This document shows positions 1 to 64,000 of a stretch of DNA of 64,000 bases, one piece after another. This DNA comes from Pleurocapsa sp. FMAR1. GTDB taxonomy: Bacteria; Cyanobacteriota; Cyanobacteriia; Cyanobacteriales; Xenococcaceae. Within the stretch, counting starts at the first letter, position 1. Each line of letters opens with the position of its first letter. The stretch spans positions 4,278,001 through 4,342,000 of the forward strand of contig NZ_OY762512.1 of assembly GCF_963665995.1 (NCBI RefSeq), given 5' to 3'. Below the pieces are notes generated by a model that saw nothing but the letters and a program-made list of their open reading frames with translations, was not told the DNA's origin and ran no database searches. The translations under genes were made by a program, and so were the position numbers.

Positions 1-1
1 T

Positions 2-487
2 AACAACAGCAGCGATATAGATTACCACCAGCAAGTAGTCAAATTTAAAAAGCCAGTTATCATTCCTTACCAAAAATCGACCAAAACAGGAATTGCCTAT
101 ATGTATATGGCAGCTCCTTCTTTTGATGAAAGAGGAAAACTGTTATTTGTCACTCAAACTCGAATCAGATTTGATAAGGTGCAAAAAAAAATCTCTGCTG
201 ATTTAAATGATTTAAGTTTGATTGTTGGTGATTCAGGTCAATCTCTTGGTTTTTTCCTCGTCAACGGAATTGGACGAATTATTGCTACTAAAAATATAGA
301 AAACTTGAACCCGTATATCGATCGTTCTTTCTTTTTCTCTCGTATTCGGCGACAAAACAACTCATCATCTGTAGACTTAGAAACAATAGGTGGCTCATCT
401 TATCTTGTGGCGTATGCACCAATTATAGAAACAAGAGGACTACCAGAATTGGGCTGGAGCTTAATTTTCACAGCTAAAGTAGATTAA
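2..487 (+). CDS. Cache-type extracellular sensor domain protein, 5' end outside window
   Basis: The frame is open from base 2, so the start lies upstream of the window; about 161 residues are visible. The pattern (a mixed alpha/beta stretch with a central GFFLVNGIGRIIATKN-like strand and a closing LGWSLIF segment) fits the membrane-distal end of a double-Cache ligand-binding domain from a receptor kinase, phosphatase or chemoreceptor. In such proteins this segment is normally followed by a second transmembrane helix and a signalling domain; here a TAA stops the frame immediately after the Cache fold, 15 bases before a MITE-like element. The protein may therefore be a truncated receptor. Family assignment is from fold pattern only; no catalytic residues are visible. 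Confidence 0.5.
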   Translation, partial: NNSSDIDYHQQVVKFKKPVIIPYQKSTKTGIAYMYMAAPSFDERGKLLFVTQTRIRFDKVQKKISADLNDLSLIVGDSGQSLGFFLVNGIGRIIATKNIENLNPYIDRSFFFSRIRRQNNSSSVDLETIGGSSYLVAYAPIIETRGLPELGWSLIFTAKVD

Positions 488-501
488 ATTTTATTTTAGC
501 T

Positions 502-662
502 GGGCGTGTCATCATTTGGGGGGAAAGATGCTTTTGAGAATATTTTAGCGAGATACAAGGAGAAAAATGTTCTGCATAGCAGGGCTACGGAGGTTATTTT
601 TCGACGCAGTAGGTCGTTAAAATAGCGAAAAAAGTACTTTTTTTCTAATTGATGACACGCCC
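502..662. mobile_element. MITE-like element with 13-bp terminal inverted repeats
   Basis: The sequence begins with GGGCGTGTCATCA (502-514) and ends with its exact reverse complement (650-662), enclosing 161 bp with no usable reading frame. Perfect termini, small size and position between genes fit a miniature inverted-repeat element mobilised by a transposase elsewhere. No clear target duplication is visible at the flanks, so the mechanism is open. Confidence 0.7.
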
Positions 663-887
663 TGATAGCAATGGAAAAAGATTACCGAAACTTTTGACAA
701 GCAGTCCATGTTTAATCTAGCGTCTAAAAATTTCCATTTATTTATGTTTGCTTTAAATCAAGATCTTGGCTTTCTGCCCTGCTTTCATCGATCGACTAGC
801 TTCAGCATAATGGCAAAGTTGTCTTTTATATTAGACCTCTTGCATAAATAGGGAAGGAATGAGAAAAACTACTTCCGTATTATTATC

Positions 888-2345
888 ATGAATAAAAAAA
901 ATCAAGTAATCACAATTTTCTCGATTCTTGTTATTATCTCATTGCCTATTTGGTTACTCATTCGTCCACAAATAGGCATATTTCAAAATCAAACCGATAG
1001 CAGCCAAAAGACAGCTTCCAGCGAAAATGGACAGGCAAACCAAAAACAAAGCAGTTTTAAAGCTGAAAATAGATTTAGTTCGGGGGAGAAAATTTTAATT
1101 GGTGCGGATAACAATCCTGATAAGCAGTTAGCAGCACAGATGTATGCAAAAAAAGATTTTGGTGAGGCAATAAGTAAATTTCAAAAATCTTTAGAAACTT
1201 ATCCAAACGATCCAGAGGCATTGATTTATCTGAACAATTCTATTGCCGCAATCGATCCCAATGCAATAACAATTGGTGTAAGCGTACCAATTGGTGGAAC
1301 TCTAGACGTTGCCAAGGAAATATTACGTGGAGTAGCTCAGGCACAAAACGAAATCAATTCCAAAAATGGCATCGCCAATAGTGGCAGGAACGATCTACTT
1401 CAAATCATTATTGCCAATGATGACAATGAACCTGAAGTTGCCAAGCAAATTGCTACTGAGTTTGTAGATAATACTCAAGTGGAGGCTGTGATCGGTCATA
1501 ATTCTAGTAGTGCTTCGATCGCAGCAGCACCAATATATCAACAGGGTGGCTTGGTAATGATTTCTCCTACTAGCGTTGCCACAGAATTATCTCAGGCAGG
1601 AAACTATATATTCCGAACTACACCTACTACTAGAATATTGGCACAGACTCTGGCAGAATATACGATAGAGAAGCTGCATCGACAAAAGATAGCCGTTTGT
1701 TCTGATTCAGAAGATTCTGCCAGCAGTTCGTTTAGAGAGGACTTTTCTCTGTCTGTGTTTGAGTTGGATGGAGAAATTACTGCTACTGAGTGTGATTTTG
1801 GCAGTGATAATTTTAATGCTGATGAAATTCCTGGAAAAGCGATCGCTGATGGAGCAGAAGCTCTCTTACTTATTCCTTCGGTAGACAAAATTAATCAGGC
1901 TTTGCAAGTAGCTCAATCTAATCAAAATCGCTTGACTTTATTGGGTAATCATTCAATGTACGGCTACGAAACTTTAAAGGTTGGAGGCTCTGATACCAAC
2001 GGCATGATTCTGCCTGTTGCTTGGCATCCTGATGCTACAGCCAATTCTTCGTTTAACATAGAGGCTGAGAGGCTTTGGGGTATGGCTGGAAGCTGGCGTA
2101 CCGCTACAGCCTATGACGCGACGAAAGCTCTAATTGCTGGTTTGAGTCAAATCGATGATTCTAATCGTGTGACTGCTCGACAACAATTACAGAAAGTATT
2201 GACCGATTCAGGCTTTTCCGTTCCTGGAGTTTTGGGCGATATTACTTTTCAAAGCTCAGGCGATCGCTTAGTAAAAGGAGTTTTAGTCAAGATACAACCA
2301 GGCACATCCTCTGGTGCGGGATATGATTTCAAATACATTAATTAA
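888..2345 (+). CDS. Membrane-anchored periplasmic-binding-protein-like receptor (branched-chain amino acid ABC type)
   Basis: The 485-residue protein has one N-terminal hydrophobic helix (about 7-26), a Gln/Ser-rich linker, a single TPR-like repeat (about 80-121, with FGEAISKFQKSLETYP) and then a type 1 periplasmic-binding fold (about 127-485) of the Leu/Ile/Val-binding family; the IGVSVPIGGTLDVAKEILRG start and the VIGHNSSSASIAAAPIYQQ segment are typical. Such proteins without a linked permease are common in cyanobacteria and probably act as ligand sensors rather than as transport components, since no permease or ATPase gene is adjacent. ATG at 888 is chosen because it precedes the membrane helix directly. 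Ligand is unknown. Confidence 0.75.
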   Translation: MNKKNQVITIFSILVIISLPIWLLIRPQIGIFQNQTDSSQKTASSENGQANQKQSSFKAENRFSSGEKILIGADNNPDKQLAAQMYAKKDFGEAISKFQKSLETYPNDPEALIYLNNSIAAIDPNAITIGVSVPIGGTLDVAKEILRGVAQAQNEINSKNGIANSGRNDLLQIIIANDDNEPEVAKQIATEFVDNTQVEAVIGHNSSSASIAAAPIYQQGGLVMISPTSVATELSQAGNYIFRTTPTTRILAQTLAEYTIEKLHRQKIAVCSDSEDSASSSFREDFSLSVFELDGEITATECDFGSDNFNADEIPGKAIADGAEALLLIPSVDKINQALQVAQSNQNRLTLLGNHSMYGYETLKVGGSDTNGMILPVAWHPDATANSSFNIEAERLWGMAGSWRTATAYDATKALIAGLSQIDDSNRVTARQQLQKVLTDSGFSVPGVLGDITFQSSGDRLVKGVLVKIQPGTSSGAGYDFKYIN

Positions 2346-2382
2346 TATCTCTCAACCCAGTAACAAAACCGAAAAAGCAAAA

Positions 2383-3396
2383 TCAGAAAACTTTCAGCCA
2401 CCCAAAGAGAACTATCGGTAAAAATAGGGTACTCAATAAAATACCGCTAGCAGCCACATTCCGATTTAAATTATAGGCTTCTGCCAAAATAACGCTAGCA
2501 AATGCCGTAGGCATACCAGACATCAAAACTAATACTAAACGACCATCACCCTCAAAACCAAAAAAAGTTAATGCCAATCCAGTTATACCTGGCAAAACCA
2601 GCATTTTAATTAGCGTGGAAAAAACTCCCGTTTTCAAATTCTGCCATTGTTGGGACATACCCAACTGCATTCCAATTAAGATAAAAGCTCCAGGTAAGAC
2701 GATCGTAGTTCCTAGGGAAATTCCTGTTTCAACCAAGTTAGTCAGAGTTAAGCCTTGGCTGAGATAGCCAAAGACAAAAGCCCATAGAGAAGGTAAAAGT
2801 ACTATACTGCTCAATTGATTCAACCAGTTGCTTTGTTCTTTTAAGCAGCTATATCGATCTGCTACTAATACACCCAATCCATAGCTTCCTAAAACATTAT
2901 GAGCAATTCCATATAAGACAATCCAACTCCAATAGCTTTGATCTACAAAATGTGGCACTAAAGCTAAACCAATGAAGCCTGTGTTACCCAAAATTGAGGT
3001 GATAATAAAACTTCCTCTTCCAGCATTGGTAAAAGGTAAGAAGTCTAGGCTAATTGCGCTATTAGAAGATGGAAAATATCTAGCTTCGATAGAATTTTGT
3101 GGATTATTTGACATAACCGACATATGGTAGCTATTGATATATCTTTTTTTGTGTATATGAAGAATCAGTAAGGTTAATGCCAAACCTAACAACAGAACGG
3201 TTACGGTAACAGTAATTGGCAGCCAAACGATCTTTTCAAAATTAGATTTTCGAGCTAGAGCAAAAATCTGTAATGGTACGCCAAGCCAATATAAAGTTTT
3301 TCCCAGAAGTTTTGGTACTCGATCGCCAACAATTTTCTTTCGGTAGATTAGGATTCCCAGAATAACCCACAATATGCTTTGTAATACAGTTACCAC
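2383..3396 (-). CDS. AEC (auxin efflux carrier) family permease
   Basis: This 337-residue, strongly hydrophobic protein with about ten membrane segments matches the AEC family of secondary transporters: a first helix followed by a conserved LGVPLQIFALAR region, a central cytoplasmic loop (about 90-115), and a C-terminal half with LPGITGLAL, SGMPTAFASVILAEAYN and a closing helix. Family members export or exchange carboxylates or similar small molecules; the substrate cannot be read from sequence. It is convergent with the binding-protein gene, with 37 bases between stops, and stands alone as a transcription unit. Confidence 0.8.
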   Translation of the reverse strand: MVTVLQSILWVILGILIYRKKIVGDRVPKLLGKTLYWLGVPLQIFALARKSNFEKIVWLPITVTVTVLLLGLALTLLILHIHKKRYINSYHMSVMSNNPQNSIEARYFPSSNSAISLDFLPFTNAGRGSFIITSILGNTGFIGLALVPHFVDQSYWSWIVLYGIAHNVLGSYGLGVLVADRYSCLKEQSNWLNQLSSIVLLPSLWAFVFGYLSQGLTLTNLVETGISLGTTIVLPGAFILIGMQLGMSQQWQNLKTGVFSTLIKMLVLPGITGLALTFFGFEGDGRLVLVLMSGMPTAFASVILAEAYNLNRNVAASGILLSTLFLPIVLFGWLKVF

Positions 3397-3552
3397 TTTT
3401 TCCCCGTAAAACTACATAGTCATCATCAAGTTAGTTTAACGAGTTCAGAGCAGAAAAAGGCAAAAAAATAAGCTGAAATTACCAATAAATTAGTAAATAT
3501 TAAACTAGTAGCGATCGCCTGAATTTTTAATAAAATAATTAATCACTTCTAC

Positions 3553-3837
3553 TTATCTTCTTCCTGAGATTGAGCGATTGATTAAACCTAAAATGCCTGC
3601 AAATATTATCGAACCGATAATTGACCAAACAATCGGAAAAGCTTGACCGCCAACGTCAACGGCAAACAGTATAGGCAAACTTAATTCTCTAGCTAGCCAA
3701 ACTCCTAAATAAGCTCCAATAATGCCGACAAAAATTGAAGCAAGACAACCCCCTGCTGAATAACCAACTAGTGATTGCCCAATTGAGCCACAGATCGCAG
3801 CAACAAGCAATAAAATCAAAACTTCTGTTAATGTCAT
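3553..3837 (-). CDS. GlsB/YeaQ/YmgE family small membrane protein
   Basis: A 94-residue protein with three hydrophobic helices and the family's GxIGAYLG and IIGSIIFAGILGL glycine-rich helices. The family is called transglycosylase-associated but has no proven enzymatic role; many members are induced by stress. It has no obvious operon partner: the neighbours on both sides are separated by more than 130 bases. Confidence 0.8.
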   Translation of the reverse strand: MTLTEVLILLLVAAICGSIGQSLVGYSAGGCLASIFVGIIGAYLGVWLARELSLPILFAVDVGGQAFPIVWSIIGSIIFAGILGLINRSISGRR

Positions 3838-3986
3838 TGATAAATTGAGCCTCTTGACCTATGTTAATTTCTTTATACTACTTAAAATTTGTAGTTTAGT
3901 AATAATCATGACGTGATTATGCTCTACGTCTTAACAGCGCGATCTGCGATCGCAGTTGATTTAAAAAAGATTTGTATTTACTAAAA

Positions 3987-4307
3987 ATGCTTCTTAATCT
4001 GAAAACTATTTTCTTGATTGTTCTTGCCTTAATCATTAGTTGCGACACATCGTTTAGCAAAGCATCCGCAGATAGGTCAGTTGAAGCTGCTCGAACTATA
4101 GTGTATGAATGTGATGAATATAAGTTTAGTACGCACACGAGTCCTGGCAAGGTGACACTGTATTTACCAGAGCTTACCGTTGTTTTAGACCAAATACGCG
4201 CAGCTTCTGGCGCAAAATATCAAAATAAAGATGTTCTATTTTGGAATAAAGACGACAGCGCATTGCTTAAGGTCAAAGACAAGACCTGGAATAGCTGCCA
4301 TAGTTAG
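3987..4307 (+). CDS. MliC-like (C-type lysozyme inhibitor family) lipoprotein
   Basis: The 106-residue protein starts at the ATG at 3987; the upstream in-frame TTG is less likely. It has a signal sequence ending in LALIISC, a plausible lipobox with the cysteine around residue 18. The mature part shows the MliC pattern: an early YEC cysteine, a conserved ASGAKYQNKDVLFWNKDDSALL segment and a C-terminal cysteine expected to pair with the first. The family inhibits C-type lysozyme at the cell envelope; in a cyanobacterium its role is more likely general envelope protection. The gene stands alone. Confidence 0.7.
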   Translation: MLLNLKTIFLIVLALIISCDTSFSKASADRSVEAARTIVYECDEYKFSTHTSPGKVTLYLPELTVVLDQIRAASGAKYQNKDVLFWNKDDSALLKVKDKTWNSCHS

Positions 4308-4486
4308 ATCTTTAAAGGCGATCGCTTTTGTAAGCTGCAAATCGTCAAATGTAACGCACAGAGTCAATTTTGATAGCTGAGAGTGCCAAGGTTTAGAGGA
4401 TTTTTGGGTATTTATTTAGAGTCAGGCTATAACAGAGACGTTAAACCATCTTAGCAATTGCTCATATTAATAGGAAATAAATAATA

Positions 4487-4708
4487 ATGAACGATCTTTA
4501 CTCGATAGTTATTCAGTGGTCTGAAAAAGATAACTGCTTTGTAGCAACTCTGCCTGAATGGGAAAATCGCCATGCTCAAGGAGAATCTTACGAGCAGGCT
4601 TTAGAAAATGCTCAAGAAGCTTTGCAGTTTTTAGTAGAGTTATCAAAATCCCAGGGAGAATCATTACCTGAGCCACAAAATTTTCAAGTAACCCCTGTAA
4701 GTAAATGA
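4487..4708 (+). CDS. HicB-family antitoxin-like protein, orphan
   Basis: The 73-residue product has the partial RNase-H-like HicB fold: a YSIVIQWSEKDNCFVATLPEW strand-turn-strand opening, the ESYEQALENAQEALQFLVE helix and a short tail. HicB proteins usually neutralise the HicA mRNA interferase encoded beside them, but no HicA-like frame is present on either side, and the protein lacks an added DNA-binding domain. It is thus a solitary HicB, a class common in cyanobacteria with unproven function. Confidence 0.75.
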   Translation: MNDLYSIVIQWSEKDNCFVATLPEWENRHAQGESYEQALENAQEALQFLVELSKSQGESLPEPQNFQVTPVSK

Positions 4709-4728
4709 TACTTTTGAACTCTATTGTT

Positions 4729-5913
4729 TTAATTTTCTACTAGGCGAAACAAAAATAACTGACTAATTTGTTGATCATTAAAATTATCATCACTGATCAA
4801 AAGTAAACTTTGACTACCATCAGGTAAACGAGGTCCAATAGTCATTCCTTCTAAGTTATCTAGCTCAATTTCTAAGTCTTCTAAATTAAACAATAGTTGC
4901 TTTTTTAAAGGTCTTGTTTGAGCTATATTACCTCTAAGACTGGCTATATTAGTCGTATCAGTGGCATCGCCGACTACTACCTGAAATATTTTTGCCCCAG
5001 CCCCAGTAAAGCCAAAGGTTCTTTCTAAACTGAAAAAATAGCCTTCGGTTTGTAGTGCTATTAGTTCTGTCAGCCCATTGGAAATAACTTCTGTTGGTGC
5101 GGGTTCAAGTAGATATAAATGTTCAGCCACCAAAACTGGATTGCCAATAGGATTGATGACATAGTGTAAAAAGCGAATTCTTGCCTGTTCTTCTTTTGCA
5201 AAAGATTTGTCTTGTAATAGGGCTGATTCTGTGGCGGTAAATAAACGAAAAGGATCTTGAGGTAAACCAACACTATTAATTGTCAAAGATTCAAATGCCA
5301 GATTCTCTTGTATTCCTTGAGGCTGTTCTGGTTCTTTTCCTGTCAAATAACGTTGTGGTATACGGACATTTGATATTTTTTTGCCCGTGTCTAAGGCAAA
5401 TTCAGCAATAAAAGGCTCAATATTTTCAGTCGGATTGCCTTCACTGGAAATAAATACTGTATTTCTGGGAGAAAGAGCTAATCCTTCTGGATCGATACTA
5501 CCTGCTTGATAGTTGCCCTGTTCATCTTGGAGAAAAGTAACATTTTCGGGCTGAAAACTAGCTATTTTAATCCCATCATTTGTCTGTTCAACCTTAAGCC
5601 TAAAGGTATAAAAACGGGCAGGGGCAAGTTGACTGCGATCGTCTGATAATACATAAAATTTATCCTGTTGACGCTCATAATTAATCGCCGATAGTCCACC
5701 AATCTTTGTCTCCTTGAATGTTGCTTTGGGTATTTGATAGTAATCGACAAATTCTAGGGAAAACTTACGAAACATCCTCTCGGTGGCACTTACTCTCTGG
5801 GGCAAACTACAGCTTGTCAGAGTAAAGAGGATATATACAGAGATAAGTAAATATTTGCTCGAAAATCTTTTAATGCGATCGCTAACAGTTCTTTCCTGGT
5901 CACTAACACTCAC
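4729..5913 (-). CDS. Esterase-like phytase-family lipoprotein
   Basis: The 394-residue protein starts with GTG at 5913, giving a basic N-terminus and a hydrophobic helix ending in FTLTSC, a good lipobox (cysteine near residue 35). The rest matches the beta-propeller family called esterase-like activity of phytase: an early GGLSAINYERQQDKFYVLSDD motif, a DPEGLAL motif near residue 140 and a closing LEGMTIGPRLPDG-LLLISDDN segment. These acidic loops bind calcium in related propellers. The family acts on phosphate esters outside the cytoplasm, though activity is rarely proven. It is transcribed away from acnB. Confidence 0.78.
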   Translation of the reverse strand: MSVSDQERTVSDRIKRFSSKYLLISVYILFTLTSCSLPQRVSATERMFRKFSLEFVDYYQIPKATFKETKIGGLSAINYERQQDKFYVLSDDRSQLAPARFYTFRLKVEQTNDGIKIASFQPENVTFLQDEQGNYQAGSIDPEGLALSPRNTVFISSEGNPTENIEPFIAEFALDTGKKISNVRIPQRYLTGKEPEQPQGIQENLAFESLTINSVGLPQDPFRLFTATESALLQDKSFAKEEQARIRFLHYVINPIGNPVLVAEHLYLLEPAPTEVISNGLTELIALQTEGYFFSLERTFGFTGAGAKIFQVVVGDATDTTNIASLRGNIAQTRPLKKQLLFNLEDLEIELDNLEGMTIGPRLPDGSQSLLLISDDNFNDQQISQLFLFRLVEN

Positions 5914-6110
5914 ACTTTCACCTCATTAAGTAGCTTGTAAAATAATAATCTAGTTGCTTAAAAAAAGAGCGTGCAGTTAGTTCTGTAAAATCAATACAAT
6001 AAATATAAATGTATTAATTTAAAAGTTCTCCCTATGAACAAAAGAATGAGGGAGATCGATGAGACAATAAATATTCTGCAATAAATCTACATATAGAAGA
6101 GGAGTACTAG

Positions 6111-8708
6111 ATGTTAGAAGCATATAGAAAACACGCAGCCCAAAGAGCAGCCTTGGGCATTCCCGCATTACCTTTGACGGCTGGGCAAACTTCAGAATTG
6201 TGTGAATTACTCAAAAATCCTCCTGAATCAGAAAAAGAAGAACTGCTGGCATTGTTAAGGGAGAGAGTTCCCCCTGGTGTGGATGATGCAGCTTATGTGA
6301 AAGCTGGGTTTTTGACTGGTGTGGCTAAGGATGAAATTAAATGTCCCGTAATTTCGGCTACTGATGCAGTGCATTTGCTGGGGACGATGATTGGTGGCTA
6401 TAACGTTCAGTCTTTGGTAGATTTATTAAAGTCTGATGATAGTGCGATCGCAACGGGCGCAACCAAGGCATTAAGCAAGACGCTATTAGTGTTTGATGCC
6501 TTTAACGATGTTTTAGAATTATCAGAAAGTAATGATTATGCCAAGCAGGTAATTGATTCCTGGGCAAACGCCGAGTGGTTTACTAATCGTCCAGAATTAG
6601 CCGAAGAGATTACCGTTACGGTCTTTAAAGTACCAGGAGAAACCAACACCGACGATTTATCTCCCGCACCCCACGCCACAACTCGTCCCGATATTCCCCT
6701 TCATGCTTTGGTAATGTTAGAGTCCAAGATGCCAGACGGGTTAGAAACTATTGCCAAGTTAAAAGAAAAAGGTCATCCTGTTGCTTATGTAGGTGATGTA
6801 GTTGGGACTGGTTCTTCTCGAAAATCAGCGATTAACTCTGTTTTATGGCATATTGGCGATGAAATTCCTTTTGTTCCCAACAAAAAAGCTGGTGGATACA
6901 TCTTGGGAGATAAAATTGCACCCATCTTCTTTAATACCGCCGAAGACTCTGGGGCATTACCAATCGAGTGTGATGTTGCCCAGATGAATACAGGTGATGT
7001 AATAACTATTTATCCTTACAAAGGTGAAATTAAAAACGAATCTGACAAAGTTATTTCCAGCTTTAGCCTTAAACCCGACACTATTACAGATGAAGTCCGC
7101 GCAGGGGGACGAATTCCCTTACTCATTGGTCGGGCATTAACCGATAAAACTCGTGAAGCACTGGGCTTAGAAATTTCTACGGTATTTACTCGCCCATCTA
7201 TGCCAAAAGATACAGGTAAAGGATTTACCTTGGCACAAAAAATGGTGGGTAAAGCCTGTAGTTTAGCAGGAGTTCGCCCTGGGACATCTTGCGAACCCAT
7301 GATGACTACTGTTGGTTCTCAAGACACTACTGGACCAATGACAAGAGATGAATTAAAGGAATTAGCCTGTCTTGGTTTTAATGCGGATTTAACTCTACAA
7401 ACCTTTTGCCATACCGCAGCTTATCCCAAGCCTGTAGACATCGAAACTCATAAAGATTTGCCTGATTTCTTCTCTACCCGTGGTGGGGTAGCCTTGCGCC
7501 CAGGAGATGGTATTATTCACTCCTGGTTAAACAGAATGCTATTACCCGACACCGTTGGTACTGGTGGTGACTCTCATACTCGTTTTCCTCTGGGTATCTC
7601 TTTTCCTGCGGGTTCTGGTTTGGTTGCTTTTGCCTCTGCCTTGGGTGTGATGCCTTTGGATATGCCTGAATCTGTTTTAGTTCGCTTTACTGGAGAATTG
7701 CAGCCAGGCATAACGCTCAGAGATATAGTTAATGCTATTCCTTGGGTCGCTATTCAACAGGGAAAACTTACTGTTTCCAAAGAGAACAAGCAGAATGTTT
7801 TCAACGGCAGAGTTATGGAAATGGAAGGCTTACCCGATCTTAAAGTAGAACAGGCTTTTGAACTTACTGATGCCACTGCTGAACGTTCTTGTTCTGGTAG
7901 CACTATCAAACTTAGCGAAGATACTGTAGCCGAATACTTGCGTTCTAACGTGGCGTTGCTCAAAAATATGGTTGCCCGTGGTTATAACGATGCTCGTACT
8001 CTGATGCGTCGCGTAGCCAAGATGGAACAGTGGTTAGCCAAACCTGAGTTAATGTCGGCTGACAAAGATGCAGAATATGCAGACACGATTGAAATCAACC
8101 TTAATGAAATAAAAGAACCCATTGTCGCTGCACCCAACGATCCTGACAACGTTAAATTGATGTCAGAATGTGCAGGAGACAAAGTAGACGAGGTGTTTAT
8201 TGGTTCTTGCATGACTAACATTGGACACTACCGCGCTGCTGCCAAAATCTTAGAAGGTGCAGGAGTAGTCAAAGGACGCTTATGGGTTTGTCCTCCCACT
8301 CGCATGGATGAAAAACAACTCCGTGAAGAAGGAGTATATGGCGTGTTCGCTGCTGCTGGCGCACGTACCGAAATGCCTGGCTGTTCTCTTTGTATGGGTA
8401 ATCAAGCCCGCGTCGAAGATAATGCTACTGTCTTCTCTACCTCCACCCGTAACTTCAATAACCGTATGGGCAAAGGCGCACAGGTTTACTTAGGTTCAGC
8501 CGAATTAGCTGCTGTCTGTGCTTTGTTGGGTAAAATTCCTACAGTAGAAGAATACATGGCAGTTGTAAAAGAAAAAATTGCTCCCTTTGAAAGCGATTTG
8601 TATCGTTATCTTAACTTCGATCAAATTAATAACTTTGAAGATGAAGGTAGAGTAATTTCAATTGAAGATATGCCTAAGATTGAGGATATTTTAGGAATGC
8701 CTGTTTAA
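6111..8708 (+). CDS. acnB: Aconitate hydratase B (bifunctional aconitase/2-methylisocitrate dehydratase)
   Basis: The 865-residue length and domain order match AcnB: an N-terminal HEAT-like domain (1-160), the swivel domain placed early (about 165-380, with [16 protein letters not shown]), then the catalytic domains. The three [4Fe-4S] ligands are visible, one in [12 protein letters not shown] and two in PGCSLCMGN. It isomerises citrate to isocitrate through cis-aconitate in the TCA branch that feeds 2-oxoglutarate for nitrogen assimilation. A purine-rich ribosome-binding site (GAGGAG, about 6099-6104) supports ATG 6111. The likely downstream terminator has been split by the cassette described at 8722-9319. 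Confidence 0.97.
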
Positions 8709-8817
8709 CCTCTTTGGGCCCCTCTCCTAATAGTAGGGCTGTTTCATTCTTGTTAAATAAAGAGAAATAGGGAGTTAGGGAAATAGGGGATTGGGGAAAA
8801 GAGAAAATACTAATAAT

Positions 8818-9234
8818 TTAGTTCTTCTTTAATAACCATTTATCAGCACTATTCGTCATAACGACAATTAATCCTAAAATCTGATTATATTGGCTATAAA
8901 GTTCTCTTCCCTTATCTAAATCCAAGTATTGGCATTTAACCGCAAACTTCAGCCAGACTTGAGTTTCGGCTGCTTCAGCTTCGGCATCATTGAGTTTAGA
9001 TAGAAAAGAACCTTTATAGCGTCTCCTACATGCGGGCAAGCCCTTTGTCCATGCTTCGGCTAAATTGGCACATACTGAACGAGAAGAACGTCGAATTTGA
9101 TCGATTAGAGAATATTTCTCCCCTTTGGGGAAATTTTTAGATAGCTTAAATATTTCCATAGCAGCATCGAAAGCAATTTTATAGACTTCTAAATCTTCAT
9201 GATTACTAATGAATCTTGGTTTATTTTGCTGCAT
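8818..9234 (-). CDS. Four-helix-bundle (S23/IVS-protein, Avd-like) family protein
   Basis: The 138-residue protein has the family's four amphipathic helices and signature stretches: LEVYKIAFDAAMEIF in helix 1, YSLIDQIRRSSRSVCANLAEAW in helix 2 and SKLNDAEAEAAETQVWL in helix 3. Relatives are encoded in intervening sequences of 23S rRNA genes and, as Avd, beside diversity-generating retroelements; they form pentamers that bind nucleic acid. Residues around 68-75 (TKGLPAC) interrupt the usual AEAWRKRRY segment and derive from an inserted dispersed repeat (9027-9049), so the product carries a short loop in or after helix 2. The gene fills a cassette with inverted-repeat ends. Confidence 0.85.
   Translation of the reverse strand: MQQNKPRFISNHEDLEVYKIAFDAAMEIFKLSKNFPKGEKYSLIDQIRRSSRSVCANLAEAWTKGLPACRRRYKGSFLSKLNDAEAEAAETQVWLKFAVKCQYLDLDKGRELYSQYNQILGLIVVMTNSADKWLLKKN
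9027..9049. repeat. Dispersed repeat inserted in frame in the four-helix-bundle gene
   Basis: The 23 bases TACATGCGGGCAAGCCCTTT plus GTC occur identically at 51952-51974 in the IS630-type transposase. GGGCAAGCCC is palindromic. In both places the reading frame stays open and gives the residues TKGLPAC. Confidence 0.8.
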
Positions 9235-9376
9235 TTTTATTTCCCTATTCCCCTATCTCCCCAATTCCCCATTATTTTAGAATAATTCTGAGAATGAAAC
9301 AGCCCTACTCTCCTAATAGGGAGGGGTAATTTTTGCTCGACATAAAACTAAATATTCCTATTTATAGACATAAAAA

Positions 9377-9415
9377 ATATAAGTCGAAGGGGTAATTATC
9401 ACCCTTGACTTATAT
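9377..9415. terminator. Long stem-loop between acnB and groEL
   Basis: ATATAAGTC (9377-9385) and AAGGG pair with CCCTT and GACTTATAT (9407-9415), giving about 14 base pairs with one bulge around a ten-base loop. It lies downstream of acnB and about 160 bases before groEL. It may be a transcription terminator or an RNA-stabilising hairpin; there is only a weak T tract after it. Confidence 0.45.
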
Positions 9416-9502
9416 TTAATTTCGCCTAGCTGCTTATCTAGAAGTAACTGATTAATGTTTCGGTAATCACTACAAGACTATCTAATTCAAAAATTTAGAT
9501 AA

Positions 9503-9535
9503 TATAATCTGGCACTCGTCCTCGATGAGTGCTAA
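9503..9535 (+). promoter_or_regulatory. groEL promoter -10 and CIRCE operator
   Basis: A TATAAT box (9503-9508) is followed at once by CTGGCACTC (9509-9517), a nine-base spacer and GAGTGCTAA (9527-9535). This is the CIRCE inverted repeat bound by HrcA, with a perfect right arm and seven of nine matches in the left arm. It predicts HrcA repression relieved by heat. Confidence 0.85.
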
Positions 9536-9572
9536 ATTTGCAAATGAAATATGTAGCGGAATTAACGAATAA

Positions 9573-11261
<1,689 letters not shown>

Positions 11262-11323
11262 CCCTTGCTAGTTAAGCATCATTTTCTAGATCGTGATGCA
11301 CCCAATAAAATAATTTGAAACTT

Positions 11324-11358
11324 AGAGGCAAATCTTTGATTAGGTTGCCTCTTTTTTT
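11324..11358 (+). terminator. Rho-independent terminator of groEL
   Basis: AGAGGCAA pairs with TTGCCTCT (11345-11352) around a short loop and is followed by a run of T residues. Confidence 0.85.
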
Positions 11359-11407
11359 GTACAGTAACTGATTAACATTAATACTCGATTGCCGTTCTAG
11401 ACTTGAA

Positions 11408-11821
11408 TTATTTGTATTCAATAGAGATTAATCTTTCTGCTTTATAGTCTTCCCAGGTATAGGAAACAATTAGAACACCCATAATACCTGGCGCACCGTA
11501 GAATCCCAGTGAGCCACCATTGATAAAATACTCACGCGCTTCTTTTAGAGAATTTTCGTCTTGATAGCATAAAGCAATTTGTTTCCAGGCACTTCCTGCT
11601 TCTCCTTTCTCTGATGGATAGTGATAGATTTGATTTGAATTATCCGTGTCACAAATAACATCGTGAGTAGACTGAATCTGAGCTACTGCTTGAGAGATAG
11701 TTTCCGAGTCAGACATGGCGTTAGCAAGTGAATGGTCTGCTCTTGCTATGGTTTCTGAAGTTAACCAAATTCCTATTGTCATGCTAATGAAAGAGATGGC
11801 AGTTGTTAAACGTTTATTCAT
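11408..11821 (-). CDS. Hypothetical exported protein
   Basis: I choose ATG at 11821 (137 residues) over the longer frame from 11893 because it places a basic MNKR start directly before a hydrophobic helix (TTAISFISMTIGIWL), a good signal peptide. The mature protein has two cysteines (VICDTDN and IALCYQDE) that could form a disulfide and no family motif I recognise. It contains SLKEAREYFINGG, reminiscent of a short helical repeat. It is convergent with groEL, whose terminator lies between them. Confidence 0.5.
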   Translation of the reverse strand: MNKRLTTAISFISMTIGIWLTSETIARADHSLANAMSDSETISQAVAQIQSTHDVICDTDNSNQIYHYPSEKGEAGSAWKQIALCYQDENSLKEAREYFINGGSLGFYGAPGIMGVLIVSYTWEDYKAERLISIEYK

Positions 11822-11959
11822 TTTCTTGAACAGCTTTTCTCTATAACCAGAAGAAAGGAAAGTAACAGTAAGTATAAAGGAGGAAGATCGCACTCAGGAA
11901 TTTTAGGCATGGCAACATTATTGAGCAGTGCCTCTAGTTTGTCTCAAAAAAACTAAACG

Positions 11960-12655
11960 TCAATAAGAGTTAATTGGCTTGATGCAGTCAGGAGTATCAT
12001 TTTTAGGACTGTTTACCTTCTTGCTTACTGGATATAGTTCCAGAGCAACTTTAGGTAAGGCATCAAGTAATTGTTTTCTGTCTAGCGAGACTTGCCCTTG
12101 CGCCTGGCGGCGACGCGGGCTTCCTCGCTCCAATTCACCTAACCACGAATCATAATCAGTTGGTTGAATAATCACTGGCATTCGATGATGCACCTTGGAG
12201 ACTTCGATATTTGCTTCGGTGGTGATAATAGTGCAGCTTACAAGCTCATCTTCACCGTTGTTCCATGATTCCCATAATCCTGCTAGGGCAAACGGTTGAT
12301 GGTCTTTGAGACGAAAAAAGTGAGGTTGCTTGTCTTTACTCCATTCATAAAATCCTGAAGTGGGAATTAAACAGGGGCGATGCTTAAATGCGCTTCTAAA
12401 GCTCGGTTTTTCTGCAACTGTCTCCACACGAGCATTAATTAGATTACTCTTCCAACTATCCAAGTCTTTAACCCAGCTAGGAATTAAACCCCATTTCATC
12501 ATCAAAAGCGATCGCGCTGCTGATTTTTGTGCGATCGCTAATATTTGCTGAGACGGAGCGATGTTGTAACGAGGAGGAATAGTTTCGTTTACTTCCACCT
12601 CAAATTGTCGGGCAATCTCATCGGCTGTTGTATTTAAAGTAAATCGTCCACACAT
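11960..12655 (-). CDS. SOS response-associated peptidase (SRAP/YedK/HMCES family)
   Basis: The 231-residue protein begins MCGRFTL, so removal of Met exposes the catalytic Cys2 that forms a thiazolidine crosslink with abasic sites in single-stranded DNA. Other family marks are PRYNIAPSQ, the WGLIPSW motif, INARVETVAEKPSFR with the conserved Asn and Glu, CLIPTSGFYEW and the HHRMPVI histidine. It shields abasic sites at replication forks. Near residue 180 a stretch reading ERGSPRRRQAQGQ interrupts the usual WL-to-LL region; this is a dispersed repeat (about 12098-12119) inserted in frame, away from the active site. Probably still functional. Confidence 0.9.
   Translation of the reverse strand: MCGRFTLNTTADEIARQFEVEVNETIPPRYNIAPSQQILAIAQKSAARSLLMMKWGLIPSWVKDLDSWKSNLINARVETVAEKPSFRSAFKHRPCLIPTSGFYEWSKDKQPHFFRLKDHQPFALAGLWESWNNGEDELVSCTIITTEANIEVSKVHHRMPVIIQPTDYDSWLGELERGSPRRRQAQGQVSLDRKQLLDALPKVALELYPVSKKVNSPKNDTPDCIKPINSY
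12098..12119. repeat. Dispersed repeat inserted in frame in the SRAP gene
   Basis: TTGCGCCTGGCGGCGACGCG and the two following G bases match, with one change, the repeats at 50626-50650 and 51975-51999 in two transposase genes. The frame stays open through it. Confidence 0.75.
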
Positions 12656-12804
12656 AGCTAATAAAAAGTAAATAACGACAGTGGTATTTAGTATAAAGAT
12701 ACTGTTAGCTTAATGAATCTAACGATTGGCTAGTGTTTAAGATTTTTGACTGAGAAAAAACTATTGATAACCAATAACTGTCTTAATGTTATCTATTCCT
12801 ACAT

Positions 12805-13111
12805 CTAAAGTGCGGAATGCATTCCCAAAGCAAGCTGTTCCAATTCCCAGGCTTTTAAGGCATCTAATACATTATGCTCAAAATCAACTAAAGCATCGGC
12901 AAGAGCGATCGCGTCTTCTGCTGCTTTTGATACACTAGCTGCTGTGTGTATCCACTCTGTTAAGGCATAAGCTTGAGATCTAGACTTTTTTTGTTGTAAA
13001 ACCGATTGAATATTCTGCTCAACAATTGCTTCTAATTCTGGATTATCGATGAGCCGTTTGCTCCCCTTGAAGCTGTTTCCAGGCTGTAATAATATCTTGC
13101 AGTTCTTTCAT
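12805..13111 (-). pseudogene. Frameshifted remnant with an XdhC-like start
   Basis: ATG at 13111 opens a frame reading MKELQDIITAWKQLQG, which resembles the N-terminus of XdhC/CoxF-type molybdenum-cofactor insertion proteins, then stops after 22 codons. A shifted frame continues with coding character (KRLIDNPELEAIVEQN, then a helical EWIHTAASVSKAAEDAIALADALVDF segment) to a TAG at 12805-12807. I do not recognise the second part. An xdhC would be expected just here, downstream of the three hydroxylase genes, so the first part may be its relic. The link is inference from sixteen residues. Confidence 0.35.
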
Positions 13112-13130
13112 AAGCTTTAACGTCGATAGT

Positions 13131-13367
13131 TTAGCGATAGGCATTTGTTACTTCAAAAGTAGTAACTATGCGAGGAGATGTTTTAAATGCTGGAAAATCT
13201 TCTAGATAAAGTTCTGTAGCTTCTTTCAAGTTAGCTAAAGCTTCTTCTAGGGTTTCCCCCTGGCTTGCCGTACCTACTTCAGGACACTCTGCTACATAAA
13301 CGTCCTCTTCCCAATACAAGATAGCAGTTAGAGTTCTGGTCTTGTTGGCTATGTATTTTGCTGTCAT
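13131..13367 (-). CDS. HicB-family antitoxin-like protein, orphan
   Basis: The 78-residue product shows the HicB fold: TLTAILYWEEDVYVAECPEVGTASQGETLEEALANLKEATELYLED is nearly a consensus. No HicA gene is adjacent. It lies 61 bases downstream of the first molybdenum hydroxylase operon on the same strand and may be co-transcribed with it. It resembles the HicB at 4487-4708 only in fold. Confidence 0.8.
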   Translation of the reverse strand: MTAKYIANKTRTLTAILYWEEDVYVAECPEVGTASQGETLEEALANLKEATELYLEDFPAFKTSPRIVTTFEVTNAYR

Positions 13368-13428
13368 AGAGGTTACTCAATTTTTATTTATTCATAGTTT
13401 AATCGAATCTCAAAACTCCCTACTTCTT

Positions 13429-15717
13429 TTACAGCAACTTATCTGGGGTAATCGGCAAATCGCGAACCCGCTTACCAGTAGCGTGATAGACTGCATTAGC
13501 AACGGCGGCTGCTACTCCAGTGGTGCTAATTTCACCTATGCCCCGCACGCCTAAAGGATTAAAGTGATAATCGGGCTTTTCGACAAAAATTGCTTCAATT
13601 TCGGGAATATCTGCCTGAATTGGTACGTGATAATCAGCTAAATTGTGAATAATTACCCGACCAGAATGGGGATCGAGCAGCGTTTCTTCCATCAATGCCA
13701 TGCCGATGCCAAAAATCGTCCCGCCATAAATTTGACTGCGAGCGGTTTTTTGATTGAGTATCCGTCCCACATCAAAAGCCCCAACTATACGGCTAACTTT
13801 AACTTGATTACGACGGGGATTAATTCTAACTTCGACGAAATGCGCCCCAAAAGAATTAACAGCAAATTTATCCGCTCCGCCTTCATCTTCTACTACTCCA
13901 GGTTTGGTACGGGCTGCGATAGATTTATAACGCGCTCCTTTATCCTGGGGAGATACTTGCGCCTCTACGAATGGCAAATTATGACGTTGCAAAACTTCCT
14001 GATACGTTTCACCGATACTAGGAGACTCCGCCACAAAGATGCGTCCTTGTTCGGTGATAATGTTTTCTGCGGTGTAATTATAAAGTGGTGATTCGGAATC
14101 GGCGATCGCTAGTTCAATCAGCTTAAGACAAGCAGCCTCACAAGCCGAACGTACCGCAGGACTGACGCTGGCTGCGGTGGAAGAACCACCAGATACGGAA
14201 GCCTGGGGTAATTTGGTATCGCCCAATTCAAACTTAACTCGTTCTATGGGTAAACCTAGAGTATCGGCAGCAATTTGGGTCATAATTGTGTATGTCCCCG
14301 TACCGAGATCGTGAGTAGCACTACTAACCACTACTCGACCATTAGCCAGAATTTGGGCTTTAGCAGAGGCGGGAAAGCGATAGCCTGGATAGGTTGCTGT
14401 TGCCATCCCCCAACCAATCAAATCGTCTCCATCTCGCATCGAACCAGGACGAGGATCGCGATCTTGCCAACCAAAAGCATCGGCAGCGCGGTGATAGCAC
14501 TCAATTAGATGTTTACTCGACCAAGGTTTATCGGACTGGGGATGTCGATCTGCATGATTAATAATACGAAACTCTACTGGATCGATACCTGCTTTATATG
14601 CTAGTTCGTCCATTGCCGATTCTAAAGCATAAGTACCCGATGTTTCGCCTGGACCTCTCATTGGCGTTGGCGTACCGATATTGACTCTAGCTATGTTATG
14701 TTTAACTTCCAAATTGGGACAGGCATAAAGTAAAGTGGTAGTCATGCCACAGGGTTCTGCATGGTCGCCGATAAATGAGGTTTCGGTATCGGTAAGATGG
14801 CGAATTGCAGTTAGTTTGCCCGTCTCGTCTGCTGCTAACGTCAGCTTTTGAATGGTGCGGGGGCGATGTCCGCAAGCAGAAAACATCTGCTGTCTGGTTA
14901 ACATTAACCTGACAGGGCGATTGACTTGACGAGCTGCGATCGCAGCTAATAGAGGATGCGTCCAGAAATTTCCTTTGCAACCAAAACCACCACCGACAAA
15001 ATGAGAAATCACCCGTACTTTTTCTTTAGGTAAGCCCAAGCCTTTGGCCAGCATTCCCCGCGTACCCATAACCCATTGAGTCGAATCATATACGGTCAAT
15101 TCATCATCGTTCCATTCGGCGGTAGTTGCCGAAGTTTCCATCGGGTTGTGATGTTCTAAGGGAGTGGTATAGGTTTCTTCGATAGTGACTGATGCTTGTT
15201 GGAGTCCGCTTTTTATATCTCCCCGACTGGGCTGTAATCTTTCCCCCGCATCGTATTTTTCTGAATGTTCTATTGCTTGTTCCAGGTCAAATACGGGTTC
15301 TTCTGTTGCGTAAGTTATTTCAGTCAAAGAAGCAGCCAGTCTTGCTTGTTCATAGGTTTCGGCGATGACAATGCCAATATGTTGACCGTCAAAATAAACT
15401 TGGTCGCTTTGTAAGGGTAAAAGGTTTTCTCCTGCAAGACCACTAGCCATATCGCCACCTTCTAGAGAATTTAGCTTGGGTGCATTTTGATGAGTTAGAA
15501 TTGCTAATACTCCTGGCAATTGTTCGGCGGTAGAAGTATCGATCACTTTAATTCTTCCTTTGGCGATGGTGCTTTGAATTAAATAGCCGTGAGTGATTCC
15601 TTCTAAGGGAAATTCAGCCGAGTAACAGGCTTCTCCCGTAACTTTGAGCCTTCCGTCTACCCGCGAGATATCTTTTCCCGTTACCTGTTGAATTTTAGTT
15701 TCTTGAGTGCTGGTCAT
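13429..15717 (-). CDS. Molybdopterin-binding catalytic subunit, PaoC/YagR-type xanthine dehydrogenase family (copy 1)
   Basis: The 762-residue protein has the two-part catalytic architecture of the xanthine oxidase family: an N-terminal aldehyde oxidase/xanthine dehydrogenase a/b domain (about 20-130) and molybdopterin-binding domains after it. Visible marks are GGGFGCKGN, the MRGPGETSGTYALESAMDEL segment, GTYTIMTQIAADTLG and the C-terminal GVRGIGE, whose glutamate is the catalytic base. It oxidises an aldehyde or N-heterocycle by hydroxylation at a Mo centre. Its start overlaps the stop of the FAD-subunit gene (TAATG), so the three genes are coupled. Length and partners match E. coli PaoC rather than a classical xanthine dehydrogenase. 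Confidence 0.88.
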   Translation of the reverse strand: MTSTQETKIQQVTGKDISRVDGRLKVTGEACYSAEFPLEGITHGYLIQSTIAKGRIKVIDTSTAEQLPGVLAILTHQNAPKLNSLEGGDMASGLAGENLLPLQSDQVYFDGQHIGIVIAETYEQARLAASLTEITYATEEPVFDLEQAIEHSEKYDAGERLQPSRGDIKSGLQQASVTIEETYTTPLEHHNPMETSATTAEWNDDELTVYDSTQWVMGTRGMLAKGLGLPKEKVRVISHFVGGGFGCKGNFWTHPLLAAIAARQVNRPVRLMLTRQQMFSACGHRPRTIQKLTLAADETGKLTAIRHLTDTETSFIGDHAEPCGMTTTLLYACPNLEVKHNIARVNIGTPTPMRGPGETSGTYALESAMDELAYKAGIDPVEFRIINHADRHPQSDKPWSSKHLIECYHRAADAFGWQDRDPRPGSMRDGDDLIGWGMATATYPGYRFPASAKAQILANGRVVVSSATHDLGTGTYTIMTQIAADTLGLPIERVKFELGDTKLPQASVSGGSSTAASVSPAVRSACEAACLKLIELAIADSESPLYNYTAENIITEQGRIFVAESPSIGETYQEVLQRHNLPFVEAQVSPQDKGARYKSIAARTKPGVVEDEGGADKFAVNSFGAHFVEVRINPRRNQVKVSRIVGAFDVGRILNQKTARSQIYGGTIFGIGMALMEETLLDPHSGRVIIHNLADYHVPIQADIPEIEAIFVEKPDYHFNPLGVRGIGEISTTGVAAAVANAVYHATGKRVRDLPITPDKLL

Positions 15718-16709
15718 TAATTTATCTCCATTGCTGAGGCGGTTAACAATGCTTGTACCAGTGTCGATTTAGCTAAATCGATTTTAAAACTGTTATAACG
15801 ATAGGGTTGCGCTCCTTGTAATGCTGCTTCTGCTGCTGCTGTAAAGTTTTCTTCATTATTCACCGCGCCAAATAAAGCCGATTCGGCTTCAGGCGATCGC
15901 CAGGGTTTTGTGCCTACTCCTCCCAGGGCTACTCTGGCATTGACAATCTTGTCTCCCTCTATCTCTAAAGCTACTGCTGCTGAAACTAAAGCATAAGCAT
16001 AAGAATGGCGATCGCGCACTTTTAAATAATGCGATCGCTTTGCCCAGGGTAAAGATGGTATTTCCACAGCTTCAATTAGTTCGCCATGTTCTAAGGCTGT
16101 TTCAATTTCTGGAGTATCTCCTGGAAGCAAATGAAAATCTTCAAAAGCAATACTTCTTGCTGACCCATTCGGTTTACGGGTTTGTACTACTGCACCTAAA
16201 GCTGCCAAAGCAACGCACATATCTGAGGGATGGGCAGCAATACAGCGATCGCTCGTACCAAAAATAGCGTGCATCCGATTGATTCCTTCGATAGCGGGAC
16301 AACCAGAATTTGGCTGGCGTTTATTACAGGGATAAGAAACATCATGAAAATAAGAACAACGATTGCGCTGCATCAAATTTCCCCCTGTTGTCGCCATGTT
16401 GCGTAACTGAGGCGATGCCCCTGCTAAAATTGCTTGAGATAATACAGGATAGCGATCGCCTACTTGGGTATGATAAGCAACCTGAGAATTAGTAGTTGAG
16501 GCATCAAGACGCAACCCACCATCATCGTTAAATGTGATATTACCTGGAAGCTTGCGAATATCGATCAGGCGTTCGGGAGTTTCCACCCCTTCTTTCCACA
16601 TATCCATAAAGTTAGTTCCCCCCGCAATAAACTTAGCCTGGGGGTTTTGAGCGACTTGAGTAATCGCGCTTGTGCGATCGCCTGCCCGTTCGTAAGTAAA
16701 GTGTTTCAT
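15717..16709 (-). CDS. FAD-binding subunit, PaoB/YagS type (copy 1)
   Basis: The 330-residue protein has the FAD-binding PCMH fold with AKFIAGGTNFMDMWKEGV at the pyrophosphate loop and the QLRNMATTGGNLMQR motif. After that comes the cysteine-rich insertion CSYFHDVSYPCNK with a later GC and DRC, as in PaoB, where it binds an extra [4Fe-4S] cluster not present in xanthine dehydrogenase. It passes electrons from the 2Fe-2S subunit to FAD. The start codon overlaps the stop of the upstream gene by four bases (ATGA). Confidence 0.88.
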   Translation of the reverse strand: MKHFTYERAGDRTSAITQVAQNPQAKFIAGGTNFMDMWKEGVETPERLIDIRKLPGNITFNDDGGLRLDASTTNSQVAYHTQVGDRYPVLSQAILAGASPQLRNMATTGGNLMQRNRCSYFHDVSYPCNKRQPNSGCPAIEGINRMHAIFGTSDRCIAAHPSDMCVALAALGAVVQTRKPNGSARSIAFEDFHLLPGDTPEIETALEHGELIEAVEIPSLPWAKRSHYLKVRDRHSYAYALVSAAVALEIEGDKIVNARVALGGVGTKPWRSPEAESALFGAVNNEENFTAAAEAALQGAQPYRYNSFKIDLAKSTLVQALLTASAMEIN

Positions 16710-17266
16710 ACCGCTACCTCACTACTACCTTTTGCTTCTTTTATTGCCTCTAGGATGCCTAAATAAGCCCCGCAGCGACAAATATTACCGCTCATCAACT
16801 CGCAAATTTCCGCATCAGTTTGAGCCTGTCCTTCAGCAATCAAACCTACAGCAGACATAATCTGTCCTGGGGTACAGTAACCGCATTGAAACCCATCATG
16901 TTTAATAAAAGCTTCCTGTACGGGATGCAGCTTATTATCTTTTGCCAGACCCTCAATAGTAATAATTTCTTCGTCTTCGTGTGCTGCTGCTAGGGAGAGA
17001 CAAGAAATCACCCGTTCCCCTTCTACTAAAACCGTACAAGCACCACATTGTCCGTGGTCACAACCTTTTTTACTACCCGTCAAGCCCAAATATTCCCGCA
17101 GGGTATCGAGTAAAGTTACGCAGGGTTCGAGTTGCAGTTCATGTTTCTCCCCATTAATATTTAACTTCACCGCGATCGTATTAGAACCTACAGAAGCCGT
17201 TTGCCTCTCTTGTAGTGGCATTTGGTCGAGTATTGAGAAGTGCCGATCTGAGTTAGAATCGCTCAT
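16706..17266 (-). CDS. [2Fe-2S] subunit, PaoA/YagT type without Tat signal (copy 1)
   Basis: The 186-residue protein contains both clusters of the family: the plant-type ferredoxin loop GCDHGQCGACTVL with a fourth Cys in ISCLSLA, and the all-helical domain with FQCGYCTPGQ and GNICRCGAY. It shuttles electrons from the Mo centre to the FAD subunit. Unlike E. coli PaoA and unlike the second copy in this window, its N-terminus (MSDSNSDRHFSILDQM) has no twin-arginine motif or hydrophobic helix, so this complex is predicted to stay in the cytosol. Confidence 0.88.
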   Translation of the reverse strand: MSDSNSDRHFSILDQMPLQERQTASVGSNTIAVKLNINGEKHELQLEPCVTLLDTLREYLGLTGSKKGCDHGQCGACTVLVEGERVISCLSLAAAHEDEEIITIEGLAKDNKLHPVQEAFIKHDGFQCGYCTPGQIMSAVGLIAEGQAQTDAEICELMSGNICRCGAYLGILEAIKEAKGSSEVAV

Positions 17267-17325
17267 ACTTATTTCTTTCCTTTACTCTAAACTTGTCTTG
17301 CTGTCACTTTACAACAATTTGCCAA

Positions 17326-18225
17326 TCAAAATTGTCTCAAATATTGGCTGAACCACCTTGCAACTACCTGCTGAAGTTCGATTAGATCCTGGTGCATCTG
17401 GGGATTGTTTTCAGCAGCTTCAAAGTCTAGACGATGCTTCAGATGTTCAAATGTTTTTAAGGATAGAAGCTCTGGTTGTTTTGCTCGTTCGTACTGGGTT
17501 TTTAAAGCAGCATATAAGGTTTTTGCCTCCTCCAGAGTCCTAATTTCATCTTGGACACCATGGGCTAATAAAATTGCAGGTATGGGTTTACGCTGGACAA
17601 TTTCGGCAGCACGTTCTACAAAGTCTAAGCGTTGTTGAGCCGAACGCGACGCTTCAGTCCAGTTATATTGTTTATGTCGCTCTTCAATCCAAGAATATTG
17701 TTCTTTTAAGGTTTGATAATTTTGCTGCGTTGTACGCTCAACCATATCTATACCTGATGTCATATCTTTGGTAACACCTATTAGGACAGCAGCACTAATG
17801 TTCACTGAACTTTCAATTAAAGTAAGTAAACTTGTAATACCACCTGCTGAAAAACCAAATAGTCCAATTCCCAACTGCGGATCGATTCCCAATTCTGCTT
17901 GCAATTGGCTGACAATTTCGGGTAGTTTTTGTAGGGCTGGTTCAATTGTAGGTAGCAGCAGTTGTAAAAGATAATCTTCTAACCGTCGCTGCGTTAATTC
18001 CTCTATATTGCCTGCTTTCATTAAGTGTCCAAATAACGGCAACTCAGGATAAGCTTTCCAAGCCTGTACTTCTTTTAATGGCATGGTTTTTGCCAACATT
18101 GCTTCACTGCTTGGTGTGTCAAAACCATGCCAAAGGATAATCAACGGCGCAGGACTATCCTGGTTAGGAGGAGGACTTACAATAACAGGAATGCCAGCTA
18201 TGTTCAATGATTTGATGTTGGACAT
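17326..18225 (-). CDS. Alpha/beta hydrolase (dienelactone hydrolase/prolyl oligopeptidase-like)
   Basis: The 299-residue protein has the fold's marks in order: LIILWHGFDTP oxyanion strand (about 27-37), the nucleophile elbow GLFGFSAGG (serine near 125), an AHGVQDEIRTLEEA acid region near 235 and a histidine in FEHLKHRLD near 270. The substrate is unknown. It lies between the two molybdenum hydroxylase operons on the same strand, and could act on an ester or amide linked to them. No signal peptide is present. Confidence 0.72.
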   Translation of the reverse strand: MSNIKSLNIAGIPVIVSPPPNQDSPAPLIILWHGFDTPSSEAMLAKTMPLKEVQAWKAYPELPLFGHLMKAGNIEELTQRRLEDYLLQLLLPTIEPALQKLPEIVSQLQAELGIDPQLGIGLFGFSAGGITSLLTLIESSVNISAAVLIGVTKDMTSGIDMVERTTQQNYQTLKEQYSWIEERHKQYNWTEASRSAQQRLDFVERAAEIVQRKPIPAILLAHGVQDEIRTLEEAKTLYAALKTQYERAKQPELLSLKTFEHLKHRLDFEAAENNPQMHQDLIELQQVVARWFSQYLRQF

Positions 18226-18270
18226 AATTACCTTTATTGATTAAGAATCCCTATCATTATGGCTAATTTT

Positions 18271-18318
18271 TATAGCAACTTATCTGGGGTAATAAAATCT
18301 CGAACTCGCTTACCCCTT
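18271..18318 (-). pseudogene. Scar: duplicated 3' end of a PaoC-type gene
   Basis: Read on the minus strand, this stretch encodes GKRVRDF-ITPDKLL-stop with a short internal deletion, the same C-terminus as the two full-length catalytic subunits (GKRVRDLPITPDKLL). Its DNA closely matches the start of the copy 1 stop region near 13431. It looks like the leftover of a tandem duplication. Confidence 0.75.
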
Positions 18319-18338
18319 GAAAGATAAAGCTTAAAGCT

Positions 18339-18713
18339 TTATCTTTCCACGCCAATTAAACGATTCCAAATTAGATAGCCTACTCTGTCTTTGGGTACGA
18401 TTAAGCTATTATCATCAACTGACATATCTCCCACCCCCGTAAATTCCTCGCGGTTAGGATCGTTAAGATTGATATAGGTTGCACCCTGTTGAAGACGAGT
18501 ACCTGATTTTAAAATGGGAATTTGTTTTAACTCATCATTACTAAAGTCTTCTAATTGCTGTAACTTATCTATGTCTTTAGCCGTGCGTTCAAATCTTCCT
18601 GGTTGGTTGGCTTCTGGACCAGTATTTTGACCAGCCATTGGATTAGGATTGAGATCTTGATCGAATTCGTCTCGATCGCGATTTATAGAGTTGGGTTGTT
18701 CTTGATTAGGCAT
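18339..18713 (-). CDS. Conserved hydrophilic cyanobacterial protein of unknown function
   Basis: I choose ATG at 18713 (124 residues), because the longer frame to 18824 adds a Cys/Phe-rich segment with no family character. The N-terminal half is polar and probably disordered (MPNQEQPNSINRDRDEFDQD). The C-terminal half is compact, with LEDFSNDELKQIPIL, a GTRLQQGATYINL strand pair and VPKDRVGYLIWNRLIG. I recognise the type from other cyanobacteria as an uncharacterised protein but can assign no function. It lies upstream of the second hydroxylase operon's end. Confidence 0.6.
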   Translation of the reverse strand: MPNQEQPNSINRDRDEFDQDLNPNPMAGQNTGPEANQPGRFERTAKDIDKLQQLEDFSNDELKQIPILKSGTRLQQGATYINLNDPNREEFTGVGDMSVDDNSLIVPKDRVGYLIWNRLIGVER

Positions 18714-18968
18714 ACTATTAAAACTCTGAAAAATTCTTTTGGTAAATTGAAGTTGTTGACCACAACAGAAAAAATTTGCTTTTTTAAAGCCACTGTTATG
18801 ACAACGCCTCTTATTTATTAACAAGAAAAGGTAGGCACAGACCTCTATCTAACGAAATAAACAATTGAAACAAAGTTATATGAGCGTGGGCTAGGCGGAA
18901 TCAAGTTCCGCATCTAGAACCATGCTGTTGTCGGACGCAGCGGAGTATTCTCTAACTATCTTGTCACT

Positions 18969-21185
18969 TTACAATAATTTATCTAGCGTAATTGGTAAAT
19001 CGCGAACCCGTTTACCTGTAGCATGATAAACTGCATTAGCAACTGCTGCTGCTACACCAACTATGGCTATTTCACCGATTCCCCTAGCACCAAGCGGATT
19101 GGCATGATAATCTGGTTCTCCACAAAAGATTGCTTCAATTTCGGGAATGTCGGCATTGACTGGTACAAGGTATTCTCCTAAGTTAGCGTTGAGATAGTTG
19201 CCATAACGCGAATCGAGGTAAGTATGCTCCTGTAGTGCCATGCCGATACCGCCGACAACCCCACCGATAGTCTGAGACTTTGCTGTTTTAGGGTTAATAA
19301 TGCGTCCCACATCTACAGCAGAAACTACCCGCGCTACGTTAATATCTCCCAGTAGTTCATCTACCCGCACCTCTACAAAAGTCGCCCCAAAGGAGTGCAT
19401 TGAAAATTTTTCTTTTTCCGAACCTGGTTCTGATGTCGCCTCGGCTTTAATAGATTCCTGGTTAGCTTGGGCAAGAATTTCAGCATAGCTTAAGCTTTGG
19501 GATGGGTTTTGCTGGTCAAATATTTTTCCATCTTCCACTTTTAAGTCGTCTTGTTTAGTTCTAGCCAGAGGAGAATCTATCTGTTTAACTAATGCTAAAG
19601 CCTGCGATCGCGCTTTTTCACAAGCAGCCTTAACCGCAGAACCTACTGAGGCTACCGTCGTCGAACCACCGTGTGCTGGGGCGAAAGGAAAGCTAGAATC
19701 ACCCAACTCAAAAGTAATGCGATCGCTTGGTATGCCCAAAGATTCGGAGGCAATTATAGTCATGGTAGTGTAAGTTCCAGGACCCATATCGGATGCAGCA
19801 CTCTGTACCACTGCTGTACCGTCTTGTAAAATGCGGGCTTTGGCAGTTGCTTCTCTACGTATCATCGGATAAGTACCCGTTGCCATCCCGTAACCGATAA
19901 GTATTCCGTTTTCACTCATCGATCGCGGTTGGGGGTTGCGTTGACTCCACCCCATAGCTTCTGCCCCCTGTTTGTAGCATTCTCTTAAAGCTTTTGACGA
20001 CCAGGGCAAATTTGATTCTGGATCTTGTTCGGCATAGTTAATCTGTCTCAACTCTAAAGGATCGATTCCCAGTTCGTAAGATAGTTCATCAAGTGCCGAC
20101 TCTAAAGCATAAACTCCCTGTGCTTCTCCTGGCGCACGCATAAAGGTAGGTGTAGAAATATCTAGCTTTGCCAGTCTGTATTTGGTTTGTACGTTAGGAC
20201 AGGCATGAAGAAAACGAGAAGCATTAAGTACTTTCTCGGTATAGGTTTCAAATTGTGCAGCTTCTGCTGTCGCCTCGTGAATAATTGAGGTTAGAGTACC
20301 ATCTTTGTTTGCACCCATCGCAATCCTTTGAGTAGTATAAGGACGATGCCCCGTCATACTAAACATTTGCTTGCGGGACAAAACCAGCTTGACAGGACGA
20401 TTTACAACTTTAGCAGCAATAGGTGCGATCATAGTTTGCTGCCAAATACGCCCTGCACAGCCAAAAGCACCACCGACAAAAGGTGAAATAACTTCCACGT
20501 TTGCTTCGGGAATACCAAATACAGAACCCAGATGTTGCTGTACGCTTTTTACCCACTGAGTTTTATCGTAGAGTTTTAAATTGTCCTTTGACCAAATAGC
20601 GATCGTGGCATGGGGTTCGATGGGATTATGATGTTCGGTGGGAACTTTATAATTAACGTCAATACTTATTTCGGCATTTGCTAATGCTGCCTCTGGGTTA
20701 CCACGAGACTGGTCGGGTCGATCGGCAGGCGTAATTAATTGACCTGCTTGTTCGGCTTTTTCCACACTGACGCTATGTTCTTCTTCTCGATACTCAACTT
20801 GAATCAAAGATGCTGCTTGTTCTGCCTGTTCCAAAGTCTCGGCGACAGTAACCGCTACAGGCTGTCCGTAAAAATGAATGCGATCTGTATAGAGAGTCTG
20901 GGGATATTCTGATCCTGGTGGGGCGACAGTAAATTGCTGTTCTTGGGGAATTGGTTTAAAAGGCAGTTGAGGCGCATTGTGATGCGTAATTATCGCTATT
21001 ACTCCTGGAACTGCCTGGGCCTCTCTGGTATCAATATTGGCAATACTTCCTTTAGCAACGGTACTAGTAGTTATTACCCCATGAGTGACATTCTCAACGG
21101 GAAATTCCGCAGCATATTTGGCACCCCCTGTAGTTTTGAGTTTTCCCGTAACTCTTTTTTTAGCTTGTCCGATAACCTGATTCAT
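18969..21185 (-). CDS. Molybdopterin-binding catalytic subunit, PaoC/YagR type (copy 2)
   Basis: This 738-residue protein is a paralogue of the gene at 13429-15717. It shows GGAFGCAGRIWQ, FMRAPGEAQGVYALESALDEL, GPGTYTTMTIIASESLG and the C-terminal NPLGARGIGE with the catalytic glutamate. The last 30 residues are almost identical to copy 1. The alanine in MRAPGE against glycine in copy 1 and differences around the substrate tunnel suggest a different substrate. It is followed by its own FAD and 2Fe-2S genes in the same order. Confidence 0.88.
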   Translation of the reverse strand: MNQVIGQAKKRVTGKLKTTGGAKYAAEFPVENVTHGVITTSTVAKGSIANIDTREAQAVPGVIAIITHHNAPQLPFKPIPQEQQFTVAPPGSEYPQTLYTDRIHFYGQPVAVTVAETLEQAEQAASLIQVEYREEEHSVSVEKAEQAGQLITPADRPDQSRGNPEAALANAEISIDVNYKVPTEHHNPIEPHATIAIWSKDNLKLYDKTQWVKSVQQHLGSVFGIPEANVEVISPFVGGAFGCAGRIWQQTMIAPIAAKVVNRPVKLVLSRKQMFSMTGHRPYTTQRIAMGANKDGTLTSIIHEATAEAAQFETYTEKVLNASRFLHACPNVQTKYRLAKLDISTPTFMRAPGEAQGVYALESALDELSYELGIDPLELRQINYAEQDPESNLPWSSKALRECYKQGAEAMGWSQRNPQPRSMSENGILIGYGMATGTYPMIRREATAKARILQDGTAVVQSAASDMGPGTYTTMTIIASESLGIPSDRITFELGDSSFPFAPAHGGSTTVASVGSAVKAACEKARSQALALVKQIDSPLARTKQDDLKVEDGKIFDQQNPSQSLSYAEILAQANQESIKAEATSEPGSEKEKFSMHSFGATFVEVRVDELLGDINVARVVSAVDVGRIINPKTAKSQTIGGVVGGIGMALQEHTYLDSRYGNYLNANLGEYLVPVNADIPEIEAIFCGEPDYHANPLGARGIGEIAIVGVAAAVANAVYHATGKRVRDLPITLDKLL

Positions 21186-21252
21186 GATTTGTAGGTAATT
21201 ATATTTAACAAATTAATAGAGAAAAAAATGTCGATGTTTTACTCACTACTTC

Positions 21253-22239
21253 CTAAGCCGAAGCTGCAACAGTAGATAATGCCCTTACAATCGCTCGTTT
21301 ACCCAACTCAACCTTAAAAGCGTTGTGTTCGTAGGTTTGCGCCCCTGCTAAAGCGATTTCAGCAGCTTGTCTAAAAGTATTTTCATTTGCTGGTTTACCT
21401 ACCAACATCTCTTCCGCTTCAAAAGCCCGCCAGGGTTTATGCGCCACGCCACCCATTGCAACTCTGACATCTTGAATAAGATTATCTTGGATATTTAAAG
21501 CAGCAGCTACAGAAACTAAAGCAAAAGCATAGGAATTGCGATCGCGCACTTTTAGGTAATACGACTTATTGCTAAAGTCCGAAGCGGGTAAATCCACCGC
21601 CGTAATTAATTCCCCTGGCTGCAAGTTGGTTTCGATTTGGGGTGTATCTCCTGGTAGACGATGAAAATCGGCGATCGCTATTTCTCTTTCCCCATTGCTT
21701 CCCTGTACCCGCACCACCGCATCTAAAGCTGCCAACGCCACGCACATATCAGAAGGATGAGTTGCAATACACTGTTCGCTTGTTCCTAAAATAGCGTGAA
21801 TGCGATTGTAACCTTCAATGGCTGCACAACCCGAACCAGGATCGCGTTTGTTGCAAGGCATAGAGGTATCGGTAAAATAGTAACAGCGAGTACGCTGCAT
21901 CAAGTTTCCCCCCACTGTAGCCATATTACGCAACTGAGGCGATGCCCCTGCCAAAAAAGCTTGAGACAATACAGGATAGCGTTGGCGAATTAAAGGATGA
22001 TTTGCAGTATCGCTATTACGCGCCATTGCGCCGATTCTCACACCACCGTCGGGCAATTCTTCAATCTCAGCCAAAGACAATTTAGTGACATCGACCAAAT
22101 GGTCTGGCTGTTCGACACCATCCTTCATCAGATCGATCAAATTTGTCCCCCCACCGAGAAACTTTGCCTGTTCGATGCTATTAATCGCCAATACCGCTTC
22201 GTCTGTGCTGCTAGCGCGAGTATAATCAAAAGTTTTCAT
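21253..22239 (-). CDS. FAD-binding subunit, PaoB/YagS type (copy 2)
   Basis: The 328-residue paralogue of the gene at 15717-16709 has [33 protein letters not shown] and the extra-cluster cysteines [13 protein letters not shown] plus GC and EQC. It connects the iron-sulfur subunit with FAD. Unlike copy 1, its gene is separated from both partners by about 70 bases instead of overlapping them. Confidence 0.88.
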
Positions 22240-22312
22240 ATTATTAAATCTATGTTTGCTCTCTCAAAGTCCTATTCGGTAATTAGCTCTATTTACTTTC
22301 TACTTTAAAAAC

Positions 22313-22960
22313 TTACGCCTGTTCGTAAACCTCTCTAACCGAAGCAACAATACCAGGATAAGCACCACAACGGCAGAGATTACCGCTCATACGCTCTTTT
22401 ATTTCCGCATCGGTTAATTCAATCGGTGCATCAAGATTGCTGATATCTGCGGTAACAATACTTGCTTCTCCTGCTGCGACTTCATCTAACATTGCTACGG
22501 CAGAACAAATTTGACCAGAGGTACAGTAACCGCATTGAAAACCATCGTTGTTGATAAATGCTGCCTGTATTGGGCTTAACTCGTCGCCATTAGCTATGCC
22601 TTCAATCGTCGTAATTTCTGCATCTTGATACTGAACTGCCAAAGCTAAACAAGAATTGATACGTACTCCGTCAACCAATACCGTACAAGCTCCACATTGT
22701 CCATGATTACAGCCTTTTTTTGTCCCCGTCAGCCCGACTCTCTCTCGCAGTACATCGAGCAAAGTTACCCTGGGTTCGATATTCACGGTTTGCTCAACAC
22801 CATTAATCTTAAAAGCAACTTCTGCGCCTTTTGTAGTTAAAGTAGGTGTTGGTTGGGTTGGTTGTGATGTGGCAGTTTTAAACCAGTCTCCAATCACAGT
22901 AAATACGGTGCTGAAAAACATTAATTGACCGAAACTTCGTCTTTTGAATTTAATTCTCAT
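22313..22960 (-). CDS. [2Fe-2S] subunit, PaoA/YagT type with Tat signal (copy 2)
   Basis: The 215-residue protein opens MRIKFKRRSFGQLMFF, a twin-arginine motif followed by a hydrophobic stretch (about 11-24), as in E. coli PaoA, where the folded three-subunit enzyme is exported to the periplasm. Cluster ligands are GCNHGQCGACTVL, INSCLAL, FQCGYCTSGQ and GNLCRCGAY. Between the two helical cluster motifs there is an extra loop of about 17 residues relative to copy 1 (EVAAGEASIVTADISNLD). The complex is therefore predicted to act in the periplasm, detoxifying aldehydes if it follows PaoABC. Confidence 0.88.
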   Translation of the reverse strand: MRIKFKRRSFGQLMFFSTVFTVIGDWFKTATSQPTQPTPTLTTKGAEVAFKINGVEQTVNIEPRVTLLDVLRERVGLTGTKKGCNHGQCGACTVLVDGVRINSCLALAVQYQDAEITTIEGIANGDELSPIQAAFINNDGFQCGYCTSGQICSAVAMLDEVAAGEASIVTADISNLDAPIELTDAEIKERMSGNLCRCGAYPGIVASVREVYEQA

Positions 22961-23309
22961 TGAGTTTTCTAAATTGGGGTGGATATAAGAGTTTCGTATA
23001 AAGTGCGATCGATTGATAATCCTTTCTAAAGTATCATCTATTTTAAATAAGGAAACCTCAGCGTGGGCGGTGCGCTTTTTTTCTCAAGGTTAATTTAAGC
23101 TATTTTAGCTGAAAAAATTACTCCCAGACAAGGGAGACATAATCCCTGAGTGGTTAAAAAACCCCGTTCCCAGTTCCCTTCTCAAAAACCCCTTCATCGA
23201 GAAATGTCCCGCTTTTCAGAACCAATGATTTTTTCGATTATCAATACTGCTTAATTCTTAAACAAGAAGTATTGAAGCCCCTTCACTGCGTAAAGTATTA
23301 ATATTTATA
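22961..23309. other. Intergenic region upstream of copy 2 hydroxylase operon
   Basis: This 349-base gap must hold the promoter of the 22960-18969 operon. I see no convincing -35/-10 pair. Two AAAAACCCC tracts repeat near 23157 and 23185, and a perfect AT-rich palindrome lies at its far end (23290-23321). No gene is visible. Confidence 0.5.
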
Positions 23310-23321
23310 TTAATACTTTAC
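23290..23321. repeat. Perfect 32-base AT-rich palindrome
   Basis: GTAAAGTATTAATAT and its exact complement surround two T bases. The palindrome overlaps the stop codon of the permease gene (23310) and could act as its terminator or as an operator. Its AAGTATTAAT core is also present in the psbA promoter spacer. Confidence 0.7.
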
Positions 23322-24266
23322 CCTCGGATCTAAGATACCATAAACTAAGTCAGCTAATAAGTTAAAGAAGACAATCAAAATACCGTAGATAAAGGTAATT
23401 GCCATCACCACAGGGGTGTCACTACGGTAAATAGATTCAATTAATAATGCGCCAATACCAGGGACGCGGAACACCTGTTCTGTGACTAATGCACCTGTAA
23501 AAATAGTGGGAATATCTAGAGCAATTAGAGTTACTACAGGAATTAAAGCATTCCGCAAGACATGATTTTTAATTACGGCAAATTTAGTTAAACCTTTTGA
23601 TAAAGCTGTCGTGACGTATTCTTGCTTTAATTCATCCAAAACCGCCGAGCGAATAAAGCGCATTAATATTGCTGCATGGTATAACGATAAAACAGCTATG
23701 GGCATAATTGACTGTTGGGCTTGGGTAATAAAACTTCGCCAATCTGTCACCTGTAAAGTGCTATTGAAAATAAAGGGAAACCAGCGCAGCTTAACACTAA
23801 AAATAATAATAAAAAGTAAGCCTGTAAAAAAAGGCGGAATCGAAAAACCCAAAAAGGCGATCGTCGTGATTACTTGATCCGTAATAGAATAGCGTTTGAT
23901 TGCTGAAATAATTCCTAGGGGAAAAGCAATCAATAAACCAATGATATAAGCTGTCCCGACAACTAAAAGGGTAGTAGGCAAACGCTGCCATAGTAATTGC
24001 GCCACAGGACTGCGACTGTTAAAAGAATAGCCCATGTCGCCTCGAATAAATGAGCCAAACCACTTGAAATAACGAATATAGGCTGGCTGATCTAAACCTA
24101 AAGATTTACGGATATTTTCTCTCACTTCTGCTGTAATTGCAGGATTTGAAGCAAATTCTCCCAGAGGATCTCCTGGTGCTAACGCCAAAATGGTAAAAAC
24201 AATTAAACTAATAGCTATGAGGGTTGGTATAGCTATCAATAATCTTTTGATAAAATATTGACCCAT
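23310..24266 (-). CDS. DppB/OppB-type ABC transporter permease, orphan
   Basis: ATG at 24266 gives MGQYFIKRLLIAIPTLIAISL, the standard start of this family; the TTG at 24284 is less likely. The 318-residue protein has six predicted membrane segments, the LAPGDPLGEFASNPAIT periplasmic loop after helix 1, the EAA-like ALSKGLTKFAVIKNHVLRNALIPVVT loop that contacts the ATPase, and the closing ADLVYGILDPRVKY tail. It would form half of a peptide or nickel import pore, but no DppC, ATPase or binding-protein gene is near; in cyanobacteria such genes are often scattered. Confidence 0.9.
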   Translation of the reverse strand: MGQYFIKRLLIAIPTLIAISLIVFTILALAPGDPLGEFASNPAITAEVRENIRKSLGLDQPAYIRYFKWFGSFIRGDMGYSFNSRSPVAQLLWQRLPTTLLVVGTAYIIGLLIAFPLGIISAIKRYSITDQVITTIAFLGFSIPPFFTGLLFIIIFSVKLRWFPFIFNSTLQVTDWRSFITQAQQSIMPIAVLSLYHAAILMRFIRSAVLDELKQEYVTTALSKGLTKFAVIKNHVLRNALIPVVTLIALDIPTIFTGALVTEQVFRVPGIGALLIESIYRSDTPVVMAITFIYGILIVFFNLLADLVYGILDPRVKY

Positions 24267-24469
24267 ATATTTATTAATTATCAAGCATAAAGTAAAGTAG
24301 CGATTGTCTTGAACGTCAAATTATTAATGTGATTTGTTAATAAAATAGATAAATAATTATATATCTGCCTTAATGGCGATCGCTATGTAATTAATTTTGC
24401 TTATGTACTAAACAAACTGTCGCCGTCACAAAAGCGCACTTTTGCAATGGATTTTACCTTTTAGGAAGG

Positions 24470-26077
24470 TCACTTTTCAATCTGCAAAACCTGATAACTT
24501 TTATTGTTAAAAACTGGCTTAAGACGTAGGGTCGCCATACCGTTAAGCTTATCGCATTTAAGATTGCGCTGTTCTTTGTAGAGTACCAGATGGGTTAAGC
24601 TATACTTTGGAGCTAGATTATCTAACAACTGACAACTGCGTAGGGTTGCCGTGTCATTAGGCTTATCGCCCATAAGATAAAACTCTCTAGCTTGACCAAG
24701 ACGATCGATCCACTCTAATACTTCAGTATCCTTATAGGGATGCGTTTTATCATTAATGAAAATAGGTACTCCAGTACGAAGTCTAAGTTTCTTCATGCTC
24801 TCTAAATCTGGTGGCACAAGGTAAATCTGTCCAGATTGTCTCTGTTCTTTGACAAAATCCATCATCTGATTTGATGTCTTTCCATAGCCAAAAGACAAAA
24901 CTTGATCTACAGTTCCAGCGATAACTATGATAGAAATAATTGCAATGCTTAAACGGGTGATTAACTTTTGATATTTAGCTATAGATACCTGATATTTATC
25001 AAAAGCTGAAAATACAATTTTACCTAGAATTATGCTGCTAGAAATTGGCACTAAAAAAATTGACATTCGCCAAGGAGCTATAAAGGCAATGGTGTCGCTA
25101 TCTACTATTAATTGAACAATCGTTGAAGCTACCGTTAAAACAAAAGGAATTAGCAAAATCAAAAAAAGGTTTATCTTCCTGACTATCCATAAAGCAATAA
25201 TAACCAGTAGAGCTTGAATATAAGATTTATGACCATCTTGTTTCAACCAAACTTGAGGTAAAGAATGATGAGGCACTCGTAAGCGCACAATAAAATCTTG
25301 AGCCTGATGCCAAATTTCGGGAGTTGTCGGCGTAAAGGTCAAAGACATATAGCTGTACACAGGTAAAATTAAAGCTAAAGATAATAAACCAACTAAAATT
25401 GCTTTAAGAATGTTTTTTTCTCTGACTAAAATCGTCACTTGATAAGAAAAAGTTAAGATGCCTGCACTAACTAAATAAGTCGGATGAAAAGTAGCAGCGA
25501 TCGCAGTTAAACATACCGCTAAATAGTATTTGCAATCAAGAGCATAGTAGATTGAGCAAATAAGCAGAACACCAAATGTTGATGGTTGAAATACAGGTCC
25601 TAAGATATATTGCAGAGCTACGCCATAGTGTAAATCAATTCCTGTATCGAACTCAAATATTTTCAGATGAACTGTATGAATAACAATAAATGCAGCGAAA
25701 TAAACAAGATATTTTAATTGGGATTTATTAAAATTAAAAACATAGTCAACTATAGCAAACATACTATAAACATAGATGCCAAATAAGCAAAAATAATACA
25801 CATAAAACATATATTCTGGATGAATATATTCATACGTTGTTTGCACCAGCCATGTAAAAGCAGGAAGGGGATCTATTGTATTTGCAACCCAATCTTCGTT
25901 AAGAAAACCATAGCCAGCATTAGCTAAACCGTGCAAAAATTTTGTATTTTGGTTTTCAACCGAATTATAGATAGGATCTTGAGTGTAAGCTAAACCAAAG
26001 ATCAGGGAAACTAAAACAAATTTGAGTATTGAACCTGATTTTTGATGTTCAAAAAAAGAGTTTAATTTTGTCCCCAT
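24470..26077 (-). CDS. Multi-pass membrane protein, GT-C-like, unknown function
   Basis: With ATG at 26077 the protein has 535 residues and about ten to twelve hydrophobic helices, followed by a soluble C-terminal domain (about 420-535). Between the first two helices there is a polar loop with NEDWVANTIDPLPAF, where GT-C glycosyltransferases keep acidic residues, and DTGIDLHYGVALQYILGP follows later. The C-terminal domain has LVPPDLESMKKLRLRTGVPIF. This resembles cyanobacterial membrane proteins with a GT-C-like fold, but no catalytic site can be claimed. The gene stands alone. Confidence 0.55.
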   Translation of the reverse strand: MGTKLNSFFEHQKSGSILKFVLVSLIFGLAYTQDPIYNSVENQNTKFLHGLANAGYGFLNEDWVANTIDPLPAFTWLVQTTYEYIHPEYMFYVYYFCLFGIYVYSMFAIVDYVFNFNKSQLKYLVYFAAFIVIHTVHLKIFEFDTGIDLHYGVALQYILGPVFQPSTFGVLLICSIYYALDCKYYLAVCLTAIAATFHPTYLVSAGILTFSYQVTILVREKNILKAILVGLLSLALILPVYSYMSLTFTPTTPEIWHQAQDFIVRLRVPHHSLPQVWLKQDGHKSYIQALLVIIALWIVRKINLFLILLIPFVLTVASTIVQLIVDSDTIAFIAPWRMSIFLVPISSSIILGKIVFSAFDKYQVSIAKYQKLITRLSIAIISIIVIAGTVDQVLSFGYGKTSNQMMDFVKEQRQSGQIYLVPPDLESMKKLRLRTGVPIFINDKTHPYKDTEVLEWIDRLGQAREFYLMGDKPNDTATLRSCQLLDNLAPKYSLTHLVLYKEQRNLKCDKLNGMATLRLKPVFNNKSYQVLQIEK

Positions 26078-26294
26078 AAAAATCAAGATAGATGCTAAAA
26101 CTTAGAAATTGTACTACACAATCGAAGAGTCGCGGTTCTCTTTACTTGGCATAGCAATCAAACTATAAATCAAGATTTGACGTTAAGCAAATAAGCTATG
26201 TAGCAACGTAGGCATACTTTTGTAAAAAATAGCAGGCATAATAGGCAAAAACAGCAAAACCTCAGTAGAATAACTATGATGTAATGCCCAATCT

Positions 26295-26381
26295 GGAGAG
26301 GTGGCAGAGCGGTTGAATGCGGTAGTCTCGAAAACTATTTGGGGGTCAAACTTCACGGGGGTTCGAATCCCCCCCTCTCCG
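26295..26381 (+). tRNA. tRNA-Ser (anticodon CGA)
   Basis: The 87-base sequence folds as a class II tRNA: acceptor GGAGAGG pairs with CCTCTCC, the anticodon stem GTAGT/ACTAT encloses the loop CTCGAAA with anticodon CGA, a long variable arm follows, and the T arm has GGGGGTTCGAATCCCCC. The discriminator is G, as in serine tRNAs. CCA is not encoded. Confidence 0.95.
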
Positions 26382-26476
26382 TACAAACAGTACTTCTGGC
26401 TTAGCTCTTAAAATTAAATAATTAAAGTAATTAAATCAGTCTTATTATTTTAAGAGTGTAATTTAGCTCAAATTTA

Positions 26477-26847
26477 GTGCAAGAAAAAATTAAACGAGCT
26501 AAGTTTAAGCTTGAGAAAATTAAGATAATGCAGCGGGGTAACCGTTTAACGTTGCGAAGTACTTTACCCCAAAGCCAGAAGACGGAATCAAGCCAAAGCA
26601 ATATACTATTTCCCCTGGCTTATCAGCTACACCAGAAGGGTTAAAGTTGGCAGTTATTAAGGCTCAGAAGATTGAAGCAGATCTAATTTACGATCGCTTT
26701 AGTTGGGATGTTAATAGCGATATATTAACGGTTGCCAAAGATGAGGTCGCCCTGGTGACCCACCCTAAAAGTCCCAGTCTCTTTGAAAATAACCTTTTCT
26801 TTCACAAATTTCTCATCGATGGCAGAGATATGCAATATCAAGCCTAA
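26477..26847 (+). pseudogene. Tyrosine-recombinase (integrase) N-terminal remnant beside tRNA-Ser
   Basis: A frame starting near GTG 26477 reads KIMQRGNRLTLRSTLP, and after a one-base shift near 26570 the similarity continues as IKPKQYTISPGLSATPEGLK and ADLIYDRFSWD. Together these match the arm-type DNA-binding domain of cyanobacterial phage-like integrases, in which a QRGNRLxLRxTLPPKP segment and a later GL-A-P-GL-K motif are typical. The catalytic domain is missing. Its position about 95 bases after a tRNA gene fits the relic of an element that integrated there. Confidence 0.65.
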
Positions 26848-26950
26848 TGACGCATATTTTAAAATAAAGTTTGGCTAGTGAATTTAACCAACGACAAACC
26901 CATAAAAATAATATTCCCGTACTATTTTCGGCGGAAGGCTAATAAGTAAA

Positions 26951-26979
26951 GCGATTGCGAAGCTAGTCGAAGACATCGC
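26951..26979. repeat. Dispersed palindromic repeat, copy also inside the RppB-like kinase gene
   Basis: The 29 bases from GCGATTGCGAAGCTAGTCGA to ACATCGC match 27 of 29 positions of 43786-43814. The GCGAT and ATCGC ends are complementary. Confidence 0.75.
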
Positions 26980-26993
26980 TTTTTCTATTTATC

Positions 26994-27917
26994 TCATAAA
27001 AATGGCTTCCAACTTTTACCCCGATGACCAAAATCAAATAATTGGGGATGGAAAATTTCTGCTAAAATTTCTGCCGAATCAACCAGCCGAGGACCAGGAC
27101 GATTGAAGTAGGCATTGCCATCAACGACAAAAACTTTGCCATTTTTAACTGCCTTTAAACTCTTCCAGCCTGGGTGTTGGGTTAAAACTTGAGATTCTTT
27201 TTCGGTACGTTTCAAATCGAAGCCACAAGGCATTATCACAATAATCTCTGGCTCGATCTCGATTAAACTCTCCCAGAATAGGTAAGGGGAATGTTCGCCC
27301 TTGAAACTTAGAAGCGGTTTGCCTCCAGCGATTTCAATTAGTTCGGGAATCCAGTTTCCCGCGACCATCAGTGGTTCAGTCCACTCTAAAGCAACAACAG
27401 TGGGTTTTTCGTTGTCTTTAATTTTATTGGCGATCGCATCGAGACGAGACTGTAACTTATTTAAAACTGGTTGAGCTTCTACTCCCAGAGTTTGTGCTAC
27501 TCGTTCGATATCTGTCCAGACTTGGTGTAATAAATTTGGCTGTAAAGAAATAACTTGAGGATGGGAATTAATTAGTTTAGCGATCGCACGCTCGACTTCA
27601 GGTAGATTAACCGCACAGACATCACATTGGTCTTGAGTCACGATCTGAGTAGGTTGAAGCCGTTCTAAGACTTCTGTTTTAATTTTGTAAATACTCAGAG
27701 CTTCTTGCATCAGACTCTGAACGTCGGCATCAATTTCACCGCTTTTTTTACTACTATCAAGTCTGGCTTCGGTACAGACGGGCAAATCTTTGACTTGGTT
27801 TGGATAATCGCATTCGTGGGAGCGTCCTACTAAAGCTTCGGTCAAACCCAAACAGTCAATAATCTCCGTAGCAGAAGGAAGTAGGGAAACAATTTTAAGA
27901 TTAGCTTTGTCGCTCAT
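26994..27917 (-). CDS. Cobalamin-binding protein (BtuF-like), no signal peptide
   Basis: The 307-residue protein is of the helical-backbone (cluster A-II) metal-chelate binding family: KIVSLLPSATEIIDCLGL at the start, GRSHECDYP, then TEARLDSSKKSGEID and IVTQDQCDVCAVN, all typical of cyanobacterial cobalamin ABC-type binding proteins, and VVALEWTEPLMVAGNWIPELIEIAGG in the second lobe. BtuF delivers vitamin B12 to BtuCD, but this form lacks a signal peptide and no transporter genes are adjacent, so a cytosolic corrinoid role is also possible. Confidence 0.8.
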   Translation of the reverse strand: MSDKANLKIVSLLPSATEIIDCLGLTEALVGRSHECDYPNQVKDLPVCTEARLDSSKKSGEIDADVQSLMQEALSIYKIKTEVLERLQPTQIVTQDQCDVCAVNLPEVERAIAKLINSHPQVISLQPNLLHQVWTDIERVAQTLGVEAQPVLNKLQSRLDAIANKIKDNEKPTVVALEWTEPLMVAGNWIPELIEIAGGKPLLSFKGEHSPYLFWESLIEIEPEIIVIMPCGFDLKRTEKESQVLTQHPGWKSLKAVKNGKVFVVDGNAYFNRPGPRLVDSAEILAEIFHPQLFDFGHRGKSWKPFL

Positions 27918-28077
27918 AAGAAATTGTCATCATGAAGTTAAATAGCTCATACCATTATTTTAAGAGCTATGACCATTATAGGAATTTATCAAACGTGCGA
28001 GCGCAAGTAATATCAGTCGTGTAATTGCGATCGCCGAAGAGAATTTATTTCATACAAAGGCGATCGCTGATTTGCAA

Positions 28078-28605
28078 TTAATGTCTTTTATCGTCTAATT
28101 CTGAAAGTTTTTTGAAAGCAACAAAAACAGCACCAGCAGCTAATGCAGCACCTACAGCTATGGCTACTGGTGGCAACATTGCCGTAGTGGTAAAACCTAC
28201 AGCACCTAATAAACCAGCAGCAGGAACAGTTGTTTCTACCAGCAGCAAACCACCAGCAGCAGCCACACCTGCATGCCTAGCAGTCACGCTGTTATCTACC
28301 TGCTGACTATTAGACTGACCAGTAGTACAGCGCATAGCAAAGTGTTCGCAGTTGTTAGAAAATAAATTATAGTTTTGCTCATGCAATCTTCTTTCTGCTC
28401 TTCTTACGATTTCATCAGCAGAAAATTTATAAGAACAAGGTTTGACATAAACTTGTTTTCCTTCAGCAAATTCACTATAAGAAGTTTTTGTAATTCTTCC
28501 TCCTGCTGGTTTTCCTCTGTGATGAATTACAGTTCCGTCTCCGCAATCAATACCATGATGAGTAATTAATCCTTTCTGAATATAAATATGATCGCCTTTA
28601 GCCAT
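28078..28605 (-). CDS. LRAT/H-rev107-like (NlpC/P60 superfamily) protein with C-terminal membrane segments
   Basis: The 175-residue protein opens with KGDHIYIQKGLITHHGIDCGDG, in which the first His of HHGI is the expected catalytic base, and carries NNCEHFAMRC (about 83-92) with the catalytic Cys of the lecithin retinol acyltransferase family. After that, two glycine/alanine-rich helices (about 112-165) anchor it in a membrane. Relatives transfer acyl groups between lipids and amines or hydrolyse them. The bacterial substrate is unknown. Its start codon is preceded within five bases by a long hairpin (28610-28645). Confidence 0.78.
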   Translation of the reverse strand: MAKGDHIYIQKGLITHHGIDCGDGTVIHHRGKPAGGRITKTSYSEFAEGKQVYVKPCSYKFSADEIVRRAERRLHEQNYNLFSNNCEHFAMRCTTGQSNSQQVDNSVTARHAGVAAAGGLLLVETTVPAAGLLGAVGFTTTAMLPPVAIAVGAALAAGAVFVAFKKLSELDDKRH

Positions 28606-28609
28606 GATA

Positions 28610-28645
28610 GTAATACATAATAATTAATAATTTATTATGTATTAC
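28610..28645 (-). promoter_or_regulatory. 14-bp perfect inverted repeat directly upstream of the LRAT-like start codon
   Basis: GTAATACATAATAA (28610-28623) and its exact complement (28632-28645) flank an eight-base loop. On the minus strand it ends four bases before ATG 28605, covering the place where a ribosome-binding site would be. It may be an operator or a translation-blocking hairpin. Confidence 0.6.
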
Positions 28646-29012
28646 ATATATAGATAATAGGGAAGGTTATTATGATTTTTCTATTAAATACGAGACTATA
28701 AATATAAAGTTTTAAATAATTGTTTGGAAATAAAAAAGATAGTTAGAGATTGGTTTATATTAGACAGCTATCTCGGTATATGTCACAACCTTTTTTCACC
28801 TTGGAAATATGACTTAAATTACAAAGCTAGTCAGTTTGGATATTCTGGACAACTAGAGAATCAACAAATTGAAATTCCTTGCGGATTACTACAGTATCTT
28901 AAATAGCTTGCTTGAAGAATTAATACCAAGAGTGCGATCGCCTTATCTCCCCAACAAACTAAAATAAGAAAATGTGTCTCACCATAATTACAAGCACGAT
29001 CAGCATCAGAAA

Positions 29013-29043
29013 GATGCTTAACGAACGGGTATCGTTAAGCATC
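29013..29043. terminator. Stem-loop after the 59-aa gene
   Basis: GATGCTTAACGA and its exact complement TCGTTAAGCATC flank a seven-base loop, eight bases past the stop of the small gene on the minus strand. The following T tract is weak (TTTCT) on that strand and stronger on the plus strand. Confidence 0.6.
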
Positions 29044-29050
29044 AGACTTT

Positions 29051-29230
29051 TTAGTGGCTCGTAGCTCTTTTCTCTTTGATGGACTGATAAAAGCTCTTAT
29101 CTTCCAGTTTTTCCTGTTTGAGTTTATCTTTTAAGATTTTTACTCTTTGCATACTGGGGTGGTGCTGATATTTTTCTATGAGCCTATCTATAAAGACTAT
29201 ATGCTCTTTATCTTTTTTCAGTTTCGACAT
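29051..29230 (-). CDS. Small basic protein, 59 aa, unknown function
   Basis: The frame runs from ATG 29230 to TAA 29051 and encodes MSKLKKDKEHIVFIDRLIEK at the start, followed by KYQHHPSMQRVKILKDKL and a Lys/Glu-rich tail. It is almost entirely charged and helical. A near-perfect ribosome-binding site AGGAGGT lies six bases upstream, and a stem-loop follows the stop, so I regard it as a real gene. No family is recognised. Confidence 0.65.
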   Translation of the reverse strand: MSKLKKDKEHIVFIDRLIEKYQHHPSMQRVKILKDKLKQEKLEDKSFYQSIKEKRATSH

Positions 29231-29745
29231 TATTACCTCCTATAATGAACGAGGAAGCGCAGCGAGGTTTCCTCGCCAAGCGCAAGTCTCGTTGTTGAAT
29301 ACATGGAACGATTTTTCAAGTCAAGAGCAAATTTATTTAAGGTTCTGATAGTTGGCTTTCGTAAGCATGAATACAAGTAGCAACAGAAACCTTCCTAGCT
29401 TGAAAATAAAACTTTGATCGATGCAATTGTCACGATGTTTCTCCTTGATGAAATAACGAATCGATGTACATTCACAATTTAACAATTATGTCGAGCTAAT
29501 TTAACGTTTTTTAATAAAAACCTAAAATTGTCATATACGGTAATAAAATTCTCAGACTGGTAAAGAATTGAAGAGTTGGTCGTTATGATTGTGGGATCGC
29601 CAAACCCCGATAGTTTCACGCTCTGGGTTTTTTGTACTATAACTCGATTGTCATGAGAAACTGATTATGCTCGGAGGTCTTTATGAGTAAAAGATAGCAA
29701 TCGGCGATCGCAATATGATTAATTGGTTTGTAATGTCATAATCTT
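29231..29745. other. Intergenic region with a dispersed repeat
   Basis: Right upstream of the 59-aa gene lies a palindromic repeat (about 29252-29292) whose inner arm GCGAGGTTTCCTCGC is the same as the inner arm of the repeat at 34511-34561. A possible weak hairpin (AAACCC with GGGTTTTTT, 29606-29632) follows. I see no coding frame or known riboswitch. Confidence 0.5.
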
Positions 29746-30327
29746 ATGGGAAACCAAGGAGGCTGGAAATCGTAAATACGGGGTGGTGCAGTAATAAGAG
29801 GCGATTATCGTTATTTACTATGGCATGAATGGGACAGCGATCACAAAACCGTTTCCTTCATCATGCTAAATCCTTCTTGTGCCGATGCTCAAACAAACGA
29901 TCCGACTATCACTCGCTGTATCAACTTCGCTGTATCATGGGGCTATGGCAGATTGGAAGTAGTCAACTTGTTTGCTAGCTCGCACTCCCAAGCCATTACT
30001 GCTCAAACAGGCAATTAAACCAATCGGCAATGATAACGATCGCTATATCAAAGACAGTGTTCACAGGAGCGATGCCTTCGGCTAGGCTTCGCCAATCGCG
30101 CCATCTTAGCTTGGGGCAATCATGGTGCATGGCGAAAGCAGGATTTATCTATTCTTCAGTTGTTGAAAGATCATACTCATCTTTACTCTTTGGGCATTAC
30201 TAAACAAGGTTTTCCTCGTCATCCTTGCAGAGCTGTCCAGCTCAGAGCGTCGCTGACGCGACTGGCTGCGAAGCAGCCTGCTCTTTGCAGTACAATTAAG
30301 CCTAAAGTATTCAAGCCGAAAATTTAA
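29746..30327 (+). pseudogene. DUF1643-family protein, broken by nonsense, frameshift and two repeat insertions
   Basis: From ATG 29746 the frame reads MGNQGGWKS, then TAA, then continues with RGDYRYLLWHEWDSDHK and FIMLNPSCADAQTNDPTITR, the DUF1643 signature. After NLFAS the frame shifts (RTPKPLLLKQAIKPIGNDND), a dispersed repeat at 30069-30099 introduces a stop, and the last part (AILAWGNHGAWRKQD, GFPRHPC) continues in yet another frame with a second palindromic insertion near 30244-30285. The intact family is found in phages and accessory regions; its function is unknown. Confidence 0.85.
30069..30099. repeat. Dispersed palindromic repeat inside the DUF1643 pseudogene
   Basis: GCGATGCC-TCGGCTAGGCTTCGCC-AATCGC has complementary GCGAT/ATCGC ends and resembles the element at 49248-49276, which also interrupts a gene. 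Confidence 0.65.
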
Positions 30328-30330
30328 TTA

Positions 30331-30792
30331 ATGAAATGCGATCGCGCCCACGAACAATCATATAGGGTAAATCATTACTTATCGCTTTTGAGCCGTATTT
30401 TTCTTTCCACTATTTTTCTTTGGTCGGGAATCAATAAAATTATGAACCCCCTTGCCACAATTGAAAATATGTCCGCTCATGGAATGCCATTGACATCTGT
30501 TTTCTTGGTAGCAGCGATCGCTTTAGAAATTTTGGGCGGACTTTCGGTGTTGTTGGGAATCAAAACCCGATGGGGAGCAGGTATGCTGATAATTTTTTTG
30601 ATTCCCGCTACCTTGATTTTTCATACTGACTTTTCTACTGAAATAGAGCAAGCAATGTTCTTGAAAAACTTGGCAATGCTGGGCGGATTACTAATGCTGA
30701 TTCAGTATGGAGGAGGGAATATAGTTTTGTGGGGAGCAGATCGCCCTCCATTACACCAAGCCAAATCAGACACAGATATCAAGAGTGATTAA
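30331..30792 (+). CDS. DoxX family membrane protein
   Basis: The 153-residue protein has four membrane helices and the DoxX pattern: LSRIFLSTIFLWSGINKIMNP near the start, HGMP, then AIALEILGGLSVLLGIKTRWGAGMLIIFLIPATLIFHTDF and KNLAMLGGLLML. DoxX proteins are quinone-linked or redox-associated membrane proteins of varied use. It begins four bases after the end of the DUF1643 pseudogene, and may once have been read through from there. Confidence 0.85.
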   Translation: MKCDRAHEQSYRVNHYLSLLSRIFLSTIFLWSGINKIMNPLATIENMSAHGMPLTSVFLVAAIALEILGGLSVLLGIKTRWGAGMLIIFLIPATLIFHTDFSTEIEQAMFLKNLAMLGGLLMLIQYGGGNIVLWGADRPPLHQAKSDTDIKSD

Positions 30793-30802
30793 TTAACGAT
30801 TG

Positions 30803-30860
30803 TGAATTATTCTCCCCAAATCCAAGAGTTCCTTCAAAAATATGCAAGTAATTTGTAGTT
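30803..30860 (+). pseudogene. Fragment related to the broken frame at 32776
   Basis: The plus strand reads SPQIQEFLQKYASNL-stop, close to the NPEIQEFLHKYDCD opening of the degenerate frame at 32776-33091. It appears to be a second relic of the same unidentified gene family. Confidence 0.35.
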
Positions 30861-31034
30861 TACTATGAAAGAGCAATCGCTTTATCTTAGAAAGTCTTAA
30901 AAGATGCGATCGCGTCATCTTAGCCTAGGATAAAGCCTCAAAGGTAGGATATTACTGCCTTTTATAGTAATTTAACAGCTAAAAAATAAGTAGCGCTCGC
31001 TCTATAGGCTTGATTAAGTATTGCAATTTAGAAC

Positions 31035-31505
31035 TTAAAGATTAACTTGAATATTCTTATTGAGTAGTAAGTATTGCCAAAATTTCTGATAAGGATGAAC
31101 TACACTAACTGGTTTGCTGTCTCGATAGACTAGACGATTTTCATTGACCCATTGAAAAATCGAACCACTCAAATTAAAAACCGTTTGATATCCCATAGAT
31201 TGAAGTCTTCTGGCGATTTGGCAAGAGCGATAGCCGATAGAACAATAAACAACTATTGGAGTGGAAAAATCGTTTTTACCCCCCTCGATTAAGTCCTCAA
31301 GATTGCTGGGAGCTAATCGTGCATTTTTAAGGTGACTGACTTCATATTCTTCCCTAGTCCTTACATCCAAAAGTAGCGGTTTAGATACACCATCTTTTTG
31401 TAACCAAACCGCTAAATCTTTTGGGGACAATTGCTGTATTTCTGGGAATTGAAGCCGAATTAACAGTTTTATCAGTTGCCAACTCAGTCTTTTGAATTGA
31501 AGCAT
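31035..31505 (-). CDS. Rhodanese-like domain protein
   Basis: I choose ATG 31505 (156 residues) over TTG 31517. After a short basic helix the protein is a single rhodanese domain (about 30-130): LSPKDLAVWLQ, LLLDVRTREEYEVSHLKNA and the active-site loop VVYCSIGYRS, whose cysteine carries persulfide sulfur. It begins 13 bases after the stop of the TIGR04283-type glycosyltransferase on the same strand, so the two form an operon. It may supply sulfur or reduce an arsenic or selenium compound in that pathway. Confidence 0.85.
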   Translation of the reverse strand: MLQFKRLSWQLIKLLIRLQFPEIQQLSPKDLAVWLQKDGVSKPLLLDVRTREEYEVSHLKNARLAPSNLEDLIEGGKNDFSTPIVVYCSIGYRSCQIARRLQSMGYQTVFNLSGSIFQWVNENRLVYRDSKPVSVVHPYQKFWQYLLLNKNIQVNL

Positions 31506-31517
31506 TATCTTACTCAA

Positions 31518-32252
31518 TTAGCGAACATCTTGATAAAATTGTTTGAGATAGTCGGCAGAGATTCCTATTCCCCACAAAAACCCAATATAAATATAAATAG
31601 CATTAGCTTTGAACCCACCCCATTTGGCAACTCGGCGATCGCTAGATTGCACGATGCGATTTACTAAATGAATTCTACCGTACTCACATAACTTAATACA
31701 CAGGTCTGCATCTTCCATAATCGGTAACTCGATGTCAAAACCGCCACAACGCCAAAAATCGCTGCGACGACAAAAAATTACTTGATCTCCAAATAAGATT
31801 CGTAAACCTCTAAAAAATAAATGAGGTCGAAAGATTAATGATGCGTAGTAAGTTTTTAAATAATTATGTAGGGAAACACCCCAGCGAGTTTGTAATGAGC
31901 CAGTCATGATCGAAATAAAACCGCCCCCAGCAATAGTCGGCTCGGCTAGAATCTTCTCAATAATTGCAGCCAGGTCGTTAGGTATTAATGTATCAGCATG
32001 GAGAAAACAAAGCAGCTCGCCTTTTGCTACCTTCGCCCCTAAATTCATTTGTATCGAACGTCCTGCCGTGTCAGAGACAAGCACTGAAATTCCCGCTTCC
32101 CGCGCAATTTTTAAAGTATTGTCTTGGCTGCCTCCATCTACGATCAGAATCTCAAAGGGAGAAGGATTTAAAAGAGTTAGATTATGTAAAGTCCTTGCCA
32201 ATACGTCTTCTTCATTTAAAGTAGGAATAATAATTGAAATTTTAGAAGACAT
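31518..32252 (-). CDS. Glycosyltransferase of the TIGR04283 (arsenosugar biosynthesis-associated) family
   Basis: The 244-residue GT-A enzyme opens KISIIIPTLNEEDVLARTL, has the nucleotide-sugar motifs EILIVDGGSQDNT and GELLCFLHADTLIP (a DxD-like HAD), then GGGFISIM and a MEDADLCIKLCEYGR acceptor region, all typical of this family, which is linked in cyanobacteria with arsenosugar formation. It has one hydrophobic segment near the C-terminus. No ArsM or radical-SAM ArsS gene is in the window. The rhodanese follows in the same operon. Confidence 0.85.
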   Translation of the reverse strand: MSSKISIIIPTLNEEDVLARTLHNLTLLNPSPFEILIVDGGSQDNTLKIAREAGISVLVSDTAGRSIQMNLGAKVAKGELLCFLHADTLIPNDLAAIIEKILAEPTIAGGGFISIMTGSLQTRWGVSLHNYLKTYYASLIFRPHLFFRGLRILFGDQVIFCRRSDFWRCGGFDIELPIMEDADLCIKLCEYGRIHLVNRIVQSSDRRVAKWGGFKANAIYIYIGFLWGIGISADYLKQFYQDVR

Positions 32253-32383
32253 GACAGGAATATTTTTGAGCGAAAATAGTTGATATCTATAGATTAGGAA
32301 ATATTAAGGAATAATGCTAATGAGACTGAGAAAAAAGCCAGAAAATCCCCATTCAGCAGAAATTCAAGAAATCGCTTCCTTTT

Positions 32384-32743
32384 TTAGTTACTTGCTGGCA
32401 ACTGGCTTACTATTTTGACCCTCTCGATTAATTCATCTAGAGTTTGAATCTGGTTTAATTCTGCTTGAGAGATCGCGACGCTCAACTCGTCGTCTTGTTT
32501 GAGAATTAATGGATAGTCAAACTGCTTGCCATATTTTTGCTCAAATTCGTCTCTGTGCAAAAACTCCATCTCTGTATCCGATTCTTTTCTAAATTCCTTC
32601 CACTTTTTATTTTCCTTGAACATCCCGAAAGTTAAATCGCAGAGATTACATTGATAAGTCTGAGGACTAATTGCTTTATGACCTATATCCATTAGCGTGT
32701 TGACCAAACCGCTATCGGCATTGTAGACAAATATTAGTTTCAT
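32384..32743 (-). CDS. Small cytosolic protein with a CxxC motif, unknown
   Basis: ATG 32743 gives 119 residues beginning MKLIFVYNADSGLVNTLMD. A YQCNLCDLTFGMF segment (about 32-43) has a Cys-x-x-Cys pair that could bind metal or be redox active. The rest is polar. I know this as a recurrent uncharacterised bacterial family, sometimes mislabelled GTPase, but have no functional evidence. It lies alone. Confidence 0.6.
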   Translation of the reverse strand: MKLIFVYNADSGLVNTLMDIGHKAISPQTYQCNLCDLTFGMFKENKKWKEFRKESDTEMEFLHRDEFEQKYGKQFDYPLILKQDDELSVAISQAELNQIQTLDELIERVKIVSQLPASN

Positions 32744-32775
32744 ATTTCTCAAGTTACAGATTTTTTATGTAAAGA

Positions 32776-33091
32776 ATGAATATTAACACCAATCCCGAAA
32801 TTCAAGAATTTCTACATAAATACGATTGCGATGCCTACTCTTAGACGAACAAGGACTCGTTAAACTACAAAGGGCTGACTTTTATAAGACTATAAACAAT
32901 GCCGACAGCTACCCACAGTTGAATTGATTGAATGGTTGGAAAAAGAAAGATAAGATGATAGTGATGGCAACCCTGAAACTAATACTGCATTAGTTATCCG
33001 TAAGCCAGAGAAATTGATGGCGAGAGACGCGTCGCCGTAGGGCGCAAGTCCAATCGCCATGTTGATAGAAATGGAATATCAGGGGTATTAA
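32776..33091 (+). pseudogene. Degenerate unidentified gene with a repeat insertion
   Basis: The frame opens NINTNPEIQEFLHKYDCD, breaks, and continues in another frame as LLLDEQGLVKLQRADFYKTINNAD and LIEWLEK, then ALVIRKPEKLMA. A dispersed palindromic repeat (33019-33058) interrupts the last part before MEYQGY-stop. The reading suggests a former small gene, family unknown, with frameshifts and nonsense codons. Confidence 0.5.
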
Positions 33092-33133
33092 GAAAATGAT
33101 GCGATCGCTGCTGGTTGAATTAACTTTTGAATT

Positions 33134-33826
33134 ATGAATAATTTATTACAACAGTTAACTAAAACGTTTTACAAGTACCAAAAGCGCAACTCTTATGTGG
33201 TTTTGTGTGATTCGATTGCATCTGCTAACGAACTAGCTTTCATGTTGGATGGAGAATGGGACAATTGTAACAGCATTACCTTAGCTACTTATGACCGAGT
33301 AGCCGTCTCTTCAGCAGCAGCTTTAATAGGTGCTAAATGGTGTTGTTGTGGAGACAGCGTAGCTCTATTGCCCAAAGTAGCAGAAAAAGTATTGCTAGAA
33401 CGTTACAAGAAAGGAGAAAGATATTTTATCAATGCTAATTTAAGATGTTCTCTTCTTTCAAAGCAGTGCTTAAAAGATGCAAGTTTGAGTCATGCTTTCC
33501 TCAATGAAGCTGACCTGACTGAAATAGACTTAAGCAATGCTGATTTGTCAGCAGCAGATGCTAGTGGAGCTAATTTGACAAGAGCTAATCTGACCAAGGC
33601 AAACTTGTTGAGGACGAACCTAAGTGGAGCTAATTTGACAAGTGCCAACCTTAAAGGAGCGAGATTACAGAAAGCTTGTTTGAAGGAGGCAAATTTAAGT
33701 GGTGCTAACTTAGATGGTGCAGATTTAACAAGAGCAGATTTAAGAGGAGCAGAGTTGAATAACATTTCACTCAATGGAGCGAATTTAACAGGAACACTGC
33801 TAACAGTTGAACAGTTGCCAAGTTAA
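33134..33826 (+). CDS. Pentapeptide-repeat protein
   Basis: The 230-residue protein has an N-terminal part of about 100 residues without repeats, including AKWCCCGDSVALLPKVAEKVLLERYKKGER, then about 25 tandem A(D/N)Lxx pentapeptides (about 100-225) that form a right-handed quadrilateral beta-helix. Cyanobacteria have many such proteins; a few inhibit gyrase or act in the thylakoid lumen, but most are uncharacterised. There is no signal peptide, so it is probably cytosolic. Confidence 0.88.
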   Translation: MNNLLQQLTKTFYKYQKRNSYVVLCDSIASANELAFMLDGEWDNCNSITLATYDRVAVSSAAALIGAKWCCCGDSVALLPKVAEKVLLERYKKGERYFINANLRCSLLSKQCLKDASLSHAFLNEADLTEIDLSNADLSAADASGANLTRANLTKANLLRTNLSGANLTSANLKGARLQKACLKEANLSGANLDGADLTRADLRGAELNNISLNGANLTGTLLTVEQLPS

Positions 33827-34226
33827 AAAGTTTTTTTGAATAATAAAATGACTTCGCCCTAGTAATTAGTTATTAGTAATCAATTGGAACTAAAAACTAA
33901 AAACTAAAAACTAAATACTTTGAAAAACTAAATGCTAAGTACTAATAACTTTTTGATAAAAAGTGTATTCTCCCAAATTAAACTCGACCGAGAATTTAGC
34001 TAATTGCCATGACTGTTGAAGAATTAATACGGCCAAATCCCCAATAGATAAAGAACTATTCCCTTGCACTTCAGGCGTTATGGCACGACTATCAGAGTGA
34101 TTGGAACAGTTCTCATAAATTAATCGACCATGAGAGCGATCGCTTTTGCCATTTTTAAAATATCTAAATACGGGAACACTAAAACTATCCTATCTACGAC
34201 AAAGATTGAATGTCTGGCTTTAGTTA
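33827..34226. other. Non-coding stretch with heptad repeats and a degenerate frame
   Basis: Three ACTAAAA heptads lie at 33889-33909, a short tandem repeat of the cyanobacterial STRR kind. From ATG 34009 a frame reads MTVEELIRPNPQ-stop, then LALQALWHDYQSDWNSSHKLIDH in another frame, resembling a known small cyanobacterial protein family with ALWxDxxGDWxxAH; it is interrupted and not functional. Confidence 0.5.
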
Positions 34227-34583
34227 TTATGATGCAATTTTAGAACTAGCCAACTCAATCAATTCCTGTAACTTTTCTGCTCCAATATATCCAATTATTT
34301 CCAACAAATTTTCATCCGTAATCGTGCCTTGAGAAAGAATTCCCGCACGCCAATGGTTGATATTATCATAAATATTAGGGTCGAATTGAGCGGAGGAAAC
34401 GCTCCCGTCTAGGGAGCTTGTTCCACTCCGCTGTTGAGCAGCATTTGTTTCTATGTATTGTTGAAGTTCGTGAGCTAAAGCAAAGACAAGATTTGACTGG
34501 TTTCGGTTTTGAGCGGAGGAAACGGCGAGGTTTCCTCGCCATGTTCCACTCCGCTGTTGAGAACGAGAATATTCGTTTTCCAC
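34227..34583 (-). CDS. Hypothetical protein with two in-frame 51-base repeat insertions
   Basis: The GTG-started 118-residue frame contains QQRSGTWRGNLAVSSAQ (about 9-25) and QQRSGTSSLDGSVSSAQ (about 50-66), each encoded by a 51-base palindromic repeat (34511-34561 and 34388-34438). Removing them leaves a plausible 84-residue helical protein: NQSNLVFALAHELQQYIETN, DPNIYDNINHWRAG and a C-terminal YIGAEKLQELIELASS. Both insertions are exactly 17 codons and keep the frame. I do not recognise the host protein family, and whether the product is made is unknown. Confidence 0.55.
   Translation of the reverse strand: MENEYSRSQQRSGTWRGNLAVSSAQNRNQSNLVFALAHELQQYIETNAAQQRSGTSSLDGSVSSAQFDPNIYDNINHWRAGILSQGTITDENLLEIIGYIGAEKLQELIELASSKIAS
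34388..34438. repeat. 51-base palindromic repeat, copy 1
   Basis: Outer arms AGCGGAG and CTCCGCT are the same as in copy 2, while the inner stem is GCTCCC/GGGAGC. The element encodes 17 codons within the hypothetical gene. Confidence 0.8.
34511..34561. repeat. 51-base palindromic repeat, copy 2
   Basis: The outer arms AGCGGAG and CTCCGCT match copy 1, while the inner stem is GGCGAGG/CCTCGCC, a different sequence with the same ability to pair. Confidence 0.8.
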
Positions 34584-34722
34584 AATTAATAATGAATTAG
34601 ATTAGTAATTATCATTTTTACTGAATATATTACTTCTTTGTCTAAAAATTTTAGACAATTTTGATTGTCGGGCGATCGGCGAAGCCATGCCGTAGGCTTA
34701 TGACTGATTAATTTAAGTTAAA

Positions 34723-35364
34723 CTAATAACATCGAGAAGCAAGAGGACATTTAAAATATTTAGGATTTCTAACAGTACAAATTTTAGCTCCAAAGTCCAA
34801 TAGAGTTAAATTCCAATGTCTTACTTCTTTATCTGGTGCAATGGTTTCGGCTGCACCAGATAAAATCTTACAGCAAGATTTAACTCGTCCTCCTTTAATG
34901 CCAAAAAACCTCTCTAAAACACGGGCAACGTTAGTATCCATTACTGCTGCTGGTCGGTTAAAAGCTTGTGAAAGTATCGCCCTGGCTGTATATTTGTCGA
35001 TACCTGGGAGCTTTAGCAATTCTGTTTCTTGTTGAGGTACTTTGCCTTTATGCCTCTCAACAATAATCTTGGCAGTTGTGGACAGTCTCTCGGCTCTGAA
35101 GAACAGCCCCAATGGTTGCAATAGTTTAGCTACATCTTCAACTGGCGCGATCGCACTTTCATTTAGAGTAGGATAGCGAGTTAAGAAAACCTCATAGATA
35201 GGTGCTACAGTATCGGCATCGGTTCTCTGTAAGAGAAATTCAGCAATCAAAATGTCATAGGGACTGTCAGTTTTACGCCAGGGGTGATCTCTTAGATTAC
35301 ACTTTGCCCAGGTTAAAAGATGACCAGCAAACCATTCAATTTCTTCTTTTGATTCGATGGTCAT
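34723..35364 (-). CDS. HhH-GPD DNA glycosylase, Mig/MutY-like, with an altered iron-sulfur loop
   Basis: The 213-residue protein has the endonuclease III fold: an FLLQRTDADTVAPIYEVF helix (about 43-60), the helix-hairpin-helix LLKLPGIDKYTARAIL (about 114-129), and VMDTNVARVLERFFGI with the catalytic Asp. Tyrosine replaces the EndoIII catalytic Lys in the hairpin, as in T/G-mismatch enzymes linked with restriction-modification systems, so a monofunctional glycosylase is likely. The C-terminal cluster loop should be C-x6-C-x2-C-x5-C but has C196, Y203, C206 and C212, so one ligand is missing. It lacks the MutY C-terminal domain. Confidence 0.8.
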   Translation of the reverse strand: MTIESKEEIEWFAGHLLTWAKCNLRDHPWRKTDSPYDILIAEFLLQRTDADTVAPIYEVFLTRYPTLNESAIAPVEDVAKLLQPLGLFFRAERLSTTAKIIVERHKGKVPQQETELLKLPGIDKYTARAILSQAFNRPAAVMDTNVARVLERFFGIKGGRVKSCCKILSGAAETIAPDKEVRHWNLTLLDFGAKICTVRNPKYFKCPLASRCY

Positions 35365-35648
35365 GTTTGGTTATCGGTATGTTTGGAGTCAAAGATTACT
35401 CCGCCACGTCCCGCATAACTTCTTCTTCACCTTCTGGATTTACCGCGATCGCTTCTTTGTTTGAGGCAAACAGATCTTCCATGCTGCCCATTCGGACAAG
35501 CTCAAAGTCCTTCTTTTAATCTCTTCGCCAGCAGCAGCTAGCTCTTTCGGAGTAATCTGAAAACAATTTCATTCTGATTTCATATTCGTAGGTTACTTTT
35601 GGATCAATAGCTACATTTCTTGTGTGCTTTTATCGAGACTGCGATTAT
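35365..35648. other. Intergenic with a small minus-strand frame
   Basis: On the minus strand MGSMEDLFASNKEAIAVNPE and EGEEEVMRDVAE-stop (about 35495-35400) reads as coding-like and follows a shifted LGPKELAAAGEE-like part. It could be the tail of a decayed gene upstream of the glycosylase. The promoter of the efflux operon must lie near 35600 but I cannot define it. Confidence 0.3.
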
Positions 35649-37247
35649 ATGAAGACACAGCAAAAACTGATCATCTTTCTAGCTTTACTCTTGCCGATAT
35701 CCCAACCTTCAATAGTTTTGGCACATGGTGGTCATGGCGATGAGTTCAGCCATGAGAATAATACTACGGCTCAACCAATAGGAATTGAGGTAGACGAAGC
35801 AACTCAGAAGCGATTGGGGATTACTACTCAACCTCTGGGCAAACAGTTATTAAATTTTGGCGTTAAAACTACAGGACAAATAGAAACCCAGCCTAACAAG
35901 CAAATAGCAATTACAGCCCCGACTGCGGGAACAGTAACAGAATTATTAGTTCAGCCAGGAGATACGGTTAGCAAAGGTCAAGTCGTAGCAGTTATTGCCA
36001 GTCCCGAATTGCTGGAGTTGCGGGCTGGATCTTTGGATCGCTCTACAGAAGCTGAAGCCCGACTGAGAGAAGCCCAAGCCAATTTAAAAGAAGCTGAAGC
36101 TAATTATGCCAACGAACAAAAAATTGCCCAGTCAGAAATTGCAGCAGCTAAAACAGATGTAAGTATAGCTCAAGATAACTATGATAGAGACAAGCAATTA
36201 GTTAAAGAAGGCGCATTACCACGTAGGGAAATGCTAAATTCGCAAAATCAGCTATTAGAAGCTAAAACAGTTTCAGCCAGAGCGATCGCCTCTCGTCAAG
36301 TCTTAGAAGCTAAAACAGCAGTAGAACGAGCCAGAGTAGAGGTAGATGCAGCCAAATCTCGTGTGGGACTAGCAGCAAATAACTATCAATCGCGACTGCA
36401 ACAGTTAAATACCACTGCCAACGATCGCGGTTTAGTGACGGTAATCGCTCCTATTTCGGGTTCTGTAGCTAGTTTAGATCTTACCCTGGGGGAATCTATT
36501 GAAGATAGAGGCACTAAATTAATGACGGTTGTTGATAGCCAAGAAGTTTTAGCAACTGCCAATATTGCCGAACGAGATTTAGCCCGCGTCAAGATTGGTC
36601 AACAAGTCAGAGTTAAGGTTGCAGGTATACCTAATAAAACTTTTGTCAGTCGCATTGCTCAAATCGATCCCACCGTAGGAGATACCCGCGTCGTGGCGGT
36701 TAGAGCTAAATTAAACAATGCCAGTCAAGAACTCAAGCCAGGGATGTTTGCCGAGTTGGAAGTATTGACGGATAAGACAGCAGAGGCAGTTTTAGCAGTA
36801 CCTACCAATGCCGTAATTGATGCCAATGACAAACAGTTAGTTTATATCGAGAATGGCAATAACTCTTATCAACCAGTGGATGTCACTTTAGGGCAAACCT
36901 ACGGGGATTTAGTAGCAATTCAAGGCAGTTTATTTGCAGGAGACAAAATTGTTACAGAGGGTGCAACCATGCTCTACGCTCAATCCTTGCGTAGTACTCC
37001 TAAACCAGAAGCAGCAACCAATACAGAACCGACAGAAAAAACATCTCAGCCTAATTCTCTCTATTTACTATTCATGTTAATTGCTTCAGGGGCGATCGCT
37101 ACAGTCGCTTTTTTCTTGGGACGCAATACCAGCAAAAAACCCCAAGCTACTAACGAACTTATTTATCAACCAACTAATAACAAGAAAGATCCGCTTGCTA
37201 AATCGGAGAAGCCAATTAGTGCGATCGATTCTAAAAATCTTGATTAA
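35649..37247 (+). CDS. RND efflux periplasmic adaptor (HME type, CopB/CusB-like)
   Basis: ATG 35649 gives 532 residues with a signal peptide (KLIIFLALLLPISQPSIVLA) followed by a His-rich GGHGDEFSHEN metal-binding start. Then come the lipoyl half-motif (VTELLVQPGDTVSKGQVVAVI, about 95-115), a long coiled-coil hairpin (about 130-255) and the beta-barrel domain. An additional C-terminal membrane helix (about 475-495, LLFMLIASGAIATVAFFLG) is unusual for adaptors. It links the inner-membrane pump to an outer-membrane channel. The pump gene begins nine bases after its stop. Synechocystis CopBAC is a plausible model, so copper or another divalent metal is the probable substrate. Confidence 0.85.
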   Translation: MKTQQKLIIFLALLLPISQPSIVLAHGGHGDEFSHENNTTAQPIGIEVDEATQKRLGITTQPLGKQLLNFGVKTTGQIETQPNKQIAITAPTAGTVTELLVQPGDTVSKGQVVAVIASPELLELRAGSLDRSTEAEARLREAQANLKEAEANYANEQKIAQSEIAAAKTDVSIAQDNYDRDKQLVKEGALPRREMLNSQNQLLEAKTVSARAIASRQVLEAKTAVERARVEVDAAKSRVGLAANNYQSRLQQLNTTANDRGLVTVIAPISGSVASLDLTLGESIEDRGTKLMTVVDSQEVLATANIAERDLARVKIGQQVRVKVAGIPNKTFVSRIAQIDPTVGDTRVVAVRAKLNNASQELKPGMFAELEVLTDKTAEAVLAVPTNAVIDANDKQLVYIENGNNSYQPVDVTLGQTYGDLVAIQGSLFAGDKIVTEGATMLYAQSLRSTPKPEAATNTEPTEKTSQPNSLYLLFMLIASGAIATVAFFLGRNTSKKPQATNELIYQPTNNKKDPLAKSEKPISAIDSKNLD

Positions 37248-37256
37248 TTAAATACT

Positions 37257-40200
37257 ATGCTTAATTCTATTCTTAAATGGTCGATCGCCCAGCGTTGGCT
37301 AGTAGTTATTGGTGCAGTAGTGGTTACTATTTGGGGCTTTATTACCGTCTCCCAAATGCCTTTAGATGTTTTCCCTGATTTTGCCCCTCCCCAGGTAGAA
37401 ATTCAAACTGAAGCCCCAGGACTTGCCCCAGAAGAAGTAGAAACTTTGGTGACTCTACCAATTGAAAGTGCGATTAACGGTACGCCTGGAATTACTACTG
37501 TGCGCTCTGCTTCGGCGGTAGGACTTTCGGTAGTTAAAGTAATTTTTGGCTGGGGAACGGATATTTATCAGGCACGTCAACTGGTTACAGAAAGATTACA
37601 GCAGACTACTTCTAGATTGCCTGAAGGAGTTAAGATACCAGAAATCTCGCCGATTTCTTCTCCCATCGGTACGATTTTGCAATACGCTTTTACGGTGGAA
37701 AAGGGCGGAAAAAGCACCTTAATGGATGTGCGACGGCTAGTCGATCGCGATTTTACCAATCGCTTATTAGCCGTACCTGGGGTAACTCAGGTAATTGCCT
37801 ACGGGGGCGATATTCCTCAGTATCAGGTTTTAGTCGAGCTAAATAAACTACAGGCTTTAGATGTCTCTTTAGCTGAGGTGACAGAAGCTACCGCCCAAGC
37901 CAACAGCAATGCTGCGGGAGGATTTTTAGTTGCCCAGGATAATGAGCTATTAATTCGCGGTATCGGTAGGGTGGAAACGATTCAAGATTTGGAAAATTCA
38001 GTAATTACCTCCAGAAACGGTACGCCGATCTTGCTCAAAGATGTAGCAGAAGTTCGTCTTGGGGCAGCTTTAAAACGGGGGGATGGCAGTTTTGATGGTA
38101 AACCCGCAGTGGTCATGATGGTAAATAAGCAACCGATGGTCGATACCCCTACGGTTACTAAAGCTGTAGAAGCAGCGATCGCCGAATTGGAGGCTGGTTT
38201 ACCCAAAGACGTTAAGGTTACAGTCACTTTTCGTCAGTCCGATTTTATCGAGGCTTCGATTCGCAACGTCAGAAATTCTCTCAGGGACGGCATTATTATC
38301 GTTTCAATCATTCTCCTACTATTTTTGATGAATTGGCGCACGGCAGTAATTAGCCTCAGTTCAATTCCCTTGTCCCTATTGATTGGCTTAATGCTGATGA
38401 ATTTATTCGGTTTGGGCATTAACACTATGACTCTCGGAGGATTAGCCGTTGCAATTGGTTCGGTGGTAGATGATTCAATTGTCGATATGGAAAACTGCTA
38501 TCGTGGTTTACGAGCCAACCAAGCGTCAACAAAACCGATCGATCCGTTGCAGGTGGTTTATAACACTTCGCTAGAAGTCCGAGTCAGCGTCTTATTTTCT
38601 ACCGTAATTATTGCCGTCGTGTTTGCGCCGATTTTCTCTTTAACGGGAGTAGAAGGCAGGATTTTTGCACCTATGGGACTTGCTTATTTAATCTCGATTC
38701 TTGCCTCCACCCTGGTGGCTTTGACTCTTGCCCCTGCGCTTTGTGCCTTTTTACTAGCCAATCAAACCTTACCCGATGATGATACTTGGGTGGCTCGTTT
38801 ATCTAAGAATTTGTATCGTCCCGCCCTTAATTTTTCGCTAAAATTTCCCAGTATTGTTCTACTAATTGCTACGGCTGCTTTTGTTGCTTCCTTAATTGTC
38901 TTTACTTCACTAGGCAGAGTCTTTTTACCAGAATTTCAAGAACGTTCTTTAGTTAATGCCATCAATCTGTATCCAGGAGTATCTTTAGAGATGACCAATC
39001 GGGCAGGATATGCCATTCAAGATGCCCTCAAAGATGACCCCCGCTTTGATAGTGTACAGTTGCGTTCGGGACGCGCCCCAGGAGATGCCGATGCTGGCAG
39101 TGTAACTTTAGGACATTTAGATATTGAGTTGAGTGAAGCAGGTGTACAAGATCGAGAAGCCAGTATTGCCAAGCTGAGAGAGGAATTTGCCAAACTCCCA
39201 GGAGTTGCCCCCAGTATAGGCGGTTTTATCTCTCACCGTATGGATGAAGTTTTATCAGGGGTAAGAAGTGCGATCGCCGTTAAGGTTTTTGGTTCCGATC
39301 TTGACCAACTTCGCAACTTAGGGGCGCAAGTAAGAGACGCTATGGCAGATATTCCAGGCGTAGTCGATCTGCAACTCGAACCTCAAGTACCGATAAAACA
39401 AATCCAAATTAAATTCGATCGCCAAGCAGCAGCCCGTTATGGCTTAACTATCGGCAAACTATCAGAAGTTATTGAAACCGCCCTCAATGGCAAGGTTGTT
39501 TCACAGGTGCTAGATAACCAACAGCTATTTGATTTGGTGGTTTGGTTGCCTGAGCGCGATCGCCATAATCTTGAAACTATTAGTAACTTATTAGTCGATA
39601 CTCCAGACGGAATTAAAATTCCTTTGGCTCAAGTTGCCCAGGTTAACTATGGTACGGGACCAAATACCATCAATCGCGAAAACGTTTCTAGATTGATGGT
39701 AATTTCTGCTAATGTTGCCGAACGAGATATCGGTTCAATTATTACCGATGTTCGGGCAAAAGTTAAAGATAAAGTAACTTTACCCGCAGGATATTTTATT
39801 CAATATGGAGGTCAGTTTGAATCGGAACAAAGAGCTGCTAAAAACTTAATTATTTTCGGTATTTTGGCTTTAGTTGTTATCGCCATTCTAATGTATTTTG
39901 CCGTCAAATCTATAGCTGCAACTGTAATGATTATGCTTAATTTACCCTTAGCTTTAACTGGAGGAATATTTTCGGTGGCTTTAGGCGGAGGTATTCTTTC
40001 GGTAGCCTCCATGGTTGGATTCATTACCCTATTTGGTGTAGCCACTAGAAATGGTTTGTTATTAGTTGACAATTATAACCAGAAATTAGCTCAGGAAATG
40101 CCATTACGAAAAGTACTATATACAGGCTCAATGGAACGCTTAGTAGCCATTTTAATGACGGCTTTAACTTCGGCTTTAGGCATGATTCCCTTAGTCATTG

Positions 40201-40427
40201 GTACAGGGGCAGGCAAGGAAATATTGCAACCTTTAGCAGTTGTAGTATTAGGAGGTTTATTTAGTTCTACTGCTTTAACTCTATTAGTTTTACCCGCCCT
40301 GTATGCTCAATTTGGCAAATTTTTTATCGTTAAACAAAGTAGTAACGCTCCTGGTATTTATCAAGAGAAAAATATAGCGATCGCTAACAGTAAAACTGCA
40401 ACTAACTATCCCAAAATAATCAAATAA
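37257..40427 (+). CDS. HME-family RND efflux pump (CusA/CzcA-like)
   Basis: The 1056-residue protein has the twelve-helix RND topology: an N-terminal helix (RWLVVIGAVVVTIWGF), the porter domain with FPDFAPPQVEIQTEAPGLAPEEVE, and helix 4 with AVAIGSVVDDSIVDMENCYRG, in which acidic residues serve proton coupling as in metal (HME) pumps, then a repeat half with FITLFGVATRNGLLLVDNYN. HME pumps export Cu(I), Ag, Zn, Co or Ni from periplasm and cytosol. Adaptor upstream, two metal-type lipoproteins downstream and a two-component system beyond them suggest a metal-induced efflux operon. Confidence 0.92.
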   Translation: MLNSILKWSIAQRWLVVIGAVVVTIWGFITVSQMPLDVFPDFAPPQVEIQTEAPGLAPEEVETLVTLPIESAINGTPGITTVRSASAVGLSVVKVIFGWGTDIYQARQLVTERLQQTTSRLPEGVKIPEISPISSPIGTILQYAFTVEKGGKSTLMDVRRLVDRDFTNRLLAVPGVTQVIAYGGDIPQYQVLVELNKLQALDVSLAEVTEATAQANSNAAGGFLVAQDNELLIRGIGRVETIQDLENSVITSRNGTPILLKDVAEVRLGAALKRGDGSFDGKPAVVMMVNKQPMVDTPTVTKAVEAAIAELEAGLPKDVKVTVTFRQSDFIEASIRNVRNSLRDGIIIVSIILLLFLMNWRTAVISLSSIPLSLLIGLMLMNLFGLGINTMTLGGLAVAIGSVVDDSIVDMENCYRGLRANQASTKPIDPLQVVYNTSLEVRVSVLFSTVIIAVVFAPIFSLTGVEGRIFAPMGLAYLISILASTLVALTLAPALCAFLLANQTLPDDDTWVARLSKNLYRPALNFSLKFPSIVLLIATAAFVASLIVFTSLGRVFLPEFQERSLVNAINLYPGVSLEMTNRAGYAIQDALKDDPRFDSVQLRSGRAPGDADAGSVTLGHLDIELSEAGVQDREASIAKLREEFAKLPGVAPSIGGFISHRMDEVLSGVRSAIAVKVFGSDLDQLRNLGAQVRDAMADIPGVVDLQLEPQVPIKQIQIKFDRQAAARYGLTIGKLSEVIETALNGKVVSQVLDNQQLFDLVVWLPERDRHNLETISNLLVDTPDGIKIPLAQVAQVNYGTGPNTINRENVSRLMVISANVAERDIGSIITDVRAKVKDKVTLPAGYFIQYGGQFESEQRAAKNLIIFGILALVVIAILMYFAVKSIAATVMIMLNLPLALTGGIFSVALGGGILSVASMVGFITLFGVATRNGLLLVDNYNQKLAQEMPLRKVLYTGSMERLVAILMTALTSALGMIPLVIGTGAGKEILQPLAVVVLGGLFSSTALTLLVLPALYAQFGKFFIVKQSSNAPGIYQEKNIAIANSKTATNYPKIIK

Positions 40428-40441
40428 ACTAGAAGCAAATC

Positions 40442-40933
40442 ATGAAAAAAATTAACACTATCCTGTTAGGTTTGAGTACCGCCAGCTTAATGTTTTTGGC
40501 TGCTTGTAATAATTCTAGTCCGACAAGTTCTACGCCAACTCCCATACCCAAACCTGAACCGACAACGGAAGCAAATCCCGAATCTACAACTGAAATTGCC
40601 ACTGAAGACCATTCTCAGCCTGCTGCTGGCGGACAAGTTATCGAAGCAGGAAAATATCATTTAGAGTTTGTTCCCGAAGCTGAAGCCGATAAGTTTCACC
40701 TCGATTTCTATCTCCAGTCTGGGGACACTCACGAACCAGTTACCGATGCTCAAGTAACAGGTCAAATTCAGCTACCGTCGGGGGAACAAAAAAGCGTCGA
40801 TTTTACCTATGACGCAGAGGGTGGACACTATACTGGCGTTCTGCCTACAGCAGAATCTGGTGCATATCAAGCCGTGATTCAGACAAATATCAATGGCGAA
40901 AAAGTTAATGGTCGTTTTGCTTTTAATAAATAG
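40442..40933 (+). CDS. Lipoprotein with a YtkA/FixH-like domain
   Basis: The 163-residue protein has a lipoprotein signal (MFLAAC, cysteine at 22), a Thr/Pro/Glu-rich linker (about 25-60) and a small beta-sandwich (about 68-163) with YHLEFVPEAEADKFHLDFYLQ and DAQVTGQIQLPSGE, like YtkA/FixH-type domains that bind metal or chaperone it in the periplasm. It starts 15 bases after the pump gene and so belongs to the efflux operon, perhaps taking the place of CopC. Confidence 0.7.
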   Translation: MKKINTILLGLSTASLMFLAACNNSSPTSSTPTPIPKPEPTTEANPESTTEIATEDHSQPAAGGQVIEAGKYHLEFVPEAEADKFHLDFYLQSGDTHEPVTDAQVTGQIQLPSGEQKSVDFTYDAEGGHYTGVLPTAESGAYQAVIQTNINGEKVNGRFAFNK

Positions 40934-40965
40934 TTGAATTTTAAATTACATTACAGGAGTTTTCT

Positions 40966-41904
40966 ATGAATCGTTTTATTCCTACTTTTCTATTTGCTTC
41001 GAGTTTATTCTTGTTTCAAGGTTGTTCCCTGCTTTCCAAAACTGCTGATGCTTCTGATCAAGAACAGCAATCAATGGAGCATCATGATATGAGCAATATG
41101 GATGAGGATAGTTCCCACCATGACATGAATAATATGAATATGGATGGTGAATCCACTCCAGGCAATTCCCATCATGATATGAGCAATATGCAAGAGGAGA
41201 CAGTTAAAACCGAGACTGAAGCCAAGCTAACAGTACCAGATGCGATCGCACCAAATCAATCTTTTCCTCTAGCCATAAATATTCAAGATTCAGCAGGAAA
41301 TCCTGTGAGTAATTTTGATATATCCTTAGAAAAGCGGATGCACTTAATTGTAGTTAGCGACGATCTCGAATTTTTTGCTCACATTCATCCCAAATATACC
41401 GATCAAGGACAATTTGATATTGAACCCAGCTTGCCAAAGGCAGGAAATTATACCCTCTTTAGTGACTATAAACCCGCAGGAGATGCCGAAAGAGTTTCTC
41501 TGATGCACCTATCAGTAGCGGGAACTAAAGAGGCTTCGGCAAAAATCGACAAAAGTTCAACTAAATCTTTTGGTAAGACCAAAGTTAGTTTTAGTACCGA
41601 TAAAGAACAAATCAAAGCCAACGAACCACTTACTTTAAAGTTCGATATCCAAGATACAGCTACCAATACTCCCGTAAAAGACTTGCAACCCTACTTAGGA
41701 AAAACTGGACATTTAATCATTGTCAAGCAGTCAAATACTCTTACCAGTGAAGATTATATTCATGCCCACGCAACTGAAGGAACAGCTTTAGGTAAAGTTG
41801 ATTTTGAAACTCAATTTCCCGAACCAGGAAAATACAAACTCTGGGGTCAATTTAACCGTAACGGCAAAATTATAACCGCCGATTTTTGGGTAAATGTGCT
41901 GTGA
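40966..41904 (+). CDS. Met/His-rich metal-binding lipoprotein
   Basis: The 312-residue protein has a signal ending FLFQGC (lipobox cysteine about 20). A linker (about 33-80) carries repeated HHDMSNM or HHDMNNM motifs, strong Cu(I)/Ag(I)-type Met-His ligands. Two YtkA-like beta domains follow (about 88-200 and 205-312), each with an H-x-I-x-P or DYIHAHATEGT histidine-rich turn. A good ribosome-binding site (AGGAG) precedes ATG 40966. The protein likely buffers metal in the periplasm for the RND pump. Confidence 0.75.
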   Translation: MNRFIPTFLFASSLFLFQGCSLLSKTADASDQEQQSMEHHDMSNMDEDSSHHDMNNMNMDGESTPGNSHHDMSNMQEETVKTETEAKLTVPDAIAPNQSFPLAINIQDSAGNPVSNFDISLEKRMHLIVVSDDLEFFAHIHPKYTDQGQFDIEPSLPKAGNYTLFSDYKPAGDAERVSLMHLSVAGTKEASAKIDKSSTKSFGKTKVSFSTDKEQIKANEPLTLKFDIQDTATNTPVKDLQPYLGKTGHLIIVKQSNTLTSEDYIHAHATEGTALGKVDFETQFPEPGKYKLWGQFNRNGKIITADFWVNVL

Positions 41905-41980
41905 TCTAAACTGGAGGATTCAAAGCCAAGGAAACACTACGAATAATTAATAGGCGATTACGCTACCGCGTACCCTACGG

Positions 41981-42041
41981 ATCGCCATTCTCCAATTTAT
42001 TCTGATTTAATAATCTCATGGCAATATAAGAAGTTGTAACC
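41981..42041. repeat. 61-bp direct repeat, left copy (flanks the toxin-antitoxin pair)
   Basis: This segment matches 42711-42771 at 57 of 61 positions, including an uninterrupted TCTGATTTAATAATCTCATG. The right copy lies just upstream of the rppA-like start, where a promoter is expected. Confidence 0.85.
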
Positions 42042-42107
42042 GAAATAGTCAGCGATCGCTTTTTTCTGCTTGCTAAGATATAACAACTCCGTTTTCCCAG
42101 GAATTTG

Positions 42108-42127
42108 ATTATGATAATTATCATAAT
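42108..42127. promoter_or_regulatory. 20-base perfect palindrome, probable operator of the DUF433 gene
   Basis: ATTATGATAATTATCATAAT is its own reverse complement and lies 12 bases before ATG 42140. GTGATAATTATG continues the same pattern. Toxin-antitoxin operons are usually self-repressed through such sites. Confidence 0.6.
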
Positions 42128-42139
42128 AAAGTGATAATT

Positions 42140-42364
42140 ATGCTTGACCTACTCAAAAGAATTACAGTTAATCCCAAACAGTGTGGTGGTCGTCCTTGCA
42201 TAAGAGGGATGAGAATTAGAGTGTCTGATGTTTTAGACCTTTTGGCAGCAGGACTAAGCTTTGAGAAAATTTTAGAAGAGATGCCAGATTTAGAAATGGA
42301 TGACTTAAAAGCAGCTTTAGCCTATGCTTCTCGCAAGCTAAATCATCCTGTATTAATCCCCTGA
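42140..42364 (+). CDS. DUF433 antitoxin
   Basis: The 74-residue protein has the DUF433 pattern: LLKRITVNPKQCGGRPCIRGMRIRVSDVLDLLAAGLSFEKILEEMPDLEMDDLKAALAY. The family is a helix-turn-helix antitoxin of the VapB/MazE-like class, normally encoded directly before a PIN-like DUF5615 toxin, as here. I choose ATG 42140 over the GTG at 42131. The gene lies between 61-bp direct repeats. Confidence 0.88.
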   Translation: MLDLLKRITVNPKQCGGRPCIRGMRIRVSDVLDLLAAGLSFEKILEEMPDLEMDDLKAALAYASRKLNHPVLIP

Positions 42365-42702
42365 CAACGATTTGGATTGATGCTCATCTTTCACCTGCGA
42401 TCGCTACTTGGATTAATAATACATTTGAAATTACGGCATTGGCATTACGCGATATTGGTTTAAGAGATGCCGAAGACTTGGAAATTTTTGCAGCAGCAAA
42501 AGCTCAAGAAGTCATTTTTCTGACTAAAGATAGCGATTTCGTAGATTTAGTCGATCGCTTGGATGCACCACCGAAGATTATTTGGTTAACTTGCGGAAAT
42601 ACATCAAATGCTAGGCTCAAAGAAATTTTGAGTGTTACGTTGATGAATGCTTTGGAGCTTTTAGAAACTGGAGAAAAGTTAGTAGAAATTAGTGGCGAAT
42701 AA
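42361..42702 (+). CDS. DUF5615 PIN-like toxin, apparent CTG start
   Basis: The 113-residue product reads LTTIWIDAHLSPAIATWI, then ALRDIGLRDAEDLEIFAAAKA, and VIFLTKDSDFVDL, with the conserved PIN acidic residues (the Asp of WIDAHL, the Glu-Asp pair in the middle and KDSDF). These proteins are predicted ribonucleases. The usual ATGA overlap with the antitoxin stop is here CTGA, so the start would be CTG at 42361; the next ATG in frame is far inside. Expression may be low or the toxin dead. Confidence 0.75.
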   Translation: MTTIWIDAHLSPAIATWINNTFEITALALRDIGLRDAEDLEIFAAAKAQEVIFLTKDSDFVDLVDRLDAPPKIIWLTCGNTSNARLKEILSVTLMNALELLETGEKLVEISGE

Positions 42703-42710
42703 TTAGAGCG

Positions 42711-42771
42711 ATCGCCATTTTTCAATTCATTCTGATTTAATAATCTCATGGCAAGATAAGAAGTTGTAACC
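42711..42771. repeat. 61-bp direct repeat, right copy (upstream of the rppA-like gene)
   Basis: It matches 41981-42041 with four mismatches and ends 23 bases before the response regulator's ATG, so it includes the likely promoter or operator of that gene. Confidence 0.85.
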
Positions 42772-42794
42772 AAACAGATAGCTAAAAATAGCCA

Positions 42795-43487
42795 ATGAGG
42801 ATTTTGCTAGTTGAAGATGAACCAGATTTGGGGGCTGCGATTAAGCAGAGTTTGAACTACAGTAATCATGTCGTAGATTGGGCTTTAGACGGTCTTGATG
42901 CTTGGGAATATTTAGCAGACGAGCGATTGGAATATCATCTGGGAATTTTTGATTGGTTATTGCCTGGACTATCAGGTGTAGAGTTAATTAAACGGATTAG
43001 AAAACAGCAAAAACCTTTGCCTATATTGATGCTGACGGCTAGAGACAGGATGGAGGATAAAATAGCTGGCTTAGATGCAGGGGCAGATGATTATTTAGTG
43101 AAACCTTTTGATATGCCCGAATTGTTAGCAAGATTAAGAGCATTACAAAGAAGAACTCCTCAACTACAACCCCGACGATTACAGGTGGGTAAACTTAGCT
43201 TAAACTACGGTACTAATACATTTTGGCTTCGGGAAGAATCAGGAGAAAAACAGATGTTACTGACCAAGAAAGAGTTTCAGTTGTTAGAGTATTTTATGCA
43301 GCATCCCAATCAAATTGTTACCAGCGACCAGATTTTAGAACAACTGTGGGAATTTGGTGCAGAACCTCCTAGTAACGTTGTAGCTGCACAAATTAGTTTA
43401 CTGCGACGCAAATTAACTAAATCTGGCTGCAATGATTTGATAGAAACTGTTTACGGATTGGGTTATCGTTTTCAACATCAAAGATAG
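42795..43487 (+). CDS. rppA: OmpR/PhoB-type response regulator, RppA/NrsR-like
   Basis: The 230-residue protein has a receiver domain (1-118) with ED near the start, the phosphorylated Asp in LGIFDWLLPGLSG (about 54), a Thr in LMLTARD and the Lys in LVKPFD, and then a winged-helix DNA-binding domain (125-228, QMLLTKKEFQLLEYFMQHPNQIVT). Residue pattern follows cyanobacterial RppA/NrsR regulators of metal and redox responses. It is followed after 27 bases by its kinase. Its position after an RND efflux operon suggests it controls this operon. Confidence 0.85.
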   Translation: MRILLVEDEPDLGAAIKQSLNYSNHVVDWALDGLDAWEYLADERLEYHLGIFDWLLPGLSGVELIKRIRKQQKPLPILMLTARDRMEDKIAGLDAGADDYLVKPFDMPELLARLRALQRRTPQLQPRRLQVGKLSLNYGTNTFWLREESGEKQMLLTKKEFQLLEYFMQHPNQIVTSDQILEQLWEFGAEPPSNVVAAQISLLRRKLTKSGCNDLIETVYGLGYRFQHQR

Positions 43488-43514
43488 TCTAAATTATTAC
43501 AGCTAACATTTAAC

Positions 43515-44882
43515 GTGAAGCAAGACAGACTTTTTTTGCGATCGCGCTGGCGACTAGCTAGCTGGTATGCAGGCATTATAAGCATAATTCTGCTAATTTG
43601 TGCCTTGGGAGTTTATGAAGCGACTGCCCATGCACATCGTATTAGCGTCAATCAAGAATTAGAATCTGTAGCGGGGACTCTTCACGACAGTCTTTTAGCC
43701 GTTCTTAAGCAACCAGGAAAACTCGAACCAGAAGTAAAGAATCTATTGCCCAATACTTGCATCGTCGGCACAGGCTGTTATAAAAGCGATTACGAAGTTA
43801 GTCGAAGACATCGCCTTCAGTCTCTTAGATTAGGCGTAATCGGGCAGGATAAGTATTATTTACGTCTGTTCAATTTGTCTCAAGATTTAGTAGCAGTAGC
43901 AGGGATGCAGCCTAAATTACCCCAGGTTTTTAACCATCAGCAGGGGTTAACTCTGACGGATGCTGATGGTGTTCGCTATCGGCAAATTTCATTTCTCTTG
44001 CATACTCAAAAAGCTCAAGATTGGGGTTATCTCCAAGTTGGTAGAAGTCTTCAAGATTTTGATACTTATGTTGCTAATGTCAGGTGGGTACTGTTGCTGG
44101 GAGTTCCCTTGGTATTGTTATTGGTAGTGGCTGCTAGCTGGTGGTTAGCAGAATTAGCTATACGCCCTATTTATCAATCATATCAACAAATGCAGCAGTT
44201 TACCGCCGATGCTGCCCACGAACTGAGAACTCCTTTGGCAGCTATTCAAGCAACGGCTCAATCTAATTTGATGCTGCCTAATCTATCTGAAGATAAAGCC
44301 AAAGATACTCTCAAAAGTATAGTGCGACAGAATAAGCGGTTATCTTATTTAGTAGCAGATTTATTAACTCTGTGCCGTATTGACGGCGAGATAAGCAGCA
44401 ATACCTCTAATAAGAAGAGAGAAAAAGTTGCTTTGACAAACTTAATTATTGAAGTGGAAGAAGATTTAGCAGCCCTGGCGATAGCTTCAGAAATCGAACT
44501 CACTTCTCAAATTAGAGTATCTCAACCTATTAAGGTAATTTGCGATCGCCAATTACTTTATCGTTTAATTACTAATCTGGTAACGAATGCGATTCAATAC
44601 ACCCCAGCAGGAGGAAAAGTTACCTTAAGTCTTATCGAAGAACATCACGATGCAATAATTAGTGTCCGAGATACAGGTATTGGTATCACTAAAAAAGAAC
44701 AAAAGCGCATCTTTGACCGTTTCTATCGTGTAGACAAAGCTCGTTCTAGAAGTAAAGGTGGTGCTGGATTAGGGCTGGCAATAGCTAAGGCGATCGCGCT
44801 AGCTCATAACGGCAGTCTTAATGTTCAAAGCGAAGTAGGTCAGGGAAGTACCTTTATAATTCGACTGCCTAAGTGTCATTAA
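43515..44882 (+). CDS. rppB: Sensor histidine kinase, RppB/NrsS-like
   Basis: GTG 43515 starts a 455-residue kinase with two membrane helices (about 14-36 and 190-212) around a periplasmic domain, the dimerisation box FTADAAHELRTPLAAIQ (His about 236) and the N, G1, F and G2 boxes (NLVTNAIQYTP, DTGIGI, FDRFYRVD, GAGLGLAIAKAI). The periplasmic loop has NTCIVGTGCYKS, two Cys that could bind metal as in NrsS-like sensors. Right after them the repeat at 43786-43814 contributes YEVSRRHRL, an in-frame insertion in the sensor domain. It may alter sensing. Confidence 0.85.
   Translation: MKQDRLFLRSRWRLASWYAGIISIILLICALGVYEATAHAHRISVNQELESVAGTLHDSLLAVLKQPGKLEPEVKNLLPNTCIVGTGCYKSDYEVSRRHRLQSLRLGVIGQDKYYLRLFNLSQDLVAVAGMQPKLPQVFNHQQGLTLTDADGVRYRQISFLLHTQKAQDWGYLQVGRSLQDFDTYVANVRWVLLLGVPLVLLLVVAASWWLAELAIRPIYQSYQQMQQFTADAAHELRTPLAAIQATAQSNLMLPNLSEDKAKDTLKSIVRQNKRLSYLVADLLTLCRIDGEISSNTSNKKREKVALTNLIIEVEEDLAALAIASEIELTSQIRVSQPIKVICDRQLLYRLITNLVTNAIQYTPAGGKVTLSLIEEHHDAIISVRDTGIGITKKEQKRIFDRFYRVDKARSRSKGGAGLGLAIAKAIALAHNGSLNVQSEVGQGSTFIIRLPKCH
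43786..43814. repeat. Dispersed palindromic repeat inserted in frame in the kinase gene
   Basis: The 29 bases match the intergenic copy at 26951-26979 at 27 positions. It encodes part of the sensor loop after the two cysteines. Confidence 0.75.
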
Positions 44883-45056
44883 AGCAAAGCGGTTAATAAC
44901 TTTACTTGATTACAGGAATAGACATTCAAATAAAATAATAAGTATCATTATCAAATAAGTTAGTTTAAAGCTGTGTTAACTCAGTATTGTTGTCTGAATA
45001 AATAGACTGATAAGTTTTAGAGTCTAAAAAATGAATTTTCCCGACACAAAAGTATG

Positions 45057-47105
45057 TTACAGCAACAAACGTAAACCGCTCAAAATTACCAAAACCGTAG
45101 ATCCTTCATGCCCAAATACCCCCAGAGGCATATTAATATTACCTGTAAAGTTAGCTATTAATAATAGGAAAATAAATGAAAGGGCAAAAGTAATATTTTG
45201 TTTAATGATGCGATTAGCACGACGACCCAGGCTAATTGCCTGAGCTAGTTTTTCTAGACGATTGCTCATCAAAATTAGATCGGCAGTTTCAATAGCGACA
45301 TCATTTCCCGCACCACCCATAGCTATACCTACTGTTGCCATAGCAAGTGCAGGGGCATCGTTGATACCGTCTCCCACCATTGCCACGTTTTGATACTTTT
45401 GCTGTAGTTTTTGGATAGCCGTCAACTTATCTTCTGGCAGAAGTTCGGCATAAACTTCTTCTATACCCAGAGTTCGAGCAACACTATTAGCAGTACCTTT
45501 ATTGTCTCCTGTGAGCAACACTACTTGTTCAATGCCCAGTTGTTTCAACTTCTTGATCGACGCTGCTGCTTCTGGTCGAATAGTGTCGGCAACGGCTATT
45601 AAGCCAATAACTTCTTGATGAAGTTGTTCATGGGGGAAACCCCCGCCCTCGACAGTTCCTTCAAGTCGGGGAATCCGCCCAACGGACTCACCTGCGGACG
45701 AAGCGTCCTTGGTCGCAAGACCACACTTCATCGCCCGTTGGGATTCAACCACCCAGATAACAGTTTTGCCCTCTTCTTCTAAATGTTTATTGGCATCGAT
45801 AATTTTCTCATCTAAATCGCCAATTTCTTGCCGAACAAAAGCAGTTTTTCCTACTAGAATCGTCTTTCCTGCTACTTCACCGACAATTCCCAGACCTGGC
45901 TTTGCTTGGACATTACTAGCATCTTGTAGTTGCAGTTTTTTTAGCCTAGCTGCTTTGACAATTGCTTCACCGATAGGATGTTCGGAACGAGATTCTATGG
46001 CAGCAGCTAACTCCAATACCCGATCGCTCTTTTGTCCTTCTATGGGAATAACCTCTACTACCTCTAGTTTTCCCGTAGTTAGAGTACCAGTTTTATCAAA
46101 GGCGATCGCCTTAATTTTGCCGATTTTCTCTAATTGTCCCCCATTCTTAAACAAAATTCCTGCCCTAGCACCACGAGCAATTCCCGATAGCAGGGTAGGC
46201 ATGATTGCAGCCATCAACGCGCAGGGAGAAGCTACGACTAAAAAGATTAAGGCTCGATAAATTGTCGTTTCCCAGTCCCAACCTAAAAGCAATGGCGGTA
46301 AAATTGCTAACAAAAGTCCTAGCAAGACAATAATTCGTGCATAACTCCGCTCGAATCGTTCGACAAATTGCTGCGACGGTGGAGTTTCAGTTTGGGCTTT
46401 TTCTACTAGCTGAATCACTCGCTGGATCAGACTACTTTCAGGCGATCGATCTACTTTTAATTTTAAAGCTCCATTTCCGTTAAGCGTACCTGCAAAAACT
46501 TCATCCCCGACCTGCTTATCAACAGGAATAGACTCTCCAGTAATTGATGCCTGGTTAACATTAGTCCAACCTTCTACAATCAGACCATCGACAGGAATTA
46601 ATTCTCCTGGCTTTACTAAGACTAAATCTCCTATTTGTAATTTCGCGATCGCCATTTCTGCTGCTTCATTTCCTTGGAGGACTCTAGCGGTATTTGGCAC
46701 AGTCGCCATCAGAGAACGAATATTTTGCTCTGTACGCCCCATGGCAAAGCTTTCTAAAGCCCCGCTAACAGCAAAGATCAGAATCAGCATTCCGCCATCG
46801 ACGATTAAATAATAATCCTGTTGCCATAAACCTAAGATCGCTGCCCCTAAAGCTGCCACAATCATTAGTAGATCTACATCTAACTCTCTTTCTTGAAATA
46901 AAGTCGTCAATCCTTCTTTAGTGCTTTCATAACCGCCAATAACGTAAGCAGCAGGAAAAATGAACAGAGCAATACTAATCAAATCCCGATGAAGGCACAA
47001 CCAACCGAGGAAAATGAGAATCGCACAGGCAGCAGCAGCTAAAGCATCTGGATGCTTTTGTAGAATTCCTTTGAATGAATATTTTGTTAAATATCTTTGA
47101 GCCAT
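45057..47105 (-). CDS. coaT: P1B-4-type metal-transporting ATPase CoaT (cobalt efflux)
   Basis: ATG 47105 gives 682 residues. The SPC motif (ASPCALMAA, near 297) in place of CPC and the HEGST motif in the last helix (near 668) mark subgroup P1B-4, which exports Co(II) and sometimes Zn or Fe. TGES (about 168), DKTGTLT with the phosphorylated Asp (about 340) and GDGINDAPALA (about 595) are intact, and the N-terminal metal-binding domain is missing, as usual for this type. A 41-residue stretch (about 450-492, including DASSAGESVGRIPRLEGT) is a repeat inserted in frame before EVIGLIAVADTIRPEA. The divergent gene is its regulator coaR. Confidence 0.9.
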   Translation of the reverse strand: MAQRYLTKYSFKGILQKHPDALAAAACAILIFLGWLCLHRDLISIALFIFPAAYVIGGYESTKEGLTTLFQERELDVDLLMIVAALGAAILGLWQQDYYLIVDGGMLILIFAVSGALESFAMGRTEQNIRSLMATVPNTARVLQGNEAAEMAIAKLQIGDLVLVKPGELIPVDGLIVEGWTNVNQASITGESIPVDKQVGDEVFAGTLNGNGALKLKVDRSPESSLIQRVIQLVEKAQTETPPSQQFVERFERSYARIIVLLGLLLAILPPLLLGWDWETTIYRALIFLVVASPCALMAAIMPTLLSGIARGARAGILFKNGGQLEKIGKIKAIAFDKTGTLTTGKLEVVEVIPIEGQKSDRVLELAAAIESRSEHPIGEAIVKAARLKKLQLQDASNVQAKPGLGIVGEVAGKTILVGKTAFVRQEIGDLDEKIIDANKHLEEEGKTVIWVVESQRAMKCGLATKDASSAGESVGRIPRLEGTVEGGGFPHEQLHQEVIGLIAVADTIRPEAAASIKKLKQLGIEQVVLLTGDNKGTANSVARTLGIEEVYAELLPEDKLTAIQKLQQKYQNVAMVGDGINDAPALAMATVGIAMGGAGNDVAIETADLILMSNRLEKLAQAISLGRRANRIIKQNITFALSFIFLLLIANFTGNINMPLGVFGHEGSTVLVILSGLRLLL
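45625..45748. repeat. Dispersed repeat inserted in frame in coaT
   Basis: This GC-rich block interrupts an otherwise normal nucleotide-binding domain. Its core 45663-45710 matches 55357-55404, upstream of psbA, at 44 of 48 bases. CGGACGAAGCGTCC contains a hairpin. Confidence 0.8.
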
Positions 47106-47134
47106 TAACTCGCACAATACTAATTACTTCAATT

Positions 47135-47167
47135 AAGATAAACCTTGACACTAATGTTAAGGTCAAG
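47135..47167 (-). promoter_or_regulatory. coaT promoter and CoaR operator
   Basis: On the minus strand a -35 TTGACC (47161-47166) and -10 TATCTT (47135-47140) are separated by 20 bases, the overlong spacing typical of MerR-activated promoters and of the Synechocystis coaT promoter. CTTGAC (47144-47149) and GTCAAG (47162-47167) form the inverted repeat in the spacer region where CoaR would bind and twist the DNA. Confidence 0.85.
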
Positions 47168-47186
47168 TGTATAGAGCAAAATTTTC

Positions 47187-48308
47187 ATGTCTACTAAATA
47201 CCTAACTATCAAAAAGCTGACGGAAAAAGTGGGAGGGGAGATAACGCCTCGCATGGTGCGTCATTATCATCAAATTGGCTTACTACCCGAAGCAATTAGA
47301 TCGCCGAGCAATTACCGTCTCTATACCCAAAACCATGTTCAATATCTGCAACGGATTGTGGCACTCAAACAACAGGGATTTCAGCTAGAGCATATCCGCA
47401 AGCTACTAGAAAATGAACCAGATCGAGCAGCTACAGTTACGCTAATTGACCAACTACAGCAGCATTATCATGCGGTAATTCAACAAATAACTAGACTGCG
47501 ACAAACCGCGTCTGCTTTAGAAAGAGTGTTAGGAGGCGATCGCGCCTGTCAAACTGTTCGAGCCGAGGCGATCGCCAAAATAAAGCTATTAAATGCCGAT
47601 CAGATTAAATCATTTGAAGGTGACTTTGACCAAATGGATACTCTATGGAAAGCTCTTGATGCTTCGACACTGGCTCATCCAGAAAGATTTCCCGAATCCT
47701 TGGAAAATCTTTTACCAGATTTATCAGGGCGATCGGAAATTGAAGTCGATTTAATTTCTCAACTGGTGCTAGCCTGTGGAGATGTGAGCCTAGTGCATTT
47801 TCTGAGAGTAAGTAAGCAGGCAATCGCTGCTGCTCGTGAAGGATTAAAATCTGGCTGTCAGATTGTTACAGATGTTCGGGCAATTACGGCTGTTTTAGAT
47901 CGTCCTCGGCTTGCCCATCTCGGATGTCATGTCGATACCTTGATTGATAATCCGCATATTATTAGTGTTGCCGAGGCGGAGCAAGAATTTTGGCAGAGTA
48001 AATCCTGGCAAGAAAAATTACTTCAGTTAAAACCTGGCTGTATTATAGTCGTCGGCTATGCTCCTTCTGTATTAGTAAGTATCTGTCAAGCAGTAAAAAA
48101 TAGACAAATAAAGCCAGCTTTGGTCATTGGGATGCCCATTGGCTTTAGTCATGCTCCTGCTGCAAAGCGTTTGCTAATCGATTCTGGCGTGCCTTTTATT
48201 ACTATTTCAGGAACTTTTGGCGGTGGTTTATTAGCAGGGACTACATTAAATGCGATCGCTCAATCGACAATCGAAAAGCCTAATTGTCACTGTTACCTCA
48301 AACAATAG
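47187..48308 (+). CDS. coaR: Cobalt-responsive MerR-family activator with precorrin isomerase-like domain
   Basis: The 373-residue protein combines a MerR helix-turn-helix (about 5-75, ITPRMVRHYHQIGLLPEAIRS), a dimerisation coiled coil (about 80-115) and a domain homologous to precorrin-8X methylmutase CbiC (about 165-365, DLISQLVLACGDVS, GCQIVTDVRAI, VIGMPIGFSHA). The C-terminus has Cys-His-Cys (NCHCYLKQ, about 367-369), the cobalt-sensing motif known from Synechocystis CoaR. It activates coaT when Co(II) is high and is thought to be tuned by a corrin-pathway intermediate. It is divergent from coaT with the regulatory site between them. Confidence 0.95.
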   Translation: MSTKYLTIKKLTEKVGGEITPRMVRHYHQIGLLPEAIRSPSNYRLYTQNHVQYLQRIVALKQQGFQLEHIRKLLENEPDRAATVTLIDQLQQHYHAVIQQITRLRQTASALERVLGGDRACQTVRAEAIAKIKLLNADQIKSFEGDFDQMDTLWKALDASTLAHPERFPESLENLLPDLSGRSEIEVDLISQLVLACGDVSLVHFLRVSKQAIAAAREGLKSGCQIVTDVRAITAVLDRPRLAHLGCHVDTLIDNPHIISVAEAEQEFWQSKSWQEKLLQLKPGCIIVVGYAPSVLVSICQAVKNRQIKPALVIGMPIGFSHAPAAKRLLIDSGVPFITISGTFGGGLLAGTTLNAIAQSTIEKPNCHCYLKQ

Positions 48309-48375
48309 ATTTGAGAAAATTGGCGAAACTAATGATGTATAAATGACTTGAAAGAAGGTCTTATTTCAAGTCTGA

Positions 48376-48397
48376 ACTCTCTAGTAAACTAGAGAGT
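48376..48397. terminator. 10-bp stem-loop after coaR
   Basis: ACTCTCTAGT and its exact complement flank two A bases, about 70 bases past the coaR stop. There is no T tract, so it may be a different hairpin. Confidence 0.4.
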
Positions 48398-48466
48398 CAA
48401 GATTGTATAATCGAATTTTTGACGTTGTACCTTTGCACTTCAGCAAGTAAGCACAACGTCTTATAT

Positions 48467-48814
48467 TTATGCTGCTGCCATCTGACGACAAGATTCTGCA
48501 CAACGACGACAGGACTCTGCACAGCGTTTACAGTGGTCACTACCATGACTTCCGCACTCTTCAGCACAGCGATCGCAAGCTTCAGCACATACGCCACACA
48601 TTTGAGCGTGAATACCCGATTTACGCATCATCAAACGAGCGCAAAGACTGCAAGTATCAGAACAGTCACGGCATAATTCAATACACTTGGACATCATTTG
48701 CACCATATCGCTGTTGAGACAGGCAGTAGCGCAGTTCTCGCAGTCTTTTAGACAATCCAGACAAGCCTGAATACAAGATTCTAAATTGGATGATTGAGTT
48801 TGAGTAGCTGTCAT
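48467..48814 (-). CDS. Cys-rich four-helix-bundle copper-storage-like protein (Csp, DUF326)
   Basis: The 115-residue protein has about twenty cysteines, mostly in CxxC or CxxxC spacing along helices: CIQACLDCLKDCENC, CIELCRDCSDTCSLC, CGVCAEACDRCAEEC and CKRCAESCRRCAESC. This is the pattern of Csp proteins, in which the Cys line the inside of a four-helix bundle and hold many Cu(I). It lacks a signal peptide, so it resembles the cytosolic Csp3. It fits the metal island at 35.6-48.8 kb. The promoter is on the minus strand upstream of 48814. Confidence 0.9.
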   Translation of the reverse strand: MTATQTQSSNLESCIQACLDCLKDCENCATACLNSDMVQMMSKCIELCRDCSDTCSLCARLMMRKSGIHAQMCGVCAEACDRCAEECGSHGSDHCKRCAESCRRCAESCRQMAAA

Positions 48815-49207
48815 AATTTTGCTTTCCTAATAATTAATCAAAACGAGTTTATTCGCCTTCAAGTTATAAATTACAAATAAACAAACCATCATTTCATCTA
48901 ACCAAGGGAACAGTCTTGATTCATTGCTATTGACCTACTTAAATTTCATGCTGATTTAATATTTCTTTGTTAATAAAGCAGTAGCAGTTAGCATAAAAAA
49001 GCATTCTTTAATTAAAATCAAAAATATAAAAATCAATATTTCAATAGAAAAATAAGCTCTAATCTTTATAATGATTTGAGGAGAGAAATAGCGATCGCTT
49101 TCGGCAAATGGTAGATTCAAGATTAGTGTTGGCTGTAGCTCAGGAGATCGTCAAACCAAGAACCATTTGATAAAATAAATCAAACCGAATATTTAAATAA
49201 CATCTTG
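48815..49207. other. AT-rich intergenic region
   Basis: I see no gene or clear regulatory motif here apart from the likely promoter of the Cys-rich protein near 48830-48900. Confidence 0.4.
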
Positions 49208-49451
49208 ATGAATATGCCCGATCTAAAATATATATCCGATGAAAAAGGCGATGCCTAACGGCTAGCTTCGCAATCGGATTGCTGTAATTGTTCCAATTGA
49301 ATTATGGGAAGAGTTAACAAGTGAGAATGATGCCGATGCAACGAAAGAGTTATTAAGTATTGCAGGTTTTGAGTCTGCTTTCAAAAAAGCAAATCGGCAA
49401 GTTAAAGAAGGAAAAACTAAAGATTTGCGTATGATTAGAGACGATGTATAA
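49208..49451 (+). pseudogene. RelB/Phd-like antitoxin broken by a repeat insertion
   Basis: The frame begins MNMPDLKYISDEKGDA-stop; the dispersed repeat at 49248-49276 then intervenes, and the antitoxin goes on in another frame with IAVIVPIELWEELTSENDADATKELL and KKANRQVKEGKTKDLRMIRDDV. Its stop overlaps the start of the toxin remnant, as in intact RelBE operons. Confidence 0.75.
49248..49276. repeat. Dispersed palindromic repeat in the antitoxin pseudogene
   Basis: GCGATGCC-TAACGGCTAGCTTCGC-AATCG is of the same type as the element at 30069-30099. Confidence 0.65.
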
Positions 49452-49706
49452 AGTTTGGTTATCTTGCTTAAGCTGAAAAAGTTTTTGCTAAAAGCGATAA
49501 AACTCTAGCTAAAAAATTAGCAAGATGCTTCAAAAACCTATAAAATAGTTCTCGTTCTCATTCCAACATCAAGCCATTAAAAGGTTCTTATTCTGGCTAT
49601 TATCGCGCTTTGAGTGGGAGATTACCGAGTTGTTTATTCTATAGAAGATGAATTAGTTATAGTCAATGTAATTTTTATTGCTCATCGTCGTAAAATTTAT
49701 GAATAA
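49444..49706 (+). pseudogene. RelE/ParE-family toxin with frameshifts
   Basis: ATG 49444 begins MYKVWLS; coding then resumes in other frames with EKVFAKSDKTLAKKLARCF, IKPLKGSYSGYYR and finally YRVVYSIEDELVIVNVIFIAHRRKIYE-stop, which is the classic RelE/ParE C-terminus. Several frame breaks mean the toxin is dead, as is its antitoxin. Confidence 0.8.
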
Positions 49707-49863
49707 TGCTAGATATTTTCTATTTTCAATGATTATTGCCAATTAATTGCGATCGCTCAGTGGGGTAGTATTGAAGTCGAGAGCCAATTCAATAGAGGCA
49801 GTATTTTTCCCGTTCGTCTACTACTATATAATTAACCATCGGTCATTATTTTTAGCCAATAAA

Positions 49864-50214
49864 TCAACTTTCATCAGCTTCTGTTTTAATTACTCCTCGA
49901 TACATATTCATCCCGCAGGTAAAGATATATTCACCTAGTTTTTTTGGTACGATTTCTATAGAATTAGTTTGATTGAGAGTCAAATCCAATGCTTTATTGA
50001 AGTCGGGTAATAATACCTGTTCTAGACAGCTACTAGGATCTTGACGATAAAAGTTTAATCTAACAGGTTCGCCAGCAGTTACTTCGATTCTGTCGAGTGT
50101 ATAACCATCGTCTACCATAATATTAACCTCTTGAATCCCTTGTTTAGTTTGAGCTTTCTGGGATTTAGTTTTATTAAACATGAACCACCAAAGTTCTGCA
50201 CCTATTAAGCCCAA
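49864..50214 (-). CDS. Cupredoxin-domain protein, N-terminus possibly damaged
   Basis: The frame is open from about 50253, but only TTG 50214 (116 residues) offers a start. It gives a single N-terminal helix (GLIGAELWWFMF), a linker and a cupredoxin fold with VMVDDGYTLDRIEVTAGEPVRLNF-like strands, a SSCLEQVLLPDF segment and FTCGMNMYRGVI, the Cys/Met ligand loop (the usual His at the end of the motif is Arg). Relatives accompany copper transporters. The transposase remnants 160 bases upstream may have removed its promoter and original ATG. Confidence 0.65.
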   Translation of the reverse strand: MGLIGAELWWFMFNKTKSQKAQTKQGIQEVNIMVDDGYTLDRIEVTAGEPVRLNFYRQDPSSCLEQVLLPDFNKALDLTLNQTNSIEIVPKKLGEYIFTCGMNMYRGVIKTEADES

Positions 50215-50372
50215 ACCACCTACAGCAACCGCTAGCTTTAAATCTATAGGCTATTCTATCTTCTGAAACTGGCTAATTTCCCTAGCCGAAGCAGGCATTG
50301 ATTTTTATCTCTCTATTATTTTGGGGTCTTGCACACTTTTGGTGAACTCAAGAACTAGCGATCGCTAGCCTA

Positions 50373-51620
50373 CTAGACAGGACACAAAAATCTTTTCTTG
50401 AGTAGTTCGTGACTGGCACGTCCATACATTTGCCTTTTTAACATCTTGAGTCGATTAACTTGTCCTTCTACTTGCCCATTGCTCCATTGATAAGTCACTC
50501 CATTTGTGACTGCATCTAAATCATCTTTTAGTTTGTTCGCAAAACCACTAATGGCTCTTATCTTACTTTCCTCGGCGTTTTTCAACCATTCTGCTAATTT
50601 ATTTTGTTTCTTGGTGCGCGTTCCCTTGCGCCTGTCGGCGACGCGGGGTCGCACCGCTTTTCGACGAACTAAATCGGCAAAATCCATTGCTAAAGAAATT
50701 CCCGTATTAAGATCTGGATGTTGTTTTTTCAATAATTCAATGGCTTCCGTTTCGGCTTTGTTTTGGTTGAGCTACAACTTTTTGATCTTCAATAATCGGA
50801 CAATTATTGGTCTCATCTTCCACATTCTTCAGTAATGTTCGGTGTTGATTCAACACTACTTCTAACATTTGAGCTAAATTTTGTAGTAAGTGGAAGCGGT
50901 CTGCTATTTGAATGGCTTCTGGACATCCTCTTGACGCTCCTTCTTTATAAGCTTTGGCTCTATCTCTGGAGATGATTTCAACCCCAGGATGCTCTTGTAG
51001 CCATTCGGCTAAAGTTGTAGCTGTGCGGTCAGATAACAAGTCTATTGGCTGACGAGTTTCCAAATCTACCAAAATAGTACCGTAGGTGTGGCGTTTACGA
51101 TAAGCCCAGTCATCAACTCCTAAGACTTTTGGGACAGGGTGAGATGGTAATGGCATTTTCATTACTAACCTGAGTAGGGTTTGACGGCTAATTTTTACTC
51201 CTAAGTGTTGAGTCAAACGTGACCCTGGTAATCCTCCCTGTGCTAAACCTACTTTAATAAGTTGAATATTCAATCGCTCTGTTCGTCTCGCCCAAGGTGC
51301 TGCTATTTTGGGTAATCTCTGTGTGAAAATTCGACGCTCACAATTTGAGTTTGAACAAAATAATTTTCGGGTTGAAAGCTTCAAACAGACTTGATAGTTC
51401 CCCCAAGATACATCTAATAGCGATCGCTGATAATTACTATGAACAATATCGCTTGTTGAATTACAAATTGGACAAACTGCTTGTATATTCTGGGTTTTGA
51501 CTTGTATTGTTAGTTTGTTTTCTGTCTCACTGATTGACCAAGATGTTATCTTGAGGCAAAAAAATCAGGTAGTAAATGTTGTAGTAAACGAGAATTGTTT
51601 AAGGGCTGGTTTTCTGACAT
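50373..51620 (-). pseudogene. ISL3-family transposase with two frameshifts and an inserted repeat
   Basis: ATG 51620 begins MSENQPLNNSRLLQHLLPDFF. The frame is lost in a T run near 51570 and resumes with SETENKLTIQVKTQNIQAVCPIC, the ISL3 zinc finger, then VLGVDDWAYRKRHTYGTILVDLE with the first DDE aspartates and VEIISRDRAKAY. A second frame break near 50735 separates the last part (ISGFANKLKDDLDAVTNGVTYQWSNGQVEGQVNRLKMLKRQMYG), which has the final Glu. Residues KAVRPRVADRRKGTR there come from the repeat at 50626-50650. Element ends are unclear; the right end is disrupted. Confidence 0.88.
50626..50650. repeat. Dispersed repeat inserted in frame in the ISL3-family transposase
   Basis: TTGCGCCTGTCGGCGACGCG plus GGGTC is identical to 51975-51999. 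On the coding strand both give RPRVADRRK. Confidence 0.85.
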
Positions 51621-51639
51621 AAATATAGCATTACGCATA

Positions 51640-52339
51640 TACGTTAGGACATTTTTTGAAAGCTGTATCAACACATTCTCTAACAGTCTCAAATTCTTTA
51701 ACTCTCTGCTTCATCTTTCCTTCTTTAAATGCAGCAATCCAACTTACTCTCTCATTTCTTTTACCAGATTTGAGTGCCTAACATCTTTCTCCTTTGGGGC
51801 TATAACCATAGGGATAATCGTCTCGGTTATCGAATCCTGCTTCATCCACATAAACTAGGTTATTTGCCTGTTGATGTTTTAGTTGCTCTTGAAATTCTTT
51901 TCTTTTCTCTTCATCTGTTTCTTGATACCCGTAAGTTTGTCTTGGTCAGCGTACATGCGGGCAAGCCCTTTGTCTTGCGCCTGTCGGCGACGCGGGGTCT
52001 GACCGCTTTTTTTCTGGTTATGCCTAACTTTTTAATTCCATCACTAATATTTTGCTGGGTAAGATTCTCTCCCCACAAATCTGCCATTTGCTGTTGTGTC
52101 TTATCTTTATGTTGTTTAACAAACTGTTTGAATCTCTCTAAATCCTGAATTTTTCGCTCTTCTCTGGTAAGACGCTCGGCGACCGCTTTAAAGTCTCCTG
52201 TTTCTTGTTCTCTTTTCAGCCATAGGTCTAAGGTGTTACGGCTTATTTTCATCAATCGACAAATAGTTCTCTTCTTTTCACCTCTAGAACAGGCATCTAC
52301 GGCTTTTTTTCTTAAATCGTAGCTATAGGGAGCAGGCAT
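51640..52339 (-). pseudogene. IS630-family transposase remnant
   Basis: ATG 52339 starts APYSYDLRKKAVDACSRGEK, the helix-turn-helix half, up to LTQQNISDGIKKLGITRKKA. Two dispersed repeats (51952-51999) are inserted next, giving VRPRVADRRKTKGLPAC. The frame then shifts to YVDEAGFDNRDDYPYGYSPKGERC-stop with the first catalytic Asp and resumes after a deletion with MKQRVKEFETVRECVDTAFKKCPNVYA. The DNASFHK and PPYSPDFNKIEHWW segments that hold the other catalytic residues are absent, so it cannot transpose by itself. Confidence 0.88.
51952..51999. repeat. Two adjacent dispersed repeats in the IS630-type transposase
   Basis: The first 23 bases equal 9027-9049; the next 25 (51975-51999) equal 50626-50650. 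The two units lie end to end here and separately elsewhere, showing that they are distinct modules. Confidence 0.85.
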
Positions 52340-52407
52340 TATTTTTCGGTTTTGGCGAGCGCTTTTATTTTAGCTAATTTTGTCCTAACCTAGCCACGTA
52401 TTGCTAT

Positions 52408-52767
52408 ATCGATGAGTCACAGCGGTGGACTGATTACTGTAGTGACTTAGCTGTTGGACTTCAAAAGCATTTAGCTGACAAGCTGTGTTTAGACTTAGGC
52501 ATAGAATTAGTAAAGTTACCTTCCACTTTGGAAAATTGTTTTTCTCTAGTTTAAGAAGAGACAGTTCATCTCGAATGTGGTCTCAACACCATCGGCCAAG
52601 ATGTTCAAGGAATCGCTTTTTCTCAACAAATTTGGGCGACAGTAACTCGTTTTTTGAGTAAAAAAGAGCGTCAGACCGAAATTAATCCTAATCTATCTCT
52701 AGATGGTTTACAGGTAGGCGTTATAAAAAATACGACTACTGAAGAATTTGTTCAAACTAACTGGTAA
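52408..52767 (+). pseudogene. Unidentified frame with an internal nonsense codon
   Basis: One frame reads RWTDYCSDLAVGLQKHLADK, LGIELVKLPSTLENCFSLV, then TAA (52552), then directly continues in the same frame with VHLECGLNTIGQDVQGIAFSQQIW and LSKKERQTEINPNLSLDG to TAA 52765. I do not recognise the family. The left part is cut by the IS630-type element. Confidence 0.4.
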
Positions 52768-52792
52768 AGTAACTCTACTTTTTCATCCGCTC

Positions 52793-53742
52793 ATGATGTC
52801 CATTACTCACGCAGCGATCGCACTCTCTAGAACTTCCTTAATCCTTGGCACTGCTAGCCCTTTATCTTTAGGTTTAGCTATCCTCGGCTCACAGCTTGCC
52901 GACGTCAACACCACTACTAGCACCATTGGCGAAATCTTCTATCCGATTAGCTCTTGGATCGAGGATCGTTTTCCTCATCGTTCCATTACTCATTCTTGGC
53001 TGGCTACGGCGGGTATTACTGCGGTAGGTCTAGCTGTTAACTATTTCTTTCTACATGGCAACATAAAAGCTGCGATCGCCTTACCTTTAGGTCGTCTTAA
53101 GTGCCTGTTTTAGCGATACCTTCACCAAGCAAAGAGTACAGCTATTTTATCCCGAACCTGTCTGGGCTATTAGCGTATCAAATCCAAGACGCAGACTAAA
53201 GATTGGTGGGGAGTCGCGAACTATGGGTTTTAGGTATGGCGATCGCTCTACCAACATTGGGAATCCATCTGGCTAACGGCGGGGGAATAACTCAAAAAGT
53301 TTCACAGAATTTAGGTTTGAGAGATGGCATCGTTAGAATTTATAACCAAAATGCTGCTACTTATAATGTCTATGCGATCCTCGCTGGCTTTTGGACGAGC
53401 GATGCCGATGGTAAAGGTGTTTATAAGACTGGCGAGCAGATAATTACAAGCAAAGTGACTATTGAAGTAGACGAAGCTGCCAAGACTAAAATAATAAATC
53501 TTAGTTTCAATGATGAAAGTGCCGTACAGCCTCTACAAGAACTACAGCAGGCTGATAAAGATGCAGACATCTATTCAAACGGAGAACTAACGGTAGATTT
53601 CCCAGAAGATGTCAAGATACCTATTGAACCTAATCAGATAACTACTGCTGTTTTGAGTGGGAGTAGTTTGAAGTTTAGTTATTGTAGTTTGGATAGTGCA
53701 ATCGCCATAAGTGAGAGAACAGTATGCAGTAGGGACAGTTGA
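52793..53742 (+). pseudogene. YdjM/metal-dependent-hydrolase family membrane protein with frameshifts
   Basis: ATG 52793 begins MMSITHAAIALSRTSLILG, with LGSQLADVNTTTSTIGEIFYPISSWIEDRFPHRSITHSW holding the conserved His/Asp metal-site residues. Near 53095 the frame breaks; FTKQRVQLFYPEPVWAISVSNPRRRLKIGG follows in another frame, and after about 53200 the protein goes on in a third frame (LGIHLANGGGITQKVSQNLGLRDGIVRIYNQNAATYN) to 53742. The complete family has membrane helices then a soluble domain and is found with plasmids and integrative elements. Two frame breaks make it a pseudogene. Confidence 0.82.
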
Positions 53743-53760
53743 GATTGAGGTAATACAGTC

Positions 53761-53904
53761 TTAGCCAAACTTTCTCAAGCTGTCTGCCTTGTCTAGGCGA
53801 ACATGAACAGGGATAAATTCTGCAAGCTCAACAGTAGAAAGTTCAGTATCGGTAACAGTTGCGCTCGCGATCAAACCGATTAACAGTAAACAGATTAAAA
53901 ACAT
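53761..53904 (-). CDS. Small protein (47 aa) with a hydrophobic start, unknown
   Basis: ATG 53904 to TAA 53761 encodes MFLICLLLIGLIASATVTDT and a polar tail (VELAEFIPVHVRLDKADSL). The first 15 residues could be a signal peptide or single membrane helix. It lies downstream of the psbA terminator on the same strand. No good ribosome-binding site is seen, so the call is tentative. Confidence 0.4.
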   Translation of the reverse strand: MFLICLLLIGLIASATVTDTELSTVELAEFIPVHVRLDKADSLRKFG

Positions 53905-53958
53905 GATGATAATTCTAGGAGATGAACTTTATATTTATAGCTGAGTATTCTTGAAAGC

Positions 53959-54000
53959 AAAAAGCGTTCTCGTTACTTTATCAAGGCGAGAACGCTTTTT
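53959..54000 (-). terminator. psbA terminator
   Basis: AAAAAGCGTTCTCG and CGAGAACGCTTTTT form a 14-bp stem around a 14-base loop, 38 bases past the psbA stop. It works in both directions in principle. Confidence 0.92.
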
Positions 54001-54038
54001 ACTAAATTCTTTGAGAGTTATCTAACTCTATTTTATTA

Positions 54039-55121
54039 TTACCCGTTAATTGCAGGTGCAGTTAATGCTACAGGAGCTTGAGCGCCACTTGCTAAATCAA
54101 GCGGGAAGTTGTGAGCGTTACGTTCGTGCATTACCTCAAAACCCAGGTTAGCTCGGTTTAAGATGTCTGCCCAAGTGTTGACTACACGTCCTTGTGAATC
54201 CATTACCGACTGGTTGAAGTTGAATCCATTTAGGTTGAACGCCATGGTGGATATTCCCATTGCTGTTAACCAGATTCCAATCACTGGCCATGCTCCTAAG
54301 AAGAAGTGCAAGGCTCTGGAGTTGTTGAAGGATGCGTATTGGAAGATTAGACGACCGAAGTAGCCGTGGGCTGCGACGATGTTGTAGGTTTCTTCTTCTT
54401 GTCCGAATTTGTATCCGTAGTTTTGTGATTCGGTTTCAGTTGTTTCACGAACTAAAGAAGATGTTACTAGTGAACCGTGCATGGCGGAGAATAATGCTCC
54501 ACCGAATACTCCTGCTACTCCTAACATATGGAAGGGGTGCATCAGAATATTGTGTTCTGCTTGGAATACCAACATGAAGTTGAATGTTCCAGAGATACCC
54601 AGAGGCATTCCATCACTGAAGCTTCCTTGTCCTAGTGGATAGATAAGAAATACTGCTGTGGCTGCCGATACAGGTGCTGAGTAAGCTACACATATCCAAG
54701 GACGCATTCCTAAACGGAATGATAGTTCCCACTGACGACCGAGGTATGAGAATACGCCGATCAAGAAGTGAAAGACAATCAGTTGGTATGGTCCACCGTT
54801 ATACAGCCACTCATCAAGTGAAGCTGCTTCCCAAATTGGGTAGAAGTGAAGACCAATTGCGTTAGAACTAGGTACTACTGCACCAGATATGATGTTGTTT
54901 CCGTAAAGCAAGGAACCTGCTACAGGCTCTCTGATACCATCGATGTCTACTGGTGGTGCTGCGACGAAGGCGATTAGGAAACAGGTTGTTGCTGCAAGTA
55001 GTGTAGGAATCATCAAGACGCCGAACCAACCGACATAAATGCGGTTGTTGGTGCTGGTGATCCACTGACAGAACCTTTCCCAGCTATTCTGGGTTTGGGT
55101 TTGTTGTAGAGTGGTTGTCAT
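54039..55121 (-). CDS. psbA: Photosystem II reaction-centre protein D1 (Q130 form)
   Basis: The 360-residue protein is a complete D1. Residue 130 is Gln ([11 protein letters not shown]), the low-light D1:1-type signature. Tyr161, Asp170, Glu189, His190 and the C-terminal manganese ligands ([13 protein letters not shown]) are in place, and the 16-residue extension [16 protein letters not shown] after Ala344 is of standard length for CtpA processing. D1 binds P680, pheophytin, QB and the Mn4CaO5 cluster in the thylakoid. A consensus promoter lies upstream and a strong hairpin terminator downstream. Psb genes of this type are members of multigene families, so other copies are expected elsewhere. 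Confidence 0.98.
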
Positions 55122-55221
55122 TTGTTTTATGATTGCGTGTGTATATATATTGGTGTTCTATTTCTAGAACCAGACTTAGAAACGAGGTAAAAAATAATGT
55201 GTCTCTTTTGTCTATGTAATC

Positions 55222-55250
55222 AATATAGCTAAGTATTAATACTTTGTCAA
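55222..55250 (-). promoter_or_regulatory. psbA promoter
   Basis: On the minus strand TTGACA (55245-55250) and TATATT (55222-55227) are separated by 17 bases, a near-consensus sigma-70-type promoter. The spacer contains the palindrome AAGTATTAATACTT, a possible operator. The transcript leader would be about 95 bases. Confidence 0.85.
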
Positions 55251-55264
55251 GTTATGTAACAATA

Positions 55265-55500
55265 TTCTTGACGAGCGATCGCCTAAAGGGTTCGACAGTT
55301 CCTTCGCCCTCAGCAGTCGCTCTTTGTTGGAAACCAACAAGACCGCGCTGCTTCGCAAGTCGGGAAACCCGCCCAACGGACTCAGATGCGGACGAAGCGT
55401 CCTTTCTCACCGCGTCGTCCGAAGGCGCAAAGGAACGCTTCCCTAGCAAGGGAACGCTAACGGGTGCTGAATCAGAAGGCAGGGAAACTCCGTTGTAGCG
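55265..55500. repeat. Cluster of dispersed palindromic repeats upstream of psbA
   Basis: Positions 55357-55404 match the insertion in coaT at 44 of 48 bases. Around it lie other inverted units such as TTGGAAACCAACAA and CCTAGCAAGGGAAC. The open frames across this block are caused by its GC content and are not treated as genes. Confidence 0.75.
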
Positions 55501-55631
55501 ACTGTCGAGGGTGCTGCTGTTCCATTCTCGCCATAGTAATACAAAATACTTAAATGATTGCTACAAATGGCATGACTAATAGATTAGGGAACTGGGGCAG
55601 GATTTGTCTGTATTATTTTTTGTGTTTCATA

Positions 55632-56321
55632 TTACATAGTCTCGATCGCTTCAATCAATGCTTGAGAATCTGCCACTGTACCAAAGACACCCCCTTGCAT
55701 TTGGATCATCTTTAACGCTGCTAAATGATTAGCGTAATCCGTTGCCCCTGTACAGTCAGACAGCAGCAAACATTCATAACCGCGATCGTTAGCATCACGC
55801 ATCGTCGTATGAACGCAAACATCGGTGGTAATGCCTGATAAAATAATATTTTGGATGCCTTTACCTTTTAAAATTAAGTCTAAATCGGTGGCATAAAACG
55901 AGCCTTTTCCTGGCTTATCAATAATGGTTTCTTCAGGAAGAGGGGCAAGTTCGGAAATGATTTCCCATCCAGGTTCACCTCGTACTAAAATTTTGCCACA
56001 CGGACCTGGATCGCCGATTCCAGCACCAATTTGACGACTCCGCCAGCGTTTATTGGCGGGCAAATCTGCTAGATCGCGGCGATGCCCCTCGCGGGTGTGC
56101 ATGATATGAAAACCCTTATCTCGCATTATTCCAAGGACTTTAGCAATCGGTTCGATTGGCGCACGGGTTAACGATAGGTTGTAGCCCATCTTATCAACAT
56201 AACCCCCAATACCGCAGAAGTCGGTCTGCATATCGATAATTAACAACACCGTGTTTCCAGGTCGCAAATCGCCATTATAGGGATAGGGATAGGGTTCTGC
56301 TGAAATAAACATAGGTAACAT
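55632..56321 (-). CDS. biuH: Isochorismatase-fold cysteine hydrolase, probable biuret amidohydrolase
   Basis: The 229-residue protein has the catalytic triad of the family: Asp in [12 protein letters not shown] (about 30), Lys in [14 protein letters not shown] (about 137) and Cys in [19 protein letters not shown] (about 170), with the cis-peptide before it. The N-terminus [12 protein letters not shown] and the [25 protein letters not shown] segment resemble what I remember of Rhizobium biuret hydrolase more than RutB or nicotinamidases. It would convert biuret to allophanate and ammonia. It is the last gene of the nitrogen operon, 213 bases after the NCS2 permease. Confidence 0.75.
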
Positions 56322-56534
56322 GACGAATTGAGATTGTTGAGATTAGTGATTGTCAATCTGCTCAGTCCAAGCTCATCTTCTTAAAGAGCGACCTCTGTGT
56401 GGACTTGCATCGGATAGAATAGTACATCAGGAGTATAGAGGGTAAAGATGATACTATAGTCAGCATAAGTTTGCCCCTGGAGTAATTGTCATCGTACAGG
56501 TTGTTGGAGATGTCTGGTCGAGACTGCGAACTTT

Positions 56535-57950
56535 TTACTCGCGATCGCCAGGCACTATTATATTAAGAACGAGGGCTGCTATCCCTCCTGTAGCAATGCC
56601 AGAGGAGAAAACGCTTTTGATTAAATAGGGCGTATTTTCTAAAATTTCTGGTACAAACGAAACCCCCATACCAAGTCCTAGAGAAACAATTAAAATTAGC
56701 GTATTGCGCTGACTCAAATTCACACCTTGCAGAATCTTGATACCAGATGCTACAACTGAGCTAAACATCAGCAGCGTTGCGCCCCCCAAAACAGGTTGAG
56801 GCATAGCCTGAAACAATCCTCCAACGAGCGGAAATAGTCCTAGCAACACTAAAATTCCAGCAATAAAATATCCTACATAGCGACTGCCCACACCTGTCAA
56901 TTGAATCACGCCGTTATTTTGACTAAAAGTTGTGTTAGGAAATGTGTTGAAACACGCTGCAATCAAAGAGTTTACTCCGTCTCCTAAAATTCCTCCCTTG
57001 ACTCGCCGTAAATAGATTTCCCCCTCAATGGGTTCTCCTACTAGCATTGAAGTTGCGGTCAAATCACCAATGGATTCAATGGTTGTAATTACATACAAAA
57101 ACGCTAAAGGAATAAATCCAGCCAAGCTAAAATCAAATCCATATCGAAACGGAATCGGCACAGTTATATAAGGAAGCTGACCCAAACTGCTAAAGTTCAG
57201 CATACCTAGAGGCAAGGCAACGAGATAGCCTACCACTAAGCCAATGAGAATTGCTGACATACGAAGGAAGTTACTGCCAGTGCAATTGAGGACAACAATT
57301 ACAGTTAATACCAGTAGCGAAACACCAAGGTTTTCTAGGCTGGCAAACGTACCCGCTTCCTCTGAACCTGGACCACCTGCCATTGCTGTAACCGCTACCC
57401 GAATTAAAACTAACCCAATTAGCACGACAACAATACCACTCACCAGAGGAGTTATGACTTTTTTGAGGGGTTTAATGAACTGGCTGAGAATAATCTCAAT
57501 AAATGAACCTAGTAGACAAATAGTCAGTAAGTTAGCCAAGGTTTGAGTTGGCGAACGTCCTGACTCGATCGCGGCGGTGCCAACAGTCACAATCGTTCCG
57601 ACAAATGCAAAACTAGTTCCCTGAATGCTTAATAAACCCGAACCAATCGGACCGATGCGGTGAATTTGAATGAATGTAGCAATACCAGAGATAAACAGCG
57701 ACATACTAACTAGAAAGCTGATATCATTAGCTTCCAAACCGATACTGTTCCCGACCACGAGGGCAGGGGCAATGATATTAACGAAGGCTGCCAGTACGTG
57801 TTGTAGAGCAGCAGCAAGAGTTTCTGGCAAGGCAGGTTTAGCCTCCAATCCATAAATCATATCTGTGGCTTGGGGTTTTAGCGGTGGAGATTCATGCACG
57901 CTAGCGGTTTCGGCAGAGACATCTAATTGCAATGGATTTCGATCGGTCAT
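56535..57950 (-). CDS. NCS2 nucleobase:cation symporter (xanthine/uracil permease family)
   Basis: The 471-residue protein has about 14 membrane segments and the NCS2/NAT marks: QGTSFAFVG in helix 3, the substrate-binding TTIESIGDLTATSMLVGEP with its Glu, and the signature TTFSQNNGVIQLTGVGSRYVG with the conserved Gln-Asn-x-Gly. The N-terminus YGLEAKPALPETLAAALQHVLA is like the xanthine/uric-acid subgroup. It imports purine bases, uric acid or uracil with H+ or Na+. It lies 29 bases after the AH_C-domain gene, so it is in the operon. Confidence 0.88.
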   Translation of the reverse strand: MTDRNPLQLDVSAETASVHESPPLKPQATDMIYGLEAKPALPETLAAALQHVLAAFVNIIAPALVVGNSIGLEANDISFLVSMSLFISGIATFIQIHRIGPIGSGLLSIQGTSFAFVGTIVTVGTAAIESGRSPTQTLANLLTICLLGSFIEIILSQFIKPLKKVITPLVSGIVVVLIGLVLIRVAVTAMAGGPGSEEAGTFASLENLGVSLLVLTVIVVLNCTGSNFLRMSAILIGLVVGYLVALPLGMLNFSSLGQLPYITVPIPFRYGFDFSLAGFIPLAFLYVITTIESIGDLTATSMLVGEPIEGEIYLRRVKGGILGDGVNSLIAACFNTFPNTTFSQNNGVIQLTGVGSRYVGYFIAGILVLLGLFPLVGGLFQAMPQPVLGGATLLMFSSVVASGIKILQGVNLSQRNTLILIVSLGLGMGVSFVPEILENTPYLIKSVFSSGIATGGIAALVLNIIVPGDRE

Positions 57951-57979
57951 TGAAGTTTCGCTCTTACAAAAGAAAAGTA

Positions 57980-58363
57980 TTAATTTTGGGAGTTAATATA
58001 GTTACGCCAGCCACCATATTGAGTAATTTCTTTACCGTTTTCGCAGCAAATCGATTCGCCAACAACACCGAGAATTTCTGACCCATTATCGAGCATTATT
58101 TTGCCAATACACAAGCCTGGAGGTTCTTTGAGCAGTATTTTAGCCAAACCTGCTGGAGGAACAGCCCAAACTTCAACGGCGATCGCCTTACCTTTTTCAG
58201 ACACACGCATCATGGCAGGGTGAACATCATCGATAGAAAACAGGCGATATGCAGGTTCAGTAAAGGCTTCTTTAACAAAAGTAGCTTTTACTGCCAGAAG
58301 ATTTTGATTAAGTTCCAACCCCCGCATTAAAGTTCCGTTGACGGCAAGCTCAATATCGCTCAT
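57980..58363 (-). CDS. Stand-alone allophanate-hydrolase C-terminal domain (AH_C)
   Basis: The 127-residue protein equals the C-terminal domain of AtzF/DUR1,2 allophanate hydrolase: LAVNGTLMRGLELNQNLLAVKATFVKEAFTEPAYRLFSIDDVHPAMMRV, AVEVWAVPPAGLAKILL, GLCIGKIMLDNGSEILGVV and the closing ITQYGGWRNYI. In full enzymes this domain decarboxylates N-carboxycarbamate produced by the amidase half. Here it has no amidase-signature domain, but its start overlaps the stop of the AmiF-type amidase by four bases (ATGA), so the two are made together. A role as partner of that amidase is inferred. Confidence 0.85.
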   Translation of the reverse strand: MSDIELAVNGTLMRGLELNQNLLAVKATFVKEAFTEPAYRLFSIDDVHPAMMRVSEKGKAIAVEVWAVPPAGLAKILLKEPPGLCIGKIMLDNGSEILGVVGESICCENGKEITQYGGWRNYINSQN

Positions 58364-59379
58364 GACTCGACTGGTGCGGACATGGGTAATGCCTGATATT
58401 CTCTAGTGGGTGTGGGAAAACCGCAGGATGTACCGTCTGTGTGAACTACTTCATTTTCCCAAGGTAAGCGATAATTGCCATTAACCAAGTCCTGCATATA
58501 GGTATACGGACAGTCTTTGGCACCACCTTTGACCGCCACATAACCCCGATGACCAAACTGATAGATGTTGTTTTCTACTGCCCAGTGTTTACGGGCTTCG
58601 CGCACTAGATCGGGTCTAACTTCGGCAGTAATTATTTCATTGGGGCGATCGCTTCCTGTAACTAAAGGCATACCGTCAAAGTTGACAATTGCACCTTCTC
58701 CCATGGAATCAAAAGTTCCATCTGTCCCACACATACAGACCGAGGCAGTGTACATCAAATTGCAAAAGGCATTGGCTTGATTAGTAATGCGCCAAGAATG
58801 ACGAATCGGTGCAGTATAACCTGCGGTACGAATCATAATTTCTGCCCCTTTGTAGGCACATTCTCGCGCCATTTCGGGAAACATTCCATCATGGCAAATA
58901 ATTAGGGCGATGGTGCTGCCGTTTGGTCCTTCACACACGGGAATACCTAAATTACCTGGTTCCCACGGTTCGACGGGAACCCAAGGATGTAATTTGCGAT
59001 AGTAAAGCTTTAATTCCCCGCGATCGTCGATAATAATGCCGCTATTGTAAGGATTACCGTGTGGATTGTATTCCATAATTGAAAAGCAGCCCCAGATTTT
59101 ATGCTTCTGACAGGCCGCCCTGAAAGCTGACACTTCTGCACCATCCAAGCGACACATAATTTCTGGATTGGTATCCATAGATAAGCCATGCAAAGCATAT
59201 TCTGGAAACACGACTAGATCCATGGTTGGCATATTGCGTCTAGCTTTGCCTACTAAATCGCAAATTCTTTGGGTTTGCGCTGCCAAATCGTCGGGCGTTA
59301 CCACGTTAGGTAACTGAAGTTGTACCATACCGAGAACGACCCCAGCAGGAGATTTATTTAAGCCACCAAGTCCACTCAT
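58360..59379 (-). CDS. AmiF-type formamidase/aliphatic amidase (nitrilase superfamily)
   Basis: The 339-residue protein is full length for AmiF. Catalytic residues are Glu in VVFPEYALHG (about 61), Lys in YYRKLHPW (about 133) and Cys in LIICHDGMFPE (about 166); also NPYNSGIIID, YTAPIRHSWRITNQANAFCNLMYT and NIYQFGHRGYVAVKGG match H. pylori AmiF. AmiF hydrolyses formamide to formate and ammonia; other amides are possible in this context. It is translationally coupled to the AH_C-domain gene, which would be unexpected for a simple formamidase and suggests allophanate or a related carbamoyl compound as substrate. Confidence 0.85.
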   Translation of the reverse strand: MSGLGGLNKSPAGVVLGMVQLQLPNVVTPDDLAAQTQRICDLVGKARRNMPTMDLVVFPEYALHGLSMDTNPEIMCRLDGAEVSAFRAACQKHKIWGCFSIMEYNPHGNPYNSGIIIDDRGELKLYYRKLHPWVPVEPWEPGNLGIPVCEGPNGSTIALIICHDGMFPEMARECAYKGAEIMIRTAGYTAPIRHSWRITNQANAFCNLMYTASVCMCGTDGTFDSMGEGAIVNFDGMPLVTGSDRPNEIITAEVRPDLVREARKHWAVENNIYQFGHRGYVAVKGGAKDCPYTYMQDLVNGNYRLPWENEVVHTDGTSCGFPTPTREYQALPMSAPVES

Positions 59380-59383
59380 AATT

Positions 59384-59411
59384 TTGTTAGTTGTTAGTTG
59401 TTAGTTGTTAG
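59384..59411. repeat. Four TTGTTAG heptads (STRR)
   Basis: A heptanucleotide tandem repeat between the amidase and permease genes, of the short tandem type known from cyanobacteria. Confidence 0.85.
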
Positions 59412-59447
59412 TAGGGGCAATTCGCGAACCGCCCTTACCGTTATTGT

Positions 59448-60374
59448 TCATTTATTCGTACCCAATGCCCCTGGTGCGCCAGTCAACCGTCGTTTGGGGG
59501 AACAGGTAATAATCATAATTACCAAAGTTAAGACGTAGGGAATGGCATTAAAAAGATAGTAACCCCAATCAATTCCTACCGATTGCAGGGCAGGTCCAAT
59601 TGAGCGCGCACCGCCGAACAATAGCGAAGCATAAAGACACTGAATTGGATTCCAGCGAGCAAAGATTACTAGTGCTACTGCTATCAATCCTTGACCGCTA
59701 GAAATTTGTTCTGTCCAAACACCAGGATAGTAAAGAGAAAGAGAAGCACCGCCAATTCCCGCTAAAAAACTGCCGATGGTAACACTCAGCATTCTGACTT
59801 TAAACACTGAGATGCCCATTGCCCTGGCAGCATCGGGATAATCTCCTACAGCGCGGATGTACAAGCCCCAGCGAGTAGATTTAAAAAACCACTGCATTAA
59901 AAAAGCGATCGCGATTCCCAAAATAAATAAAGGACTAATTTTAAGTGCTGCTTGGACTTGAGAAATACTACTCCAATTACCCAAGTCGAGCGTGGGAAGT
60001 TGAGTAGCAGCAGGTTTGATAAAAGGTTTACCAAGGAAAAATGCAACTCCGCTACCAAAAATAATCATGGCAATGCCTACTGCCACATCATTAACTCTCG
60101 GCTGTTGAGAGAGCCAGCCGTGAACCACACCTAAAACCATTCCTGCCAGTCCCGCAAACAATACCCCCAGCCAAGGAGAACCCGTTAAATAGGAGATGGC
60201 ATAGGAACTCATCGCTCCAGTTAATAGAGTCCCTTCTAATCCTAGGTTAATTTTGCCGCTTTTTTCGGTGAGGCATTCTCCCAAACTGACGAACAAAAAG
60301 GGAACGCTACCCTTGAATGTTCCAGCAATAATGCCTAGTGGTACGCCCCACCAACCTAATGCTTCTGTAGCCAT
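59448..60374 (-). CDS. ABC transporter permease, NupQ/YufQ-like (BMP-type purine or nucleoside uptake)
   Basis: The 308-residue protein has about eight membrane segments and the branched-chain/ribose permease pattern: LGECLTEKSGKINLGLEGTLL with the EKSGxxNLGxEG motif, GMVLGVVHGWLSQQPRVNDVAVGIAMII, the RAVGDYPDAARAMGISVFKVRML coupling loop and IGGASLSLYYPGVWTEQISSGQGLIAVALVIFARWNP. It forms a pore with the next permease upstream in the operon. The family takes up nucleosides, purines and, in cyanobacteria, possibly other nitrogen compounds. Confidence 0.88.
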   Translation of the reverse strand: MATEALGWWGVPLGIIAGTFKGSVPFLFVSLGECLTEKSGKINLGLEGTLLTGAMSSYAISYLTGSPWLGVLFAGLAGMVLGVVHGWLSQQPRVNDVAVGIAMIIFGSGVAFFLGKPFIKPAATQLPTLDLGNWSSISQVQAALKISPLFILGIAIAFLMQWFFKSTRWGLYIRAVGDYPDAARAMGISVFKVRMLSVTIGSFLAGIGGASLSLYYPGVWTEQISSGQGLIAVALVIFARWNPIQCLYASLLFGGARSIGPALQSVGIDWGYYLFNAIPYVLTLVIMIITCSPKRRLTGAPGALGTNK

Positions 60375-60380
60375 ATTTTA

Positions 60381-60399
60381 TTAGTTGTTAGTTGTTAGT
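60381..60399. repeat. TTAGTTG heptad repeat (STRR)
   Basis: Two and a half copies of the same heptad as at 59384-59411, again in a gap between operon genes. Confidence 0.75.
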
Positions 60400-60406
60400 C
60401 ATTGAA

Positions 60407-61507
60407 CTAAACACGAGACAATTGGTCATCAGGAGTAAGATTACTGAGGGGTTTTTTTCGTTCTTGAAAGAAAGCAAAACGTCCATAAAGAGAATCGCTG
60501 TACAATACCATCAAAAAAACCAAACCTTGGAAAACTAGAACTGTAGCATCGGGAAGATTGTGCGATCGCTGTAGAATGCCACCGCTAGCCAAAATACCAC
60601 CCAGCAAAGTCGCTACCAATGCTGCTGCCAAGGGATTATGACGAGCGACGAAAGCGACTAAAATACCGCCATAGCCGTAACCTACATTGAGAGATTCATT
60701 TGCCACGCCCTGAACTGCCGCTACCTCAACCATGCCTGCTAAACCTGCACAAGAACCTGCTAAAAAACAGATGATAATAGTCAATTTACCGACTGGGAGT
60801 CCTGCTATCTGTGCGGCACGAACATTTCCTCCAGCAGTGCGAGCGGCAAAACCAAAGGTGGTGCGCTGAATTAAGACATATGCCACAACACAGGCAATTA
60901 GCCCATAGATTAAGCCATAGTGAATACGAGTACCAGGTATATCACCCAAGCGGTTAATTTCGGCAATCGGAAAAGTTGACGGCTTATTCAGAGAACTCGG
61001 ATCGCGCATTGGTCCGCCCACTAAATGATTGAGTAGGGCGATCGCAATATAGTTTAAGAGCAAACTGCTAATGGTTTCATTCACGGCTCGATAATGACGC
61101 AAGGCTCCTGCGATCGCAATCCAAATTCCGCCAAACAGCATTCCTCCCATTGCCATACTGATTTGAATCAGTACTGGAGATAAAGATTCATCTAACGCAA
61201 GCCCAACTATAATTGCACCTAATCCCCCCATGACTAATGCACCTTCATTGCCAATAATTACTAATCCCAAACGGGCTGGAAGTACAGTACACAAAGAACT
61301 CAACATCAAAGGCGAAGCTTGAATAAATGTTCTTTGCCAAGCACTCCATCCGCCAAAGGCTGCCTTATAAATTGAGCCGTAAACCTCCAGGGGATTTGCC
61401 CCCACTACGGCACAAAAAATTCCAAAGATAATCAGTGCTGCCAAAACTGCACCCACTGGAATACAAATTGCTTCTAAACTTTTACGCCAGTTATATCGAT
61501 CAATCAT
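60407..61507 (-). CDS. ABC transporter permease, NupP/YufP-like
   Basis: The 366-residue protein has about nine membrane segments with LCTVLPARLGLVIIGNEGALVMGG (family glutamate motif), HYRAVNETISSLLLNYIAIALLNHLVGGPMRDPSS, GGNVRAAQIAGLPVGKLTIIICFLAGSCAGLAGMVEV and GYGYGGILVAFVARHNPLAAALVATLLGGILASGG. It is the second pore subunit of the BMP-type importer. Its start is joined end to end with the stop of the binding-protein gene. Confidence 0.88.
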   Translation of the reverse strand: MIDRYNWRKSLEAICIPVGAVLAALIIFGIFCAVVGANPLEVYGSIYKAAFGGWSAWQRTFIQASPLMLSSLCTVLPARLGLVIIGNEGALVMGGLGAIIVGLALDESLSPVLIQISMAMGGMLFGGIWIAIAGALRHYRAVNETISSLLLNYIAIALLNHLVGGPMRDPSSLNKPSTFPIAEINRLGDIPGTRIHYGLIYGLIACVVAYVLIQRTTFGFAARTAGGNVRAAQIAGLPVGKLTIIICFLAGSCAGLAGMVEVAAVQGVANESLNVGYGYGGILVAFVARHNPLAAALVATLLGGILASGGILQRSHNLPDATVLVFQGLVFLMVLYSDSLYGRFAFFQERKKPLSNLTPDDQLSRV

Positions 61508-62674
61508 TTAAACACTTCCTTGCACCCCGTCTACTAGCCAATCTGTTGTCTCTAGTTCGAGCGCAGTTTGTTGGTAAGATTTGCCATCGGGAAGAATTAT
61601 TTTTCCCTGATTATCTTTAAGTTCTCCTGTGTAAATTACCATAGTTCCATTAGCAAATTTGTCTTTAACTGCTTCGGCATCTGATTTAGTCGCTTCACTT
61701 ACTGCTGGTCCATAAGCAGATAGTTTCCAAAAATTTTCTGGAAGACCGCCACGAATTGTATGGGGAATTTCTCCATTCATCAGTGTTTTACCTTCTTTGA
61801 CCAAATTTGCATACTGAGTATAAACACTTTTCCAGTCCCACTCTGCCCCAGTCAAATAGGCTTTGGGTGCTAATGCCGACTGATCGGTATGGTATCCCGT
61901 ACAAAAAACCCCTCGTTTACTCGCGGTTTCGATGACTACTTTGGGACTATCAACATGGCAGGTAATGACATCAGCACCTTGATTTACCATACTGTCAACC
62001 GCTTCTGCTTCTTTTACAGGGGCAGCCCAATCTCCTGTAAACACGACTTGAGTAGTAATTTTAGGGTTAACGCTTTTTGCTCCTAATGTATAGCCATTAA
62101 TGTTGCGTAAGACCTGGGGAATCGGCTTGGCAGCGACAAAACCTAGTTTTCCAGTTTTTGTGTTGTTGGCGGCAACAACTCCAGCAATATATTGCGCCTC
62201 ATCAATGTAACCAAAATAAGTACCGACATTTTCTGGCATTCCCTCTTTATAAAGTCCTCCAGCATGGAAAAACTGCACCTCGGGAAATTCTTCAGCTATT
62301 TTGAGAATGTGCGGATCGAAGTATCCAAAAGAGGTAGGGAATAAAATTTTCGCCCCATCTATCTCTATCATCTCCCGCATTGTCTCTTGTACGGCTTGAG
62401 TTTCGGGAACATTAGCCTGTTCGACAATTTTAAACCCAGGCAGTTGAGCAACTGCTGCTGCCCCTTCTGCATGGGATTGATTGTAGCCAAAATCATCTTT
62501 AGAACCGACATAAATAAAGCCGACAACAATTGGTTCAGCTTCCGAGGCGGTTTCATCCGATGAAGCTTGGTTAGTGCATCCAGTGCCAAATTTCGCGGTT
62601 AAACCAAAGGCTGTAGTTGCTAATATGCCTCTAACAATCTGACGACGGGATAATTTTAAACTTTTTTTATTCAT
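61508..62674 (-). CDS. BMP-family (PnrA/TmpC-like) substrate-binding lipoprotein
   Basis: The 388-residue protein starts with KLSRRQIVRGILATTAFG, a twin-arginine-like signal, and has KFGTGC as lipobox (cysteine about 33). The mature part is the BMP fold: PIVVGFIYVGSKDDFGYNQSHAEGAAAV, VQETMREMIEIDGAKILFPTSFGY, VGTYFGYIDEAQYIAGVVAANNTKTGKLGFVAAKP and VFCTGYHTDQSALAP. BMP proteins bind purine nucleosides or similar; the ligand here may be an ureide or amide given the hydrolases in the operon. Confidence 0.88.
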   Translation of the reverse strand: MNKKSLKLSRRQIVRGILATTAFGLTAKFGTGCTNQASSDETASEAEPIVVGFIYVGSKDDFGYNQSHAEGAAAVAQLPGFKIVEQANVPETQAVQETMREMIEIDGAKILFPTSFGYFDPHILKIAEEFPEVQFFHAGGLYKEGMPENVGTYFGYIDEAQYIAGVVAANNTKTGKLGFVAAKPIPQVLRNINGYTLGAKSVNPKITTQVVFTGDWAAPVKEAEAVDSMVNQGADVITCHVDSPKVVIETASKRGVFCTGYHTDQSALAPKAYLTGAEWDWKSVYTQYANLVKEGKTLMNGEIPHTIRGGLPENFWKLSAYGPAVSEATKSDAEAVKDKFANGTMVIYTGELKDNQGKIILPDGKSYQQTALELETTDWLVDGVQGSV

Positions 62675-62798
62675 ATATTTATACTCTTCATAGCAAGTTT
62701 GTTAGAAATTAGTGCTAATTGCAATTTCGTGTAGCCTAGGGTTGAAATAAACCGTGTTTAACACCTCAATTGGGAATAAAACCAAATTTCGCAGCAGT

Positions 62799-63515
62799 TT
62801 ATTCATAAAAGCTCATATCCAACTTATTGTTTTTGACATAGCCTCCACTAAAAGACAAAGCCTGTATGAAATTTTCACTCGTCGTAGTCCACCCCACAAT
62901 TCCTCCTTGAGCGCGAATCATCTCTAAGGTAGATTGTTTAAATTCAGGAAAATAGCTGGCAGTGGCATCTTCAACTAACAAACATTCATAACCGCGATCG
63001 TTAGCTTCGCGCATTGTTGTCTGTACGCAAACTTCAGTAGTAACTCCAGTAAGGATTAGGTGAGTTATATTTTTTTCCTGTAACCAAGATTCTAAACTGG
63101 TTCGATAAAATGCTCCTTTACCTGGTTTGGCAATGACTATCTCATTTGCAAGAGGTTGCAATTCGGGAATAATATTGTTACCTGGTTCTCCCAAAATTAA
63201 TATTCGACCCATAGTACCCATATCGCCTATTTTTAGCTGGTTTTGACCTCGCTGTAGCTTTGATGGTGGACAATCAGATAGATCGCTTTGATGACCTTCT
63301 AACGTATGAAAAATAGGTAAAGCGCGATCGCGAAATGTGTCTAAGATCTGCTTGACAGTTGGCACAATCTTTTGCAGTTGACTAATATCATTACCTAAAG
63401 CCTCTCCGAACCCCCCTGATTCTAAAAAATCTCGCTGCATATCAATAATTACTAACGCCACGCGATCGAGGCTGGGTATTTCATATTCGTAGGGCAGGGC
63501 TGGGATTAAGACCAT
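62799..63515 (-). CDS. Isochorismatase-fold cysteine hydrolase, second copy (ureido-compound type)
   Basis: The 238-residue protein has the triad Asp in [15 protein letters not shown] (about 24), Lys in [15 protein letters not shown] (about 128) and Cys in [19 protein letters not shown] (about 161). It shares the [23 protein letters not shown]-type segment and [11 protein letters not shown] with the gene at 55632 in altered form. The two are paralogues with different substrate loops. It could act on triuret, ureidoacrylate-like or other carbamoyl compounds. It lies between ATPase and binding-protein genes of the importer, inside the operon. Confidence 0.8.
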
Positions 63516-63523
63516 AGCTTAAT

Positions 63524-63551
63524 TTATTACTTATTACTTATTACTTATTAC
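63524..63551. repeat. Four TTATTAC heptads (STRR)
   Basis: A tandem heptad repeat between the hydrolase and the ATPase gene, the third operon gap here filled by such a repeat. Confidence 0.85.
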
Positions 63552-63565
63552 TTCCCTACATAAAA

Positions 63566-64000
63566 CTAATATCCCGCCATGCGTTGACCAATAGTGTTAA
63601 GGTCTGCTTCAGCAGCCGCACTTTCATAAACCAGCTTTCCTTCGCTAATGGCAAAAATGCGATCGCACAGCTTGAGCAGTTCGTCTAAGTCTTCGCTGAC
63701 AAGCAGTACGGCTACGCCTCGATTTCTAGCTTCTACAATTGAGCGATGAATAAAATCTACCGCACCAAAATCTAGACCAAAGCAGGGATTAGCTGCAATT
63801 AATAACTCAATTTTAGGAGAAGATAATTCTCTGGCTAATACAGCACGCTGGACGTTTCCCCCTGAAAGATTGGCTATGGGAGTTTCTGGAGATGGAGTAC
63901 TGACGGAGAAGGTTTGAATTAGGCTTTTAGCAGCCTGGCGAATAGCTTTTAAAATTAAAAATCCACCTTGAGATTGGGGAGGGAGATCGAATGTTCGTAG
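63566..64000 (-). CDS. ABC transporter ATP-binding protein, NupO-like, 5' end outside window
   Basis: The last 144 codons of the gene are visible on the minus strand, ending TAG at 63566. The signature IANLSGGNVQRAVLARELS, a degenerate Walker B region (LLIAANPCFGLDFGAV) and a switch-like SEDLDELLKLCDRIFAISEGKL are those of the second ATPase half of sugar/nucleoside-type double ATPases (NupO, RbsA). In the second half the Walker B acidic residue is usually replaced, as here (NPCFGLD). It powers the two permeases downstream and is the first visible gene of the operon. Confidence 0.9.
   Translation of the reverse strand, partial: LRTFDLPPQSQGGFLILKAIRQAAKSLIQTFSVSTPSPETPIANLSGGNVQRAVLARELSSPKIELLIAANPCFGLDFGAVDFIHRSIVEARNRGVAVLLVSEDLDELLKLCDRIFAISEGKLVYESAAAEADLNTIGQRMAGY

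Follow-up and report, generated by a model that had tools for sequence, protein, structure and literature searches.

A stand-alone AH_C protein in a triuret/biuret-type gene cluster of Pleurocapsa sp. FMAR1 probably does not make up one half of a split allophanate hydrolase

Described pathways and the Pleurocapsa cluster

According to the accessible portions of the published accounts, carboxybiuret is made by TrtA and allophanate by BiuH (PMC7948467, PMC5806882), AtzH is a proposed 1,3-dicarboxyurea decarboxylase (PMC6219798), and what becomes of BiuH-made allophanate in Rhizobium leguminosarum 3841 was called unknown (PMC5806882, PMC6219798). The TrtA-(TrtB)-BiuH-AtzF pathway with bmpA-nupABC, as described in the available parts of PMC7948467 and PMC12625717, shares a TrtA-like protein, BiuH and a BMP-type ABC importer with the cyanobacterium Pleurocapsa sp. 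FMAR1. It differs in that we found no AtzF in Pleurocapsa, but instead a lone AH_C protein of a type marked by the residues 'NGTL', together with the amidase AmiF, in a cyanobacterial host.

AtzF and DUR1,2 share the AH_C domain family with the Pleurocapsa protein. Unlike these enzymes, the Pleurocapsa AH_C has no amidase-signature partner, lacks the 'GAH' histidine and lies outside the His-type clade. The Escherichia coli CFT073 protein C_RS22505 is likewise a stand-alone NGTL-type AH_C near a TrtA-like hydrolase, but it lies with FdrA, DUF1116 and DUF2877 proteins, a carbamate kinase and a cytosine permease, and there was no AmiF in the stretch. From its position and a structure match we infer that C_RS22505 is c4763 (PDB 5c5z). 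The part of PMC7558591 available to us credits c4763 with a role in urea breakdown, citing earlier work. The AtzD-BiuH cluster on pRL10 of R. leguminosarum shares the BMP transporter, AmiF (78% identical) and BiuH-type and TrtA-type genes with Pleurocapsa, but its operon has no lone AH_C. An annotated atzF lies elsewhere on three other rhizobial replicons with the same AmiF (CP091033, CP071623 and CP090094).

We analysed a 64,000-nt stretch of the Pleurocapsa sp. FMAR1 genome (the window; the genome, a single contig, is G000 in our survey). We observed nine co-directional genes on the - strand, encoding an ABC ATPase, a TrtA-like protein, BmpA, two permeases, AmiF, AH_C, an NCS2 permease and BiuH (Table 1). 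The widest intergenic gap in the cluster is 213 bases, just before BiuH. The ABC ATPase, whose full ORF lies at C1:4341566-4343110 in the genome, is 67-74% identical to homologues of related clusters. No homologue of the NCS2 permease was labelled among the annotated related clusters. BiuH exceeded the NF050097 equivalog cut-off (404 vs 370 bits). The TrtA-like protein fell under this BiuH cut-off (246 vs 370) and was nearer to TrtA than to BiuH in the comparison with solved structures (286 vs 195 bits); we take 6xix to be the triuret hydrolase TrtA. On its gene content, the cluster seems to be of the triuret/biuret (ureide) import-and-breakdown type, with allophanate hydrolase absent.

The original prediction had read AmiF and AH_C as a split allophanate hydrolase, in which AmiF deaminates allophanate and AH_C decarboxylates the N-carboxycarbamate product. 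Its description of the genes was accurate: the four-base overlap, the lone AH_C domain, the formamidase family of the overlapping gene and the biuret-hydrolase-like enzyme two genes on, beyond the NCS2 permease, were all recovered. The TrtA-like gene and the BMP-type ABC transporter had not been part of it.

Table 1. Features of the Pleurocapsa cluster, in window positions unless marked otherwise.
Feature	Position	Strand	Match or note
BiuH, biuret amidohydrolase	55632..56321	-	NF050097 404 bits; PDB 6azo 401 bits
NCS2 xanthine-type permease	56535..57950	-	TIGR03173 427 bits, cut-off 414
Lone AH_C, 'NGTL' type, 127 aa	57980..58363	-	Pfam PF21986 137 bits
AmiF stop/AH_C start, 4-base overlap ATGA	58360..58363	-	TCAT on +
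AmiF-type nitrilase-superfamily amidase, 339 aa, clade linked to BiuH clusters	58360..59379	-	NF009803 579 bits
ABC permease A (BPD_transp_2)	59448..60374	-	Pfam 143 bits
ABC permease B (BPD_transp_2)	60407..61507	-	Pfam 96 bits
BMP-type substrate-binding protein	61508..62674	-	Pfam PF02608 147 bits
TrtA-like triuret hydrolase homologue	62799..63515	-	PDB 6xix/6xj4 best, 286/281 bits
ABC ATPase, extends beyond window end	63566..64000	-	full ORF L003:1567-3111

Exact NtcA-type boxes (GTA-N8-TAC) were not more frequent than expected by chance in the window and L003. By eye, we read ORF pieces resembling transposase remnants at 50373-52339, ~3 kb from the cluster, and a psbA-like gene at 54039-55121 between them and the cluster.

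AH_C types and AtzF in cyanobacteria

The Pleurocapsa AH_C protein spans Pfam PF21986 end to end (positions 1-122 of 123; 137 bits, cut-off 27). Apart from this, Pfam gave a single, weaker match, to GGACT (26.5 bits, cut-off 22.8). The nearest solved structure is 5c5z, and C_RS22505 of E. coli CFT073 is 52% identical to the Pleurocapsa protein. In an alignment of the AH_C rows from our loci, the GAH histidine, which is catalytic in the AtzF C-domain, was present in 27/27 fused AtzF C-domains; the window's type carries NGTL at this position. Of 49 rows initially grouped with the window's type, four, all lone AtzF-type copies from cyanobacteria (G060, G185, G085 and G241), carry the histidine. 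All 49 keep Glu at alignment column 79 and Trp at column 81. A third type carries 'CGSA' in a GntR/DUF1028 context. In a tree of 93 rows, with few columns and long branches, the fused and His-type lone rows formed one clade (98/93) and the GntR type a separate one (100/99); a weaker branch (75/76) set apart the window's type together with the E. coli and a Clostridia row. Three AH_C types can now be told apart under a single Pfam label.

Pleurocapsa carries two AH_C genes, the cluster copy and a CGSA-type copy at L004:6937-7347 (C1:4476936-4477346) with a GGACT match of 51 bits. The second copy is flanked by a GntR-like regulator and a DUF1028 protein, and by eye we read an M20-type hydrolase ~4 kb away. 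AH_C lies in two frames in both L060 (G215) and L123; these are decaying copies, and BiuH of G215 is broken too. On a Clostridia plasmid (L089:8001-9225), an NGTL-type AH_C (57%) lies beside a nitrilase-superfamily protein of another kind; this AH_C/nitrilase pairing is independent.

The original prediction had named an active full AtzF elsewhere in the genome as evidence that would count against it. We looked for AtzF, whole or split, and found none in the Pleurocapsa genome: the best match to the allophanate-hydrolase model reached 225 bits (cut-off 511) and was a GatA-like gene, compared to 557-590 bits for true split amidase halves. No AtzE over cut-off was found in this genome either. Its four amidase-signature (PF01425) genes comprise one GatA-like by reading and three that best match other NCBIfam amidase models, below cut-off; there are also two isochorismatase-type genes. 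A hidden AtzF was ruled out, as none of the four amidases came near the AtzF or AtzE cut-offs. Thus the predicted biuret-to-allophanate gene set without AtzF held up, with TrtA-like, BiuH and importer genes in the cluster. As for a split AtzF, the genome has no AtzF-type amidase-signature half.

True split forms are present in other cyanobacteria. In G060, G185 and G241, an amidase-signature protein that scored 557-590 bits with the AtzF model lies beside a lone His-type AH_C (loci L263, L264 and L266), and G085 looks similar. A model-scored urea carboxylase directly precedes the split AtzF in G185, where DUF1989 proteins are also found; in G060, a carboxylase-like gene of the same size lies a few genes away. 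G060 also has a BMP-BiuH-TrtA cluster without AH_C or AmiF, its split AtzF and His-type AH_C lying elsewhere. Cyanobacteria do split AtzF, yet keep the usual amidase fold.

Distribution and neighbours of AH_C and AmiF

AmiF exceeded the cut-off of the NCBIfam formamidase model NF009803 (579 vs 406 bits). Its C162, E60 and K129 are conserved and align with formamidases of known structure; presumably they form the Cys-Glu-Lys catalytic triad. We observed that 85/85 rows of the AmiF clade share T185, A186, T189, P191 and R193 around Tyr188, where three formamidase rows differ. From these residues, the substrate of the clade may have shifted from that of formamidases. AmiF relatives below cut-off (~265 bits), in G193 and as a second gene in Pleurocapsa, were treated as outside the clade.

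We sampled the phylum evenly (292 cyanobacterial genomes). AmiF over cut-off was present in 7/292, comprising two proteins at 45-46% identity and five of the window's clade, namely Pleurocapsa and four genomes with 85-87% identical proteins. AH_C of the window's type (≥58% identity) was present in 11/292 genomes from 11 genera, with the G215 copy in two pieces. BiuH over cut-off was present in 10/292, plus the broken copy in G215. Ten genomes were common to the two sets of 11 (Fisher P = 1e-16, relatedness ignored); the exceptions were G233, with AH_C and no BiuH, and G060, with BiuH and the His-type AH_C. All five genomes with window-clade AmiF have AH_C and lie within these ten. Thus the co-occurrence expected by the original prediction was seen from the AmiF side (5/5) but not from the AH_C side, where AmiF over cut-off was missing from 6/11 genomes. 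The AtzF model had no match over cut-off in any of the 11. G133, G289 and G193 have AH_C and BiuH without AmiF, AtzF or AtzE over cut-off, and in G133, G129 and G289 AH_C lies within or beside a transporter-BiuH cluster from which AmiF is absent.

We also scanned AmiF relatives, of which the closest are cyanobacterial, taking the best 80 of at least 587 loci (48 cyanobacterial and 32 other). Many of these are limited by contig ends, and in this set AH_C lay within 1 kb of AmiF at 8/48 cyanobacterial loci, and BiuH within the fetched flank at 24/48 cyanobacterial and 20/32 other loci. The four-base overlap was also found in L093, a close relative (AmiF 94% identical) with the same order. L116 has a four-base overlap too, but in reversed order, with AH_C first; the remaining six loci with both genes within 1 kb have AH_C first and no overlap. 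One of the 48 loci was not counted at the genome level. Of the 47 genomes counted, G315 is apparently identical to G005 in contig and position. Among the other cyanobacterial AmiF genomes from these best 80 loci, AH_C was present in 43/47 (one in two pieces; no match in the other four) in frames of at most 226 aa, and hence lone. BiuH was over cut-off in 44/46, with G060 excluded. AtzE was over cut-off in 30/46 (36/57 overall, six from the phylum sample). Urease alpha was found in 54/59 genomes, including 13/13 from the phylum sample and two genes in Pleurocapsa, with no match in the other five.

Outside cyanobacteria, AH_C was present in 26/32 genomes with the same AmiF clade from these best 80 loci. 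In 24/32, this AH_C belongs to a single-frame, near full-length AtzF, and in 8/32 a full-length AtzF lay inside the fetched AmiF locus itself. Two rhizobial plasmids have, like pRL10, an operon with AmiF and no AH_C, and one rhizobial plasmid has an operon without AmiF. On a Sulfitobacter plasmid, the operon includes AmiF, and an allophanate hydrolase annotated at 596 aa lies two genes ahead of it. A betaproteobacterial plasmid operon carries AtzF and AtzH (HpxZ), and no AmiF. The presence of AmiF and full-length AtzF in the same genomes argues against allophanate as the AmiF substrate.

AH_C of the window's type precedes BiuH in some genomes and adjoins it in G133, G289 and G292, directly follows TrtA in G304, G297 and G321, and lies beside AtzG-AtzE in nine genomes, with AtzG confirmed by Pfam at one locus. 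AtzGE as a universal partner of AH_C was ruled out by its absence in G000, G133, G289, G193 and G233, and AmiF as an obligate partner was ruled out by its distribution. None of 27 AtzE loci from cyanobacteria, which represent 23 genomes and with one exception include ~1.5 kb of flank, yielded AtzH. Five loci of proteobacteria (L141, L155, L159, L167 and L168) have it downstream of an AtzE-type gene, but they are a non-random sample picked because AtzH was already visible. Beside AtzGE, AH_C occupies the place that the proposed decarboxylase AtzH takes in some proteobacteria. A ChrR-type cupin occurs together with AH_C and TrtA in G005, G289 and G193.

Candidate roles of AH_C and AmiF

The neighbours TrtA, BiuH and AtzGE have an expected N-carboxylated urea product as their common factor. 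The reading we favour, at a little less than an even chance, is that the stand-alone NGTL-type AH_C is an N-carboxyurea decarboxylase that supplies urease, AmiF being an amidase in an accessory role. On this reading, TrtA would convert triuret to carboxybiuret and BiuH would convert biuret to allophanate, both products being N-carboxylated ureas (R-NH-COO-). AH_C would then decarboxylate carboxybiuret to biuret and allophanate to urea, and in AtzGE-bearing genomes also 1,3-dicarboxyurea; the urea would pass to urease. In this role, AH_C would replace the proteobacterial AtzF and AtzH. We infer that AmiF does not complete a split AtzF as its amidase half but would serve the cluster in an accessory way, acting on a small amide of its own, formamide or a relative. 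It would be the one AH_C neighbour that does not fit the pattern, its product not being an N-carboxyurea.

The genome distribution appears to count for an N-carboxyurea decarboxylase, as AH_C goes with BiuH (10/11) and not with AmiF (5/11). Also for it are the lack of AtzF-model matches over cut-off in the 11 AH_C genomes, the true split AtzF in G060 (the one BiuH genome without this AH_C type), the neighbours BiuH, TrtA and AtzG-AtzE, the 0/27 result for AtzH, the frequency of urease (54/59) and the E. coli AH_C in a cluster with a TrtA-like hydrolase. According to the accessible part of PMC6219798, allophanate and 1,3-dicarboxyurea form urea spontaneously under physiological conditions, which suggests that the decarboxylation chemistry is easy. 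By the same token, spontaneous decarboxylation and urease might be sufficient without AH_C, and the ChrR-type cupin, which we guess to be TrtB, may already decarboxylate carboxybiuret. Against this reading, loss of the histidine could equally signal a different reaction, the activity of AH_C being a prediction; G233 has AH_C without BiuH, 5/59 genomes gave no urease match, and among the best 80 of at least 587 AmiF loci, 4/47 cyanobacterial genomes gave no AH_C match and 8/48 cyanobacterial loci have AH_C beside AmiF, whose product would on this reading be no N-carboxyurea. A further version, which we hold possible if more doubtful, gives this decarboxylase a catalytic set unlike that of the AtzF C-domain: the free-standing NGTL-type AH_C would replace AtzF and AtzH and make the cyanobacterial triuret/biuret pathway a urea/urease route, and in E. 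coli the same protein type would work with a TrtA-like hydrolase and a set of carbamoyltransferase and carbamate kinase. For the fate of allophanate in cyanobacteria, the pattern suggests as a candidate a free AH_C that lacks the AtzF histidine, and this can be assayed at once. In literature drawn mostly from outside subscription journals, we found no paper that mentions both a biuret hydrolase and cyanobacteria.

Judged from these sequence comparisons, the lone AH_C and the adjoining formamidase probably do not form a split allophanate hydrolase. We consider that arrangement unlikely, even though the genes overlap in Pleurocapsa, which lacks AtzF and AtzE over cut-off, and AH_C accompanies the AmiF clade in 5/5 sampled genomes. 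Further points for it are the high frequencies of AH_C (43/47) and BiuH (44/46) among the other cyanobacterial AmiF genomes from the best 80 loci and the clade-invariant residues around Tyr188; allophanate may be the AmiF target in the window's lineage. Replacement of the AtzF amidase half by AmiF is nevertheless opposed by the six AH_C genomes without AmiF, by full AtzF alongside AmiF in 24/32 other genomes and by the few close pairs (8/48, many loci being limited by contig ends) among the best 80 of at least 587 loci, as well as by the missing histidine and by the true split AtzF, which joins AH_C to an amidase-signature protein. Equally unlikely is that AH_C decarboxylates only carboxybiuret, as a TrtB equivalent, with allophanate decaying to urea unaided. 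The AH_C genes directly after TrtA in three genomes would fit such a role, as would the TrtA product carboxybiuret, with an estimated half-life of ~20 min in the accessible part of PMC7948467; against it, the cupin lies beside TrtA alongside AH_C in three genomes.

Slightly less probable is a non-catalytic AH_C, acting as a stabiliser or subunit of BiuH, TrtA or AtzGE. Loss of the AtzF histidine and the shifting neighbours are consistent with this, but the invariant Glu and Trp (49/49) and a GGACT-like motif in place of GAH argue for a working pocket. We regard as least probable of all a gamma-glutamyl-cyclotransferase-like chemistry on another metabolite. The GGACT match points this way, as does the Clostridia relative, which lies beside a protein nearest to deaminated-glutathione-amidase models, below their cut-offs; the tight link with BiuH in cyanobacteria stands against it.

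No urease gene was present in the E. coli CFT073 stretch that we read, which suggests that the urea route of an N-carboxyurea decarboxylase would not be general. The E. coli cluster (L064:13190-20403) encodes a cytosine permease, an NGTL-type AH_C, a carbamate kinase, DUF1116, FdrA, DUF2877 and a TrtA-like cysteine hydrolase. This isochorismatase-type hydrolase is 57% identical to the Pleurocapsa TrtA-like protein. A similar gene order was observed on an IncF plasmid (L090:2426-9636).
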